Below are positions 1-64,000 of a stretch of 64,000 nt of DNA, in pieces. This DNA comes from Aphrocallistes beatrix (lineage: Eukaryota > Porifera > Hexactinellida > Sceptrulophora > Aphrocallistidae): NCBI GenBank assembly GCA_963281255.1, contig OY725497.1, positions 1,178,001 through 1,242,000 on the forward strand, read 5' to 3'. Made by a program: the position numbers and the translations under genes. Under the pieces are notes generated by a model. That model was not told the DNA's origin, ran no database searches, and worked only from the letters and a program-made list of their open reading frames with translations. Position 1 is the stretch's first letter. Every line of letters starts with the position of its first letter.

Positions 1-114
1 TTCTTGCTAACTGCTCCATTTTACACGAATTATCATAACATAAATTCAAACAGCTTATCTAATGAATCGAATTTGATTCAATTAAGGAAAAAATTGATGA
101 ATTAGGTGTGATGA

Positions 115-707
115 CAGGGTATGGCGCGGTAGGGCGACCGCCCCACCAGCCAAACATCTCGCCCCACTGGAGGTGGGGCGAGATTTATTTATTTTTAATT
201 TAATTTTTAATTTTTAGTCAAAAATTCTGATATTATGTATGTATACACCGGTACGATGCTGTTATGTCCCTGATTAATTGCTACAGCTACTCACATGACA
301 GAAATGTCGGGATGTAATTGCGAAACTGACTGTATGTTCATCTCCTTGAAAATACTGCGCATTATTTCATGTCTTGCATGTTCATGCAGACGAACATGCC
401 TGATGAACATGCAATCAGATCCGCATGTCGCATATGCCACGAGGTATCTTTATCCGTACACGGCGCTTACTGTTTTCTATGCACACACCATTGTAATTTG
501 CATTCTAAGTAACTTGTAAGGATAACTTATAAAATTTATGTGGGTATGAGCGTATGACTAAAATTTATATAAAAAATGTTGAATAATTATGGGAATTTCA
601 AGTGTCTCAGCGATTTTGATAAACAAAGGGAAATTGATTCGCCCCATCGGAAATCGGCCCGCCCACGCTTCGCCCCACCAGGGTTTTGAGGCTGGCGCCG
701 CCCCTGC
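115..707. mobile_element. possible degenerate hAT-like MITE
   Basis: Two GC-rich blocks stand out of AT-rich DNA. The left one begins cagggtatggcgcgg and holds a perfect palindrome at 158-182 (ctcgcccc...ggggcgag). The right one ends ggcgccgcccctg. Read inward, the two ends look alike (CAGGG.. GGCGC), as in hAT miniature elements, but no matching 8-bp target duplication is visible. No coding content was recognised between them or in the rest of 1-1190. Confidence 0.25.
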
Positions 708-1195
708 CAATAACCGATGCTTTTAGCTTCCTTATTGAAATTTGTGGCATCGTGGACTTTCTTTCTGTACTTAAGATTATTCAAGGAACGCTGAATGGCC
801 ATTCAAATGCAGCACTTTTTGTATTCTCAACTGTACCTATTGTACCTATTGTTTGGAACGATAACAATATATTTACAAGAGTGAGAACATTTATTAGCAA
901 AACTTTGTTAATTTATAGAGAGCAACAAGCTCTAAATGATCAGACTGTAGAAGTAAATTTGAGTATTATCGAACTATTAAGATATTTTATATGTAGTGAA
1001 ACAAACGATTGAAATACGTACAATTGAAAATCTCGATATTCGCTTCGAGTCTTAATCTACATCAGGAGATCGTCTGAACTATAGTAGAGCTTTCAAATAC
1101 GTACATCTATCTCACATCAGCATACTGAGCATAGCAGGTTATTAAATTTCGAAACTGAATTGAAATTTACAACAGAGAAAGGAAAACTTTGTGGT

Positions 1196-1525
1196 GGCAA
1201 ATGCCAGGGATTTCAGAAGTGGCAAAAAAAAGTTACGGATTTTTTTGCCAACCGTTTACTTGCTACTTTATTTTTTCCTCCATTTTAGTTTTAGTTTTAC
1301 TAACTCACTACTTTTTTTTTACTTGCTACCTATTTTTTGCCAGGCATTTAGTTGGGGTGGGGTGACTAATTTTGATCTTGTAGTGTAAGACCGAAACGAG
1401 TGTGTATAGAGCGATTTGTAGAAATATTTTAGTTTTCAGAATCAGAATTTTCTTATTGTTAACCAAGTCCAGTTTCTCAAGGTGCCCTAGGTAGTAAGTA
1501 CCCCAAGTAAATCCCTGGCAAATGC
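1196..1525. repeat. imperfect inverted repeat with T-rich centre
   Basis: The segment ggcaaatgccagggattt at 1196 is matched in inverted orientation by aaatccctggcaaatgc at 1509-1525, with a small mismatch block. It lies just upstream of the dead MULE transposase and could be a terminal remnant of that element or a separate MITE. Confidence 0.35.
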
Positions 1526-1559
1526 TAATACTAACACAAAGCATCGTGTTTACAAAGAT

Positions 1560-2510
1560 ACATTTCAATGGCAATGCGTAAAGAGAAAATCATGCAGAGA
1601 AACATACACCAACTCCATTTTAAAATATTCCATTGTAATGAAGTTAAAACTGGACCAACTTACTCGATTGTTCTCCCAAGACTGGACAGCTTGGAAAGAA
1701 CTATTTGTCGCTCACGTATAAGAGCTGAGAATGACCCTTCTGAACCTACGTCCCTCACACCCTTTTAATCCCCGAGTTATATACAAAAACTAACAAAGGT
1801 GAACCTTTCTTGCTTTGTGATTCCGGTTCTATAACTGGAAATTCAAGGATCATTATCTTCGGAACTCAATGTAATATAGAAACATTAAACATTTTAAGCA
1901 TTTGGCTAGCAGACGGAACTTCAAGTAGCTCCAAAGTTATTCTTCCAATTATGTGTTATTCATGCCTTAAAAAGGGGGCCCAAATCCTTTTGAAAACAGA
2001 CATAAGTTCCGAGTAAATTTGTGTTATTGACTATCAATGCCTTACCCAGAATGTTTGGCGTAGGATGCAAGAATTTGACCTACTACAGTCACTGTAAGAT
2101 TCCTCATTTACAATTCAAATTATAATGTTAGCAGGGCTTGCTTTACTACACCGACAGACATACCTGAATTGTTAATGGATATATTCATCAACTACCCACA
2201 GAAGCATATGATTTGCAATTATCACAAAATCGAAAGAGGTTCCCGGTATATTTCCATTAGAAATAGTCACTACGTAATGCATCAGGGTATTCCAAGAATA
2301 ACAAATGCTGTAGAAGATTGGCACATATCATTTAATCATCTAATATCTTGGCAGCATCACTCAATTTGGGAATTTATTGAGATTTGAAGGAAGAGCAAGA
2401 ACTGGTTGAAATAAAATATGCATTTTATTTTAGTGATAGAAATCCCCACGAAAGAAAACAAATACGTACAGATAAAGAAAAGGTACTTGAGAACTTTATG
2501 TCGCCCCAAA
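1560..2510 (+). pseudogene. dead MULE-type transposase
   Basis: Translating across several frames gives fragments typical of MULE (Mutator-like) transposases carried by FLYWCH-type elements in animals. LERTI.R.RIRAENDPSEP lies near 1690-1740. IIFGTQCNIETL is followed by a W.ADGT motif near 1850-1920. VAPKLFFQLCVIHALK sits near 1925-1975. ITNAVEDWH...FNHLIS and HSIWEFIEI.KEEQELVE.K lie near 2300-2420. The reading frame changes several times and contains stops, so the copy is inactive. The family call rests on the order and spacing of these motifs from memory. Confidence is good for the family and low for the exact ends. Confidence 0.7.
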
Positions 2511-2569
2511 TTAGAATCTTGAAAGATGCATTTAGATTTGAATTTAGTTACTAAGTTGACACAAAGTAA

Positions 2570-3080
2570 ATTTCATCTCATCAACTTTTGTTGGGAACAT
2601 TTGGAGATACGCCAATCTAGCATATGGGCATCACCTGGTGAAGCTGCTCCCATAAAATTCTAGCAATCTCGCAACGTCGATAAGCAAATGGTGGCCAGTT
2701 TATTCCTCAGTAGGGTCACATTGCTTCTATTCGACTTTAGGAACAAAGGACAGTAACTGCCAATTGGTATTTCGACATTCCTACACCCAGTGTGATTCAT
2801 TCTTGAGAGACTGGGCGTCCAAGGACAGGATTGAGGGTGCTATTCTAGCGTTATGAGAGCAATCAGCACATGATGTCACCGCCAAGATTATCGACTTTTT
2901 GACCGAAATAGAGTCACTTTTCTCCCCAATCCGACTTATTTTTCTATTTTTCCCCATGCGATGCTTTTCTGTTTCCTGTAGCCAAGGAAAAGTTAAGGCA
3001 TAGACATTTTTCAAGTCCTGAATAGACCGACCAGACATATCACTATGTAGTTTTGGACACACCTCACAAAATATGTTCAG
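2570..3080 (+). pseudogene. dead mariner transposase (WASPGE type)
   Basis: Interrupted reading frames spell a mariner (DD34D) transposase: WASPGEAAP near 2624, KQMVASLF shortly after, GRPRTGLRVL near 2810, and SPCDAFLFPVAKEKLRHRHF near 2950-3020. These correspond to the conserved mariner blocks W.TPGEPAP, K.MV..FF and APCD.FLFP. Stops (for example after the KF following WASPGE) and frame changes show it is dead. No terminal inverted repeats were located with confidence. Confidence 0.75.
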
Positions 3081-3719
3081 AATACTCAAATAAATGGTCT
3101 AAAGAGATGAAACATTGCCTAGAATATTATGGATAATACTTCTTCGAAAAGTTATAAAATTTGTAGCGTTAGATCTCAATTATTTCTATATTAGTCCAGA
3201 AACTTTCGTAGTGACCCTCGTAACAGAATATGTACTATTAATATCTATCTGTCATTTGCTTATTCAGATTTGCTCGTTACATTGACTTTCCGTGTCACGA
3301 ATTGTCTGTATCCTTGATAATACTTATAGGCGCTAGCGCCTAGTCATTTTTAATATATGGAGAATTTAAACTTTGTTTTGCGAATAAATTATAAACGAAA
3401 AAAGTTTAAGTAACTCACGCATGATTCAATGGGATGATTCTCAACAATTATGAGACAAACTATATCGCAAGTAGTTGAATTACATTTTCCTAGCAACGCA
3501 GAAAGATGTGTACGTTCCAATGGAATTTTCCACATTTCTAAACAAATAGTCCAAAGTGAGATTTCCTGCGATAATTAGAGATCAAATGGTGCCGTTATAA
3601 TTGTAGAAAACAGGTCAGAAGATAATTATCCAAAATTTAATCCAAAAATAGCTCGTTGCTAATATGATAATGACACTATACATTTTGACAACGGATTCGG
3701 GTACTCTAATAAGTAGCTT

Positions 3720-3887
3720 ACATATGCTGCATGGACGGTGCCATGTTTTATCGGCAGTGGGTGTCCTAAGAGGGATTTCTCTGAAATTGGGTGTCCATTT
3801 ATGGAGGGATATATATTGTACAATGTGATAAAACAGGACGCAGTGGGTGTCTGGACACCCAGGACACCCCCGGTGGCGCCGGCCCTG
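3720..3887. mobile_element. possible hAT-type element end
   Basis: A block of gggtgtcc and ggacaccc words ends in ggtggcgccggccctg, which read inward is the CAGGGCCGGCGCC-type terminus common in hAT elements. The partner end was not found. The DNA from 3080 to 3720 shows nothing recognisable. Confidence 0.25.
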
Positions 3888-3959
3888 TGCTGGTTATACA
3901 TTTCTAATTAGGATCTATCGTGCCTAGGAAACTATTTTGTTTCATGTTTATCCAGGGTC

Positions 3960-4490
3960 AAAAATTGAGTGCACCATGGCTTAGTGTAAACAATGGAGAA
4001 GTTGCACTAGTAATTTAGAATTTAGAAGTTGGCATTAGTCAGAAAAATGAGAACTTACACTAGTCAGAATCGAATTTTCAGATTACTGGCACTAGTCAGA
4101 ATCAATTTTTAGATCACTTGGACAAGTCAGAATCGATTTTTAGACTACTGGCACAAGTCAGAATGGAGTTTGCAAAATGCTGCTGTTTCCGCACCTGGGA
4201 GATTAACCAAATCCCATCATTACGCGTGATAAACCGTGAGATATGGTAAATTAGTATTACTAGCAGTGGTTTAAATCGTTAGATTCAATTGTAGTAATAT
4301 GACAATGACGATCATGACTCACGATGAGATCTTAAGAATTGTGATGCCTGACGCTGTTATTGAATTTTCCTTGCGATGAATTTTCCGCCATTCTAGTGCC
4401 AGTAGTCTGAAAATTGATTCTGACTCCTGCAAGTTCTCATTTTTCTGACTAATGCCAACTTAAAATTCTGACTAGTACATGGCCTCATAG
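3960..4490. repeat. fold-back element with tandem subterminal repeats
   Basis: From about 4030 to 4165 a 33-37 bp unit containing actagtcagaatcgattttt and tactggca repeats about four times. The reverse complement of the same words returns at 4390-4480 (agtgccagtagtctgaaaat, ttctgactaatgccaactt, ttctgactagt). Inverted arms built of tandem repeats around a unique centre are typical of fold-back or MITE elements. No coding potential was seen. Confidence 0.65.
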
Positions 4491-4833
4491 AATGCTACGG
4501 AAGTGCATTTTCAGTGTGTTTCAATCGGCGACTACAATTACTAAAGTAAACTTAGTTGTGATTTCGAAATTATTTTGTTCTCTTTAGCGCTAAAGTCCTC
4601 GCTACTCGTAATTAAAATTGGGCAAATTTTCATGGATTACTGAGTCCAAATCTGCTTCCCCTATACTTCTTGTAAATATTTAATTTAAAATTTTTAATTT
4701 TATTATTGCCAAGTTTAAAGGTTAGTAACTATACGTATAATGGAATAGTCTTTATTCATTGAACACATTCTCTAATTAGTGGATAATATCGAATTTGAAA
4801 TTTTCAATTTTAGACATCTCTTTTTATACTCCA

Positions 4834-5418
4834 ATGGCTATAAGCTCAACTGAAATTTCAGAATCTCCCTTCGAGAACATGCGTTCCGAGCTAAAGAGTG
4901 TGTTATCTGAATTCAGACAAGAACTAAACGCAAAAGAACAACAGTTGATGAATCTAATCACGAAGTTAGAACTCGAGCACATAACTAGAATGCAGCAATA
5001 CAACACAGATTTGGAGAAATTGAGCTCTTTCAAACAGACAACTGAAACTTTAGGGGACAGCACTCTGGGAGATCTCCAGTCGAAATGCTTGACCAATATA
5101 GACTTAAAAATGAGTGAGTTGCACGCAAAACTTTCTCTACCTGTTATCCTGACTCCTGAGTGGTACAGGGAATCGATTTCAAATTTCATTTCAAGGATCA
5201 AAATCACCTTCAGCTATTCTACTCCGAAGAGTGACCCTCAATCATCCGTGACCCCTCAATACCCAAATAGTTATATATCCCGTGCTACTTTCTACGAATT
5301 TGATAAAGGTGTGAAAAGAAAAAATTCAGTTGAGGATATGCCTAATATTTATCCGAAAACAGATCATTTCACCCCACTTTTCACCTCCCAGAATTCAAAA
5401 ATAAAAAAGCGTCGTTAA
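4834..5418 (+). CDS. coiled-coil protein, TRIM-like fragment (paralogue follows)
   Basis: A 194-residue open frame from the Met of MAISSTEIS. The reading frame is open upstream to 4795, and a splice-acceptor-like tttcaattttag ends at 4813, so an upstream exon could feed into it. Residues about 10-60 are strongly helical and charged (FRQELNAKEQQLMNLITKLE), then the LSSF and LGDSTLGDLQ words resemble the coiled coil after the RING in TRIM-type proteins. The tail is polar and ends in a basic KIKKRR, a possible nuclear signal. A diverged paralogue lies 0.55 kb downstream in the same orientation. No RING, B-box or NHL part is visible next to it. Function is not known. Confidence 0.5.
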   Translation: MAISSTEISESPFENMRSELKSVLSEFRQELNAKEQQLMNLITKLELEHITRMQQYNTDLEKLSSFKQTTETLGDSTLGDLQSKCLTNIDLKMSELHAKLSLPVILTPEWYRESISNFISRIKITFSYSTPKSDPQSSVTPQYPNSYISRATFYEFDKGVKRKNSVEDMPNIYPKTDHFTPLFTSQNSKIKKRR

Positions 5419-5524
5419 TTGATAGGAATTTCTATATATTACTAATTCATTTCTATATCCAAATTATTTATTTAATTTCTTCAATCTGTTTAGTTATTAT
5501 TGACATATCGGGTAATATTAAGGG

Positions 5525-5652
5525 ACCAACCGCTTAATCGGGCCCATTTTATTCAGGAACAAAATCATGCCAATAGCAGCTAATACATGCTAACCTCTTA
5601 TCGGTCAAACTACCTCTGACCGATGTGGTCCTGTTAAGCGGAGTCAACTGTA
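5525..5652. mobile_element. small pogo/Tc-type MITE, degenerate copy
   Basis: The words ccgcttaatcgggcccattt and tgttaagcggagtcaactgta match the two ends of the better preserved copy at 40407-40559. They are arranged as inverted repeats around a short centre containing ctctgaccgatgtgg. The left tip is decayed and the right tip ends at a TA. Confidence 0.55.
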
Positions 5653-5968
5653 TATGTATCTGAAAATTGGGCTAGCTTTATGATCCCAAAAATTTCCACG
5701 CTACAAAAAACACTTGACATGATATCGGGATTGATATCGAATTGATATCGGGAAACCAATTTCCATTGATTTCGTCTTTTGTATCAATTCATAGCCTATG
5801 TATGACGTAGCATGATGGATTGCAAAACGTAGTTTACGCTTCTATCTAAAATGCTTTATAATTGAGAAAAGGGAATCGCTGATCTATGTATTAGTTATTA
5901 CATGGGAACTGCATAAAATATAATAAGTTAATTGTACAATTTTGTTTAGTATACTCACATATTGATAA

Positions 5969-6532
5969 ATGGAGCTAAATATTTCGAAAGCATTGGAAGA
6001 TTTCGAAAAAATGCGAATTAAGGTGACAACCAACATTGGAAAACTCAGAAAGGTCCTCGACTCTAAAGAAGAGGAACTCTTAAAGAGAATTGAAAAACTA
6101 AAATCTGAGTATATAGCAACAAACAAACAAAACGTAGCTGATATAGAGAAACTAAGTTCTTTCCAGAGACAGTCGATAAGGCTAGGAGAAAATACTCGGA
6201 GCCTTTTAATGAGAAGTGCGGGATTCAAATCGATGGAATGATTCAGGATTTGTTCGAAAAATCCAGGAACCTCCTGTTCTACTCTTGAATTGGAAAATGA
6301 CTCTCTCAATAAGCTGATACGCGAGATGTCAATATACTATGGCAGTGAAAATAGTATCCTTACTACTCCTACTAAACCCGTTTATAATTTCGTTGGGAAC
6401 AAATTATGTCTACCACCTGAAACTGAAAAACATAATGTTGCTAATGGTGAAGAAGGTTCAAGTTACATTTCTCACTCGACATACTATCCGACGAATAAGA
6501 GGATGCGTGGAGATGATTATTCTAGATCGTAG
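5969..6532 (+). pseudogene. broken paralogue of the 4.8-kb coiled-coil gene
   Basis: The frame starts MELNISKALEDFEKMR and shares the pattern of the upstream gene: K.EELLKRIEKLKSEY, then DIEKLSSFQ and RLGENTRSLL. An in-frame TGA sits at 6239-6241, after which the same frame continues as SLNKLIREMSIYYG. Between about 6215 and 6285 the plausible protein (IQIDGMIQDLFEKSRNL) reads in a different frame. The copy therefore has two compensating frameshifts, or the assembly has two errors there. Tandem duplication with the 4834-5418 gene is the simplest origin. The loss of frame in one short block makes a pseudogene more likely than an intron. Confidence 0.6.
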
Positions 6533-7177
6533 AGGGAGACTCGGCAATCACGATTTCTCTCCTGAGTTGATGGCTAACTAACTACTACATAGTACGTAAC
6601 TGGGTAATTAATTACTATTTTGTAATCTTTATTTTCGAATTAGAACCTCTTATTTATCAAAAATAATAAAAATATCCTCATAATTGAAGAATCGAACTGT
6701 TAGGTTTTAAAATAGCAGGAATCGAGGTAGCACACTTCATTCCGTGAGGACATCTTTTTATAATGCAACTCTATTTAACAAAATTAGATCTTGAGGTCGA
6801 CAACTGAATCAGCTCTACTGTAAGTCGATTGGCTGACCCGGAAAACTGAACAAGGCCGAATTATTAACTTGGATCTAGAGGAAAAATGGTGTTTTGTTGT
6901 GAAATAAAGAATAGGGGTCGGTTTGTTAGGAGCCAAGGGAGATTCTAGGAGTTTTTGGTGTGGAATATTTTTAAAATTAGCCTGTTAAGGCGTTTTTAAG
7001 CGATGCCATAGCCTACTATATAGTAGCATGGCAATGCGTATATCTACCTTGCTAGTCACTTCATTATTCCAGTAGTGCATACTATTCGGGCTTTTCCAGT
7101 TCTGACAATCCGGCTTCATTCTTTGATTATCGGCCTTACCAGTTTGACGATTCGGGCTTATTCCAGTCTTGAATAAC
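6533..7177. other. no gene seen
   Basis: AT-rich DNA without a convincing open frame, splice pattern or transposon motif. Confidence 0.5.
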
Positions 7178-7547
7178 ATGCCCACCCAGAATTGATCACG
7201 CTGTAATACAAAGGTATAGGACCCAGAACCTAGTTGCGTTGATGTCTCTGGATAGGAATATTCTCCTCTGTTTTCTGCAACAGATCAAAATATGTATATA
7301 CCCCTCCTGTAACTGACCATGCAATATTTTATGGAAAAAGAGAACATTCCTATCTCAGTTCTTGGCGCAGTGGAACCTCTAAAAATGGGGAAACTCAGAG
7401 CAGCGAAAATGTACCTATTCTCCCATTCCCCGCTTATAACATCACATAATACAAGAATAATACTCCTCCGTTTTGTATCCATCCATGATGTTCTACTGTA
7501 GATTGCAAAAATTACTTGAACCAATCATTAGTATTTAAGTAATTGTA

Positions 7548-7548
<1 letters not shown>

Positions 7549-7600
<52 letters not shown>
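7549..7600. repeat. (TA)n microsatellite
   Basis: A run of about 26 TA units abuts the left end of the Tigger-like MITE, which uses TA as its target site. Confidence 0.95.
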
Positions 7601-7603
<3 letters not shown>

Positions 7604-8134
7604 TAAAACGTCAGTTATCCGAACCCCTCGGTTAACAAACTAATACGTATACCTAGGTCCGTTTGAGTCAGAAGAATCGAAAGAATTACACTACCAACAT
7701 TTTGAACTACTACTATCTATTCAGGATAACATTCACAAACGCAACCCATAGAAATACGTAGCATATGCATTCCTGGGTCGTTCAACCACATCGCATATAG
7801 CAGGGGTCGGCAACCTGTGGCACGCGTGGCAAATTTGGCACACGGAACACTTAATTGATGGCACGCGGAGTTGAAAACAAATGTGGGTCGACAGACCGAC
7901 ATTTATGTAGATTCAGGGGTCGACAACTCTAGCCAGGCGTGCCACTGACGCACAAGGTCATAAATATGTTGACATTATAGGCAAACTGGCACACTTCACT
8001 CAAAAGGTTGCCGGCCCCTGGCCATATTATTCTCAGTCTAAAGACTCTAGACTATAGAGCGTCAGTTATCCGAACATTTCACTTATCCGAACCCCCTTTG
8101 GTCCCATAGTGTTCGGATAACTGACGTTCTACTA
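7601..8134. mobile_element. Tigger/pogo-like MITE with nested hAT MITE
   Basis: The left end cagtaaaacgtcagttatcc is matched inverted by ggataactgacgttctact at the right end, flanked by TA on both sides. The ttatccgaac words are typical of pogo/Tigger non-autonomous elements. A second, subterminal copy of the same words lies at 8058-8095. No transposase is present. It is interrupted by a separate element at 7801-8020. Confidence 0.75.
7801..8020. mobile_element. hAT MITE (CAGGGGTCGGCAACCT ends)
   Basis: Termini caggggtcggcaacct and aggttgccggcccctg form a 16-bp inverted repeat with one mismatch, a classical hAT terminus. The inside is rich in ggcac and gtgcc words and has an internal caggggtcg at 7915. 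The 8-bp flanks do not match clearly, so the target duplication has decayed. Confidence 0.8.
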
Positions 8135-8161
8135 TATATATAGTATATATATATATATATA

Positions 8162-8753
8162 CAGGGTGTCTCAAAAGTTCTGCAACAACCAATTTTACTT
8201 CGTTAATTTGACTAAGATCACTTGATTGTATTCCAAATTAGCCCCCATAAATGAAATCTAGTATCCTTCTAGCATAGAAATGAGCTCAACCCATTACTCA
8301 AAAAACATTTCTTATAAAATTTTAAATAATTACAGACTAATTACTCCAAAATTTGGAGCTCAAAAGTGCTAATTTTGAAGATCACTATTTTTCTAGTGAA
8401 ATATTACATCAATCACTTCCATATTCTGTAATTGATTCATAATACTAAAATAATATTATTACTTTTGATTTATGTAGCAGTAATCTTCGATAAGAACGAG
8501 TATTTTTAAAGTATAGCCATAAAATGTACCTGGGATGTGAGATTTTTTATTGAGTTAAAAAATATTCTTTACGAGACAATGAAATATATGATCCATCATT
8601 GCAAAAAAATTGAGAAATACAGGCCATTGGGATGGAAAATAATTAAGATAATCCTCTCTATTTTTGATTAAAATGAGGCATTGGATGTTCGATATTTATC
8701 TACTATGTATAATACATTAGCAAAATTCGTTGCAGAACTTTTGAGACACCCTG
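8162..8753. mobile_element. Tc1/mariner-type MITE with perfect 27-bp TIR
   Basis: The ends cagggtgtctcaaaagttct... and ...agaacttttgagacaccctg are perfect inverted repeats of about 26 bp with TA on both flanks. The interior is AT-rich without transposase. The first bases (CAGGGTGTC.CA.AAGT) resemble those of the Tc1-type element at 43683-46687, so the two belong to related families. Confidence 0.9.
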
Positions 8754-10205
8754 TATATATATATATATATATACGTATATATATATAATTTTCGGGCTAT
8801 AGCCGGTTTGAATCTCTGTCTACTCAGATCAGTTCAGGACCTGTCCTTTTGATAGGTTACAAACTGTTTCCCGAAAGATTCCCAATTTTCCCAACGAATA
8901 TAGAAATGAATTTGTAAGTTAAATAATTTCGTCAATTTTAACATTAAATTACCTGTGGTAATTTCTATTTATAGCAAATACCCCACACTTCTAAGGTTTC
9001 CCAAAAAAATCTAGCGTCATTTGAGCTAAACTCCCTCATTCCCCATTTCCACGCTTATAGTAGTACATGTGTACAGAAATGAGCGAAGATTACGCTAAAT
9101 TGTCCCATATATAGAGATAGCTTTGTATTCGGTGTGATCAATTCTGGGTGGACATGTGCTCACTAAATGGCCCTAGTTGCGCCTTTGGAAGAGATACCAT
9201 GTTCCAGAACCATTCTTAGCTGTTGGTTGATAGACTTTCAAGGTGAGTTATGAAGTGGAGACTGAGAATGAGGGAGAGAAGAGAATTAGGTATTTTGTAT
9301 TATTGTTTACCTCGGGTGCCAGTATATAACCGTTCCAGTCATGTGTATTGATATGTGATGCTTGGATCCCTTGCGATCAATGATCGCTCGATCACGATCC
9401 TATTTTGACGATCGAATGGAGGATTGGCGATCTTTTTTTATAGCCCGATTATTTTTGGAAATTTGTATTGTTTTCTCTCCTCATCATCATTAACTATTCT
9501 ATGCAGTTACCAATTGAGTCTTGATAGTTAATGTTTATATTAGTAAATGCGAACTCAGTGGACAGAACCGAGAAAAACAAGATTGTCACTCGTTATGGGC
9601 TGTGTCAGTTTGGAGATCGGAATGCTGTTACATTCCTACCTTGCTAGGGAGATGCAGAATTATTTCTCTAAATATGATCAAAAGACTTGAATTGAATACT
9701 GAGACGGATCTGACAATAAAAAGTTTATTTGAACGAATTTTAAATAGCAAACTTTGATTTCCAAAACCGGCGTTTTTTAGCAGAAAACCAGTTTTCTCGG
9801 TTCCCCCTAGCATGCCAAAGTGGCATGGGCTTGATTCTGTTCAAGGACACTCATAGGAACTCAAAACCACCAAAAAAGTACTTCTCACATTTCTCGATTG
9901 ACCCCTAAATCCGGGATGTGGTCCTCGACTATTAACAGTGCTCGACATGCTTTGTTTGTGTGCTATAGCTATTCGTATTAGAAGATAATACCATATTTCA
10001 AACACTGCAAATAGCATGCATGCGGTGCCGACATGAGGAGGAGATTTGGGTGTACTCCGTCCAGAGCCAACTTCCTGTCTTTGGCATAGTAGATAAATTA
10101 GAGAAAGCCTATCCTGGTGTGGATTGCTTGTTTATATACTTGTTGTGCTTGCGGGTAACGCCATGCATCTATGTAGAGAAAATCGTTTTAGATATTTTGA
10201 TTTTT
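8754..10205. other. no gene seen
   Basis: AT-rich sequence. A local cluster of gatc-containing words lies at 9378-9435, and a short palindrome catgccaaagtggcatg lies near 9810. Neither could be tied to a gene. No further TSR3 exon was recognised here on the minus strand. Confidence 0.45.
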
Positions 10206-10367
10206 GGGGCATACCTAATTTACGGGACGGGACGGGTTAAGATGCCTAATTTACGGGACGAGACGGGACCATCCCGGAAAATCTAGGTACCTAATTTACG
10301 GGACGGGACGAGTTAAGATGCCTAATTTACGGGACGGGATGCCGTCCCGTCCCGTAAATTAGGCCCG
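10206..10367. repeat. CCTAATTTACGGGACGGGA repeat element
   Basis: The 19-base word cctaatttacgggacggga and close variants occur four times in direct orientation, and the element ends with the inverted form ccgtcccgtaaattagg. Related copies lie at 60979-61091 and 61750-61851 (with ttccggga) and, more loosely, at 43375-43500. Ends in the form GGGCAT.CCTAATTT suggest a short palindromic MITE family. Confidence 0.7.
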
Positions 10368-10499
10368 ATTTTTGGAACTTTCTCGATAAAAGCTGAATTC
10401 CGATCACACTATCAAATTTTACTCTCAGAACCTAGGTTACTGCTAGATGCATAAATACACATTTGTAACTTAAGACATTAGGAAATGATTAACATTTAC

Positions 10500-10827
10500 C
10501 TAAGAATGGCAGTAGTCTCTGTTCTCCTGATTTCAATTTCGAGATCGGAAGAGAATCGACCTGTGCCCATGAACAGTCAATCACTGCCAGTCCTCTCTTT
10601 TCCACGACATCCCTGTCCGCTGGAGAGATAGTACTTCGAGCTAGCGGCGATAGGACGAGTCCGGGGAACTTGCTACCAATTGGAATTTCCTTGCAAAGTT
10701 TCATCCGTACCAGTTTTTTCCCAGTACATTTCTTGGGGTCGCACTGATTGAAGTCCCAGAGGGATAATTTCGTGATGATGCCTTGCTCCTCATCTGATGA
10801 ACTATCTGAGTCAAATTTGCTAGCCAT
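10500..10827 (-). CDS. TSR3: TSR3, 18S rRNA aminocarboxypropyltransferase, first exon only
   Basis: TSR3 transfers the aminocarboxypropyl group of S-adenosylmethionine to a hypermodified uridine of 18S rRNA during late 40S maturation. The exon starts MASKFDSDSSSDEEQ and then shows the family signature: LWDFNQCDPKKCTGKKL, FPGLVLSP, SPADRDVVEKRGLAVIDCSW and RLLPFL. In other family members RLLPFL is followed by VAANPVNYG; here the frame runs into a clear donor (ttag|gtaaat, intron starting at 10499). The exon is 328 nt and ends in phase 1. The catalytic C-terminal part was not found in the 10 kb downstream on this strand, which is full of transposons. It may lie outside the window or be lost. 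Identity of the exon is confident; whether the gene is intact is not. Confidence 0.85.
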
Positions 10828-10939
10828 TTGATGCTTACATTTTATTTTATATTTTGTTGTATCAAATTTATATGTATATGGCAGTATTGTTTTGATACTT
10901 GTAGAATCAACGAGTATCCTTCATAGCACTCATTTAAAT

Positions 10940-11120
10940 ACTACAGTAGAACTCGGTTAGTACGTTCTCGGGATTTATATAAGACGTACTTCGGCTTAGT
11001 ACGTACTCATTTCTCTGAACCAAACTTAATTTAATATATAGATTCCTATGTAATATCAACTCGGTTAGTACGTACTTACGGATAGTTCCGCTTTGTAGGA
11101 CTAGACTCGAGTATCCCTTC
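10940..11120. mobile_element. small Tc/pogo-type MITE, degenerate
   Basis: It begins cagtagaactcggttagtacg and contains two more cggttagtacg or cttagtacgta words. It is related to the clean 174-bp element at 28023-28196. The right end is decayed. Confidence 0.5.
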
Positions 11121-11241
11121 TTCAAATAGTCCCCAAAGATTGTGTTAAATTTTTGTTTATACCAAATTATTTCTAAAGCCTTTTAATTTGCTTTGATTTT
11201 TGTAGTGCAGTTCTTGAAGAATATGTCCTTATGGCATAGAC

Positions 11242-11353
11242 CAGGGCTGTCCAACTATATTTACTTCGGGCCGCAATACAGGGGCGTGCACTCGGGATGG
11301 GTATGGATAGAGGCATTTTGGACGCAACGCGGGCCGCCTGTTGGACAGCGCTG
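11242..11353. mobile_element. hAT MITE, 112 bp, perfect 8-bp TSD
   Basis: Ends cagggctgtccaac and gttggacagcgctg are inverted repeats. The 8-bp word gcatagac stands directly on both sides (11234-11241 and 11354-11361), a perfect hAT target-site duplication, so the boundaries are exact and the insertion is fairly young. Confidence 0.93.
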
Positions 11354-11430
11354 GCATAGACGATACGCGGCATTCTACGGAATCTTACGAACGTTCTGTA
11401 TGTTGATCCTCTATATATTATAGCTGTCCT

Positions 11431-11597
11431 GCATACATGCCAACCTGAGCCATGATAAAAGCGGGACGCAATAGAAAGGTTTTATACTAAAAAAAAGCGG
11501 GACATAGTGTTGGAATTTCATGTAAAAATGGGACACTCGAGAAAATTAGCTCATAGAGTGGAAACAGCGAGACCAAAAACGGAACGATTGGCATGTA
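11431..11597. mobile_element. MITE with GCATACATGCCAAC ends, copy 1
   Basis: The left end gcatacatgccaacctgagc and right end attggcatgtac are inverted repeats. Internal words agcgggac, catgataaaag and gggacactcgagaaaatta are shared with the copy at 39773-39988, which defines the family. Confidence 0.7.
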
Positions 11598-11820
11598 CAC
11601 CTGCTGATACGTACTTTCGAAAAATTATAATTTCGGTTTTAGGTTTTAGAAATAATTCATTTGAAACTGAATCTACTCGCCTGAACCCTCGAATTCGGGT
11701 TTGACTCTCTGGCTCCCCTGTATCAGTACGCTGTACGCATAATGAAGAGAATACAGTAACTTTAATATCAAACTATATAAAACAAGAATATTATGGCAAA
11801 AGTAAAATGAAACTGTACTA

Positions 11821-13959
11821 TCAAAATATCTGCATTCTGTGATTAACCGAGTCTGATACGATCAATCTTCCTTCTGAATTTACTTTAACTCCCCTCGGCA
11901 GGACAAACATCCCTGGTTTTCCTCCTTTAGCTCCCACAGAGAACTTGTACTGTCCATCTTTGCCAAACACTTTGAGGTTATGTTCTTGCTTGTAAGCTTT
12001 GCCGTCACTCACAATTATCTGTCCGTTCTTGTCCATTGTAAAGAACCTTAAAAAATGAATAGTTCATCATATCATAATACAAGTCTATAGGAAATCTCAT
12101 CTTGGTACACGGATTTATAACTAATGTACACCTCTAAGTTACAATACAGTGTAACTCACCAGGGTTGGATAACTGTACTGTTCTCACTTCCCATCAGTCC
12201 AAACTCCCTCACTAGCCCTCCTTGGGAGGAGAAGATGTGGATGCAGGTGTGCCCCCAGTCCAGCACATGCACACTGCCTTTCTCGTCTACAAACACGTCG
12301 CGAGGCTTCACGAGCTGTTCTTCTCCAATGAAACACTTGTGCTTCAGTGACTCGCTGAACACCTGAACGCGGTTATTCTCAGAGTCAGCAACGTAGATGT
12401 CTCCGTCTTCACTGGCGAATATCCCTCTCGGTTCTCTCAGACAGTTGAGAGAGCTTCCCTCCTTACCGAATGAGCTGATGAATTTCCCGTTTGTTTTGTA
12501 GACGAAGATAGAGTGCTTCTCAATATCGGTCACGTAGACCCTGCTCTGGTAGATGGATATTCCCCAAGGGCTTCCGAATTCGTTCTTCGCTGTTCCAATG
12601 TTACCGAATGCATGTTTAAACACTCCCTCACTGGACCAGACGCGTATGCAAGGATTCTCTGAGTCGACAACAAAAATATCTCCACTGGAATCAATAGCTA
12701 CTCCCCGAGGGTATTTGAACTGATCAGGATTTATGCCTCTCACCCCGAACACAACCTTCGGCTTATATATGCCTCCTTCTTTGAAGTGGACTCCGGACTC
12801 AGATTCGTCGCACAAGTATTCAGGGGACGGTGTGAGGAGGCGACACGTATCTTCAGTCTTGCATCCACCTCTCCGACCTTTGAAAGCTTTTCGTTCACCT
12901 AACAATACGCAGTAAAATAAAATTGCATTTAGGTTTGAATGTATTTTCTGTTCCTATCCACACCTTGCCTATTCCTGCGTTGATTGATCATCCTGGGAAA
13001 CCCGACTCCTTCAGAGGATGTACTTCCCGCATGCTCTCCACTAGGAGACAGAGGCGCAGGGGATTCGGTCGGAGAGGGAAGGGTGGGGGAAAGAGGAGGA
13101 GAAGTGTCGCTCACCGAATCCGAGCCAGACCCAGAACCAGAGCCAGTTCCAGAATTGTTTCCAATCGCACCTTGCAAGATCTCTCTCACCTTACTGTTCC
13201 TACTCGTCACTTCAGTCATCTGCTTACTGTGCTCTCCCTTCAGTTTCTTTATCTCGACTTCCTTTTCCGTCATCAGGGCCTTGATCTTCTCAGCATATTT
13301 CTAAGAGAGGAGAGTAGTTAGTATAACTACTTTGGGAATATTTATTGGTATTTTGATTTTTTATAATTAATATTGAAATTGAATTGAAATTGAATTAAAA
13401 CTTAGCTAAGTAATATAATATTTTGATACATATCAACTAAGTTAACCCGAGGATTACTTGGGGTCAAAGGTATAAATAGAAATGACCCAGCTTTCACTTT
13501 CATTTTCAGTTTACTTTCAATTAACTTTCACTTTCAATTCAACATTCCTGGACGTGCTCGGGTTAATTATACTTAGGGATAGTTAAAAGTAGTTAAAAAG
13601 TAAATTACCTTTTCAATTTCACTGATCTTATCGTCCAAATAATCTCCCAAGGCTGCGTCTTGCTCTTCCGCGAATTCATTGAAATTCTTTTGAAACTTCC
13701 TACAACTTCGCTTAATGTTGTCTTTGTCGAGTCCGTAGAATGCGTGCGGAGTCACGAGTGTCTCCATCTTACAGGCGGGACAGTGGAAGTGCGTGCTCGG
13801 GGAGGAAGAAAGAGGGAGACACTCGGTGCAGATAAGATGGCTACACATCAGAATGTTGCCCGACTTTTGTAGCTTTTTACAACTGGAGCAAGAGAAGAAT
13901 TCTTTAATCTCCTCAATCATTTGAAAATCAGTTAGCATTGTCTTTTGTAATCTAAACAT
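11821..13959 (-). CDS. RING-coiled coil-NHL protein (TRIM-NHL-like, no B-box)
   Basis: Four exons: 13609-13959, 12964-13300, 12160-12898 and 11821-12046. All introns are GT-AG with phases 0, 1 and 2 that agree, giving 550 residues. Residues 24-63 form a C3HC4 RING (C24, C27, C39, H41, C44, C47, C60, C63), pointing to ubiquitin E3 ligase activity. Residues about 75-160 are a charged coiled coil, and 165-215 a Ser/Gly/Pro linker. From about 262 to the end six NHL repeats (PRGVAID..GDIFVVDS type) should form a six-bladed propeller for RNA or protein binding. The B-box of true TRIM proteins is absent. The first Met is at 13959; M8 is a possible alternative. Intron 1 carries a piggyBac-like MITE. 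The exact target is unknown. Confidence 0.88.
13446..13562. mobile_element. piggyBac-like MITE in intron 1 of the RING-NHL gene
   Basis: CCCGAG at 13446 and CTCGGG ending at 13562 are inverted termini, each flanked by TTAA (13442-13445 and 13563-13566), the piggyBac target duplication. The inside is built of ctttcactttcaattt repeats. At 117 bp it is non-autonomous. Confidence 0.7.
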
Positions 13960-15057
13960 AAATTTTCAATAAAATAGTTGAATTTTACTTAATTAATGCT
14001 GAAGTGATGCTACTGTGCTGACAAACATATTGCACAATGATTGAACAATGCGATGAAGTTTAGGATAAAATATCAGTACTCATTTCAGATTCAGTTTATT
14101 GTTCAAGCATTATGTCGCAAGAAAATTAATTCATAGGTAAAGTACTATCCATCACGTGCACTTGCTAGTTAAACCTACTACACACACAGTTAAATTTAGA
14201 ACTAATGGTTGATTAGTTGATTACACATTCAATATAACAGTCTAACTTCTACATGGTGATCGAATGGCGGATGTTTCGTCGCTGATATTTCTTTGAATGA
14301 AATTATTGAATCCTCACTTTCATTCTCTCATTCATTCTAACAAATAATAAATGACAATCACCCACCCCCTCAAGAAATAAAAATGCCACTCTCGCATGCC
14401 ATTTGATATTATTTCAAACCCAAAATGCCCACTCTCACTCTCCTATTAATCCTATTCAGCTTTAGAAGAAATTCATGATACCAACAGTTTGTAATTCCAT
14501 TCGAAGAGATATCGGCGACGAAACATACGTTTACCACGGTGATCACTTTATCTTTATGGATGAACTTACAGAATATTATGATTTGAAAAGAGATTGGTTT
14601 TCCAAAAAATTCTAGTATATTTCTAGTTTATAAACCGTACTGATTTAACTGAAGGAGAGCTTCAAAGGAATATATTTATACTTAAACCAAAGTTCAAAAA
14701 GAGTTGACGTAAAGCTGATAGTTACAAAGAGCTGTAGAATTGTCTGAACCTTAAATCATTTCTAATTAATTCTGCCATATTTTATTTATTCCTGATTAAT
14801 GCATACCAAATTCTAAGATTTCAAATGATTCATGCACTCATAAAACCAAGTCCGAGGGAAGAGCAAGACGAAGTGATTGTAACACTTTTAATTCTTAAAA
14901 TGTATTTGGTTCTTCATCGGAACAGTGATTTGGAATAATTTTAAATGGTTCTGGTAAGAACGGAAGCGTGAAGAGGAATCTGCTGACTTAACTGTAAATG
15001 TGGCGGTACTATAACGTATGATTTGAAACTGAATCATTTAAACCATTTTGAAAGAAG
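13960..15057. other. no gene seen apart from one MITE
   Basis: AT-rich DNA upstream of the RING-NHL gene. It would contain its promoter, but no motif can be assigned with confidence. Confidence 0.45.
14254..14545. mobile_element. MITE with GTTTCGTCG inverted ends, copy 1
   Basis: ggtgatcgaatggcgg, atgtttcgtcgctgatattt on the left is answered by gagatatcggcgacgaaaca and accacggtgatcac on the right. The TTTCGTC / GACGAAA terminal theme returns at 59827-60156. Confidence 0.6.
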
Positions 15058-16094
15058 GACACTGTAAATCAAAATAGTTTCTTGAATCTGATATTATACT
15101 GTAACTCTGAGGCACTTTTTAAAAATATATGAAAGCAAATTCTAATAATATTGGTAAATCCTACTGAACCTAATACCAACTAGAAAAGTTGATGAAGAGA
15201 AAATCAATGATGTTATCATGAAATCAAGATATTATTGCTAGGAAATCAAAATTGCAAAATGTTGCTATTTTCCAGCTTAAAAGATCTGACGGGAGGCCTA
15301 GCAGCATTTCGGACTGCGGTCTAGGATTCTGTGGTGCAATCCCACCACCATTATTCCGTTTCTATATATTTGTATATGGGAGTGCTGCAGGTTAATGCTT
15401 TTGTTGTTGCAAAAGTAAGAAAAAAAGGTTTAGAAAAGTATTTTAGGTTTGGATTTGATATTCGCCGGTTATTTCGACAATAATTGTTGGTGATTTGCAG
15501 GCCTTTATTTCTGAATATTACTAACAATAGACTTTCTATTGTTGGAAATTTTAAGACATGTGTTTGTAATTAGCCAACATAAATATGTTGGTAATTTGCA
15601 GGCGTCTCTTGTATACTGTAGGTATACATTGCCTAACACTATATTTGGTTTTCCTGCTAATTTTTGAATTCACGACAAGAACTTTATCTCACATATCTGA
15701 CTGAAAATCGTATACAGTACAGAGGTACAACACATCTTCATGTGTTACTATCGGCACAACTAGATTTCTGATTCCTGAATGGGAATATCGGTTACCGTGC
15801 GCGCGCCATATACTTTGTGTGTGGGCCCTCTGTGAGTCAGGGTGGTCATTATTATGGGGACTCTATTGCACTGTAGTAAATCAAAACAATTACTTGAATC
15901 TGACATTATAATGTAACCCGAACTACTTTTTAAAAATATGTAAGAACAAACAAATTCTAATAATATTGGTAAAGCCCACTGAACCTAATACCATGTAGAT
16001 AATTTGATGTAGAGAAAATCAATGATGTTATCATGAATTCAATATTTTGCTATGAAATCAGAATAGCAAAATTTGCTATTTTCCAGCTTAAAAA
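15058..16094. repeat. two direct copies of a ~220-bp repeat, 0.8 kb apart
   Basis: 15058-15285 and 15873-16094 share long words (ttctaataatattggtaaa, gagaaaatcaatgatgttat, tgctattttccagcttaaaa) with small indels, about 85% alike by eye. Between them, 15292-15350 has tRNA-like features (a GTGG..CCAC arm with loop tgcaatc), possibly a SINE head, but this is weak. The second copy looks like a segmental duplication or two insertions of one element. Confidence 0.65.
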
Positions 16095-16682
16095 GTAAGT
16101 AATTAGAAATGGATTCAAATTAGGAGATATTTTCGCTAACGTATTAATTGTGATTTAAAGAATCAATATGTTACTTGTGTTTCAAGTAGAATAAAGGACA
16201 TTCCATTTATCTGCAAGAACAATTGAACAACGAATAATATCTGATTGAATTGCAGATGATAGTAAAATCCAGCAAACGATGGCAATTAATGAGGCCATTT
16301 AATGTTGTCCTCGAAGTTCCATTTTCGAAATCGAAGAATCAGATAGAACAAATGGTGTAGAATCAATTTCTTCAATTTGTTTCTCTTAATTCCTTTTCCA
16401 TTTTTCGCATTAATACTTAAAACGAGAGAGTTTCAAATAGATTGTTTCGAATTCAATCCATGGCTATACCAATTGTTGACCTACAACAGCCAACTGTCTA
16501 CCATTGAACAGTGCTAATTTTCGGAGTTGATATGGTAATTAATCAATTTGTCAATTAGTTTGAATATATTTACACGTTGTACTATTGAGCGTAAATAAAG
16601 TTGATTAGAATACAATTTATTTTAGTATTAAGAGACATTCTTCTTCTTACATACTTGGAGAATCAATTATATTTTATTCTAA

Positions 16683-17250
16683 ACAAGCGCGATTCGCTTG
16701 CTTGCGCTGCGCGACTGGCAGACACTTTCTGTCCGCCAGAGGCGTCCTTCGGACGACTAGGCTCACATTGATGAATTATAAGGTAGATAACATCTCAAAA
16801 TACGTCTGTCTTACTGTTATAATCGATATCACTCGAAAAGTCAAGTCAATTTTTAATTTTTGATGAGTAATGATGACGTCATAACAGAGTGACGAGTGAT
16901 TATTTTTTGATGATAAGTGTATCATATTTGAGATATATTAATATCACATTCTATTAAAATTTCAGCCTTCTATGAGATTTCAGTTCTTCGACTACAACTC
17001 AATCATTTTAGGTGGATTGAGTTATAGTCAAAAAACTGAAATTTCTAATTACGTGTATTAAAAAAAAGGTGACAATGACGTCATAATTCCATGATGATTC
17101 GACATTTTCGCCTGAGGTCAGAACTTAGTGGAGCCATAGCCAAAAGATGCCCACATGCCAAAAATCAGCTTTCTGTGCCTGGCAGTTTCTTCAATCAATT
17201 CGTTACAGAGCTATACAAACACACATTAATCGAGTTTTAATAGTAAGGGT
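16683..17250 (-). mobile_element. Helitron-like family B element, copy i
   Basis: Read on the minus strand it starts near the tccttactattaaaactcg theme (cgagttttaatagtaagg at 17231-17248) and carries cgaattgattgaagaaactg, ggcatgtgggcatcttttgg, two tgacgtca palindromes and a GC-rich end. That end holds the hairpin cassette (ccgaaggacg, gcggacag...ctgtc, gcgcaagcaagcgaatcgcg) and finishes ...gcgcttgt. There are no terminal inverted repeats or target duplications. A TC start and 3' hairpins suggest a Helitron-like replicative mechanism, but the usual CTRR end is missing. Confidence 0.65.
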
Positions 17251-17582
17251 AATTAACTACTGAAATAGCATTATTCTGAATACACGTAGTAAATGTAAGA
17301 CTTTAAGCCTGTATAAAACGCGTAACTCTTCATGCAGTCTAACTTGGCACGCAATGAAGTACCAAAGTTCTCTCAACCTTGGTGCTGTCTTTGACATCAC
17401 TGCAGGAGAGCACTCATGACGGATGGCCATGAAGCTATAACATACGACATTAACTGAACAATGCATATATGGGAAATACTAATATTCAAGACATTTCTTC
17501 GCTTATTTACTTGTTACATTCTGGTGTCCCATTCCTCGTAAATTCTATTTAATTTTGCACCAATTTATATAGTTATCTTAGG

Positions 17583-17760
17583 AAATTGTCTGAAGAAACT
17601 GTCAGTCGCGAAAGCTGAATTATGGTACCCAGGAGTATTTTTTGGGTGATTCGAGCAAATTTGAGTCTCAGATGAAAATGTCAACTTTTCATGGAATTAT
17701 GACATCAGTGCAGCTATTTTCAGAATCAGAGATTTCTGACATTTTGTGTGCTACAAGGTT
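17583..17760 (+). mobile_element. decayed family B 5' fragment
   Basis: Words such as ttgtctgaagaaactg, gaaagctgaattatgg and catggaattatgacatca match the 5' half of family B with many substitutions. The cre-like palindrome has decayed (gacatca). Confidence 0.4.
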
Positions 17761-18012
17761 GAGATTTGAAGCAAAAGTACCATCTTAACCAAGGCTGAAA
17801 CTGATCAAACCGGATATCAGCATTCGTGAATAGCTGTCTAAAATGATGAGTCATTATTACACATCAGATTTTTTAAATGGCTAGTATGGATATTATAATT
17901 AAAGAAATTTGCGCGATACAATAATTATGGAAAATTCACTCAAAAGTACACAATACTCGTATCATTAAGCTAATTTCATAAATTGAAATACTGGTACAAG
18001 TACAACTACAAA

Positions 18013-18282
18013 TACCGTCTTTCCCTTAATAGCGGGGCTTGAATAAGCACCGGGTCCGGGAGGTTAGACAAGATGTGGGTAGGTAACCATGTATTATGGC
18101 TAGTATATATGAATACTCTCAGTGATTGATAATGATTTGTAATTGGAAATCGTTTATCTCTTCCAAATGCGACTGCTTTTCAACCGATTCGACATTTTAA
18201 AATTTTGAGCACGAAAAAAACAGCGCCGGGGGGGATGTGCACGAACAAAATAAGCGCCGGGGATTTTTAGGGAAAGACGGTA
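18013..18282. mobile_element. MITE with TACCGT..TTTCCCT ends, copy 1
   Basis: taccgtctttcccttaa on the left is matched by agggaaagacggta on the right. The interior repeats gcgccgggg and cttgaataagc. A second, larger member is at 36734-37097. The flank 18283-19123 shows no gene. Confidence 0.75.
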
Positions 18283-19123
18283 AGTATCTCGGCCCAGCCC
18301 TGTTGCTGAGTTAGAGACAAATATATATAGATAGTATTTCTCTTTTAAAATCCCTATTAGATAGGAGGGGGAGAACCCCAGGGAATTTGCTCCCCTAAAT
18401 GTAGTTATTTTAAATGGTCATCATTTGCATAGAATTTTCCGTAAAAGTATACATCTCAATTTTAAGTTTTTGAATATTCCCGATAAATTTGAGGAGGATA
18501 TATACAATCAAAGATATATTCATTTCATTTCAAGTGAAAATTTGAATTATAGTTTCAAGTATATTACCAAACTCCCGAGTCCCGATATATCCCTAAGATA
18601 GAACGAGCAAAACATCAGCAAATTAACTACTGAATGAATTGTACAGTTTACCAGTTCGTCAGCACATAAATCATAACTAAATGCACTACAGAATTACACT
18701 CGTGGATAATTAAAGAGTCATTTAATAGCTTAACAACGAATTAGACGTGTATATGATACGCTGGGGTGATACGGTCTGTTAGAGTACTTTCCATGCTAAT
18801 CAATAATCCCCTCAAACATGTTTAACTGAAAGTGAAACGTTATTTTTAGAACAAGGCTAAGTAGGGAAACCCTATTTCTGAATGATTGAATTACATTAGG
18901 ATTTCCTGCTCTAATTAAAATGCCTTTGAGGACTGTGTAAGCATCGAGTGTAAAGACAAGAAAGGCACTCCCAATTTAATATAGCACAACATATCAAGTG
19001 TCAATTCTTCCTGTGTTTTTGTGTGTAAATAACAGGGAGCGAATATATAAATAAAAAGAAATCGAAAATCAAAAATTAATTCAGAGAAATTAAAAGCTAA
19101 TTAGAAGAAAACTTTAGATCGAA

Positions 19124-19435
19124 ATGTCCTTAGGAGTAAATGGAGTTCACTGTGGAATCGAGGATTCTGTAATTGAGCACTCAAAAATTTGTGTTCTCAA
19201 AAGAAAAATGAATGAACTAAGACTGGATGCAAATGAGATTAAAAAGGTGTGCGAATTGAGGCGAAGATTTAAGTCAAGAGCTTACGCAGCAAAATATAGA
19301 AAGAAAACATTGGATGGACTGCAGAAGTTAAGAGAGGAAAAGAAACAACTAATCGAGCAATACCTGGACTTGAAAACGGATATAATGATATACTCAATAA
19401 TTCAGGAAAGAGAGCGTCGCTCCTACACCTGGTAA
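19124..19435 (+). CDS. small-Maf-like bZIP protein with altered basic region
   Basis: An intronless 103-residue frame. Residues 28-46 (KMNELRLDANEIKKVCELR) match the extended homology region that precedes the basic region only in Maf proteins. Residues 44-61 (ELRRRFKSRAYAAKYRKK) are the basic region. A short zipper with Leu 69, 76 and 83 and further Leu/Ile follows. Length and the absence of an activation domain match small Mafs, which dimerise with CNC or other bZIPs on MARE/CRE-like sites. The canonical NRGYAASCR core is SRAYAAKYR here: the DNA-contacting Asn is Ser and the Cys is Tyr. Binding may be altered or lost. A start Met well placed for the domain and a stop right after the zipper argue for a complete gene. 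Confidence 0.75.
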   Translation: MSLGVNGVHCGIEDSVIEHSKICVLKRKMNELRLDANEIKKVCELRRRFKSRAYAAKYRKKTLDGLQKLREEKKQLIEQYLDLKTDIMIYSIIQERERRSYTW

Positions 19436-19689
19436 TCAAGGAGAATGTTAAGCCAAGTGAAGTAACTTAAATCCAAGAAGTTCATTCCTAGATACTTACA
19501 TAAGAAAACGTAGCTATAATATTTACATATTTTATAATATATTGTGCAAAGACTAATTGGTTAACATAATTACAAGCATGTACAGTCTGTCACATAATTA
19601 TTAAGAGTTATCCAATTAAACGCAGTACTCACAAGTTATAAGTCATTGATTTCAAATAAGATAAACAGTTATCAATCAATAATTTATAG

Positions 19690-20015
19690 GAAAACCTTTG
19701 GATGCAATCATCTTACACCTTTCATGCATTGACTGACAATATGGTTGTAAGAATTCTGAACTTGTCCCTGAACAAGTATCTTCGAGCATCCTTTTTAGCA
19801 CTGAAATTGTTCTAGGGCCTTTTAATCAATACCCGAGCAAATAAACTTTGAAAAGGGTTTAGATCTGGGTTTTGAGAAGGCCAAGGAAGTTGCATAGGGA
19901 CGTTTTTGTCGATGAAGGCCCTCACGATTTTCGAGGTGTGTTTGGGGTCGTTATCCATCACTAACCGCCAGTCATCTTGATGGAAAACCTTGCCTGTTTC
20001 AGCAAATGACTTTCC
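19690..20015 (-). pseudogene. dead Tc1 transposase fragment
   Basis: On the minus strand the DNA reads WRLVMDNDPKHTSKIVRAF, then IDKNVPMQLPWPSQNPDLNP, the second catalytic Asp block and the approach to the final acidic residue of Tc1 transposases. The last motif reads NPFQSLF instead of NPIENLW, so the final catalytic Glu is lost. Frame breaks follow. It abuts a family B element. Confidence 0.85.
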
Positions 20016-20049
20016 GGTATCTCAATAAAATAATAATTTAGGCTATCCA

Positions 20050-20615
20050 TCCTTACTATTAAAACTCGATTAATGTATATTTATTTATTTATATATATAC
20101 TAGTATATATAGTATATATATATATATATATGTAACGAATTGATTGAAGAAACTGGCGGGCACAGAAAGCTAATTTTTGGCATGTGGGAGTCTTTTGGCT
20201 ATGGCTCCAGTAAGTTCTGAGCTCAGAGCAAAATGTCGACTCATCATGGAATTATGACGTCATTGTCACATTTTTAAAAGTTAAGCAACACAGTTATTCG
20301 GGCATAACTCAGCTATTATAGGAGATAGAAGGCTGAAATTTTGATAGAATCTGTATACTAACACGTCTCACATATGATGCAACTATCAAAAAAAATGATG
20401 ACTCATCACTTTGCTATGACGTCATCATTACTCATAAAAATTTTTAAAAATTGACAAATTTTGTGTTTTTTCGAGTGATATCGATTTTAAAACTAAGATG
20501 GACATGATATCTCCCTTATAATTAATCAATGTCACCTCCAGGCGACCGAAGGGAGCCTCCGGCGGACACGAAGTGTCTGCCAGCCGCGCAGCGCAAGCAA
20601 GCGAAGCGCGCTTGT
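20050..20615 (+). mobile_element. Helitron-like family B element, copy ii (best copy)
   Basis: It begins tccttactattaaaactcg, then a TA-rich stretch, cgaattgattgaagaaactg, two tgacgtca palindromes (about 20257 and 20429), and the 3' cassette of three hairpins: aggcgaccgaagggagcct, ggcggacacgaagtgtctgcc and gcgcaagcaagcgaagcgcgc, ending in cttgt at 20615. No coding sequence. Confidence 0.7.
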
Positions 20616-21100
20616 ATCTATTAAAACTCGATTAATGTGTATAGTATGTGTGTATATATATACATCTCTGTAACGAATTGATTGAATAAACTACCAGGCA
20701 CAGAAAGCTGATTTTTGGTATGTGGGAGTCTTTTGGCTATGGCTCCACTAGTTTTGACCTCAGACGAAAATGTCGATTCATCATGGAATTATGACGTCAT
20801 TGTCACATTTTTTTATAATTTAGAAATTTCAGTTTTTCGACTACGTATAACTCAGCCATTTTAGGTGATAGAAGGCTGAAATTTTATTAAACTGTGTATA
20901 TTAATATTCTTCACATATGATACAACTATCGTAAAAAAAAGATTACTCATCACTCTGTTATGGCGTCATCATCACGCACCAAAAAGTGAAAAATTGACAA
21001 ATTTTGTGATTTTTCGAGTGATATTGATTATAACAGAAGTATTTAGAGATGTTATCTATCTTATAATTAACCACGCAGCGCAAGCAAGCGATGCGCGGTG
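20616..21100 (+). mobile_element. Helitron-like family B element, copy iii, head-to-tail
   Basis: It starts at once after copy ii with attaaaactcgattaatgtg, so the two form a direct tandem. The middle matches copy ii. One of the two cre-like palindromes is mutated (tggcgtca) and the 3' cassette is shortened to gcagcgcaagcaagcgatgcg. Confidence 0.65.
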
Positions 21101-22061
21101 TTATTATTATTATTAGAACTGGAATTAATCTAATTAATTACTTTTTAAATGTACTTCTTACGCATTCGGTAATTGCATAAGTTGCATTAATAAAGTGTAA
21201 TTTTACCACGACGACACAAAATATATTCTAAACAATAATAATCTAAATTGCATAACTTGACTATCCAGTCATTATTTTTATATTATTTCTACGTATAAGC
21301 TTAAATAATAAGCAATTCAAATATAGAATTTTCAACTTCAGTTCCATGAAATTGAGTCCCATATAAGCACTAGCGTCAAGACCTAAGGGCCCGAAAAAAA
21401 TTCGTCTATGAAAGTATGTTGTGCTATGACTGTATTAAGTAGACAAGATGAAGTAAAACCCCGGTCCAAAGCCGCAGCCACGCGTAATAGACTAACAGGG
21501 TTTTTACCTATTTGACATTTTAAAACAAAAGTCACAAGAAATTAATATGCTCTCAACAGTAATATGCCAGCTATTATTCTTGGGCGAATGATAGATAATT
21601 TTAACTTTCTAGGTCACAGTTGAGAACAAGTGTAAAGTCAATAAATCTTTTTCACTATAAATTGGATTTGGGGTACGATAATAACAAGACTTACATTTTA
21701 TCATAATTCTCTCTCTTGTATGGTTGAGTCGTAAGTATGTAGTAATTGGGTGAAAAGCGGGAAAACCCCGGTGTAAGAAAAACCCGTAGGGAATCCGTAG
21801 GGGATAAAATATAGTATGTTCGTTATTAACGAGGTTCCACTGTAGTTTCTCAATAAAATTTAGCGCATCGTATATTTTACAAAAATTGTAAGACTAGTAT
21901 AATAATATGATATATCCATTGAATGAAAGGTGCAATCACGAAATCAGAAAAATTTTTATTCTGAAATAATCATAAGAAATACTAGTGCAGCCTTAGGCCC
22001 AAGCCCGAACGGGCCTCAGGCCGGGGTTTCGACCTCTACCATCAATTTAATTATATATACA
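21101..22061. other. no gene seen
   Basis: AT-rich DNA. Near 21745-21846 ccccggtgtaag and aacgaggttccactgta look like the right end of a Tigger-type MITE, but no clean partner was found. Confidence 0.4.
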
Positions 22062-23760
22062 TACAAGTGCGCTTCGCTTGCTTGCGCTGCGCGGCGCGGC
22101 TGGCGGACACTTTGCGTCCGCCGGAGGCGCCCTTTGGGCGCCTGTGATCACCATTGATTAATTATATGGGAATAACATCTCTAAATACGTCTGTCCTACT
22201 GTTATAATCGATATCGCACGAAAAATCACCAAATTTGTCAATTTATAAATTTTTGATGCGAAATAATGACGTCATAACAGAGCGATGAGTCATCATTTTT
22301 TGATGATTGTTGCATCATATGTGAGGTATATTAATATACATCTTATATATTAAAATTTTTTTTTTTTGTGTGTTTGTCCGAATTGATTGAAGAACTGGGA
22401 AGTCGTAGAGGTGTGAAAATTTGCATGTAGGTGTCAAATGATATGACTACGATTAAGTTCTAAGATCTAAGCGAAATTTTTACATCTCTGCAAAAAAAAT
22501 GGAAAACAATTTTTCGCACCTTTTCCATACAAAATAAATGACTACACTATTACAATAGAAATTATTGTACAAGTACGACACTACAATATATCGTCATTGT
22601 TATTAATACTTCAAAGCCACAACTTATGTTTGATATCTTAAATGTATTATAGTGTATGGCAATAAAAAAGATTATCTGCATATTTTCACACCTTTATATA
22701 CATATTTTCACACCATTTGATGAATTTTGAAAATAATGCTAGAGACCAGCTTCCAACGGTTGACATGGGGTTTTCAGGGGTGTAGATTTCGAATATCATA
22801 TTTTCAGATCCATATGATAAATTTTTGTTTACTTTTGTTTACATTAGATACATAAAGTAAACAAACCTCAAAAATCTACTAGAAACTTGCTTCCAACGGA
22901 TGACATGGGGTTTTCAGGGGTGTAGATTCCGAATATTATATTTTCAGATCCATATGATAAATTATTTGTTTACTTTTGTTTACATTAGATACATAAAGTA
23001 AACAAATCTCAAAAATAGGCTAGAAACTTGCTTCCAACGGGTGACATGGGGTTTTCAGGGGTGTAGATTTCGAATATCATATTTTCAGATCCATATGATA
23101 AATTATTTGTTTACTTTTGTTTACATTAGATACATAAAGTAAACAACTCCAAAAATAGGCTAGAAACTTGCTTCCAACGGGTGACATGGTGTTTTCAGGG
23201 GTGTAGATTTCGAATATCATATTTTCAGATCTATATGATAAATTATTTGTTTACTTTTGTTTACATTAGATACATAAAGTAAACAAATCTCAAAAATCTG
23301 CTAGAAACTTGCTTTCAACGGTTGACATGGGGGTTTTAGTGCTGTAGATTTCGAATATTATATTTTCGGATCTATGAGAAATTATTCGTCGACATTGCCT
23401 ACAATATTTATATAAAGGAAAAATTCCAAAATATGTTAGATTGAGTGACTCCAGACGCCCGCAGGGCGACTCTGCGGACACACAGTGTCCGCAAGCCGCG
23501 CAGCGCAAGTAAGCGATGCGCGCTTGTATTCTATTAAAATCTCAGCCTTCTATCGTTATAGTGGAAAAACTGAAATTTCTAATTATAAAAAAGGTGACAA
23601 TGACGTCATAATTCCATGATGAGTCGACATTTTCGTCTGAGCTCAGAACTTAGTGGAGCCATAGCCAAAAGACTCTCACATGCCAAAAATCAGCTTTCTG
23701 TGCCTGGCAGTTTCTTCAATCAATTCGTTACAGATATATATACGTATATAATAGTAAGGA
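22062..23760 (-). mobile_element. family B element, copy iv, split by family A insertion
   Basis: 22062-22341 holds the 3' cassette (acaagtgcgcttcgcttgc...) and one half of family B. 23528-23760 holds the other half, ending in taatagtaagga. Joining the two halves restores the order seen in copies i and ii, so the family A repeat inserted into an existing B element. Confidence 0.7.
22342..23527 (+). mobile_element. family A element with ~140-bp tandem repeats
   Basis: It starts cttatatattaaaa, carries ttgtccgaattgattgaaga, then about five copies of a 140-142 bp unit. The units start at cttccaacggttgacatgg (22749, 22889, 23031, 23171, 23311) and each contains tttacttttgtttaca. It ends with the same hairpin cassette as family B (ctgcggacacacagtgtccgc, gcgcagcgcaagtaagcg...gcgcttgt). 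A three-unit copy lies at 58640-59553. Non-coding. Confidence 0.75.
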
Positions 23761-24049
23761 TATATGCCAAAACGATACATTGTCATACAACTCTTGCATT
23801 GTGTAATCTTCATACTTGATAGCTTTCTCAATCTTGTTCAAGTAACATGACTAATTAGTTCTAAGAAAGATATGAATAACAATTAACTAATGCTCCACTA
23901 CGTAAAGTGTGATGTTAATATTCACAAGTGCAAAAGTTCAATAACTCTGCATATATGTATATACGTAGCCTAAAGCTAGAAGTGAAATTGATAGAATATA
24001 TTCAAGTGATTTCTTTGTAGATGAATTCAAGCTAATATTATAAAGGAGT

Positions 24050-24682
24050 ATGCTGAGAATGAATGTGTTAAGATTGGCAACCACTTGCTTTTTCTCTAAG
24101 ACCACATCTACAGTTTATACCCGATCAGCAGGCCAAACATATATGAAGAACCCATTCAAATTATATTTTCTGCAATCTAAATTAAGAAAACCTGTTCTGA
24201 AAACAATAGCTGCAGTATCAACCATTGAACCGTCTAAATTAGCAGAACTGTACAAAAGTGCAGCTGCTGACTCCAATGTGCAAAGGATTGGCTCAGAGAG
24301 AATAGATCCATATCGGACTCACGCGCTAGGGAGGCGCCTTCTCGGATTCTATTCTGCTGACATTCCTAATCTACTAGACAGTAAGCTCGATACAAAGGGA
24401 ATGAGAGTTATATTTTTGCGAAACCAAAATGGAACATTAGAGTACTACGCCTTTCTACCTGCACATGAATACTCCCTGTTCAAACGTATCGTAGAGAGAG
24501 CTACTATATATCCCTGGGAGAGTGTGTATTTCTTTGAACTATACAATATGTACACATTTAGCCCATATAGCAAAGAGAAACAATGGGATTTCCTACTGAG
24601 GATATGCAGGAATATTAAATTTAATGATCAAATCATTCAATTCCTGGAAAACCTGACTTCCATACCCTCATCAAATCTCTAA
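24050..24682 (+). CDS. unknown protein, probably mitochondrial
   Basis: An intronless 210-residue frame from ATG at 24050 to TAA at 24680-24682. The first 50 residues are rich in Arg, Lys, Ser and Thr with hardly any acidic residue (MLRMNVLRLATTCFF...), as in mitochondrial presequences. Residues 60-140 include DSNVQRIGSERIDPYRTHAL and a probable folded core with FYSADIPNLLD and MRVIFLRNQNGTLEYYAFLP. The C-terminal third is aromatic (IYPWESVYFFELYNMYTFSP). No domain was recognised. Even composition, length and the gene-rich setting argue for a real gene. It might be a small mitochondrial factor, but this is a guess from the N-terminus only. Confidence 0.65.
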   Translation: MLRMNVLRLATTCFFSKTTSTVYTRSAGQTYMKNPFKLYFLQSKLRKPVLKTIAAVSTIEPSKLAELYKSAAADSNVQRIGSERIDPYRTHALGRRLLGFYSADIPNLLDSKLDTKGMRVIFLRNQNGTLEYYAFLPAHEYSLFKRIVERATIYPWESVYFFELYNMYTFSPYSKEKQWDFLLRICRNIKFNDQIIQFLENLTSIPSSNL

Positions 24683-25118
24683 TATAATTATTTTTGAGCT
24701 TAATTAATGCAATGCATTCTTTATACATAAGACAGGATTAAATAATTGAGACATTATAAACTCTTGTAAATATTGTACGTACTAGAATTGATCATTTATT
24801 CCAGGAGTACTTAACCGGGAGAGGGATTTATTTATCAAATTATGTTAAATATAAAGTGTCTCATCTGGACACGAAGTGTAACACAACGGAAAAACCCCCC
24901 GACTATTTTTAAAGGCGATACTACGTACTTAAACACAATGTTTACATAGGCCTACAAAAAACCCAACTTCGACTGTACTTGTATCTCAAATGAATAAGAA
25001 TAAATCAAGCAATCGTATTTGTGCATCATGTTAATAAGAACAAAATAATAGTGTCGCGTAATAGTGTAAAATTCATCAAACAAATGTTTAGAAATGGAAG
25101 AAAGTACTAATGTGATGG
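24683..25118. other. convergent intergenic spacer
   Basis: Between the 3' ends of two convergent genes. No feature seen beyond presumed 3' untranslated sequence. Confidence 0.5.
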
Positions 25119-25697
25119 TTATTTTGCTTCCTTTTCTTCAATCTTGAGTGCATCTAGTTTTTCACTCACATCTTTTTCACCATTCAGTGAATTTACAACT
25201 TCCAAGAATTTTTCTTTAAAGAAGTTGGTGTGATCGACGGATTCAAATCTCATGCATAAGGTCTCTGGGTTAGGAGAACCATCCGAATAGTCCCCAGGCG
25301 TCTTCCAGATCAAGGCTCGATCGTTTCCGATAATCGGCTTGAGCTCCATCTCCTTTGTGATGAAATGATTAGCACAGATTTTCAGAGTTTTATCTCTCCT
25401 CATCACAACCCTAACTTTATTCGTTTTTTGGTGTTGTAGCAATTTGACCACCCCCACCCCTTTTTCCTTCCACTCAGCACTCTCATCTTCTTCAAGGGGC
25501 ATATGGAACCTGTAAAGTTTCGCGCGAAGCAACAAAATTTCTATCTCATCCTCTTCTAATGTCTTGACTTCTAACTCGGGTAGAGTTATTAGAGGTTCAA
25601 ATACAGCTGTTGAGGGGTATTCTCCTTCTTTGGGAGAGGGCTTCTTATCAATAGCTGGACTATTTGATAATTCTTGTTTCGATTCAGAATCCGACAT
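25119..25697 (-). CDS. RANBP1: Ran-binding protein 1
   Basis: RanBP1 binds Ran-GTP in the cytoplasm and, with RanGAP, promotes GTP hydrolysis and release of export complexes. The 192-residue protein has an acidic N-terminus, then the Ran-binding domain from about residue 32 to 165: FEPLITLPELEVKTLEEDE, ILLLRAKLYRFHMP, EWKEKGVGVVKLLQH, VRVVMRRDKTLKICANHFIT, and the conserved tryptophan in ALIWKTPGDYSDG. The C-terminal EKLDALKIEEKEAK is charged and helical as in other members. Length is close to the usual ~200 aa. It is encoded in one exon. Start: the only Met upstream of the domain, in an MSDSESK context. Confidence 0.96.
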   Translation of the reverse strand: MSDSESKQELSNSPAIDKKPSPKEGEYPSTAVFEPLITLPELEVKTLEEDEIEILLLRAKLYRFHMPLEEDESAEWKEKGVGVVKLLQHQKTNKVRVVMRRDKTLKICANHFITKEMELKPIIGNDRALIWKTPGDYSDGSPNPETLCMRFESVDHTNFFKEKFLEVVNSLNGEKDVSEKLDALKIEEKEAK

Positions 25698-26300
25698 TTG
25701 GAGAAAGTATAATTATGCTAGATTATGTCAGAAAATGCACCAAACATGAGACGTACAGTACAGTACAGTACACCTATCTGAAAAGAAAACACAGACGTGA
25801 GTGTGCTTCTACATTATGTTGCGTCGCCAACCCAATAATATGAAAACACCCTCCCACCCCATGAGGTATTTTTCCCCACCTTGAATATCAATCATATGTC
25901 TACTTCAATATCTTTTTATCTGAAAGATATTAAACTTCGAATATTAAATTTCAGCAATGCAAACTCTGCAAACACAAAGATTGATTAATTTTAATTTTTT
26001 AGTCGCATCATCATGACGTAAGCATTATGATGTTTGTATAATATCATAAAGAGACCCATACTGAACATTATATTAATCACAAGTTATATTCAATCTCAAG
26101 GTAATGATGAACTGTAAATAACAAAGCGGCCCGATGCCAGATAGAATTGGTACTGAAGTAGGTTTTAGATGAGGTCACTATCTAGCTTTGATATGAAGAT
26201 GGATGGACTTGAATAGTTTTCTAGTTATATGCGAAAGAATGAAATCACAAAATGTTGGGTAATCATGCTGATTTTAGCATGTATTGAAATCGTAGGGTTT
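25698..26300. other. upstream region of RANBP1, no other gene
   Basis: Contains a short gtacagtacagtacagtac direct repeat at 25752-25771. Otherwise AT-rich with no recognised feature. Confidence 0.4.
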
Positions 26301-26419
26301 GGTCATGGCCTATGTATTACACGGCCGTGTATATCACCGAGAAGGCCAGTTTTTACACTGTTCAAATTTTAATTATACTTATAAATCAAAACCGTTTACG
26401 ATAGACCTTTAAAATGTAT

Positions 26420-27178
26420 TATTACCATATTATCTCCTTCAGCGATGGAATCTTCACCTTCACTTGGATCACTGTCTAGATGCAATGCACTCTTCCCGGG
26501 AATTGCACTGAGTAAGTTGGATTTAATCTTCTTTACACCAGATTTGCTTTTGCATACTCTTCTATCTTTCGCGGACCACCGGGGGCCACCACTGCTCAAA
26601 TGCCTTGGCTTCATACCCCTTTTGGAGCTTCCAGGAGTATCGCCGTTATTAGTTGACCAAACGTCAATAGACTTCGGTATTTGTTCTTAATTCTATTTTG
26701 AGCAGAGAACACTCGCTCTGCGGCTGCAGAACTAGCTGGCAAACAACTAGCAATATCCACCAACTTCCACCAACAGTGGCCTCTATTTCCCGAAATTTCA
26801 TTTTAGAAAATCCACGCAAGGAACACCCCTTTACAGCGGTAAATGTAATCGTCCTGTCCAGGTTCAATGTACCTGTGCTGCCCTTGGGTGTGTCCTTGTT
26901 GATCAGTGAAGCTTTCTCTACTTCCATATTCGGACAGAGCTTATAGTCATCACTTGTCTTCGAGCAGAACATTTCAAATATAGAGCTAATGAAAAGTAAT
27001 AATTCTGAAAAAAGAGCTCATAGGCAGGAACGATGAGAATTTTAGGGTAAAATGTAACCGATTTATACCTAACTGACCCTTTCCGCAAGAAAATATGCTT
27101 TGAAGTATTTGAGTACCCAGATTTCCTGATGCACACCCCGTCAGAAGTCGTGCCCCCCAAAAATTAGAGGGAACACTG
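26420..27178 (-). pseudogene. dead hAT transposase, C-terminal part
   Basis: Across frames the minus strand reads MKFREIEATVGGSWW, then VDIASCLPASSAAAERVFSA, QNRIKNKYRSLLTFGQLITA and ILLEAPKG. This is the C-terminal dimerisation block of hAT transposases (SSAAAERVFS motif). A frame change after GGSWW and a stop after PKG show inactivation. The right terminus at 27178, read inward, is cagtgttccctctaattttt, a well-known hAT end. Confidence 0.75.
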
Positions 27179-27182
27179 ATAG

Positions 27183-27688
27183 GAAGGCCTTATTCCAAAA
27201 ATCTGAAAATCTTAATTGGAATGTCTATGCATTCCTAAGTTGCTATGGAAAAAATGAGAGCGAAACGAGGTCTTTTCGTAAGGAATCGTGATAAGAACAA
27301 AGTGAAAGTGAGCATTTTCTCTTTAAAAATTGTATGTTTAAGCCATAACTAAAAAGATATAGATCGTAGACACTAAAAGATTATACCATTCAATCCGCAG
27401 CTATTACTTCCTTTATGATGATAATAATTTCACGTGTTTATTTTCAATATTCTGAGTTATCTAGGATTTTATCACGATTATAGAGAGTAATGAGATGTTA
27501 CAAAGTCCTAGATAACTCAGAGAATATTGAAGATAAACACGTGAACAGTATTATTATCAAATAGGAAACAGTAGATTTCGGATTGAATGATATAATTTCT
27601 CAATGTCTACGATCTATATTTTTGAGTTATGGCTTAAACATTCCAATTAAGATTTTTTGATTTTTTGGATTAAGGCCTCCCTATTGTT
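27183..27688. mobile_element. fold-back element, ~505 bp hairpin
   Basis: aggccttattccaaaaatct at the left is mirrored by ttttttggattaaggcct at the right. Longer internal arms pair over about 150 bp (gtttaagccataactaaaaa / ttgagttatggcttaaac; cacgtgtttattttcaatat / atattgaagataaacacgtg; gagttatctaggatttt / gtcctagataactcag). Almost the whole element folds on itself. No coding potential. Confidence 0.85.
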
Positions 27689-28022
27689 GTTCCATCAAAA
27701 ATTCAAATGCAGATAACGAAGTTTGAAATGAGCTAGAACGGCAGCATTTTTCGCTCTAAAAAGGGCCTATTGGGCAATCACATGATGACATACGTATCAA
27801 ATTTTTGACAGATGAATTACATAATACATACCTGATATGATGTTTGTACAAGTATATGGTAATAATATATTTCAAAGGTCTATCGTATACGGTTTTTGAT
27901 TTATAGGTATAATTAAACTTTGAACAGTGTTAAAACTGATCTTCTATCTTTCCGGCCTTCTCGGTGACATACACGGCCGTGTATTAAGTAGGCCATGGTT
28001 TGGTGCATATGATATCTACATA

Positions 28023-28196
28023 CAGTAGACTCTCGTTAGTACGAACACGGATAAGACGTAACTCCGGATAAGAAGTACACTTTTAAAATCCCCTACATAC
28101 CAAAGTACATACAAAATACTTTGGTTAGTACGAACTCCGGATAAGACGTACATATTTTGATGGTCCCTTGGTGTACGTACTAACGAGAGTCGACTG
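28023..28196. mobile_element. 174-bp Tc/pogo-type MITE, TA target
   Basis: cagtagactctcgttagtac and gtactaacgagagtcgactg are near-perfect inverted ends with TA on both sides. The subterminal ggataagacgta and ttagtacgaac words repeat in both orientations. No transposase. Confidence 0.88.
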
Positions 28197-28534
28197 TATA
28201 TAGTTATACTATCACAAAAAATAATCATCTGTCCGTCATTATATTTTCTCCTATCAAATTAGTATTGTAGCTTTGCTAAAATACTAATTGTATATAAGAA
28301 GCACAATAATAATAATTACTAATAAAAACGAAGGGGATTAAATAAAAAAGGTAAATAAAATAATAAAATTGTTCCATCCCAAGTTTGATCCCCACTCAGA
28401 CTGATCGATGAGCAGCGTTTTCCCCAAAGTGCACACGTAAATAACTCGCTTTCTAATAAAAAGTTGAGATATTTCAATAAGTGCATTCATACGTTTGGAA
28501 AACTCAAAACCATGCGAATGCTGGATCATTTGGG

Positions 28535-28718
28535 GATGTATTTATATTCGTTAATAACATGAACCCATTTAAAATGAATTTTCGATAGGTATAGCATAGA
28601 AAAGGAAAAACGGACATAATCGATCCTATTGAGTTCAACTGTTTCTTAATTTACGAAATTCTAGAGAATAACTCACTATAAAACTAATAATCATGTTATT
28701 AACGAATATAAATACATC
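28535..28718. mobile_element. MITE with 28-bp near-perfect inverted ends
   Basis: gatgtatttatattcgttaa...aacatga at 28535-28562 is the exact inverse of tcatgttattaacgaatata...catc at 28691-28718. The centre is 130 bp of unique sequence. No flanking duplication was established. 28719-29108 shows nothing else before the 3' end of TMEM65. Confidence 0.8.
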
Positions 28719-29108
28719 TTCAAAGTATCTAGTTTTGTTGATATCAATCAATTAAACCCTACCTGTGCATGGTTTTTAGTTCTCCAAACGTCGGGATTAC
28801 GAACTAGATGAATGCGCGACCGTTCAAAGCTGTTGAAATCTTTCAAAATTCTACACATTAACTTAATACATCATTTGGTATAATATATAATGAGTTATGG
28901 TGCATTTAAACATTTGGTTGATTGTTGCGCCACCTCTCAGTTCATACTCGATAGAAAGACGGAAATATACGTATTCAACCAATCTTTCAATTTTTTGCAT
29001 TCGGCATTTGTCTTTCGAAATGTGAATTTTACAATTTTAATAGTTATACAAATGTAGAAATTTAAATTCATCTAGAATCCAGGTCATAATATAATATAAA
29101 ATTATCTA

Positions 29109-29795
29109 TTAGTCCTGATTTAACAACTCTTTATCTTTACTTGATGGTTTACTAAATAATAATGGGAACATTCCTAAGGTGCACCCAATCATTATTCCTA
29201 AACATCTCCCCCACAACACAGCGTATTTAGTAACTTTGAGTTTGGCTTGTGAAGCCGTGATATCGAGAATCGGAAAGCCCATTTGAATCAACACATTCTC
29301 TACTCTGTCTGCTATACCGACACTGAACATGTCAGCAAGGATGTTGCCAAGAGCTGCAGCTGTCATCGTACCAATCCCAAGTGCCATTCGGATGATGAGA
29401 CTTTCAATGTAATTTCCTGATACGATCATTATGAAGTTGTCCAGGAAGCCAAATACTATAAAAGGGAGCGCCGCTTGTATTCCTACCCTCCTGAGCTGCG
29501 CCCTGGTCGGGGGGCCTTCCTCGCCACCTGTTTGCTCCCAAGGAATGTCATGAATCTTTCTGTTTTTATGCAATGACTCAATGATAAGATCTTGTTCATG
29601 CTTACTCCAAGAACGGACGATGTTGATTGCATCTTTCTTCGATCTGATTTCAAGGTTAGAAGGAAGAGGGTATTGTTGCTTCTTCTTGAAAGGATAAGAT
29701 GTCTTAGTTCTAATGCAGGACTGTATTATTCTATACTGAAATAATTTTACATTTTTTGAACAAGAATGACACAGCCTTGGATGTTGTAAGAACAT
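29109..29795 (-). CDS. TMEM65: TMEM65 family, mitochondrial inner-membrane protein
   Basis: A single-exon 228-residue protein. Residues 1-60 are Arg/Lys/Ser-rich with Cys, fitting a mitochondrial presequence. Residues 60-100 form a helical soluble part (SKHEQDLIIESLHK). From about 104 three hydrophobic segments follow: QAALPFIVFGFLDNFIMIVSG, ALGIGTMTAAALGNILADMF and GRCLGIMIGCTLGMFPLLF. The FGFLDN, TMTAAALGN.L.D and GCTLGMFPL motifs are the hallmarks of TMEM65, which acts in mitochondrial ion (sodium-calcium) handling and cardiac function in vertebrates. Length agrees with the family. The start is the first Met; the frame is closed upstream. Confidence 0.92.
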   Translation of the reverse strand: MFLQHPRLCHSCSKNVKLFQYRIIQSCIRTKTSYPFKKKQQYPLPSNLEIRSKKDAINIVRSWSKHEQDLIIESLHKNRKIHDIPWEQTGGEEGPPTRAQLRRVGIQAALPFIVFGFLDNFIMIVSGNYIESLIIRMALGIGTMTAAALGNILADMFSVGIADRVENVLIQMGFPILDITASQAKLKVTKYAVLWGRCLGIMIGCTLGMFPLLFSKPSSKDKELLNQD

Positions 29796-30087
29796 TGAGT
29801 GGTGCGCAAACAGCTAAACACAAAATAAGGCAATTGTCTGATAAATTAATCAATAAAATTACTCTCTACCCTGATCGAAAGCAATTTTTGCATAGAATGG
29901 ATATACGTGTACGTATGTATAATATAGGCACTTATTTTTGTGTGTTATAGTAAAATTCTGATTTGAGAGCACTAACTTATTATAGAATTGTGAACATCTG
30001 TAAAAGAACTATCCCCTGATTTCCATTGCATAGTGATTAATATCTCTCAAAAATAATCACAAAATTAACCTACAAATCGGGTGAATA

Positions 30088-33000
30088 TTAAAAATATTGC
30101 TGAATTGAGTCCCCTAGGATGGATTCTATGGTGGAGATAACTACTTGGCACTGCTGCTCCACCTCCACTGATTCGTCCTCAAGAAGTTCCGCGAGGTAGG
30201 GAACTACGTCTGGCAACACTTGCAGGAATTCACTCCCCAGCTGCTTGAAGAGAGCGTCCAGTGCGAGTAGGGAGGCGAATCTCACACGAGGAGACGAGCT
30301 CTTTGAAATGATCAGAACTTCGACAGTGAGTTCCTTCCACATACCGTCTTGCTCTGCGCGAGCTGCGAACTGCAAGAGACAAGGAATGAAGTGAGTGGTG
30401 ACTCGATTCTGGAACTCGTCATTGCCTCCTAAGGTGTTGGTGAGCTGAGAGATGAGAGGATGTTTCAACAAATCGAAATACTCTCGTGTCAGAATCTGCT
30501 CCTGATCGAATTTGAGACAATTCTCCAGACAATTGAGTACGTGAGTTAATAAGACACATGAGCTACTGGTCTCGTTGTGGAACAGTTGATCTTCTGTTTC
30601 AGTCTCCAAATGTGTTCTATTCAACACCTCTACCACGTTCTCTACGAAATATATCAAGTAGATAGAGAAAATAGACTTCAGCTTGTTTGCTAGCTTGCAT
30701 GAGAGTAAGTAGAAAGGGATCAGTCTCTCTTTAGGAGAGTCTTCGTTAGTCCCCCACTCCCTCAACTGCAGGTACAAAGACTTGAATGCTCTCTCTGACA
30801 GCTTCAGTATAAAGTTAATATATACGCTAGAACAGGCCTCTTCAATGCGAGAGATCACAGCCTCTTCTTCGCCACCGTTCACACTTCTGAAATCAAATGT
30901 CTGTAGCAGTAACTCGTGCAGAGAGCTGTGGGAAGCTGATAGATCGGACTTATTTACATGTAAGAGACTCTCCCCTAGGATAGAGAGCAGATGCGAGAGG
31001 TGTGGAATGTTGTTCTTATTATTTTCAAAATCTGTCATCACTTTCTGTACATTGGAGAGTATAATTCTGAATGACACTTGTGTACCAATGCAGGACCTCA
31101 TCCCCTCCAGCATCCCACTCACTCTGTCAGATCGATGTGACTGTTCTTCTACTGAAATAGACACCAGGTCTGGAAGGTAGGGACTCAGGAAGTTAGAAAT
31201 ATGCTGCAGCAGTTGTGAGAACACAGAGAGACAGCCATGGGCGAGAGAATCATCTGAAACATCAATCAAGGAAGTTCTATATTTCTGGATGAGGTAGGGG
31301 ATGAGTTGAGGGAGGTGAGGTAGGAACTGTATTTTGAGAATCGCGACGAGTTCCGAAAGGAGCAGCAACTGTTCCCCCAGCACCACACTGTCTCTGTGAT
31401 TGTTACAGAGAATCTTCAGCAGTCTCTTCACGGGCTTATGCAGTAGGTCCGCACAGCTGGGTCCTAGCACGCGTACGATAAGAGTGAGGGATTGGACAGC
31501 TGATTTCCTACCGACCTCTGTATTCTGCTCGGAAGAAGACCATTTCAGGAGGAAAGAAGATAATTCAATAAACTGAGTCAAAGATTCCAACTCACTGCTC
31601 TCATTCCATCCATTCAATCTTCGATGTAGCAAATGTAACAACTTGTCCACTGTTATAGGTTCAAATTGGTCAGAAATCTGTTTGATGAACTCCACAAGAC
31701 GTTCCTTTGCTAAGAAAGTTAGAATGGAATTGAGGAGTTTTAGCTCAGCACTTTCTACTTCATCTCCTACCACCCTCTCAATGTGAGTCAGTCCTCTCTC
31801 AATCATGCTGACGAGATAGCCGTCCACCTCGACACCTGCACTCCTCGCAGCTGTGACTCTCTTCGCGAAATGTTTATTGCTGATGTAATTCTTCTGAAAC
31901 TCAATCATCTGCACAGACAGGTCCTGGATGCTCTGAGGAGGCAGGTCTTCTGAAATTCCGGTCTCGTCGGGATCTCCTGCTCCATTTTCACATCCTTTCT
32001 CTTCAGTTCCGGCGACACAATCCAAGAATCTCATCATATCAACAAAAGTAGAAATCTGTATTTCTAATTCGAAGTTCGCTAACAGAGAACGGGCAAAAGC
32101 TCTCAATTTGGTGGTTTTATCTTTCTGGTCTGAGAGTATAAGTAAGATGACCAGCAGATACAAGTACTGCTTGGGCCCGATCACAGTGACCAGATGCACG
32201 AACAGTGTGATACGCCTGTGCGTGGGGATGTGAGGGTAGGCGTCTACGAACACTTGCAGCACTGCCCTGACCAGATTGAGTACCGGCTGGTTCACACCTT
32301 CCACGTTGATCAGGGGAGGGATCAGTGCTTCAATGGCATGGATTATAACTTGAAAAGAGTATCCGTCATCGTTACGAGCTATGTTCGTGCCCATGAACGT
32401 GAATATCGGCATTATGCTGTGGATGATGCGGTCTGGCATTAGCCTCGCAGCTTCTGACAGCAGAATGTAGCCCTGCACTTGCACGTGAACGTCCAGTGAG
32501 CTCTGGATCGTGCGAATTATCTGCAATACGTCGAAGGTAGACTCGAAAAGAGGGAGCTTGGAAGGAGACACAGACTGCAAGGCTTTGGTCATCAGAGATA
32601 GGAGAAGGTTGTTGTTATATTCGAGCGTTTCCTGGTCGGCAGTGCCAGCCCACTCCTGCAGCAGAGCGAGGATGTGGAAGTAGAGCGGAATTAGAGACTC
32701 GAGGGTAGAGAGCTGGCATTCTAAGAGAACCTCGAACACCCTGGACAAGACGCTGCTAATATGCTCAGGGACTAATTTGGACTCTGTCGAATTCCGTCCT
32801 CGCTTCTTTTTCTTTCTTACAGGAAAACAATTGATTGTGGCCTCACTCTGTTTCAGCTCTATTCCTAGGTTTTGTTGCAGTATATAACCGATGTGCGTGG
32901 AATTCAGTGTAAAATTAGAAAGAGTTTCCCGCGTGGTTACCACAGTAGAATCTAGATACTCGTTAGTTTCGTCTATTAGGATGTGGAAGAGCAGTGATAC

Positions 33001-36000
33001 GACCACCCTCTGCGTATGAGAAGGCAAATGTCGGAAGAAATCTGGAGTGAACTTAAGGATTAGATTCGAGTGAAGATGTGTGAACTTGGAATAAAAGAAA
33101 CTAGAAATGAGTGCAACTGCTCTACTCTCCTCGGAGAGCAAGGAAGCCAGCGTGGGAGTGAAGAGATTGAATATTTTGATTGTGATGTCAGCATGGTAGT
33201 CTCCGTAACACTCATCTTGCTGCAAGCTCCTGTCCAGCATGGTACACATGGTATCGTAGGTGTGCTCCGAGTCTACGGACTCGAGAATGGAGAGGAGAAG
33301 AGAGAGGATGTGGTTAGGAGTCGAGTTGCCAGAAAGTAGAGAGAAGATTGGATCAAAAGGATATGGAAGAGAGCCCTGACTCAATCTTTTGCTACGTCTC
33401 TTCCCAACCTGGATTCTCCCAGAGCCGATGTTAGAGAACACGACCCTCGCGAACTCAGGACTCGTGAGGATGTCGGTGCTTCGCTCTAGGAGACAAGAGA
33501 CGAGCCCTTGGTACGGTTGTTCCTTCTGAGAGTTCGCACAGACGGACTGCAGACACTGAAAGGAGATACGGCGTAGGAATTTGTTGGGACTGATTAGTTG
33601 GAGAATTAGCGCAGGGATGATGCACGTGTCAAGAGCTATCTTTTCAATGAATTCGTTTGAATCTTTTGTAGCTTGAAACGAGGAAAGAAAACTCCTGAAC
33701 AGATAGAGAGAGTACACTCTTATTTCCGGTGTGATATTGCGGTGTAGAGCAGTGGCAGCAGGAGGTAGCGTCAGCAGGTTCGAGACGTAGGTGGAGAAGA
33801 CAGTGCCATCATTCAGATGTGCAGCTAGGATGTCCAGCATAACCTCCTTAAAAGCAGGACGGAGAGAAGAATTGGATAAGTCTAGTTCGATCAGTAGAAA
33901 GAGAAGAGACAATGTTATCTGTACTTCCAAATCGACATCTGAGAGATCTTCTCTCCAGAAAAAGTTCGAAGTAGAACCAGAATTTCCGATTCGAGACACG
34001 ATGCTTGAGAAGGTCCAGACTGAGAGGCGACAGAGAGCGCATCTCGACACGAAGTCAGACTTAGGATTCAGAGTCGGGGCAGTCAGAATTGCTTGCAGCT
34101 CTGACGTCATATTCTGCATATTTCCATAGTCGGAGCTAAGAATGTCAAAGAATTGGTCATATTTGATGAACATCTTGATGAAGTCTGAAGCTAAGCAGTA
34201 GAATGGCTGTTGCTTAGACATAGAATTGAATAGAAGCGCGAGGATACACATTGAAGTTAGAATGTGTTTGTTGTCTTTCAGAGAAGTGAATAGAAAATCA
34301 ACAAAACACTCCAAGCTTGTAGAAGTTTCAAGTCTCCCAGAAATAAAGTTGAGGAGGGCTACATTATAGGAGACAAGTGATTCGAGCGGAGAATCCTTGT
34401 CCAACTTCCCAAGATTCATATCAGAAACAAACTTAGCTAATCCATGCAATAATGGCTGGTGCTGAATGAGAGCGAACTGACTCAGGAGCTGGTGAACCTG
34501 TAGGTTCAGCTTGAGGGTTGGAACTCGTAGCTGCATCAGGTCTACGAGCAGAAGAGTGATGCGATTGAGGAAGTGGGGAGCAGAGGCCAACGACTCCTCG
34601 CTACACATTAGCTGCAGGCAAGATAACACGCAAGATCGCCAAGCCTTGGACTGGATGCGAACTAGTCCAAGCGAACATACGTCTAACAGAATCTCCACTA
34701 GATGCACGGGAGGGAATATCTGGAATAGAGAGACTCCGATCTCGAGGACTGCGAGCACGACCTGAGCTTCTTGATCCCGAATCCGTTCCTTCAGGCTCTC
34801 CCGGATGAACTCCATGCCCCCCGTCTCCACCCCTCGCGAGCAGATCTGCTCGCTGATCTGCAGCACCGCGGCCAGTCGCGTCTCAGTGTCCGCGTGGCTG
34901 AGGCTGAGGAAGAGGCTGCTCTCGGAGTCCAGGCCGCGGCACTCGTTGCCTGCCAGATAGACGGACAGCGCGTATTGCCTGATGAACCCGTTGCAGTTGA
35001 TGCCGTTCTCCTGCGGACCCGGGCCTCCGCTCCCTGCCCCCTGCTCGGCCCTCTCCACGGCCTCTCTCACTGCGGAGGGATATCTGCGCGCCAGAATTCT
35101 CCCGAATTCTACCAGAGCAGTGGCTGCTCCACACTCACTGTCCTCCCTCTCCATCACGCCGACGTATCTATCTGCGATGTGCGCGAATATCTGCTGGATC
35201 GAGTCGAGACCGAATTCTATACTCTTAAGAATGGCTACAGCGAATTCCATCTGTTCATTCCCTGACTGCACACTCTCGTCGATATAAAGACTCAGCAAGC
35301 AAATGCACAGTTTGTCCATCTTGAAAGTGGAATCCAGCTCGAATACGGCGTCCAAGTAATTCTGGGACTTGGAGAGGACTTTCAGGCACTTTTTCGTGAG
35401 GTTGAAGTTGGGCTGAGTGTCTGCTAGCATTGCAAGGCAACCGATGGCATTTCTCGGCAGAGCTGCGGCAGTCCTGCACACCATCCGAACGATCGGGGCG
35501 CAGAGCTCGGCGGACAGGAGGCAGTTGGCGGCGAGACAAGAGGTCAGGATGAGACCAGCAGAGGCGAAGTCCTCAACTCGCGACTTGAGAGCCTCGGTGA
35601 GAGAGGGGAGCAGGATCTGGACCAGGTTCTCCCTAAGGCTCCGCTCCTTCCGGATCACCTGCGCCACGCTGCTGATGTAGAAGTTGGAGGCGGAGTGCGA
35701 CGACGGCCGCTGAGCCCCCTCTTGAGATATCGCGTTGGAGAAGAGCTGGCAAATGAAGGACAGGAAGCTGGGCACAGACAGGGCGTGCTGGACGAGGGAG
35801 AGAGGGGAGAGCGGCATGTTCGACTTCTGAACTGGTTTCAGCCAGTGCCATTCGGACCTCTTGTCAGCTAGCGGGAGCAGCTGCACCATGCGCACGAAGA
35901 GGTTGGTGCTGTAGTAGGGGAGGATGCACTCGAGGAGCGAACTCAGGTTGTAGTGCTGGACCTTGTGCACCGTGATCAGCCATTCGAATAGCTTCTGAGT

Positions 36001-36327
36001 AGGACGTAGTAAGAAGTAAGGGGAGAGGCAAACTATGAATTTGTCTAATAAATTATTCAATTTTCCGTTCTCCTCCGCCGTAAGCATCCCTCTGTCTCTC
36101 TCCAAATAAGAAGCCTTGAAGAGGCGCTGGAATTCTGAGAAGGAGGAGTCAATCGAGACGATTTCCTCAAACCCATTCTTCGCAAGAGCCAGCACGAGCT
36201 CTCGGTCTATCTCCACGGCGCTCTTCCCCTCGAACAGGAAGCTCGGCTGCCATTTGGAGTCCAGCTGTCTGGGAGTGACGAGGGCAGGCTGCGCTATGTC
36301 TCTCAGTTGAGTGGATAGTGACGTCAT
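30088..36327 (-). CDS. HEATR1: HEATR1/UTP10, U3 snoRNP (small-subunit processome) protein
   Basis: A giant HEAT-repeat protein of the t-UTP complex that couples rDNA transcription to 18S pre-rRNA processing in the nucleolus. The frame is open up to 36423, but the family start MTSLSTQLRDIA is at 36327, giving 2079 residues, close to the human length (about 2140). The N-terminal block has FLFEGKSAVEIDRE, FIVCLSPYFLLRPTQKLFEW and LPYYSTNLFVRMVQLL. The C-terminal block has VRFASLLALDALFKQLG, VLPDVVPYLAELLEDE and a final ILGDSIQQYF, as in other members. The middle is helical HEAT repeats, with a basic KKKKRGR patch and an acidic linker. The whole 6.2-kb gene is one exon. Confidence 0.97.
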   Translation of the reverse strand: MTSLSTQLRDIAQPALVTPRQLDSKWQPSFLFEGKSAVEIDRELVLALAKNGFEEIVSIDSSFSEFQRLFKASYLERDRGMLTAEENGKLNNLLDKFIVCLSPYFLLRPTQKLFEWLITVHKVQHYNLSSLLECILPYYSTNLFVRMVQLLPLADKRSEWHWLKPVQKSNMPLSPLSLVQHALSVPSFLSFICQLFSNAISQEGAQRPSSHSASNFYISSVAQVIRKERSLRENLVQILLPSLTEALKSRVEDFASAGLILTSCLAANCLLSAELCAPIVRMVCRTAAALPRNAIGCLAMLADTQPNFNLTKKCLKVLSKSQNYLDAVFELDSTFKMDKLCICLLSLYIDESVQSGNEQMEFAVAILKSIEFGLDSIQQIFAHIADRYVGVMEREDSECGAATALVEFGRILARRYPSAVREAVERAEQGAGSGGPGPQENGINCNGFIRQYALSVYLAGNECRGLDSESSLFLSLSHADTETRLAAVLQISEQICSRGVETGGMEFIRESLKERIRDQEAQVVLAVLEIGVSLFQIFPPVHLVEILLDVCSLGLVRIQSKAWRSCVLSCLQLMCSEESLASAPHFLNRITLLLVDLMQLRVPTLKLNLQVHQLLSQFALIQHQPLLHGLAKFVSDMNLGKLDKDSPLESLVSYNVALLNFISGRLETSTSLECFVDFLFTSLKDNKHILTSMCILALLFNSMSKQQPFYCLASDFIKMFIKYDQFFDILSSDYGNMQNMTSELQAILTAPTLNPKSDFVSRCALCRLSVWTFSSIVSRIGNSGSTSNFFWREDLSDVDLEVQITLSLLFLLIELDLSNSSLRPAFKEVMLDILAAHLNDGTVFSTYVSNLLTLPPAATALHRNITPEIRVYSLYLFRSFLSSFQATKDSNEFIEKIALDTCIIPALILQLISPNKFLRRISFQCLQSVCANSQKEQPYQGLVSCLLERSTDILTSPEFARVVFSNIGSGRIQVGKRRSKRLSQGSLPYPFDPIFSLLSGNSTPNHILSLLLSILESVDSEHTYDTMCTMLDRSLQQDECYGDYHADITIKIFNLFTPTLASLLSEESRAVALISSFFYSKFTHLHSNLILKFTPDFFRHLPSHTQRVVVSLLFHILIDETNEYLDSTVVTTRETLSNFTLNSTHIGYILQQNLGIELKQSEATINCFPVRKKKKRGRNSTESKLVPEHISSVLSRVFEVLLECQLSTLESLIPLYFHILALLQEWAGTADQETLEYNNNLLLSLMTKALQSVSPSKLPLFESTFDVLQIIRTIQSSLDVHVQVQGYILLSEAARLMPDRIIHSIMPIFTFMGTNIARNDDGYSFQVIIHAIEALIPPLINVEGVNQPVLNLVRAVLQVFVDAYPHIPTHRRITLFVHLVTVIGPKQYLYLLVILLILSDQKDKTTKLRAFARSLLANFELEIQISTFVDMMRFLDCVAGTEEKGCENGAGDPDETGISEDLPPQSIQDLSVQMIEFQKNYISNKHFAKRVTAARSAGVEVDGYLVSMIERGLTHIERVVGDEVESAELKLLNSILTFLAKERLVEFIKQISDQFEPITVDKLLHLLHRRLNGWNESSELESLTQFIELSSFLLKWSSSEQNTEVGRKSAVQSLTLIVRVLGPSCADLLHKPVKRLLKILCNNHRDSVVLGEQLLLLSELVAILKIQFLPHLPQLIPYLIQKYRTSLIDVSDDSLAHGCLSVFSQLLQHISNFLSPYLPDLVSISVEEQSHRSDRVSGMLEGMRSCIGTQVSFRIILSNVQKVMTDFENNKNNIPHLSHLLSILGESLLHVNKSDLSASHSSLHELLLQTFDFRSVNGGEEEAVISRIEEACSSVYINFILKLSERAFKSLYLQLREWGTNEDSPKERLIPFYLLSCKLANKLKSIFSIYLIYFVENVVEVLNRTHLETETEDQLFHNETSSSCVLLTHVLNCLENCLKFDQEQILTREYFDLLKHPLISQLTNTLGGNDEFQNRVTTHFIPCLLQFAARAEQDGMWKELTVEVLIISKSSSPRVRFASLLALDALFKQLGSEFLQVLPDVVPYLAELLEDESVEVEQQCQVVISTIESILGDSIQQYF

Positions 36328-36733
36328 TCTCCTCAAGTATGCTTCTATTGACTGACAGAGTTGGTAAATATACTTGACAGTTACGAAGAGAGCTAAACCT
36401 AGCATCGTATACCGCCATAGCAAAAGGGAATTGTGTCCGACTATTACACTTTTAGTGCAGCTTCTCTAAGATGTCCCTATGCATGACGGTGTGTTCTGAA
36501 GATCGCTTATTATGAACCCCTTAAGCGATCAAAAAATGTGTCCGTTGCAAAGAGAACATATATTTGCTCATTGGATACGAGTTTTATGAAAACAGAATTA
36601 GGATCAGAGGGTCGTTCAATATATACGAATTTTATTTCTAGCTGGGTATAAGATCCCGTCTGATTATCTTCATGAAATATATAGCATCGCATGAAACTTA
36701 GATTAGATTACTAGTCGAAGCCAATGATGAAGT
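36328..36733. other. upstream region of HEATR1
   Basis: Presumed promoter and 5' untranslated region. The HEATR1 frame stays open upstream of the chosen start to 36423 without family similarity. No defined motif recognised. Confidence 0.4.
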
Positions 36734-37097
36734 ATACCGTATTTCCCTGAATAAGCGCCGGTTTGATAAGCGCCGGGTCTAAAGGGTGAGCGAAATAAAT
36801 AAGCGCCGGGGCTCGAATAAGCGTCGGATTCCGGGGCATTTTAGTTCTCTGAACATCATATCAAACTAGTATTCTCAGTAGTGGCATAGATACAAGTACT
36901 TTTTGAAACATTACATTATCCTTTTTTAATAGAACTAACATTCTCAGTTGTGGCAAAAATAAAAGTGCCAGTCAATGTAGTAAACAAAAAAAGAGCGCCG
37001 GGTCAAAATAGCGAATGAAATAAATAAGCGCTGGGGCTTGAATAAGCGCCGGGTCTAAAGGGTGCACGAAATAAATAATTATTCGAAGCAATACGGT
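36734..37097. mobile_element. MITE with TACCGTATTTCCCT ends, copy 2
   Basis: taccgtatttccctgaataa begins the element and caatacggta ends it. Inside, gaataagcgccggg, tctaaagggtg and cgaaataaataagcg recur three times. It is the same family as 18013-18282. The right end is less well kept. Confidence 0.7.
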
Positions 37098-37200
37098 AGT
37101 CTTAATTAAGCGATACTACATGTATTAATTCAAACATTTAATATGTGACTTGATAAATTGAGAAATACATAAATATAGCGAATAAAGAAATGATATGAAG

Positions 37201-38100
37201 TTAGCACAAGTTGCTAACTGGGCCTCGCATGCGGCAGCTGTCGGGACTGCTATTCAGAAGAAACAGTGCACCTGTGTTACAGGCACAGAGCCTGAGCTGG
37301 GGGGTGCTTGTGCCGTTATCCATTGATTCTGCGGTTGAAATAATGAACATGTTGGGAGCAGAAATGTTCATGCGGGGAGAAATAAAGTTAGCTGCATTAT
37401 AAGAAGCTGAAACTAGCCGACCTGATACTTTCACACCTCTACTACCCTCTACCCTGACACCCGAGTCCCCTGTGATGGTGTTAACACCTTTGGAGATAAA
37501 GTTTGTTCCATTTGTAGCATTGGTTAAATTGAGAGTTTGCACCTGAATTCCAGATGTAACATTTAATTTTCTTGCTCTAACTCGAGAGTGGAATGAAACG
37601 TAATTAGAGAGCGATTCCATTTGCAGATTAGAAGAGTTAGCACGAGTAACGTAGATCCTAAATGTAAGAGTGGAAGAAAGTATTGCGTCTCCTGTCATAG
37701 ATAGAAAAGTGGGCGAACTTACTATCCCTACATCATCTGATATCACCGCACCGGCATTCAGTAGAATACGGTTGAGGGAAGAAAGAGACATCGCAGAATC
37801 TGAGTGGATATCCCCTTCCAGCAGTAATCTCTCTACGGACACTGTAGAATGGAGGCGCAAGGTATCTTCATTGACGAACGAGAAGTACAGAGAACCAAAT
37901 GAATTCAAGTGGAGAGAAGCTGATACTATTATCAAAGCGATCAGGTTACCAATGGCCAGTAAGTACATGAAACTGAGGATTATTATTCCAATCAAAATAC
38001 GTTTCCCTCTCACACCTCCTTTAAACAGTTTATCTGAGTCCTCACTTGGCTCGCTCGAGTCCAGTTTGGGATTGTACAAGAATTTCTTCGTGAGAGACAT
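37201..38100 (-). CDS. sarcoglycan (beta/gamma/delta type)
   Basis: Sarcoglycans are single-pass type II glycoproteins of the dystrophin-associated complex. The 299-residue protein has a short cytoplasmic N-terminus (MSLTKKFLYNPKLDSS), one transmembrane segment at about 36-63 (ILIGIIILSFMYLLAIGN, LIALIIV), then a long extracellular beta-rich domain with many N-glycosylation sites (NSSN, NVTS, NLTN, NATN, NISA, NGTS, NSSP). The C-terminal Cys cluster LRLCACNTGALFL...DSC...C matches the conserved sarcoglycan tail. Assignment to beta versus gamma/delta is uncertain; the LCACNTGALFLL form recalls beta. One exon, 0.5 kb from a divergent-looking NHL gene on the same strand. Confidence 0.85.
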   Translation of the reverse strand: MSLTKKFLYNPKLDSSEPSEDSDKLFKGGVRGKRILIGIIILSFMYLLAIGNLIALIIVSASLHLNSFGSLYFSFVNEDTLRLHSTVSVERLLLEGDIHSDSAMSLSSLNRILLNAGAVISDDVGIVSSPTFLSMTGDAILSSTLTFRIYVTRANSSNLQMESLSNYVSFHSRVRARKLNVTSGIQVQTLNLTNATNGTNFISKGVNTITGDSGVRVEGSRGVKVSGRLVSASYNAANFISPRMNISAPNMFIISTAESMDNGTSTPQLRLCACNTGALFLLNSSPDSCRMRGPVSNLC

Positions 38101-38320
38101 TCGATTAATTAAGGAGAGCTAAGGCATCGAAACAGCACAATTGTTCATAATTCAAGGTTAGATTACGCCCCAGAAGTCAAAATAGAGAACTGTCTGCTCT
38201 TCAAAATGTGGGGAGCCTTTTTGGCACAGAACTACAAATTTGAGCATCATATCCATTCAAAAGTTACCTTTTTTGATAAATTTTCTATTTTGACCCCTGC
38301 AGCATATTTTAACCTTAACA

Positions 38321-38465
38321 GCATGGGCGTAAATCCTGGGGGGTAAAAAAGTGGGGGGCACATGTACCCCCCACTTTTTTGTCTGGGGAACCCTAATATC
38401 CATCGCTTCACTCCCTCCAAATAATATAGTATTCCCCACTTTTGAATATGGATTTACGCCCTTGC
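38321..38465. mobile_element. MITE with GGGCGTAAATCC ends
   Basis: gcatgggcgtaaatcc and ggatttacgcccttgc are inverted ends of a 145-bp element. An internal hairpin pairs aaaaaagtggggggca with tgtaccccccacttttttg. It lies between the sarcoglycan and the NHL gene. Confidence 0.75.
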
Positions 38466-38644
38466 TTAACAGTATTCACTAGCATTAAATTGTTTGCAGA
38501 AACTGAAAGTGGTACGAATATAGGAAAAAAAGCGATAAGTTTGAAAATGTTAAAAATGTTAAGTAATACCACTTGTGAAAATATTTTTTACAATTGAAGC
38601 AATTCTTGAATAACAATTTTTAAAATAGAATGAGATCAATCAGT

Positions 38645-39475
38645 TTATGTGAAAAATTGGATGCAAAATCTCTCTCTTCTACACACACTTACAATTTGGG
38701 ACTTTGAATTGATAGCAATGCCCATTGGAAACTCAAATTTTCCCTTTTCTTCGCCTCGTTTTCCAATTTTAGAAATAGATTTGCCATCTGAAGAGAAAAT
38801 CCGAATTGAATCACTCTCACAGTCGCTCAAAAGTAGATTCCCTCGAGCATCTAAAGTGAAGCAATAGACATTACTTACATCAGACCTTATAGATCCTTTC
38901 GTGATTATTCTTTTCAAAAATTCGCCTTCGGAGTTAAAAATGGCAATACAAGGAGATTTCCAATCCAAAACAAATATTTTCTGTTGCCATATATGGACAT
39001 CTTCAGGTGTGTTTAGGAAGCCCACACCAATTTCAGTACAGAGTGGGTGGTCAGGAGACAGTTTCAATATTCTGTTATTCCTTGAATCACAAATGTAAAG
39101 ATCATTCGAATCAGCAGCGAGACGAGTCGGATTATCCAAGTACAAACATGTATTTTGCAAATTTTGCTGGCAAATAGGATAATTCCGTCCGAAAGTAGTA
39201 ATCAGTTCTCCGTTCAACGTCATCAAGGAAACTGAATGGTCACTAAATCCAGTTACGCAAATGATGGAATTGAAAAAGCAGACCCCCCAAGGAGCATCAA
39301 CTCTGATCTTGGAGAGAAGCTCACCAGATGGAGAGAGAATTAGGAGATAGTCAATATGTCCAGTGGCAACGTAGATCCTGTCAGTAAACGGGCAGAACGC
39401 GATCCCTTCTACCAGCTTCAGAAAAGAGGAGTCCTGGGTTTGGGCCACTTTATTACCACTTTTAAAAGTAGCCAT
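38645..39475 (-). CDS. NHL-repeat protein without RING
   Basis: A single-exon 276-residue beta-propeller protein. Repeats of the NHL type are visible: FCPFTDRIYVATGHIDYLLI, LDNPTRLAADSNDLYICDSR, NTPEDVHIWQQKIFVLDWKS, TLDARGNLLLSDCESDSIRI and FPMGIAINSKSQIVSVCRRE. Five to six blades are likely. There is no RING or coiled coil in the frame. An acceptor-like aatcctag stands about 15 bases before the Met, so an upstream exon cannot be excluded. The spacing and the closing blade resemble the C-terminal part of the RING-NHL gene at 11.8-14 kb, so it may be a diverged relative that lost the N-terminal half. Role unknown; NHL propellers bind RNA or protein. Confidence 0.8.
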   Translation of the reverse strand: MATFKSGNKVAQTQDSSFLKLVEGIAFCPFTDRIYVATGHIDYLLILSPSGELLSKIRVDAPWGVCFFNSIICVTGFSDHSVSLMTLNGELITTFGRNYPICQQNLQNTCLYLDNPTRLAADSNDLYICDSRNNRILKLSPDHPLCTEIGVGFLNTPEDVHIWQQKIFVLDWKSPCIAIFNSEGEFLKRIITKGSIRSDVSNVYCFTLDARGNLLLSDCESDSIRIFSSDGKSISKIGKRGEEKGKFEFPMGIAINSKSQIVSVCRRERFCIQFFT

Positions 39476-39772
39476 TTATCAATTTTTGCTAGGATTTGTT
39501 ACATATACCTATTGGTAACAATAAATATACAAGTACTTATCAGATAAATGAATAGAAGAAACAAAGTAAAAAACAGAGTAAAATTGAAAAGAATGGGGTT
39601 GGAATTCCTTCGCTATAAATAGCATCTCCATTGCATTAAAACGCTATCCAGAAAGCATACATAAATACACACACAGGTTGACAACTTTAAATAACATTCA
39701 CATTAGGCCATCTATGTGAAAAGGTTCCCCATAAAATTTTGATTTCCAGACATTCCAAGATTGATCTATAGT

Positions 39773-39988
39773 ATACATGCCAACTTGAGCCATGATAAAA
39801 GCGGGACGCGGTGTTGAATTTCGCGGGGCATGGCGAGATACAATAGAAAAGTATTATACACGAAATCTAATAAAGCGGGATATAATGGAGAAATTTCATG
39901 TAAAAACGGGACACTCGAGAAAATTATCCCATAAAAAGAGATAAAAAAGCGGGACGTCTCGCCAAAAACGGACAGTTGGCATGTATGC
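39773..39988. mobile_element. MITE with GCATACATGCCAAC ends, copy 2
   Basis: tatacatgccaacttgagcc and acagttggcatgtatgc are the inverted ends. Internal agcgggac, aatttcatgtaaaaacggga and cactcgagaaaatta are shared with copy 1 at 11431-11597, which is shorter by about 50 bp. Confidence 0.75.
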
Positions 39989-40259
39989 TTAGATTCCATA
40001 CCCTATTTTTAGCACATATAGAGCAATCATCTTATTTTATTAATATCTCACTGGAACACTTCCAAGCATGTGACCCAAAATACATAATAAAGGAGAGGGA
40101 GTCGGGGAACAGAAACCCCCTGTCCATGCCCCTAGGTTCACTGTGCACAGTGGAGGTACAGGGCACAAGACAGACACAGGGTACGTGGGTTATATTACAG
40201 CTGATGAATTCAATTTATATTTATAGCATATATAATTCTAGAAAATGATTGGTACTCAC

Positions 40260-40706
40260 CAGGGGCGGCGCGAGAGGGGTCGCGATTTTTTTAAAAATAT
40301 TTTTACGATTCTGGAATATTCAAACACATTCTAAGCAGTAAACACAATTCATTGCACTAAATAATCTTGCAGTATTTGAAAAAATAACCGAATCAAGATT
40401 AAAATACAGTCGACTCAGCTTAACCGGGCCACTTTTGGCAGGACCAGAATAGCTCTCACACATAAAATAATACAAAATATTTTCGTCTAATAGGGTTCTC
40501 CGCTTAATCAGGCCAAACTATCCTCTGACCAATGTGGCCCTATTAAGCAGAGCCGACTGTATCAAACTTTTCCCAATACTTATAGCAATCGATCAAATAT
40601 CAAAAAAATTTTATATGTAGGCAGCTGATGGTCCGCTACCCCATCGCGATATTTCCAATTTTCCACCCGTGTGCGACCCCAGAGTATAAACCTGCCGCCG
40701 CCCCTG
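40260..40706. mobile_element. hAT MITE with nested pogo-type MITE
   Basis: caggggcggcgcgagagggg at the left and cctgccgccgcccctg at the right are inverted hAT-type ends. The flanks gtactcac and gtgttcac agree at six of eight positions, a slightly decayed target duplication. A TA-flanked MITE sits inside at 40407-40559. Confidence 0.8.
40407..40559. mobile_element. pogo/Tc-type MITE inside the hAT MITE
   Basis: cagtcgactcagcttaaccg and ttaagcagagccgactg are inverted ends between TA duplications. Centre words ccgggcc, gaccaatgtggccc match the copy at 5525-5652. This is a clear order of events: the hAT MITE came first and this element second. Confidence 0.85.
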
Positions 40707-41200
40707 GTGTTCACCCCTTCAAACAAAAAGGTGCAACTTTTTTTTCGAAGGGGGTGAACACCTTGCTTGAAATATGTACTAATTTTTGAACAAGCGGACC
40801 TATTTTATAGGAGCTAGGAGACAAGCCCAAAGGGCAAGGGCGAATGAGGCAGACAGTGTCCGAAGGCCGCGCTTGTTAGTCATTAGAAAAGTTTGAAATC
40901 GACTTGAAGGAGAAACTAAAATAATCAGTCATGATCACAAGAGAATTCTGACAGAGAAAGTATTAATAAATTACAATGGTGGGAGCTAACCCTTCATCAC
41001 AGTTTCAAACATTAATAATTGACTCTACTTTACAAGAGAAAGCACTGTTTCATACAAAAATAACGAATGAGGAGCAGTTTAATCACTTAGATCACTGGAC
41101 GTGGAAGAATGAGTGCTATAATTCAGCAGGTTAAACTAAATGTAAGTCGCAAACAATCTAAACCTAGCATAATAGAGTAATCAGCAATGAGACAGTCTGA
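40707..41200. other. intergenic, with a truncated hairpin cassette
   Basis: ttcaccccttc / gaagggggtgaa form a hairpin at 40718-40770. At 40820-40877 agcccaaagggcaagggcg, gcagacagtgtccg and ggccgcgcttgt look like a worn copy of the family A/B 3' cassette. The rest up to the RING gene is plain AT-rich DNA. Confidence 0.5.
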
Positions 41201-42628
41201 TCATAGATCTAGGTTTAGAAAAGAGTCCTCATCGATGTCAAAATCCCTGTCACTATCATAATCATAATCGTAGTGGTAATCGAACCCGTGTTCCGGATTG
41301 AAAATGTCGAGATGGGTGATTTCATCTAGTGACCAATCTTCAGTGTCAGAGAATGTGAGTGAGGGCACATCGTCTTCATGGAGGTCCGGGTCGTAGCCGG
41401 ACTCGGAAAGATTGAACAGGGACATCAGATTCTCTAGCGCAACAATGTCCAATAGGTCTTCGTCATCTAAGGAATTATCTGGACGGCTACAGTCCCTTCC
41501 CAGCAACTTACACATACCACATAGCTCCTGCCTGTGTGTGCTATTCTTCTCAGGGATGATGGGAAACAGCCCAAGAATATTCGGGCTCTGCATACCAGTC
41601 TGTCGCCGGAGGCGCTTTCGATGTGCTTCTACTTCCTGTCCGCACACACGACAGCCCTGTTTAATGCCATTGTAAGTGTAAGTACTCTTCCAATGATTCC
41701 CGCAACTGCATCTGTAAGTTCCATGCATTCTCTGGTTCGGAAGTCCCTTATTCACCTCCTTCACTTGAGTGATCTTAGTTCTGCAGAGAGGACACGTCTC
41801 TTTGGTGGCGCACCATTTCACGAGGCACTCATAGCAGAAGGAATGGCCGCAGTCGAGAGAAGCTTTGTCCGTGACGTCATTCAGACAGATGGAGCATTGC
41901 TCTTTCACTTTGGTGGATTCGGTTAGTTTTACTTCTTTCTTGGCAGAAGAAGGAGGTGGAATAGGGGGAGTCTTTTTTTGAACTCTACTATGTGTCTTGC
42001 TAGGCGTCCTGCGATTGCCAGGTGAATAAGACGAATCCGCACTTTGGAAGCGAGAGTTGGGTGTGCGCTGGCTAGATGAGGGGCTGGACCTCTCTCTATA
42101 CGGAGGGCGATAAATATTCTGAGATGAGGCTTCCCTCTGAGTTTGTGGATAACGCGGGTAGCTCCTTTCCTGCTGGCCGGATCTGTTGGCACGGGGGGGC
42201 GTGTACTCTGAGTAGTGGGGAGATGGTTTCAAATCAGAGTCTCCGTAATTATAGCGAGGAGTCCACTGTCTGCCTCGAGGAGACTTGTGTGTCCCTCTAT
42301 CATTGCTTGAGCGAGGAAGCGGGGAATGCCGGGAAGCATTTCTATTATTATTTATATGCAAATGTTGAGTGTGGTTAGAAGAGCGGTAATAATCTGTGGA
42401 ATCTCTATCTCGAGTTTCGTATTGGCGAGTCTGTCTCCCTCTAGAACTCGTGTACGTGGTTGTCGTTCTTGGAGTGGGATAAGCCGTGTGCGGATATGAG
42501 CGACTTGCGGCAGGGGAATGGGAGCGGGCGGGGAAGGAGCGTGAGGAGGAAGAGGGCTTGGGTTGATAGATATAAGTACTTTGATTATACGGGTAGTCGT
42601 CCTGTCCTGAAGGAAACCTACTCGCCAT
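41201..42628 (-). CDS. RING-HC protein with 3CxxC-like zinc domain
   Basis: One exon, 475 residues. Residues 1-230 are Arg/Ser/Tyr/Pro-rich and disordered (RS-like, possibly RNA-binding). Residues 245-282 are a C3HC4 RING (C245, C248, C260, H262, C265, C268, C279, C282; CSICLNDV, CGHSFCYECL, CPLCRTK), indicating an E3 ubiquitin ligase. Residues 305-330 (YRCSCGNHWKSTYTYNGIKQ, GCRVCG) look like a 3CxxC zinc-binding domain of the type seen in ZAR1- and RTP-like proteins, followed by CGMCKLLGRDC. The C-terminal 90 residues are acidic with D/E/Y repeats. The combination is unusual. A 5' portion is duplicated in inverted orientation inside the transposon 3 kb away. The upstream sequence runs into the assembly gap. 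Confidence 0.85.
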   Translation of the reverse strand: MASRFPSGQDDYPYNQSTYIYQPKPSSSSRSFPARSHSPAASRSYPHTAYPTPRTTTTYTSSRGRQTRQYETRDRDSTDYYRSSNHTQHLHINNNRNASRHSPLPRSSNDRGTHKSPRGRQWTPRYNYGDSDLKPSPHYSEYTPPRANRSGQQERSYPRYPQTQREASSQNIYRPPYRERSSPSSSQRTPNSRFQSADSSYSPGNRRTPSKTHSRVQKKTPPIPPPSSAKKEVKLTESTKVKEQCSICLNDVTDKASLDCGHSFCYECLVKWCATKETCPLCRTKITQVKEVNKGLPNQRMHGTYRCSCGNHWKSTYTYNGIKQGCRVCGQEVEAHRKRLRRQTGMQSPNILGLFPIIPEKNSTHRQELCGMCKLLGRDCSRPDNSLDDEDLLDIVALENLMSLFNLSESGYDPDLHEDDVPSLTFSDTEDWSLDEITHLDIFNPEHGFDYHYDYDYDSDRDFDIDEDSFLNLDL

Positions 42629-42740
42629 GCTGAAAGGGTTATAATGGAAATAGGTATTTTAGAATAAGGTTTATGAATATATATATATATATATAGAATT
42701 TGAACAATAATAAAATAAATTGCTTACATGATTCTTGGAG

Positions 42741-42940
42741 NNNNNNNNNNNNNNNNNNNNNNNNNNNNNNNNNNNNNNNNNNNNNNNNNNNNNNNNNNNN
42801 NNNNNNNNNNNNNNNNNNNNNNNNNNNNNNNNNNNNNNNNNNNNNNNNNNNNNNNNNNNNNNNNNNNNNNNNNNNNNNNNNNNNNNNNNNNNNNNNNNNN
42901 NNNNNNNNNNNNNNNNNNNNNNNNNNNNNNNNNNNNNNNN
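42741..42940. other. assembly gap (200 N)
   Basis: Exactly 200 unknown bases, a conventional placeholder length. It lies at the outer end of the segment that is duplicated inverted at 45381-46122, in the promoter of the RING gene. Confidence 1.
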
Positions 42941-43682
42941 CTAGGGGATCTTATCTCAAACAAATTCCAAAAATTCTAACAAAAATGCTATTTCCTGAAT
43001 TCTGATATGACTTAAGGGCATTCAAAAAGTTATTATCCCATATCTGTATAAAGCATATATTTAATTAAAAGTACTAAGTGAATGAGCTAGAAGTACCTAG
43101 AGCATACTCAGTAAGAGCATCAAATGTATTATTAATTAATCGAATTCCCCATATAATTATTTTTTCATTCCATTTAACGTTGTAGTTTCTGGCCTTCTCA
43201 GTGACTAACTCGAGGGGTCCGACCAAATGGTGCTTCCCACATTATTAATTAAATTGATTTCGAAATTTCTATCCAAACAAGGTTTTTACTGGATGTTTTG
43301 ATCAGCATTTCTATCTGAATTCTGCTGAATATCATTCTAATTCTAGATAATCTGATACGTAGAACGGACATACCTAATTAACGAAACTTGACGGAACTGT
43401 TCCGGAATCTTAAATGCCTATTTTACGGAATACTCCATTCCGGATATTATAAATGCCTAATTTATACGGAATATTCCGTAAATTAGATTCCGGCGGATAC
43501 GATCGGATGTGGTCATTTTTGTGTCCCAGGCTGACAACTTTTTCACACTTCTGGTGTCATGATGTAACAATTTTGTATATCCATATTTTGAAGTTAAGTA
43601 CTGCTTTAGGTTTTTAAAAGGATGTTTGCATGTTATTTAATATTCGATACAGTTAAAACTAATGGAAATTGAGGGATATATA
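42941..43682. other. no gene; loose copy of the CCTAATTT repeat
   Basis: 43375-43500 carries acctaattaacgaaacttga, gcctaatttatacggaatat and tccgtaaattag, resembling the CCTAATTTACGGGA family with changed bases. No open frame of interest. Confidence 0.4.
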
Positions 43683-43857
43683 CAGGGTGTCCCATAAGTA
43701 TTGGCCGGTCTTCAGATTTTTGAATTGTAAAATTTTTATTGCAAAACCATTGTGAAATAGGACAAGTTACTTTCAATTATTGAAGTAAATAACTTGCGAG
43801 TAATTTCTATCACTTAAGTTTACAATCTAGTCATAATACAAAGCTATAATATTAATA

Positions 43858-44292
43858 GGCCTGTTGCATGAAAAAATGCCCCCCCCCGTGAAAAAATGCC
43901 CCCACCATGGATATTCATGTAATATGGGGGGGGGCAAAATTTCATGGAGTTAGCGTGAAAAATTGCCCCCCCCGTGAAAAAATGCCCCCCCACCATGGAT
44001 ATTCTAAAGTATGCCAATGCTTATACAAAACATTTTGAATGCTATTTGGCTTCTATTCGTTTACTAGAGCATTGCAAATCAACAAACTAGTCGTGTGAAG
44101 TAATAACAATGACTTTCATAAATGTATCGTATATAAATAGTATCAGCAATATTTAGTGTTACACTCAAGAATATCCATGGTGGGGGCATTTTTTCATGGG
44201 GGGGGCAATTTTTCACGCTAACTCCATGAAATTTTGCCCCCCCCATATTACATGAATATCCATGGTGGGGGCATTTTTTCATGCAACAGGCC
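43858..44292. mobile_element. nested C/G-rich MITE in the Tc1-type element
   Basis: ggcctgttgcatgaaaaaat and attttttcatgcaacaggcc are perfect inverted ends with TA on each side. Long arms containing cccccccc runs and the ccatggatattcatgtaata word extend over more than 100 bp, interrupted by an extra unit. It lies between the left terminus and the transposase start. Confidence 0.9.
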
Positions 44293-44877
44293 TATCTAGC
44301 TTGAACAAATCAATAATGAATGTCCAAGATTATGGAATCGCGATTCGTTCTAAGGCAATTGGACTTCTAGAGGGCGGTTTATCGCAGAAAATTGTTTCAC
44401 AGAGGTTATCTGTTAGTGAAAGATCACTAAGGCGTTGGTGGCATGCACACAAAGCCGGAAATCGCCTCGAAAGTAGACCCAAACAAGGTCGTCCAAAAAC
44501 AATTAGCCGAGTTGCTAAAATTGTAATTTCGAAATCTGTGGGGAAAAGGAGACAATCAACGCGAAGAATTGCTACTAGACTATCCAATAGCGGAATAACC
44601 ATCTCAAAATCAACAGTACACCGTTATCTAAAGGGTACTCTTGGCCTAAAATCTTACAAAAGACCCAAAAAGCCCCGATTAACGGAAAAAATGAAAGAAA
44701 ATCGACTAAAATTCGCCCTTAAAACAGAAAAGTGGACAATCGAGCAATGGAAAAAGGTCCTGTGGAGCGACGAATCCTCCTTTGAACTATTTTCTCTTCC
44801 AAATCGCCAGAACGACAGAGTTTGGTCAAAATCTTCAAGAAACATTGAGCCATGTCTCCGTATTAAATTTCCGAGCT

Positions 44878-45011
44878 ATTTAAAAGTAAGTAGCGCATGC
44901 GCTGCATTTGAGTAGCGCATGCGCTACATTTGAGTAGCGCATGCGCTGTACTACTCAAAAGCAGCGCATGCGCTACTCAAATGCAGCGCATGCGCTACTT
45001 ACTTTTTAAAT
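44878..45011. repeat. 134-bp hairpin with five AGCGCATGCGCT palindromes
   Basis: The left half atttaaaagtaagtagcgc... is the inverse of the right half ...gcgctacttactttttaaat, with a single extra T. The 12-bp palindrome agcgcatgcgct occurs at 44892, 44914, 44936, 44963 and 44985, with 22-bp spacing within each arm. The arms begin inside transposase codons, so the palindrome overlaps the break point. The sequence from 45012 to 45380 has no recognised content and may be the captured promoter hidden by the gap at 42741. Confidence 0.9.
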
Positions 45012-45380
45012 ATATGGAGCCAAAACATGGGGCTTGACTGGCCCTATCCCCAGAATCATAAACCTAGCGGATAGGTCCATAGTGACTAGGGTGACCATCA
45101 TTGGGCCCACTTAAACTTTGGTCCACCTTTCAGATGCTGTCACCATCAGAACGCGACTGCGTATGTATACGACATGTTGAGACTGGATTAAGGACCTTTT
45201 AATTAATGTGAAATAAAGAGACCATATAGAAGTATACCGCTGTTAATCTGTTTACCTGAGTTGTTGGCATAACAACAAAGTTCTTATGACTCGACTATTG
45301 GTTGTGCAATACTACATCTTCAAGGAGTAAAATGATTTAAATTATACTTACATCATTCTGGTGATTATAGTTATGCACAT

Positions 45381-46122
45381 CTCCAAGAATCATGTAAGCA
45401 ATTTATTTTATTATTGTTCAAATTCTATATATATATATATATATTCATAAACCTTATTCTAAAATACCTATTTCCATTATAACCCTTTCAGCATGGCGAG
45501 TAGGTTTCCTTCAGGACAGGACGACTACCCGTATAATCAAAGTACTTATATCTATCAACCCAAGCCCTCTTCCTCCTCACGCTCCTTCCCCGCCCGCTCC
45601 CATTCCCCTGCCGCAAGTCGCTCATATCCGCACACGGCTTATCCCACTCCAAGAACGACAACCACGTACACGAGTTCTAGAGGGAGACAGACTCGCCAAT
45701 ACGAAACTCGAGATAGAGATTCCACAGATTATTACCGCTCTTCTAACCACACTCAACATTTGCATATAAATAATAATAGAAATGCTTCCCGGCATTCCCC
45801 GCTTCCTCGCTCAAGCAATGATAGAGGGACACACAAGTCTCCTCGAGGCAGACAGTGGACTCCTCGCTATAATTACGGAGACTCTGATTTGAAACCATCT
45901 CCCCACTACTCAGAGTACACGCCCCCCCGTGCCAACAGATCCGGCCAGCAGGAAAGGAGCTACCCGCGTTATCCACAAACTCAGAGGGAAGCCTCATCTC
46001 AGAATATTTATCGCCCTCCGTATAGAGAGAGGTCCAGCCCCTCATCTAGCCAGCGCACACCCAACTCTCGCTTCCAAAGTGCGGATTCGTCTTATTCACC
46101 TGGCAATCGCAGGACGCCTAGC
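45381..46122 (+). pseudogene. inverted copy of RING gene promoter and codons 1-210
   Basis: This is the reverse complement of 41999-42740: positions pair as p+q=88121 over 742 bp without any indel, including the TA microsatellite of identical length (28-base block). The start codon is at 45493 and all 210 residues up to NRRTPS are the same. The copy stops before the RING domain and runs into transposase sequence. It keeps the same 5' flank, so it could be transcribed. Either a very recent transposon capture or an assembly artefact next to the gap. Confidence 0.93.
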
Positions 46123-46689
46123 TTTTTCGTTTCAAGCAGTGTCGGAATTGCATTTAATACCGAAAGGGCAGATGGTTAATGGAGCTTATTATCGGGACTC
46201 GATATTAGCCAAAACTTGTTTGGATGCGATCAAACGTAAACGGAAGAGAGGCTCAATTTTGGAACGGTCAATGCTACCAAACATGTCCGAGTTATTTTTC
46301 ATGCAGGATGGCGCACCAGCTCACACTGCCAATTCGACCCAAGAATGGTGTTCAAAGAAGTTCCCAAACTTCTGGCGTAAAGCGGAATGGCCAGGTAACT
46401 CGCCTGACCTTAATCCAATTGAAAACGTGTGGGGCATATATGAAAGAGAAGATCAGCGAAATGGGAGATGCAAATACTTTAAAGGGCCTGGAAAAAAATC
46501 TTATAGAAGCATGGAGATCAATCCCTCCAGATTTTTTAGCAAATTTAATTTGTAGCATGCCGAATCGTGTTAAACTAGTTATAGAAAAGGATGGAGATTA
46601 CATTGGAAAATAAAATTGACTTATATTATTTGCTTAAAAAAAATTATAGCAACTTATACTACCGGCCAATACTTATGGGACACCCTGTA

Positions 46690-47773
46690 TATATACGTAT
46701 ATAATTTTTTTTAAATCACTTATAATTGGGATAACTTTTTGTAAATTCAACATAGAATCGAAAACTCGATGGTTTTGAAAAGATCTCAGCGAGTAGAAAC
46801 GGATGAGTTGAACAGATTTTTTAGAAAAATGTTAAGATATTTTTCCATACGAAATTTTTCGGCGTCCCCAAGAAATATTAATGGCGATCCCGAGGTTGAG
46901 AATCACTGCTCTAAGAGGTCTCTATAGGCTAATAGCTATGGCTTCATTCACCATGCATATACTTGTCTAACATGTCCTATGTCCTTGTACTTGAAATCAC
47001 CTATTTATATCTTGAAATAAAAGCTAATAGCTATGATAGCACTTATATAATCTATACTCAATATAACCGTGTTAGAAATAACATCTGGTCTTAGAACCAA
47101 ATTTGGCAACCAAAACTGTGGTTCCAGACCAATTTAGGCGTGACAGTACCAGCGCACTTGAACATATATTTACTTACATGGAATCTTCGCTTATTAATAA
47201 GTTTTTTATGATTATTACTAACTCATATTCTCGGTTTATTTGTCTAATTCAGGGGATCTAACATGACCTTACGTCAGGGGCGGTCCCAGGGGGGGGGGGG
47301 GCATCCGGGGCATTTGCCCCTGGTATGATTCTGCGGCCCCGGATTTCATTCGACGACCTAAGCCAAAATCATAGTAAGGCGGGCCCCGGATATTTTTTCT
47401 TTGGCCCCGCCTCGCCCCGGTTTGGAAAATTCCTATGACTAATCCTAACCCAGTCATAATTAATATTCTTAAATTAAAATGGCTATTGACACCGACCGGT
47501 CTTGTTTCAAAAAGTACTAGACACCTTATCCAAGCTTCTCAACCTATAATTTAGTTAAATAATATGATGGAATTGACAAATCGTGAGATACCAGAAGTAA
47601 TGGTCTCAAAATCGTTAGACACATTACACATCAAGGACGACATATTAGTCATTGTTAGTAACCCCCCACAGCGACGGTAATTGCCACCAATTAAGGTGTA
47701 TAGCCTTTGGGTTCAAGACCAGTCGGTCACTGTCGGTGTAAATAGTTTGTTTGATTAATCCAATTTAGTAGAA
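46690..47773. other. no gene; hAT-type ends
   Basis: Near 46855-46911 ggcgatcccgaggttgagaa, tcactg is a hAT-type right end without a visible partner. 47276-47420 begins caggggcggtcccagggggg and is full of ggcccc words, probably another hAT MITE end. Nothing else recognised. Confidence 0.4.
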
Positions 47774-48199
47774 ATGTCAGGGAGCTCTTCCATGAAGTGC
47801 CGGGAAAAGATACTACAAGATGATTTAGCGCCAAAAGTTAACAATGTCTCAACAAACAAAGAAGTTTCTTACAGCAAAACTGTTTCTCCCCTAATCTACA
47901 TCGTTGTCACTTTGGGTTATATTCTCCTTGGAACCACTTGGTACTCTCCTACGGACGTTCCCAGTCTTGTACTAAAAACGCCTCTCTTAGGTTATCTGAC
48001 TCAACTTTTAATCGATGATCCAAATCTGATTTCTGGAGTATGGTGGTTTATCATCATTGCACACATTTTTGAAACTTGTTTTGCAATTAGATTTTGCGTG
48101 AAAAATAAGTTTAAACCATCATCTACTCTCCTATTTTTTGCGCAAACTCTGTATTTGGGTGGATTCTCTCTGCGAGTACTTTTAAAATATCGTCCCTGA
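47774..48199 (+). CDS. TMEM254-like membrane protein
   Basis: A 141-residue single-exon protein with three to four hydrophobic segments: PLIYIVVTLGYILLGTTWY, a re-entrant PLLGYLTQLLIDDP, VWWFIIIAHIFETCFAIRFC and STLLFFAQTLYLGGFSLRVL. Order and motifs (GYI..TTW, LG.LTQ.LID, HI.E..FAI..C, FAQTL.LG..SL) agree with the TMEM254 family as I recall it. That family is small, membrane-embedded and of unknown biochemical role. The N-terminal 35 residues are polar and not conserved. Start is the first Met after a closed frame. Confidence 0.7.
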   Translation: MSGSSSMKCREKILQDDLAPKVNNVSTNKEVSYSKTVSPLIYIVVTLGYILLGTTWYSPTDVPSLVLKTPLLGYLTQLLIDDPNLISGVWWFIIIAHIFETCFAIRFCVKNKFKPSSTLLFFAQTLYLGGFSLRVLLKYRP

Positions 48200-48313
48200 T
48201 TTATTATTGAATCACATATTTATTTAGATATTATTAGTATATTGTTCGTGAACTCTTTTCAGTTTATTCTTTTGTATGCTTTTACAAGATCTGTCTCAAA
48301 AGTTCCCTATGTT

Positions 48314-48810
48314 CAGTGCTGCCAAGTCTCCGTAAATTTACGTAGATTACGTAAATTTGACTGTAATCTACGTGTCTACGTATTTTTACGTATTTCTTGC
48401 GTAATACATTTAATACTTGTTTAAAACATCTAACTGCGTTTTGTTATTATTAGTGAACCATGTTATCATTCTGATTATATCACATTACTAATACTCTTCA
48501 AATTATGTTAGATCGTGAGATATAATCAGTTGACAAATTTGACATCCAATCTTTTAAAATGGATTTGGCTTAATTCTTTTACAAAGTATGTACGACCATA
48601 TTAAATAGTGCTTTGATAGTTTGCGAAAGCGTCCATATATCTATCTTTATTTATGATTATTCATACAAAGTTGTTAGTTTATGTTATTTGTAAAAGTAAA
48701 TTAAGACATGGGTCATTAAGGGATTTTAGAATGCTCCGTAAAAAATTTGTTTCTCCGTAAATTTTATGGTCAATCTCCAGGAATTTTTCTGAACTCACTT
48801 GGCAGCACTG
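48314..48810. mobile_element. hAT MITE, 497 bp, perfect 8-bp TSD
   Basis: cagtgctgccaagt and acttggcagcactg are inverted ends. The word cctatgtt stands on both sides (48306-48313 and 48811-48818), proving a hAT-type insertion. Near the left end ccgtaaatttacgtag and related tacgta words repeat six to seven times. Inserted 0.1 kb past TMEM254. Confidence 0.95.
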
Positions 48811-48818
48811 CCTATGTT

Positions 48819-49410
48819 ATAAAATGTTATTGAGCTGTATCAAAATAGCCAGATAATTATGCAGTTAAAATGGAGTACTAGAAATTCTTGTAAGAATTTG
48901 TTGGAATAATATTTATTTTTCGAAATATTTCCACTTGTAAATGGAGGACTAATAAGATGAATAAGTCTAATTCCATTAAAATCCACCTTTGTAAAAGGAG
49001 AATGTGAGGGGGAGTGCCAATTTTATTTCAGAACCTGTTAAATGGTGCATTTTTGGTAAACACCAGAAAATAATTCATTACAAAGAGCCATATGAATCCA
49101 ATATTATGTTTATTTTACGAGATTTATGAATTTTAGTCTGTCTTTCTTGTCCCATAAAATTGTACTTGACACAGGCTTTGTCCAGTTATTCCAATATCCA
49201 ACTATTCCAGCATTTCTATTTTCTATTCGTCAACATGGCGCCCTTACGAACGGAATCCTAATTGCCATGATATACCACAAATATGCATTCAAACTCAAAA
49301 GGTAAAATGAATTTAATGGTACGGTAATACGTATATGTCTCAGCTACATGAATGTATCTTTGCATACTTTTGTCTTGTAGAATTCCAATATATTTTGTTA
49401 TAAAGTACAT
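48819..49410. other. no gene seen
   Basis: AT-rich spacer with no open frame or repeat recognised. Confidence 0.45.
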
Positions 49411-49558
49411 CAGGGCCGTAGTCACCGGTCCGATTGATCCGGTTTCAACCTGACCACTTTTGACAAATTTAGCTTCGAAAAAAGGGCCATTATGTACGAT
49501 CGGACTAGTTTTAACCTGGCTACTTTTTACTCTCAACCGGACCACTTCACACCTGGTG
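49411..49558. mobile_element. MITE with CAGGGCCGTAGTCACC end, copy 1
   Basis: It starts cagggccgtagtcacc and shares ggtttcaacctgaccacttt, gacaaatttagc, tgtacgatcggact and accacttcacacctggtg with 63652-63796. The right tip is missing after cctggtg. Confidence 0.7.
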
Positions 49559-49689
49559 TCTAATTGGGACTGGATTCGATTGGAAAAAAATAGAGGAGAG
49601 AAATAACCTAGTAGAAACATTCCTGAATATTTCCTGGTCATCATGCTAAAAGATAAATATGGAGCATTTACTGCTAGAGGGCCTGTCAC

Positions 49690-49835
49690 TGGAAAATTGA
49701 TCCGAGGGGGCCAATTTTTTCAGGGAAAATCGGTCCTACTAGGGACTAATTTTCCATGGAATTTTAGTCCGGGGTACCAATTTCCCATGGAATTTTGGTC
49801 CACTCGGACCAATTTTCTCATGGAAATTGGTCCTA
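49690..49835. repeat. tandem palindromic units (CCATGGAATTTT)
   Basis: Four to five loose copies of a unit such as ccaattttccatggaatttt and ggtccactcggacc, about 30-35 bp each. Each is nearly self-complementary. Possibly the interior of a MITE. Confidence 0.6.
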
Positions 49836-49984
49836 AGCTGACTGATGCCAAGTCCCAGTGAACAGTTCTTTTCGCTATTGAGCTGGTTTCAAGTGAAATT
49901 AATTTATGATTGCTTTTGTTTAATACTCAATGATGATAATAATAATAATAATAAGATAAGACTTAGCTTACTGATGTTTTTAGC

Positions 49985-50420
49985 GGCGAGATGTCAATTT
50001 GGCTAGCTAGTGGTAAATACGATTGTGGTGTAAAGGTGATCAACAAGCATTCAAACCAACTACTCAGCATAGTCCTAAATTACATGTTTTGGGGATCATT
50101 TTTAGCGCGTGGGACTTTTCTGTGGAAGATTTGTATGGAAAACCTGACAGTAGAACTGCATACAAGCATCCTGAACGAGTGTTTGATTCCACAAGTCCTA
50201 CCGTGTATCCTGGCGGCTGGATCTTTCAAGAGGACTATGGCCAGAAGCACACGTCTAAGGTTGCTAGGTTATTTCGTGAAAACAGACCCCAGAACTCAAC
50301 CCGATTGAAAATGTGTTGGCTTGGATCAAACATCAAATGAATTTGAAGCCTTCTTCTATCTTAGTGCACTAGAAGTAAGCCTGCACCGAATTTGGGATTC
50401 GATAGAACCGGATTTTTTTT
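49985..50420 (+). pseudogene. dead Tc1-type transposase fragment
   Basis: SPKLHVLGIIFSAWDFS, then WIFQEDYGQKHTSKVARLF and, after a frame change, PELNPIENVLAWIKHQMNLK and LHRIWDSIE. These are the central and C-terminal blocks of a Tc1-type transposase with the second Asp changed in context (FQEDYGQKH). The N-terminal part is absent. Confidence 0.8.
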
Positions 50421-51029
50421 TTTGAGACCCTAATGGTAAAAGCGTCGAAAATGTATGACCAGAGTAAAGAAATTAAGATTAAATATTCGACTTGACACAC
50501 GATCAAGTAGCAATCAACTATCACTTAGAGATTCATATGCATTACTAGCATAGTCTTAAAAAAATTCTCAATTCTTGACAGACTGTAAGGATATATGGTG
50601 CTCTTTTTTGAATATTTCTACAATTTCGTAGATATTTACATGCGCTTTTCGAGCTATTATTTTCAATTTATTATGCCATCCCTCTAGTTACTAGTTCTAG
50701 GACAGTATGTGTGTTCGTCGAATTCATTCCACAAAATTGGTGAAAACTGGCTTACTAACCAACTCTCTTCAAATTATTTGATAAATCCACTTATAGAAAG
50801 ATGATAGGTGCCAATGATTTCACATCACTATCACTATACGAAATATGTCTAGTCATATTTCGTATACTAGTGATGTTGAAGATCCAATATGCCCTCCAAT
50901 AACATTGCGTTGTCAGTATTAATTTAGATAAGCACTGTGATTCTGCACTGACAGACCAATATGAATGAGCAGAAAAACTGTTTGCTGTGTGAGAAAGACC
51001 TCTCAAGAGGTAGACACAGTTAATGTAAC
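50421..51029. other. no gene seen
   Basis: A short inverted pair (catttcgtatactagtgat / atcactatacgaaatatg) lies near 50826-50875. Otherwise AT-rich and featureless. Confidence 0.4.
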
Positions 51030-51830
51030 AATATGATTGGCTGCCATCATATTATCAGCTTGCAGAGACGACATGGCGTTGCTGAAAAGCTACAGGGACT
51101 TCCCTCAGTTTGTGTTTTTGTAATGTGCCGTAAAATAACAGAATCTACCATCTGTTCCCTTCAATTTCCTTCTATAAATGTCTCAGATCATGGGGGATTC
51201 CTATTGCGGCGAGTGGTGTGAGTCCGTGTGACCAGAACATGAGTGATACAGTGACCTTTTCAGAATTTATGTGTCCTACTTACGAAGGCACTACCCAACA
51301 GCTTGTCAAGTGGATTTGATGGATATATTGATGCTTCAAGCACCAAAGGCATGGAACAAGAGCGAAGAGCTAGAAAGTTCCGTCAGTTTACTGCTGAAAT
51401 GCCCATAGCCATTCGCCAAGATAGATTTTAATCTAATGGTAAGAACAAGGCAAGGCTGTTTGAAGCTTTGGGAAAATACACATGGAACTGACAGGATTAC
51501 TATGGGATAATCTGTGCAGATGTGATGCACTAATAGTACAAACTGCTATAGAGTTGTCAACATTAGTGATGAGGTGGTTGTAGGAACCGATGTAGACCTA
51601 CTCGTTCTCCTGACATAGCTCTCACCGACAGATATCATATTTATTTGTTTAAACCTGAGAGTGGGGGTCAACTATATTCAGAGGAGTCTAGGTCAATACT
51701 GTACCAAGCTGCGTTTTCAGCACGCAATGACTGGTTGTGACACAACTTCATTGATCTACAGACAAGGCAAGAAAAAGTTTTCAACCTAATTCAAATGCAA
51801 CCAACCTAATTCAAATGCATCCAACTACGT
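51030..51830 (+). pseudogene. remnant of an unnamed invertebrate repeat ORF (GCDTTS type)
   Basis: Broken frames read ALKSYRDFPQFVF, GGFLLRRVVWSECD, then FDGYIDASSTKGMEQERRAR, RQDRF.SNGKNKARLFEALG, EVVVGTDVDLLVLL and finally HAMTGCDTTSLIYRQGKKK. I recall this order of motifs from a repetitive protein family common in cnidarian, arthropod and other invertebrate genomes. I cannot name it with certainty. Multiple stops and frame changes show decay. Confidence 0.6.
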
Positions 51831-52260
51831 AGAAAAATGCATGGTGATTGAATCTATCTCATCAGCTGGTGAAAATTTTTAGTTTAACATAAAATTTTCT
51901 CTGATTGAAAGTTGTCCTCAGGTATATAGAGAGCTGTTAATATTTATCTCTTGGATACGAACAGATAATAGTGGGGTTAGTAAAATTCACATCCCAACCA
52001 CCTAAACACTATAGCACCTGTTGAATCAGCTAATCCATAGCCTACTACATACAGGCCATTTCACTACTTTAGACCAGGGATAAGATAAAGTCGAGTTTTT
52101 AATACAATGAAATTTAACACGATATCATTTTGATATATTTAATATCGTGTAATTATACATCCTCTACCCCACAATAATGATATTACTGACTGCTGGCATA
52201 ATTTAGTTGACGGACAAGGAATACTACATAAATATATAGGTGTATATATATATACATATA
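51831..52260. other. no gene seen
   Basis: AT-rich DNA with a short repeated caacctaattcaaatgcaac word near 51783-51820. Confidence 0.4.
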
Positions 52261-53118
52261 TTAATTAGAGGTAAGTTTAAGTATCTTCCTTTGAGTATCT
52301 TTGGGACAAGAGGTGGTAGAAGTAATATTCTTGGCCTTGTTGTTGAGTAAACAGTTACTTGAAGTCATTAAAATACAACGTAGCATATCTTTTCCGTCAA
52401 TACAGCAATCAGCACACTCAAAAGCCCAATCCTCACATTCTTCATCCTCAATTTTTAGAATAGCCAACTGAGCCTCATCCAAATGCTCCAGGTGCGTATC
52501 GAAACTGGGCGAGTGGACACATGTGTCATCAACAAATGCCTGTACATTCGGACACCCTCGTAGAGGAGCCTGGTCTACCGCTCGCTGATAGGTAGCCTGT
52601 GAGTTTGACAATCCAAAAGGCATGCGGTTTAATTCAAACTGGCCGCGCGTTGAAACAAACGCAGTGAACTCCCTATGCTCTTCCTTCACAGGCACGCTCC
52701 AGTATGCGGATGCCCCATCCAGTGTAGAGAATACAGTTGCCCCTCCCATACGATCGAAAACATCTCGGGGATCCGGCATCGGATAGGCACCTCGCTTCGT
52801 CACATCGTTGAGATCCCGGTAATCTACGGCAAATCGATGGGTCCCGTCCTTTTTCTTCACTAAGATCACTCGACTCGCCCAAGAGGAAGAAGAGGGACGT
52901 ATGATCCCATTCTCGAGCATTTCATCTATCTGCTTGGATACCTCCGCCTCAATTTCCGAAGAAACACGCAACGGCCGGCTTCTGATCGGCCGCTCATCCA
53001 GAAGAGTGATAACGTGTTCCGCGGTTCCAATTTCGCGCGGGGTCTTCGGGTTCTCCGCGAAAACGTCTTTCCATCTCGACAGCACCTTGCGTATGGCTGT
53101 CTCTTCTCGCGGTGATAC
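52261..53118 (-). mobile_element. Ty3/gypsy reverse transcriptase fragment with foreign tail
   Basis: The minus strand reads SPREETAIRKVLSRWKDVFA, HVITLLDERPIRSRPLRVS, EVSKQIDEMLENGIIRPSSS, VILVKKKDGTHRFAVDYRDL, NAYP-like KRGAYPMPDP, TLDGASAYWSVPV, FELNRMPFGLSNSQATYQR and the catalytic AFVDDTCVHS, the palm and fingers of a Ty3/gypsy reverse transcriptase. After HLEHLDEAQLAILK the frame stays open for about 65 residues of Cys-rich sequence (CEDWAFECADCCIDGKDML) that is not RT. No LTR, protease, RNase H or integrase is present. The upstream end is cut exactly by the hAT terminus at 53119. Confidence 0.88.
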
Positions 53119-56023
53119 AGGGCCGGCGGAGTCGGTCCGGCCGGACCAATATTTTGAGTCAGTCCGATTGGTCCGGCCATGGCCGGACCAATATTTTGAT
53201 CCCTCAGGTTAGTCCGGTTATGACAAAATCGACTTTTGACCAATCAACCTGCCTTCCATGGTGAATCTAGCATTGATAATCTGACCAATTAGAAACTAAA
53301 ATTCGGAATTAATTATTTTGGAATTTACTTTTTCATAGTACTGTATTGTTTCAACTGACTACATGTATATATTTTCATTAGATTATCTTACTTTTGCCTG
53401 AACTGAATTCAGTTTTAACTTTCATTATATTTTGGAGAAATTTTTATTTTTGATACATGATACTCTGGTTTCAAAGATGGCGGAGTTATTTGACAAAAAC
53501 CTTCCAGATTTACCACATGATCCTAATCACCCCTCATCAACTTTTGTATTTCCGAGGCGGGATTTTGCGAGGACTCAGACCATAAAACGTCCCTGCCAGT
53601 CTACTTGGTTCTCAAAATGGAAATGGCTTCATTTGTGAAAAAGAAGACATTGTTTTTTGTCATTTGTGCATTCGCGCTTTGAAGCATAAGAAGATTGTGT
53701 ATAAGCGAGGAGACCCAGCATTCATATATAACGGATTTTGTAATTGGAAAGATGCTACGATTGGATTCAAAAAGCATGAATCGTCACTATTACATTTGAA
53801 TACCATGGAGGTAATGGTAGGAGTGCCATCATGTTACAATGACATAGCTGAACACTTGTCACAACAACATTCGAGTGACAAGAGAAATAATCGCCAGTGT
53901 TTACTCAAAATTATATCCAATCTAAGATTCCTGTCTAGACAAGGTATATCTTTACGAGGTGATGACCAAGAACTAAATAGTAACTTTACACAGCTTTTGA
54001 TACTTCGTGGCGAGGACGACCCTAGGATAGATACTTGGCTAAATCGCAAATCAAACAAGTATACTTCCCACGACATTCAAAATGAATTACTCAAAGTAAT
54101 GGCTCTTTCAATTGTCAGAAAAATCGCTGGTTATATCAAAATTGCAACTTTTTTTTGTATTATGTGCGATGAATGTACAGATTCGTCTAACAGGGAGCAA
54201 GTGGTCATTTGCATTAGATGGATTAATGATGAATTGGAGCCTCATGAAGATTTTATTGGACTGTATATGGTAGATGACATACGTGCAAATACAGTAGTAG
54301 CAGTAATTAAAGACACATTGCTACGGATTAGCCTATCTCTCACGAAATGTGGAGCGCAATGCTATGATGGCGCAAGTACTATGAGTGGAGCTAAAACAGG
54401 AGTTGCCAAGCAATTGTCCGACGAAGAGAGAAGGGCTATATACATACATTGCGACGGACATGCACTAAATTTAGCAACAGGAGATTCCGTTAAAAAATCT
54501 AAATTAATGAAGGACGCACTCGATACCACGTTTGAAGTATCTAAACTCATTAAATACTCCCCAAAACGTGATGTTAAATTTGGAAAATTAAAAGAAAACC
54601 TTGCACCGGGAAATCCTGGTTTCCGTGTTTTGTGTCCAAGAGGTGGACAGTGAGAGCTGACACCCTTAAGTCTGTGCTGGATAACTACACAGTCCTCCAA
54701 CAACTTTGAGAAGAATCAAAGAATGAAACTGCTGATCCTTCGATACGAGCAAGAATAATCGGTGTTGAAGCTCAGTTCAGGAGTTTTAAGTACTTGTTTG
54801 GTGTCTATCTTGGCCACCTATTATTACGACATACTGATAATCTCAGTAAAACTCTTCAATCAACGACTATGTCTGCTTCCGAGGGGCAAAAAATTGCATA
54901 TATGACTGTGGCAACACTCGAAACTTTGAGAGATGATGGTCAGTTTGATTTATTATGGAAGAAAGTTGAAATTCATGCGTTGTCACTCGATGTGGAGAGC
55001 CCAAAACTTCCCAGAAAGAGGAAAGTTCCACTAAGATATGCTGAAGGTACTCTTGAGCCAGATATCTATGATGATTGTAGGCATTATTTTTTTTTAAATT
55101 ATATTGAAACATTGGACCTCGTCATTTCTTCCATCAAAGAACGATTTGATCAACCAGGTTATGATATCTATAAAAACTTGGAAGAATTGCTCCTCAAAAC
55201 CCTAAAGAAAGAAGAAAATAATGACTGCTTCCTAGCTGTAACCAATTTTTATGGTTCAGATTTGAATCCAAATGAGCTCCTACTTCAATTAAACGTACTT
55301 CAAGCTAATTTCCCCCCCAAAATTGCAAAGTCTGCTACCATTTTTGATGTGAAAGATTATATTTTGAGCTTGTCCCCACTTGAAAGAGGACTAATGTCGG
55401 AGATATGTAGTGTATTACAATTATTCTTAGTTATGCCCTCTACAAATGCTACTAGTGAGAGGACATTTAGTGCTCTGAGAAGAATCAAGACTTATTTAAG
55501 GAGCACAATGAGCCAAGAGAGGTTAAATAATTTGCTCACACTTCACGTTCATCAAAACTATACAGACTCATTGGACTTAGTCGAGATAGCTAACGAATTT
55601 ATCACTGGTTCTGAATCCAGACTATCTACATTTGGAAAGTTTACTGGGTTTGATCAGCTTTCTCAGTGTTTTTGCATGAATTGTAAACACATATTGAAAT
55701 GTGATTTTTGCAAGAAATAAAGTAGCTTATAGTGTATTAATAAGCAATGATTTTATTTATTGTGTGAGTAAACAATATGTATGTGTAAACAAATATTTAC
55801 TTTTACATGACCAATCGAATAACATGTATCATACAGACACAAAGTGTATTCTGTCGAGCAGCGCGAGCAAACGAAACGCGCTTGTACGAAGATAAATTTA
55901 TTACTTAAAGTCAGTTTTGCTAGCTCACGAGAGTATCTAGACTCTTAGAGTCGAGAGGGTTGGAGGTGATTTCGAAGATCCCAAATTGGCCGGACCAATA
56001 AAAATCTCCTTCCGCCGGGCCTG
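53119..56023 (+). mobile_element. hAT transposon, nearly complete (2.9 kb)
   Basis: The left end cagggccggcggagtcggtc and the right end, read inward, caggcccggcggaaggagat are inverted repeats. Both are followed by ggtccggcc and ggaccaat words repeated several times at the left. It contains a transposase with few lesions. The flanks cggtgata (left) and acatagac (right) do not match, and the two sides are different in kind (gypsy coding versus ABCC intron). A worn A/B-type hairpin cassette (gagcagcgcgagcaaacg...cgcgcttgt) lies inside at 55845-55885. Confidence 0.85.
53432..55720 (+). pseudogene. hAT transposase (TTF zinc finger, DUF4371-type), recently inactivated
   Basis: The N-terminal LPDLPHDPNHPSSTFVFPRR, CQSTWFSKWKWLH, C.KEDIVFCHLC block is a TTF-type zinc finger. 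The catalytic core has GISLRGDDQ, FFCIMCDECTDSSNREQVVI, QCYDGASTMSGAKTGVAK and HCDGHALNLATGD. The C-terminal block has MPSTNATSERTFSALRRIKT and the LNNLLTLHVHQ helix. Lesions: a frameshift near 53635 after KWLHL, a frameshift near 54640 (PGFRVLCP then TRWTVRADTLKSVL in another frame), and a TGA near 54708. All the rest is uninterrupted, so inactivation is recent. It is a ZMYM6-like or zinc-finger hAT of the kind common in animals. Confidence 0.92.
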
Positions 56024-56074
56024 ACATAGACGACTCTGGATCTCTGAAATTATTGGCGTTGTTCACTTTTTCAG

Positions 56075-57661
56075 GTTTTGCATTCATGTTTCTTCGCGGG
56101 TTCAATTTCTATTATATTTTACTGCAAGCTAGCAGAAAACTTCATCAAAAAATGTTGAGAACAGTAATGTACACTTCAATTCACTTTGATACTAACCCGA
56201 GTGGTCGCATCCTTAACAGGTTCTCCAAAGATTTCGGTTTTCTCGATGAACAACTGCCCATGCTATTCTACGACTTCTGGCAGTTTGGAACATACTGCAT
56301 TGCCATAGTAATAGCTAGCAGTTTAGTACAGTATTACTTGCTGATACCATTCAGCGTGCTAGTTCTGTGCACATTGGGGCTTAGATATTGGTACCTCAAA
56401 ACTTGTTCACAAGTGAAACGTTTGGAAAGCATTGCTCGGAGTCCCCTCTACTCCCATATTTCCCTCACTCTACAAGGCCTCACCACGATACGCTCTTTAG
56501 CTTTAGAATCAAGGATAATAAAAGATTTCCATTATTTTCTAGACCAGCATTCACGGGCATGGTATCACTATGTAGCTTGCAGCCGGTGGTTTGGACTGCG
56601 AATCGATTTTTTGTGCGTAATTGTAGTAACTTTTGGATTATTCTCGGCAATAATCGCTAAACTTCCTTGGGAGGAATGAACTGATTGAATTTTCAATACC
56701 TTTAATTCTATCTTTACCATTAGCATTACAATACGTGGTGAGACTTAGTGGAGAAGTTGACATATTGATGGTATCTGTAGATCGAATTTTGAAGTATTGC
56801 AAACTGAAACAAGAGAAGTCGCACAGGACACCCGAATGCAATCTGATATCTGTTAAACCTCTTAAGAGAAGTAATGGAAGAATCAAATTTAACCAAGTCT
56901 GCTTCAAATATTCGAAAGATCTCCCATACTCACTCATCGACGTTTCTCTTGACATCCGACCAGGAGAGAAGGTAGGGATCATAGGGAGAACAGGTGCAGG
57001 GAAATCTTCTCTCTTCAGTTCGCTCTTCCTCCTCAATGGAATATCTGCTGGTAGCATTACAATTGATGACGAAGATATCTCAAGTCTGAATCTGTTCCAG
57101 CATCGCAAGAGACTGTCTATCATCCCACAGGACCCCTTCCTCTTCACTGGGACACTTCGCTACAACGTGGACCCATTCGAAGAGTTTACCTCGGAAGAGA
57201 TTTGGGATGCTCTCACAAAGTCCCATCTATACAACATGGTTCAATCTCTACCAGATCAGCTGATAACGAGTGTAGCGGAAGATGGTCACAACTTCTCTGC
57301 AGGAGAGCGTCAACTCTTGTGTTTAACTCGAGCCATTCTCAGGAAGAACAGAATAATTCTGATAGACGAAGCGACAGCCAATGTCGATATGCGAACTGAC
57401 GCACTAGTCCAGCAGGCTATTCGGAGTCACCTTTCGGATTGTTCAGTGCTCACAATCGCACATCGCATTGAGACGATTATAGACTCGGACAGAATCGTAG
57501 TGCTAGAGAGAGGTAAGATTATCGAGACAGATGCTCCATTCTTGATGCTTGAGAGGGGGACTAGCTATCTGAGTCTCCTTCTCTCCCAATTCGACCCCAG
57601 TACTGAACAACAGTTGCGCAACGCTGCGAGAATGAGTTTCTTCAATGGAGACAGTCAATAA
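56075..57661 (+). CDS. ABCC (MRP-type) transporter, C-terminal half, one frameshift
   Basis: ABCC proteins export organic anions and conjugates across membranes. After an acceptor (cactttttcag at 56064-56074) the frame encodes most of transmembrane domain 2 (ICL words NPSGRILNRFSKDFGFLDEQ, RSPLYSHISLTLQGLTTIRS) and the complete second nucleotide-binding domain: FKYSKDLPYSLIDVSLDIRP, Walker A GRTGAGKSSL, Q-loop PQDPFLFTGTLRYNVDP, signature FSAGERQLLCLTRAIL, Walker B IILIDEATANVD, H-loop LTIAHR. Near 56665-56675 one extra base shifts the frame (AKLPWE then NELIEFSIPLILSLPLALQY). The first half of the transporter is not in the window; the gypsy/hAT block stands where it should be. Either a pseudogene fragment or a gene with a sequencing error and distant exons. 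Confidence 0.9.
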
Positions 57662-58639
57662 TTCGTTTTTATTTGTATAATTAAGACTTAACTTAGAGAT
57701 GTCTATTATTTCTTTATCCACTACTTTCTAAAGCCCTTAGTTTGCCCTCTCGGTTGTACTCTTTTGTCTAATGTTTAGTATTTAGGCCTATTAATGTTAA
57801 AATGTTTTTTTAAATGAATTATTTATTTCTTTGTTATATACTACAAGTACTATTTTTGCAAGCTAGTTTTAATTGCATCAAATTAACGCCCCATATGTGT
57901 TTAGTGATTATAAACCATCACAAGTATCTAAAATACTCTCAATAAGAGAATTTGACTTTTCCCTGTCTGGTGGTCAACTAAAATGCACTTTTGAAAATTG
58001 AGCATTGTGCTGTGATTTTGTACAGACATCTCGTGTCGCATAAGCACCAATTAACATTGCGGTTTCGAACAACTCAACCATCCCCCACACAGTCGAGAGA
58101 ATAAGACTCACTGCTTCATCCTGAAGATGTTGTAGCTTATTGATTTCAGTTTCCAGCAAACAACGTAGCAAACTATTGCTAAATCTAGAAGCAACGAGAT
58201 GAAAGCATGCACCAGTTGTTCAGTAGAAGCACGGTATAGGAATTTGCGGTTGTCCAATTTTTCATACGTTAAATGATGAAGCACGATATATCTTATCCAC
58301 TGAGCCTTCAATTAAGATGGTATTATCATATAATATTGTAAGGTCACTACTAAAGGGACCGCATTCAAATAACTCAATAAAATCATCAACTTCATTGATT
58401 TTTTTTCAACTCTAATGCTGCCATAGTGCATTTAGCAGTAACCTATATTCAGGATTACCATGCTTTAGATTTCAGCAGGACATAGGATTGATAGAGAATT
58501 TAAATTGCTTAATTATTTAATTAAGAAGACTTACGTTGGTGGGCGTAACTTTAATGGAATCGTTGTTATTACTAACATGACGAGATCATAGGAGACAAAA
58601 TAGATAGCTTTCAAATAGCAACTATTACTTTTCCAATAT
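57662..58639. other. 3' flank of ABCC, no further gene
   Basis: AT-rich DNA. No convincing open frame, splice site or repeat. Confidence 0.45.
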
Positions 58640-59553
58640 CTTATATATTAAAATGCTAGGATTTGTTTGTTTGTCCGAATTGATTGAAGAATTGGCAAGT
58701 CGTAGAGATACGAAAATTGGCATGTAGGTGTCAAATGATGAATCTAGGATTAAGTTCGAAAAGCTAAGCGAAATTTTTACACCTCTGCAAAAAAAAATGG
58801 ACAACAATTTTTCACACCGTTTCTATACAATACTATGTACTGCTTCACTCTCACAATAGAAATCATTATAAGACACTATTGTAGGCTGTCATTGTTATTA
58901 ATACTTCAAAGCAATAACTTATATAAATGTCTCAATTATATATGATAGTGTATGGCAGTAAAAAAGGTTATTTGTATATTTTCACACCTTTATATACATA
59001 TTTTCACACGATTTGACGAATTTTGAAAATTATGCTAGAGACTAGCTTCCAACGAATGACATGGGGTTTTTAGGGGTGTAAATTTCGAATATCATATTTT
59101 CAGATCGATATGATGAATTATTTGTTTACTTTTGTTTACAATAGATACATAAAGTAAACAAATTACAAAAATAGGCTAGAGAATAGCTTCCAACGGTTGA
59201 CATGGGGTTTTTAGGGGTGTAGATTTCGAATATCATATTTTCAGATCAATATGATGAATTATTTGTTTACTTTTGTTTACAATAGATACATAAAGTAAAC
59301 AAATTACCAAAATAGGCTAGAGACTAGCTTCTAACGGTTGACATGGGGTTTTCAGGGGTGTAGATTTCGAATATCATATTTTCGGATCCATATGAGAAAT
59401 TATTCGTTAACCTTTGTTTACAATATTTATAAAAAGTAAATAATTCCCAAATCCCCTAGCTTAGTTTGAGTAACTTCAGGCGCCCGTAGGGCAACTCTGC
59501 GGACACGCAGTGTCCGCAAGCCGCGCAGCGCAAAGCAAGCGAAGCGCGCTTGT
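58640..59553 (+). mobile_element. family A element, second copy (three tandem units)
   Basis: It starts cttatatattaaaatg, has ttgtccgaattgattgaaga, then units beginning cttccaacg at about 59045, 59186 and cttctaacg at 59328 (140 bp apart). It ends with tcaggcgcccgtagggc, ctgcggacacgcagtgtccgc and the gcgaagcgcgcttgt tail at 59553. It differs from the 22.3-kb copy in the number of units. Confidence 0.75.
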
Positions 59554-59826
59554 ATTAATTGAAATGTGATAACTTAATACATCCTGCTATATTTTCTATA
59601 AATTGTTAAGATTTAGCAGAATCAGGTGCAGTGTTATCTGCATTAATTATGCAAATTTATACTCCACCACCCACCCAGTCTCACAGTCTCAGAAGTAACA
59701 AAGTGTTTAACAATCCACTTTGCCTTGAACTTGCATGAGTACTAAATGTTAATTGAAAGTACAGTAGCACGTACAAGTATTACGTTTCTATACGTAGTTT
59801 AGGTTAATGAGAAAATTATAAATGAA

Positions 59827-60156
59827 TGGCGGACACTTCGTCGCACGAACATTTCGTCGCATGAACATTTCGTCCTCTGAACATTAGTTGCCGGACAATG
59901 GGTAGCGGAACTTTCGTCTCTGGAATTTTCGTCCCCTGAAATAGCCCTTTCGCACCTACTTAATTCTCAATCAAAAGCCCTCATTTTCACCCATTTTTCA
60001 AACATACTCCACTCCAAAAGCCTCAACTTCCGTTCCTTACACATTAGTACCCGGTTATTTTTGTCTCTAATAAGGCGAAATTCCAGTGAAACAGAGACTA
60101 AAATTCCGCTACACATTGTCCTGTAATTAATGTTCAGAGGACGAAATGTCCCGCCA
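59827..60156. mobile_element. MITE with GGCGGACA / CGAAATGT inverted ends
   Basis: tggcggacacttcgtcgcac and acgaaatgtcccgcca are the ends. Inner arms gaacatttcgtcctctgaac / gttcagaggacgaaatgtc and cggacaatgggtagcggaac / ccgctacacattgtcctg pair over about 100 bp. Related to 14254-14545 by the tttcgtc theme. Confidence 0.75.
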
Positions 60157-60166
60157 CGCTTAACTT

Positions 60167-60359
60167 TTAAAAATGTGACTATGACGTCATAATTCCATGA
60201 TGAGTCGACATTTTGCTCTGAGCTCAGAACTTAGTGTAGTCATAGCCAAAAGACTCCCGCATGCCAAAAATCAGCTTTCTGTGCCTGGCAGGTTCTTCAA
60301 TCAATTCGTTAGAGATATACACACATATATACACATAAATTTTGTTTTAATAGTAAGGA
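60167..60359 (-). mobile_element. family B element, 5' fragment
   Basis: Holds tgacgtcataattccatgat, gagtcgacatttt, catgccaaaaatcagctttc and ends ttttaatagtaaggat, the 5' half of family B on the minus strand. The 3' hairpin cassette is missing. The following 60360-60978 shows no gene. Confidence 0.65.
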
Positions 60360-60978
60360 TTTTATAATTAAATTGTCGATTTAGGCTTATGGAAATTTAG
60401 AGGTTTGAGATCATGGAGGTATCTCTTGAGGGTTGTATAATACCCTGTGCGGCACCACGTCTTCGGAATATATCTATAAAAATGCATCCAAACTTTCTTA
60501 TTTAATCGTTACAATCAGTAAATATTTATTAATTTGTACATGTACATAACACGTTCTGTATATCTATCATTTTTTAATCAACAAAACGTGAACGCTTTGA
60601 GATCTTTGTGTAAGACGTACTAATACTGTATTCTTATCAGTGAAATTAATGTTCTGCACCAAGTAGGAATATTCTTACTTGCCTCAGAACATTAATACTA
60701 ATTCAATGGGGAATTAACGATAATAAATTTGTAATGTTAGAATATTCGGGGTTTCATTCCCTCATGGCTGCATTTTAACGAAGTTTCTCATTCCAAGAAA
60801 GAATTTGTGCGAGTCGGGACATTACTACTTACGTCGCAGCGAAATGTAGGAATTTCTACATTGTGCAACAGATTTAGAATAATTTGTTCTTGAAATATTC
60901 TTGCTGCTCAAAGTACCAATTATTATATTGCCAAGTATTTATTCACAACTTATTCTACTATGGATATCGAGGTTGCAT

Positions 60979-61091
60979 AGCCCGTACCGTCCCGGAAATT
61001 AGGTATCTTAACCCGTCCCGTCCCGGAGATTAGGTACCTAGATTTTCCGTGACGGGCCCGTCCCGTCCCGTCCCGGAAATTAGGCATGCCC
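60979..61091. repeat. CCTAATTT-CCGGGACGGG repeat, copy 2
   Basis: Three copies of cccgtcccggaaattagg with small changes and ttaacccgtcccgtcccgg between them, ending ttaggcatgccc. Opposite orientation to most of 10206-10367. Confidence 0.7.
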
Positions 61092-61120
61092 TAAATAAGA
61101 TAAAAATGTGTTTCTAATAG

Positions 61121-61350
61121 AAGCTTTCTGGTTCTGTCTCGACAAAACTGAAAATAGTCTGTTCAGTGACAGAGATGGAGGTGTGATAAATATATTCACT
61201 CCTACAGGACTGTTGAAACACACTTTAAGTTCCAATCTACAAGACAACGGACTGTCTTACTGTCTCGAATGTGAAGGGATTTCTGTATCCCCAAACGGGA
61301 AAATAGTTAGTGTCTCCTCTGATGATAATGCTTCCTTGAAATTATTTTAG
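61121..61350 (+). pseudogene. orphan terminal NHL exon
   Basis: After an acceptor-like gtgtttctaatag (to 61120) the frame reads TENSLFSDRDGGVINIFTPT and ECEGISVSPNGKIVSVSSDD, then ends NASLKLF-stop. It matches the shape of the last NHL blades of the genes at 11.8 and 38.6 kb (..LLSDCESDSIRIF...GIAINSKSQIVSV). No upstream exon with RING or further blades was recognised on the plus strand in the preceding kilobases, so it is probably a gene fragment. Confidence 0.6.
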
Positions 61351-62420
61351 CTCTAACAAACCTATTTGGAATTTACTACTAATCTGGTTATTTTGGATAT
61401 ACGTATACTAACGTACGGTAATAGTACTGTGTCTACTAGATTACTAATATGTACCTATGTACTGACAGTTATTGTAATGACCGTATTCCCGTAATTAGCG
61501 CAACGCAAAGTGATGTTGGAACTATTACATAGGCAAGTATTTACTTGCAACTTACTTTGATTCTACTACATAGAGTACCGAGGCTGCATACGTAGGGTAG
61601 GGTAGGGAAACACATGTATTTGACTCAGGTATCAAATATAACATATCTCTACGTTTTTATAGCTAATTTATAAGAAATATTCACACTTTAACAGTATTTA
61701 TATGGAATATTTGTTGTTAGTCAAATCCATTTGTCCCAATACTATACCTAAGATATCTAATTTCCGGGACGGGATCCCGTCCCGTCCCGGAAATTAGGTA
61801 TCTAGATTTTCCGGGACGGTCCCATCCAGTCCCGGAAATTAGGCATGCCCCTTATTTATACTAATTAACAATTTAAGAGAGGTATTAATTGTATTGAAAG
61901 TACGGTTGTTTCACTTGCTTCTATGTGTTACAACTCATCATATTCTCTAGTAAGATTATTATTTTCTACGTACATGGATATTTTCTTGCGTGTTATTGTA
62001 TATTGTAAGAGTGAATATATACTGTTGTATTACGTATTGATGGTTATTAAAGAAAGAGATCGTAGTGGAAAAGATAGCATTTGTAGTAATTGGTGATCAA
62101 ACTTTCTGCTTTACAACGATTTTTTTGTCATCGCACAGTTGTAAAATCGTTAACCATGCAGAATAGACTTTAAGAATGTATTACCAGCATATATAAACAT
62201 GATATCAGAGTACAGATATATGTTATAAAATTTTGATTTGTCATCATATCATTGCAACAGAAAATTTTAAGGACGATTTCAGCGATTTAGCCGGCGGGCC
62301 CATTTCCGAGGCCAATGGTAATAGGCCATATTAGGATAATACAATTTGAACTTCTAAATACACAGACTATAGAGTTATACGGCAATTTAGTATCTAAAAT
62401 TTTGACAATGGATATCTATA
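61351..62420. other. no gene; one more CCTAATTT repeat
   Basis: 61750-61851 holds ctaatttccgggacggga, then tcccgtcccgtcccggaaatt in inverted order and a final aggcatgcccc. No open frame of interest. Confidence 0.6.
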
Positions 62421-62421
62421 C

Positions 62422-62492
<71 letters not shown>
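62421..62492. repeat. (TA)n microsatellite
   Basis: About 36 uninterrupted TA units. Confidence 0.97.
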
Positions 62493-62496
<4 letters not shown>

Positions 62497-62667
62497 AGCA
62501 CATTTCAAAAGCGTTATTAATGTATGATTTTAAACATAATCAAGGTAGGAACGGGTTAATTCGCAAATTTTGATTCGCAAAATTGAATTTTCTAATGGAA
62601 TGTTGTTACATTCCAGCGTTGCTATGGAAACGTATTTATACCATTTGATCATATATCTTGATAGGCT

Positions 62668-62808
62668 ACTTTCTATTAGCTCCTAATATATTTCATAACA
62701 CTAAATCTTAAGGTTTTCGAGATATGGCGCAATATATTTTATGAATAATATTATATTGCGAAAGTGTTAAGATTTAGTGTTATAAAATGTATTAGAAGCT
62801 AAATAAAA
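62668..62808. repeat. hairpin / short MITE
   Basis: tattagctcctaatatattt, cataacactaaatctta is mirrored by taagatttagtgttataaaa, tgtattagaagctaaata around a ttgcgc/gcgcaa centre. No coding potential. 62809-63369 shows nothing else. Confidence 0.7.
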
Positions 62809-63369
62809 AAGTATACAGCAACTTATGAGAAATAGTATTACCGCTTTTATTCATAGACATTAATCAATATCAATATCATTCGTACAAGTATTTCATTAGA
62901 CTGTAAATTGAATACTTATGCTAATTTATTTTTAAATTTTAAGTGAAACCTGTTTATTTTTAAGGAATCAATTTAAATAATAAGTTAGACTATCACTGTG
63001 GTTAAGTGCTCTTTATGAATTGAACTTGAATTTCATTTCAAATTTTTCAATGATCGTAAAATAATATAAGGATACTCCAGTTTCCCTCCTGTGATGATAC
63101 AAACCAACTAAGCACACTCACAGACAAACATAGTATACCGTCCAAGTTAAAGGAGCTGATATATACGAAATTTGAAAGTTGTACATTTTTGAGTTGTGCA
63201 CAATCTCCCTGCACACAGTTGCTGAGTCTAAATGTACTGCACTCCTGAAGATAGCCAATGACATCTTCTCAACATGAAACAAAAGCAACCACACTTCTCT
63301 CTCTTGGTTCAAATCATATCTCTCTGACAGAAACCAATCCATTCCATCCGCGGTTCAAATTTACTCGAC

Positions 63370-63569
63370 ACTTCATTAAATACAGCGAACTCCAGGATTC
63401 CAGCCTTCTCTTCTCTTTTTATACTTGGCCGCTCTTTGATATCATTAAACCTTACCTCTCTAAGACACATTTCTATGCCAATGATACTCAAATTTATATT
63501 TCTTTTAAACCCGATTCTACTACATCTAAGAAATCTGCTCTCACTGCCATCCAATCCTGTGACTCTTAG
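63370..63569 (+). pseudogene. LINE reverse transcriptase remnant
   Basis: SSLLFSFYTWPLFDIIKPYL, then HFYANDTQIYISFKP and SALTAIQSC. This is the YADDTQLY region of CR1/L2/Rex-like LINE reverse transcriptases. The catalytic YADD is YAND here and upstream domains are absent, so it is dead and 5'-truncated. Confidence 0.8.
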
Positions 63570-63651
63570 TTTTACATCTGGATGTACAAGAGCTGATCAA
63601 GAGTGGACGGTTATTCATCTTGATTGCAATGGATTAACTGGTACGGTTATG

Positions 63652-63796
63652 CAGGGATGTAGCCACTGTTCCAGTTTCAACCTGACAACTTCTGACAAAT
63701 TTAGCCTCAAAAGGGACCATTTGTACGATCGGACTGGTTTCAACCTAACCACTTTTTAGTCTCAACCAGACCATCCCACACCTGGTGACTATAGCC
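63652..63796. mobile_element. MITE with CAGGGATGTAGCCA end, copy 2
   Basis: cagggatgtagccactg and ggtgactatagcc are inverted ends. The interior shares gtttcaacctgacaactt, tttgtacgatcggactggtt and cccacacctggtgac with 49411-49558. After it, taagtg-type words repeat (agtaagtgatagtaagtggc) up to 63833. Confidence 0.75.
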
Positions 63797-64000
63797 TTGA
63801 AATGGTAGTAAGTGATAGTAAGTGGCATTAAGTGGATTCTATCTATGCTATAAGTAGGTTTAAAATAGGTATTTATAACAATCAAAATGCATGAATGTAA
63901 ATCTCAAAAGCATTAGCATATTCAAGTTGAACATTATTCAATCTCCTTTCGTATGCTCAGATTTTTAGAAAGGAGAATTTGCAATGAAGTTATGACGGAG

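Follow-up and report, generated by a model that had tools for sequence, protein, structure and literature searches.

Gene fragments occur within cut-and-paste transposons, and the route by which they arrive there is as a rule deduced from older copies. Pack-TYPE elements are recognised by the presence of more than one copy with a host fragment between the transposon ends, and by their being non-autonomous units in which host DNA has replaced the transposase. Among animals, transduplication into an element has reportedly been observed for Turmoil-1 of C. elegans. Pack-TYPE elements, including Pack-Mariner, have been reported in rice and maize (PMC8903248). Three other systems come close to the locus described below. 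Filler DNA of 1–123 bp, attributed to SDSA or end joining, is left where transposons have been excised in rice (PMC4423477); human DNA contains class 2 templated sequence insertions that bear the scars of end joining (PMC5110952); and composite insertions arise in maize through re-replication and alternative transposition of Ac/Ds (PMC4270019).

The locus resembles Pack-Mariner in that a gene fragment, the 5′ end of a RING-finger gene, is held between intact Tc1/mariner-type ends. Unlike the Pack-TYPE elements described in PMC8903248, it is a single disrupted copy without a family, and both halves of its transposase are present. The best reading of the present case is that the Tc1 element was the recipient of the fragment and not a gene-capturing vehicle. 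If confirmed, it warns that finding a gene fragment between perfect transposon ends does not in itself count as evidence for capture by that transposon.

Results

The recipient element and its relatives

The window, that is, the whole stretch of 64,000 nucleotides that was analysed, corresponds to C11:1178001-1242000 of a 100.5-Mb eukaryotic assembly in 28 contigs. Rfam, applied to the whole window at gathering thresholds, gave no match; a match to TMEM254 was among the Pfam domain hits and points to an animal. The recipient comprises the following features.

43683-46687, plus strand: Tc1/mariner DD37E element, delimited by inverted ends (43683-43709 and 46661-46687) and TA duplications
43863-44287, unstranded: a further palindromic element, nested separately towards the 5′ end of the Tc1 element, with AGGCCT duplicated at both borders
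44316-44872, plus strand: N-terminal part of the transposase (HTH_Tnp_Tc3_2), as far as the break (Pfam, family alignment)
46125-46613, plus strand: C-terminal part of the transposase (DDE_3; Pfam, family alignment)

The inverted ends are perfect over 27 bp, or form 34-bp arms if the TA-rich flanks are included, and are bordered by TA duplications at 43681-43682 and 46688-46689, in agreement with the initial annotation, which had recognised perfect ends on an element of Tc1/mariner type. Counted on the 356-aa frame of the family copy L026, 37 residues separate the second D of the transposase from its E. This frame is intact in two of the 12 family loci (L025 and L026), and since these copies keep it uninterrupted, the family may, judging from its sequences, still be active. 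The frame in the window is not only split but also shifted by one surplus base in a G run near 46432. Another Tc1/mariner group of the DD37E type, DD37E/TRT, has reportedly been described. The intact copies of the present family, with a length of about 1.3 kb, TA duplications, the 37-residue D–E spacing and a 356-aa transposase, resemble DD37E/Mosquito as described in PMC10379824; the copy in the window differs in being interrupted. The nested palindromic element at 43863-44287 has the ends GTTGCATGAAAAAATGCCCCC and is missing from that site in nine of the ten other Tc1 copies that were read there, L025 having a piece that resembles one of its ends.

The initial annotation had proposed a search of the genome for other copies of the element with and without the insert. 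Searches with both element halves, in which the best candidates were scored, revealed at least 12 further copies extending across the insertion point, and none of these 12 carries the insert. The point is uninterrupted in all 11 of them whose sequence was inspected there, which read ATTAAATTTCC, then 26 bp, then TTTCGTTTC, with small variants in some. For the twelfth (L031) the motif search was empty, and the BLAST coordinates give the same 26-bp spacing. Where the relatives have 26 bp, the window has 1252 bp (44873-46124).

The N-terminal half is 97.5–99.7% identical to the window in 11 of the 12 places and about 96–97% identical in the fragmented L033. For the C-terminal half the identity is 96.1–99.6% in nine places; the other three are L033 (a shorter match, 95.4%), L034 (86%, with an internal gap) and L035 (divided by a deletion, 97.6 and 98.5%). 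The N-terminal part is closest to L026 (99.7%), and the C-terminal part to L024 and L025 (99.6%), followed by L026 at 99.5%. Both halves thus share close relatives, which fits an origin from one Tc1 copy.

The insert and its source

The insert, the RING-finger gene and the intervening gap are made up as follows.

41201-42628, minus strand: RING-finger gene, 475 aa in a single open frame, from whose 5′ end the copy was taken (ORF, Pfam, sequence comparison)
41999-42740, minus strand: source stretch, 112 bp of 5′ flank plus codons 1-210, abutting the gap (sequence comparison, genome search)
42741-42940, unstranded: assembly gap of exactly 200 N (N run read in the window)
44873-46124, unstranded: insert of 1252 bp in place of 26 bp of transposase (alignment with uninterrupted copies)
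44873-45016, plus strand: palindromic MITE of 144 bp, its terminus exactly at the left edge of the insert, without target duplication
45017-45380, minus strand: 364 bp, presumed upstream DNA of the RING gene
45381-46122, plus strand: exact inverted copy of the 5′ flank and codons 1-210 of the RING gene (sequence comparison, genome search)
45493-46179, plus strand: chimeric open frame of 228 aa, 210 of them the N-terminus of the RING gene, without the RING domain
46123-46124, plus strand: TT at the right junction, absent from the RING source (filler or slippage)

Once reverse complemented, 41999-42740 and 45381-46122 are identical at 742 of 742 positions, the TA microsatellite included, so that chance similarity of the two stretches is ruled out. 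The exactness of the copy also indicates that it is recent. A search of the 100.5-Mb assembly with the 742-bp fragment returned these two places only (two candidates, both scored). The observations made at the outset, namely an exact inverted copy free of indels, with a TA microsatellite of equal length and a start codon, hold. The copy consists of 112 bp of 5′ flank (45381-45492), the ATG at 45493 and then 210 codons in common with the RING gene, whose own ATG lies at 42628 on the minus strand. These codons end ahead of the RING domain, which the copy lacks, and its frame reads on into Tc1 sequence to give the 228-aa chimeric frame. The RING domain is located by Pfam matches at residues 244-283 of the gene. 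Together with these matches, the continuation of the frame, intact, across 41998/41999 leads us to regard the gene as the source and the stretch within the transposon as the copy. The designation RING/3CxxC, given to this gene in the initial annotation, is upheld in its first part; for the second there is a match to PF17180 with an E value of 0.039, below the Pfam threshold.

The 742-bp copy within the element had also been reported correctly, but it is part of a larger foreign segment, the 1252-bp insert. Of the latter, 742 bp match assembled sequence, the gap would hold the source of 508 bp, and filler accounts for 2 bp. Within the presumed upstream DNA, 45021-45124 is a divergent dispersed repeat with 78–89% identity to 19 other places, and the assembly contains nothing else that matches 45125-45380, which is expected if the source is unassembled past the end of the contig. 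At the right junction, 26 bp have been deleted and two bases added without any homology, as in end joining. On inspection, the insert is rejected as a complete mobile element, whether of TIR or Helitron type: of its two edges the left one alone coincides with the end of an element, and comparison with other copies assigns both ends of that element to the 144-bp MITE.

The MITE as a junction

The MITE has many relatives, of which 28, chosen from among the matches listed, were taken in short stretches. Flanks were compared for the 17 copies with a recognisable end pair, the other 11 being left out, perhaps in some cases because the stretch was too short. All 17 two-ended copies have runs of 6–8 bp common to both flanks, as expected of a target duplication (one-base offsets allowed). 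In a control of 266 mismatched flank pairs the common runs were 1–6 bp long, 6 bp being reached in one pair and 5 bp in five. The flanks of the MITE in the window, AAATTTCC and GAGCCAAA, have a longest common run of 1 bp, which does not exceed the runs of mismatched pairs. An ordinary MITE insertion, which would have left a target duplication around this copy, can therefore be rejected. Since the left flank is Tc1 sequence and the right flank belongs to a different site, the MITE is the junction of two places.

The 17 copies are not all independent, since three of them (L087, L095 and L100, on two contigs) share one target sequence, the flanking octamer CCTGGAAC; either this insertion site is itself a repeat or the copies are duplicates. 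Another relative, found in the MITE search, is 99% identical over 145 bp, and by this measure the family looks young. One relative, L090 (C8:1773352-1773591), has two facing ends of the 5′ type (GAGC...GCTC) where asymmetric ends are the rule, an arrangement that suggests fold-back rearrangements within the family.

The assembly gap

The shared 742-bp stretch and the left contig stop at the same point, the gap edge at 42740/42741. There are no further N runs elsewhere in the window or in the 82 loci examined, and on both counts a connection between the gap and the copy is probable. The assembly was interrupted by a recent inverted copy containing a MITE able to form a hairpin, or else the copy is itself the product of an interrupted assembly. 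That the source was a neighbour of the recipient also presupposes that the scaffold is correctly ordered on the two sides of the gap.

Discussion

The junctions look like those of break repair within a Tc1 element and not like those of Tc1 transposition. We give an even chance to a real and recent repair patch, that is, templated filler primed at a MITE inside the Tc1 element. A member of the palindromic MITE family would have been present in the transposase gene at AAATTTCC, or in the course of insertion there, when a double-strand break occurred just to the right of it. Its broken end may then have carried out strand invasion at a second, homologous MITE that lay upstream of the RING gene and, provided the scaffold is correctly ordered, within a few kb. 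Synthesis would have run through this MITE, the 364 bp of upstream DNA and the 742 bp of the RING 5′ end, thus proceeding about 1.1 kb beyond the MITE. End joining of the new strand to the Tc1 element would have cost 26 bp and added TT. We infer the break, the strand invasion with synthesis, the direction of copying and the source MITE; the account predicts that the gap holds the remainder of the source, that is, the 364 bp and a second MITE, located beside GAGCCAAA/TTTGGCTC.

Features that identify templated repair are present at the locus: a copied segment, absence of a target duplication, loss of 26 bp, the extra TT and an exact source for 742 bp. A short loss of flanking DNA, a copied foreign segment and one breakpoint at a transposon terminus are shared with the rice filler DNA (PMC4423477). 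The present insert differs in its length, in containing the 5′ end of a neighbouring gene and in the MITE still being there. The length counts against a repair patch, since 1252 bp is far above the rice range, as does the fact that the source of the first 508 bp would sit in a gap that begins exactly where the shared stretch ends. Human class 2 insertions (PMC5110952) are likewise templated, without target duplication, and accompanied by a small deletion and non-templated bases. These come from distant loci, those obtained experimentally measured 73–414 bp, and the study derives templated insertions from RNA. In contrast, the source in our case appears to be local, upstream DNA is included and one edge coincides with the end of a MITE. 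The filling of a break linked to a transposon with templated DNA is a known process; the present example is recent and its junctions are unusually clear. Among the matches listed in a limited literature search, covering titles and abstract openings, there was no Tc1 case primed by a nested MITE.

Alternatively, the insert may be an artefact, RING sequence having been placed into the Tc1 element through a chimera among the reads, an error in the assembly graph or a mixture of two haplotypes; in one variant, a branching graph would have produced a 742-bp overlap of contig ends. The initial annotation had regarded an artefact as a serious alternative next to the gap, and the precise position of the gap sustains this concern. 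We consider it less likely that a broken assembly created the copy than that a real copy broke the assembly, while still giving the former a substantial minority share of the probability. The end of the left contig coincides with the end of the shared stretch at a 200-N gap that would not be expected by chance in a window, and among loci, otherwise free of N runs. The identity is complete even in the TA microsatellite, and a 144-bp palindrome beside exact copies is a possible site of chimeric reads or graph errors. Against this, an artefact would need two distinct junctions in one Tc1 copy, at points 26 bp apart in normal sequence, of which one coincides precisely with a MITE terminus and the other shows no homology. 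In the left contig, moreover, the RING frame continues without a break. A simple inversion is rejected, because on inspection both halves of the transposase point the same way.

It is possible, though we think it rather unlikely, that the locus is the founder of a Pack-Tc1 element, in which the 1.25-kb copy was primed from a MITE lodged within a DD37E Tc1 element and the resulting 3-kb unit could move in trans. The perfect outer ends of the Tc1 element might still permit movement and, together with the two family copies that have the 356-aa frame, imply that the unit could be so mobilised. If this were true, nested MITEs would provide cut-and-paste elements with homology handles for acquiring neighbouring host genes.

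An almost identical anatomy would result from one-ended transposition of the MITE, in which one end is cut and joined to the Tc1 element, replication proceeds into the flanking RING-gene DNA and the product is then joined. This would account for an insert with an exact transposon terminus at one edge and arbitrary flanking DNA at the other. The 8-bp duplications of the family fit a hAT-type MITE, and domains of the hAT dimerisation type are abundant in the genome (the best 150 of 672 candidates were scored, all 150 above the cut-off), so that a hAT-like driver is possible. The apparent youth of the MITE family also favours one-ended transposition. Neither a hAT nor another transposase could be tied to the ends of this MITE, the recipient site has no target duplication and 26 bp of the target are gone. 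The maize composite insertions (PMC4270019) share with our locus a transposon end joined to a copy of flanking DNA and end-joining scars, but there the termini are those of Ac with 8-bp duplications. At the outer ends of the present insert we find one MITE terminus and no duplication. On balance, one-ended transposition appears improbable.

Gene capture by the Tc1 family akin to that of Pack-MULEs and Helitrons, with a Pack-type element that acquired the RING fragment on transposing and spreads with it, would be in line with the enclosure of the fragment by perfect inverted ends and TA duplications, but it is highly improbable, given that none of the 12 other places spanning the site has the insert, that one of the two places with the fragment is the gene itself, that both transposase halves flank the insert with 26 bp missing, and that the breakpoints are the terminus of an unrelated MITE and an end-joining scar.

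If the repair patch is confirmed, both junctions of a fresh event, its recipient, part of its template and the repeat that primed it would all be readable, and nested MITEs would emerge as handles for the copying of adjoining DNA. If, on the other hand, the insert is an artefact, it illustrates that a contig end near a palindromic MITE can imitate gene capture.

The surroundings of the Tc1 element, at 43486-43676 and 46707-46855, are abundant dispersed repeats. Three places hold both flanks of the Tc1 site. In L078, a divergent copy of the surrounding repeat, the sequence is approximately continuous past the Tc1 position, with 92 bp between the matched flanks against 76 expected. In L071 the flanks are separated by 1.35 kb, and in L030 (found again as L063) they are in opposite orientation. 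No place with the flanks side by side was present among the best 40 candidates of each flank search. Because neither these searches nor the other two places show continuity, L078 lends thin support to a repeat that may once have been continuous across the site. More direct signs that the two halves of the element are one insertion are their matching ends and TA duplications, their common orientation and the nearest relatives that they share. L071 also seems to carry a related Tc1-like element between these two flanks, at about the position of the Tc1 element in the window, and this hints at a TA-rich hot spot of insertion.
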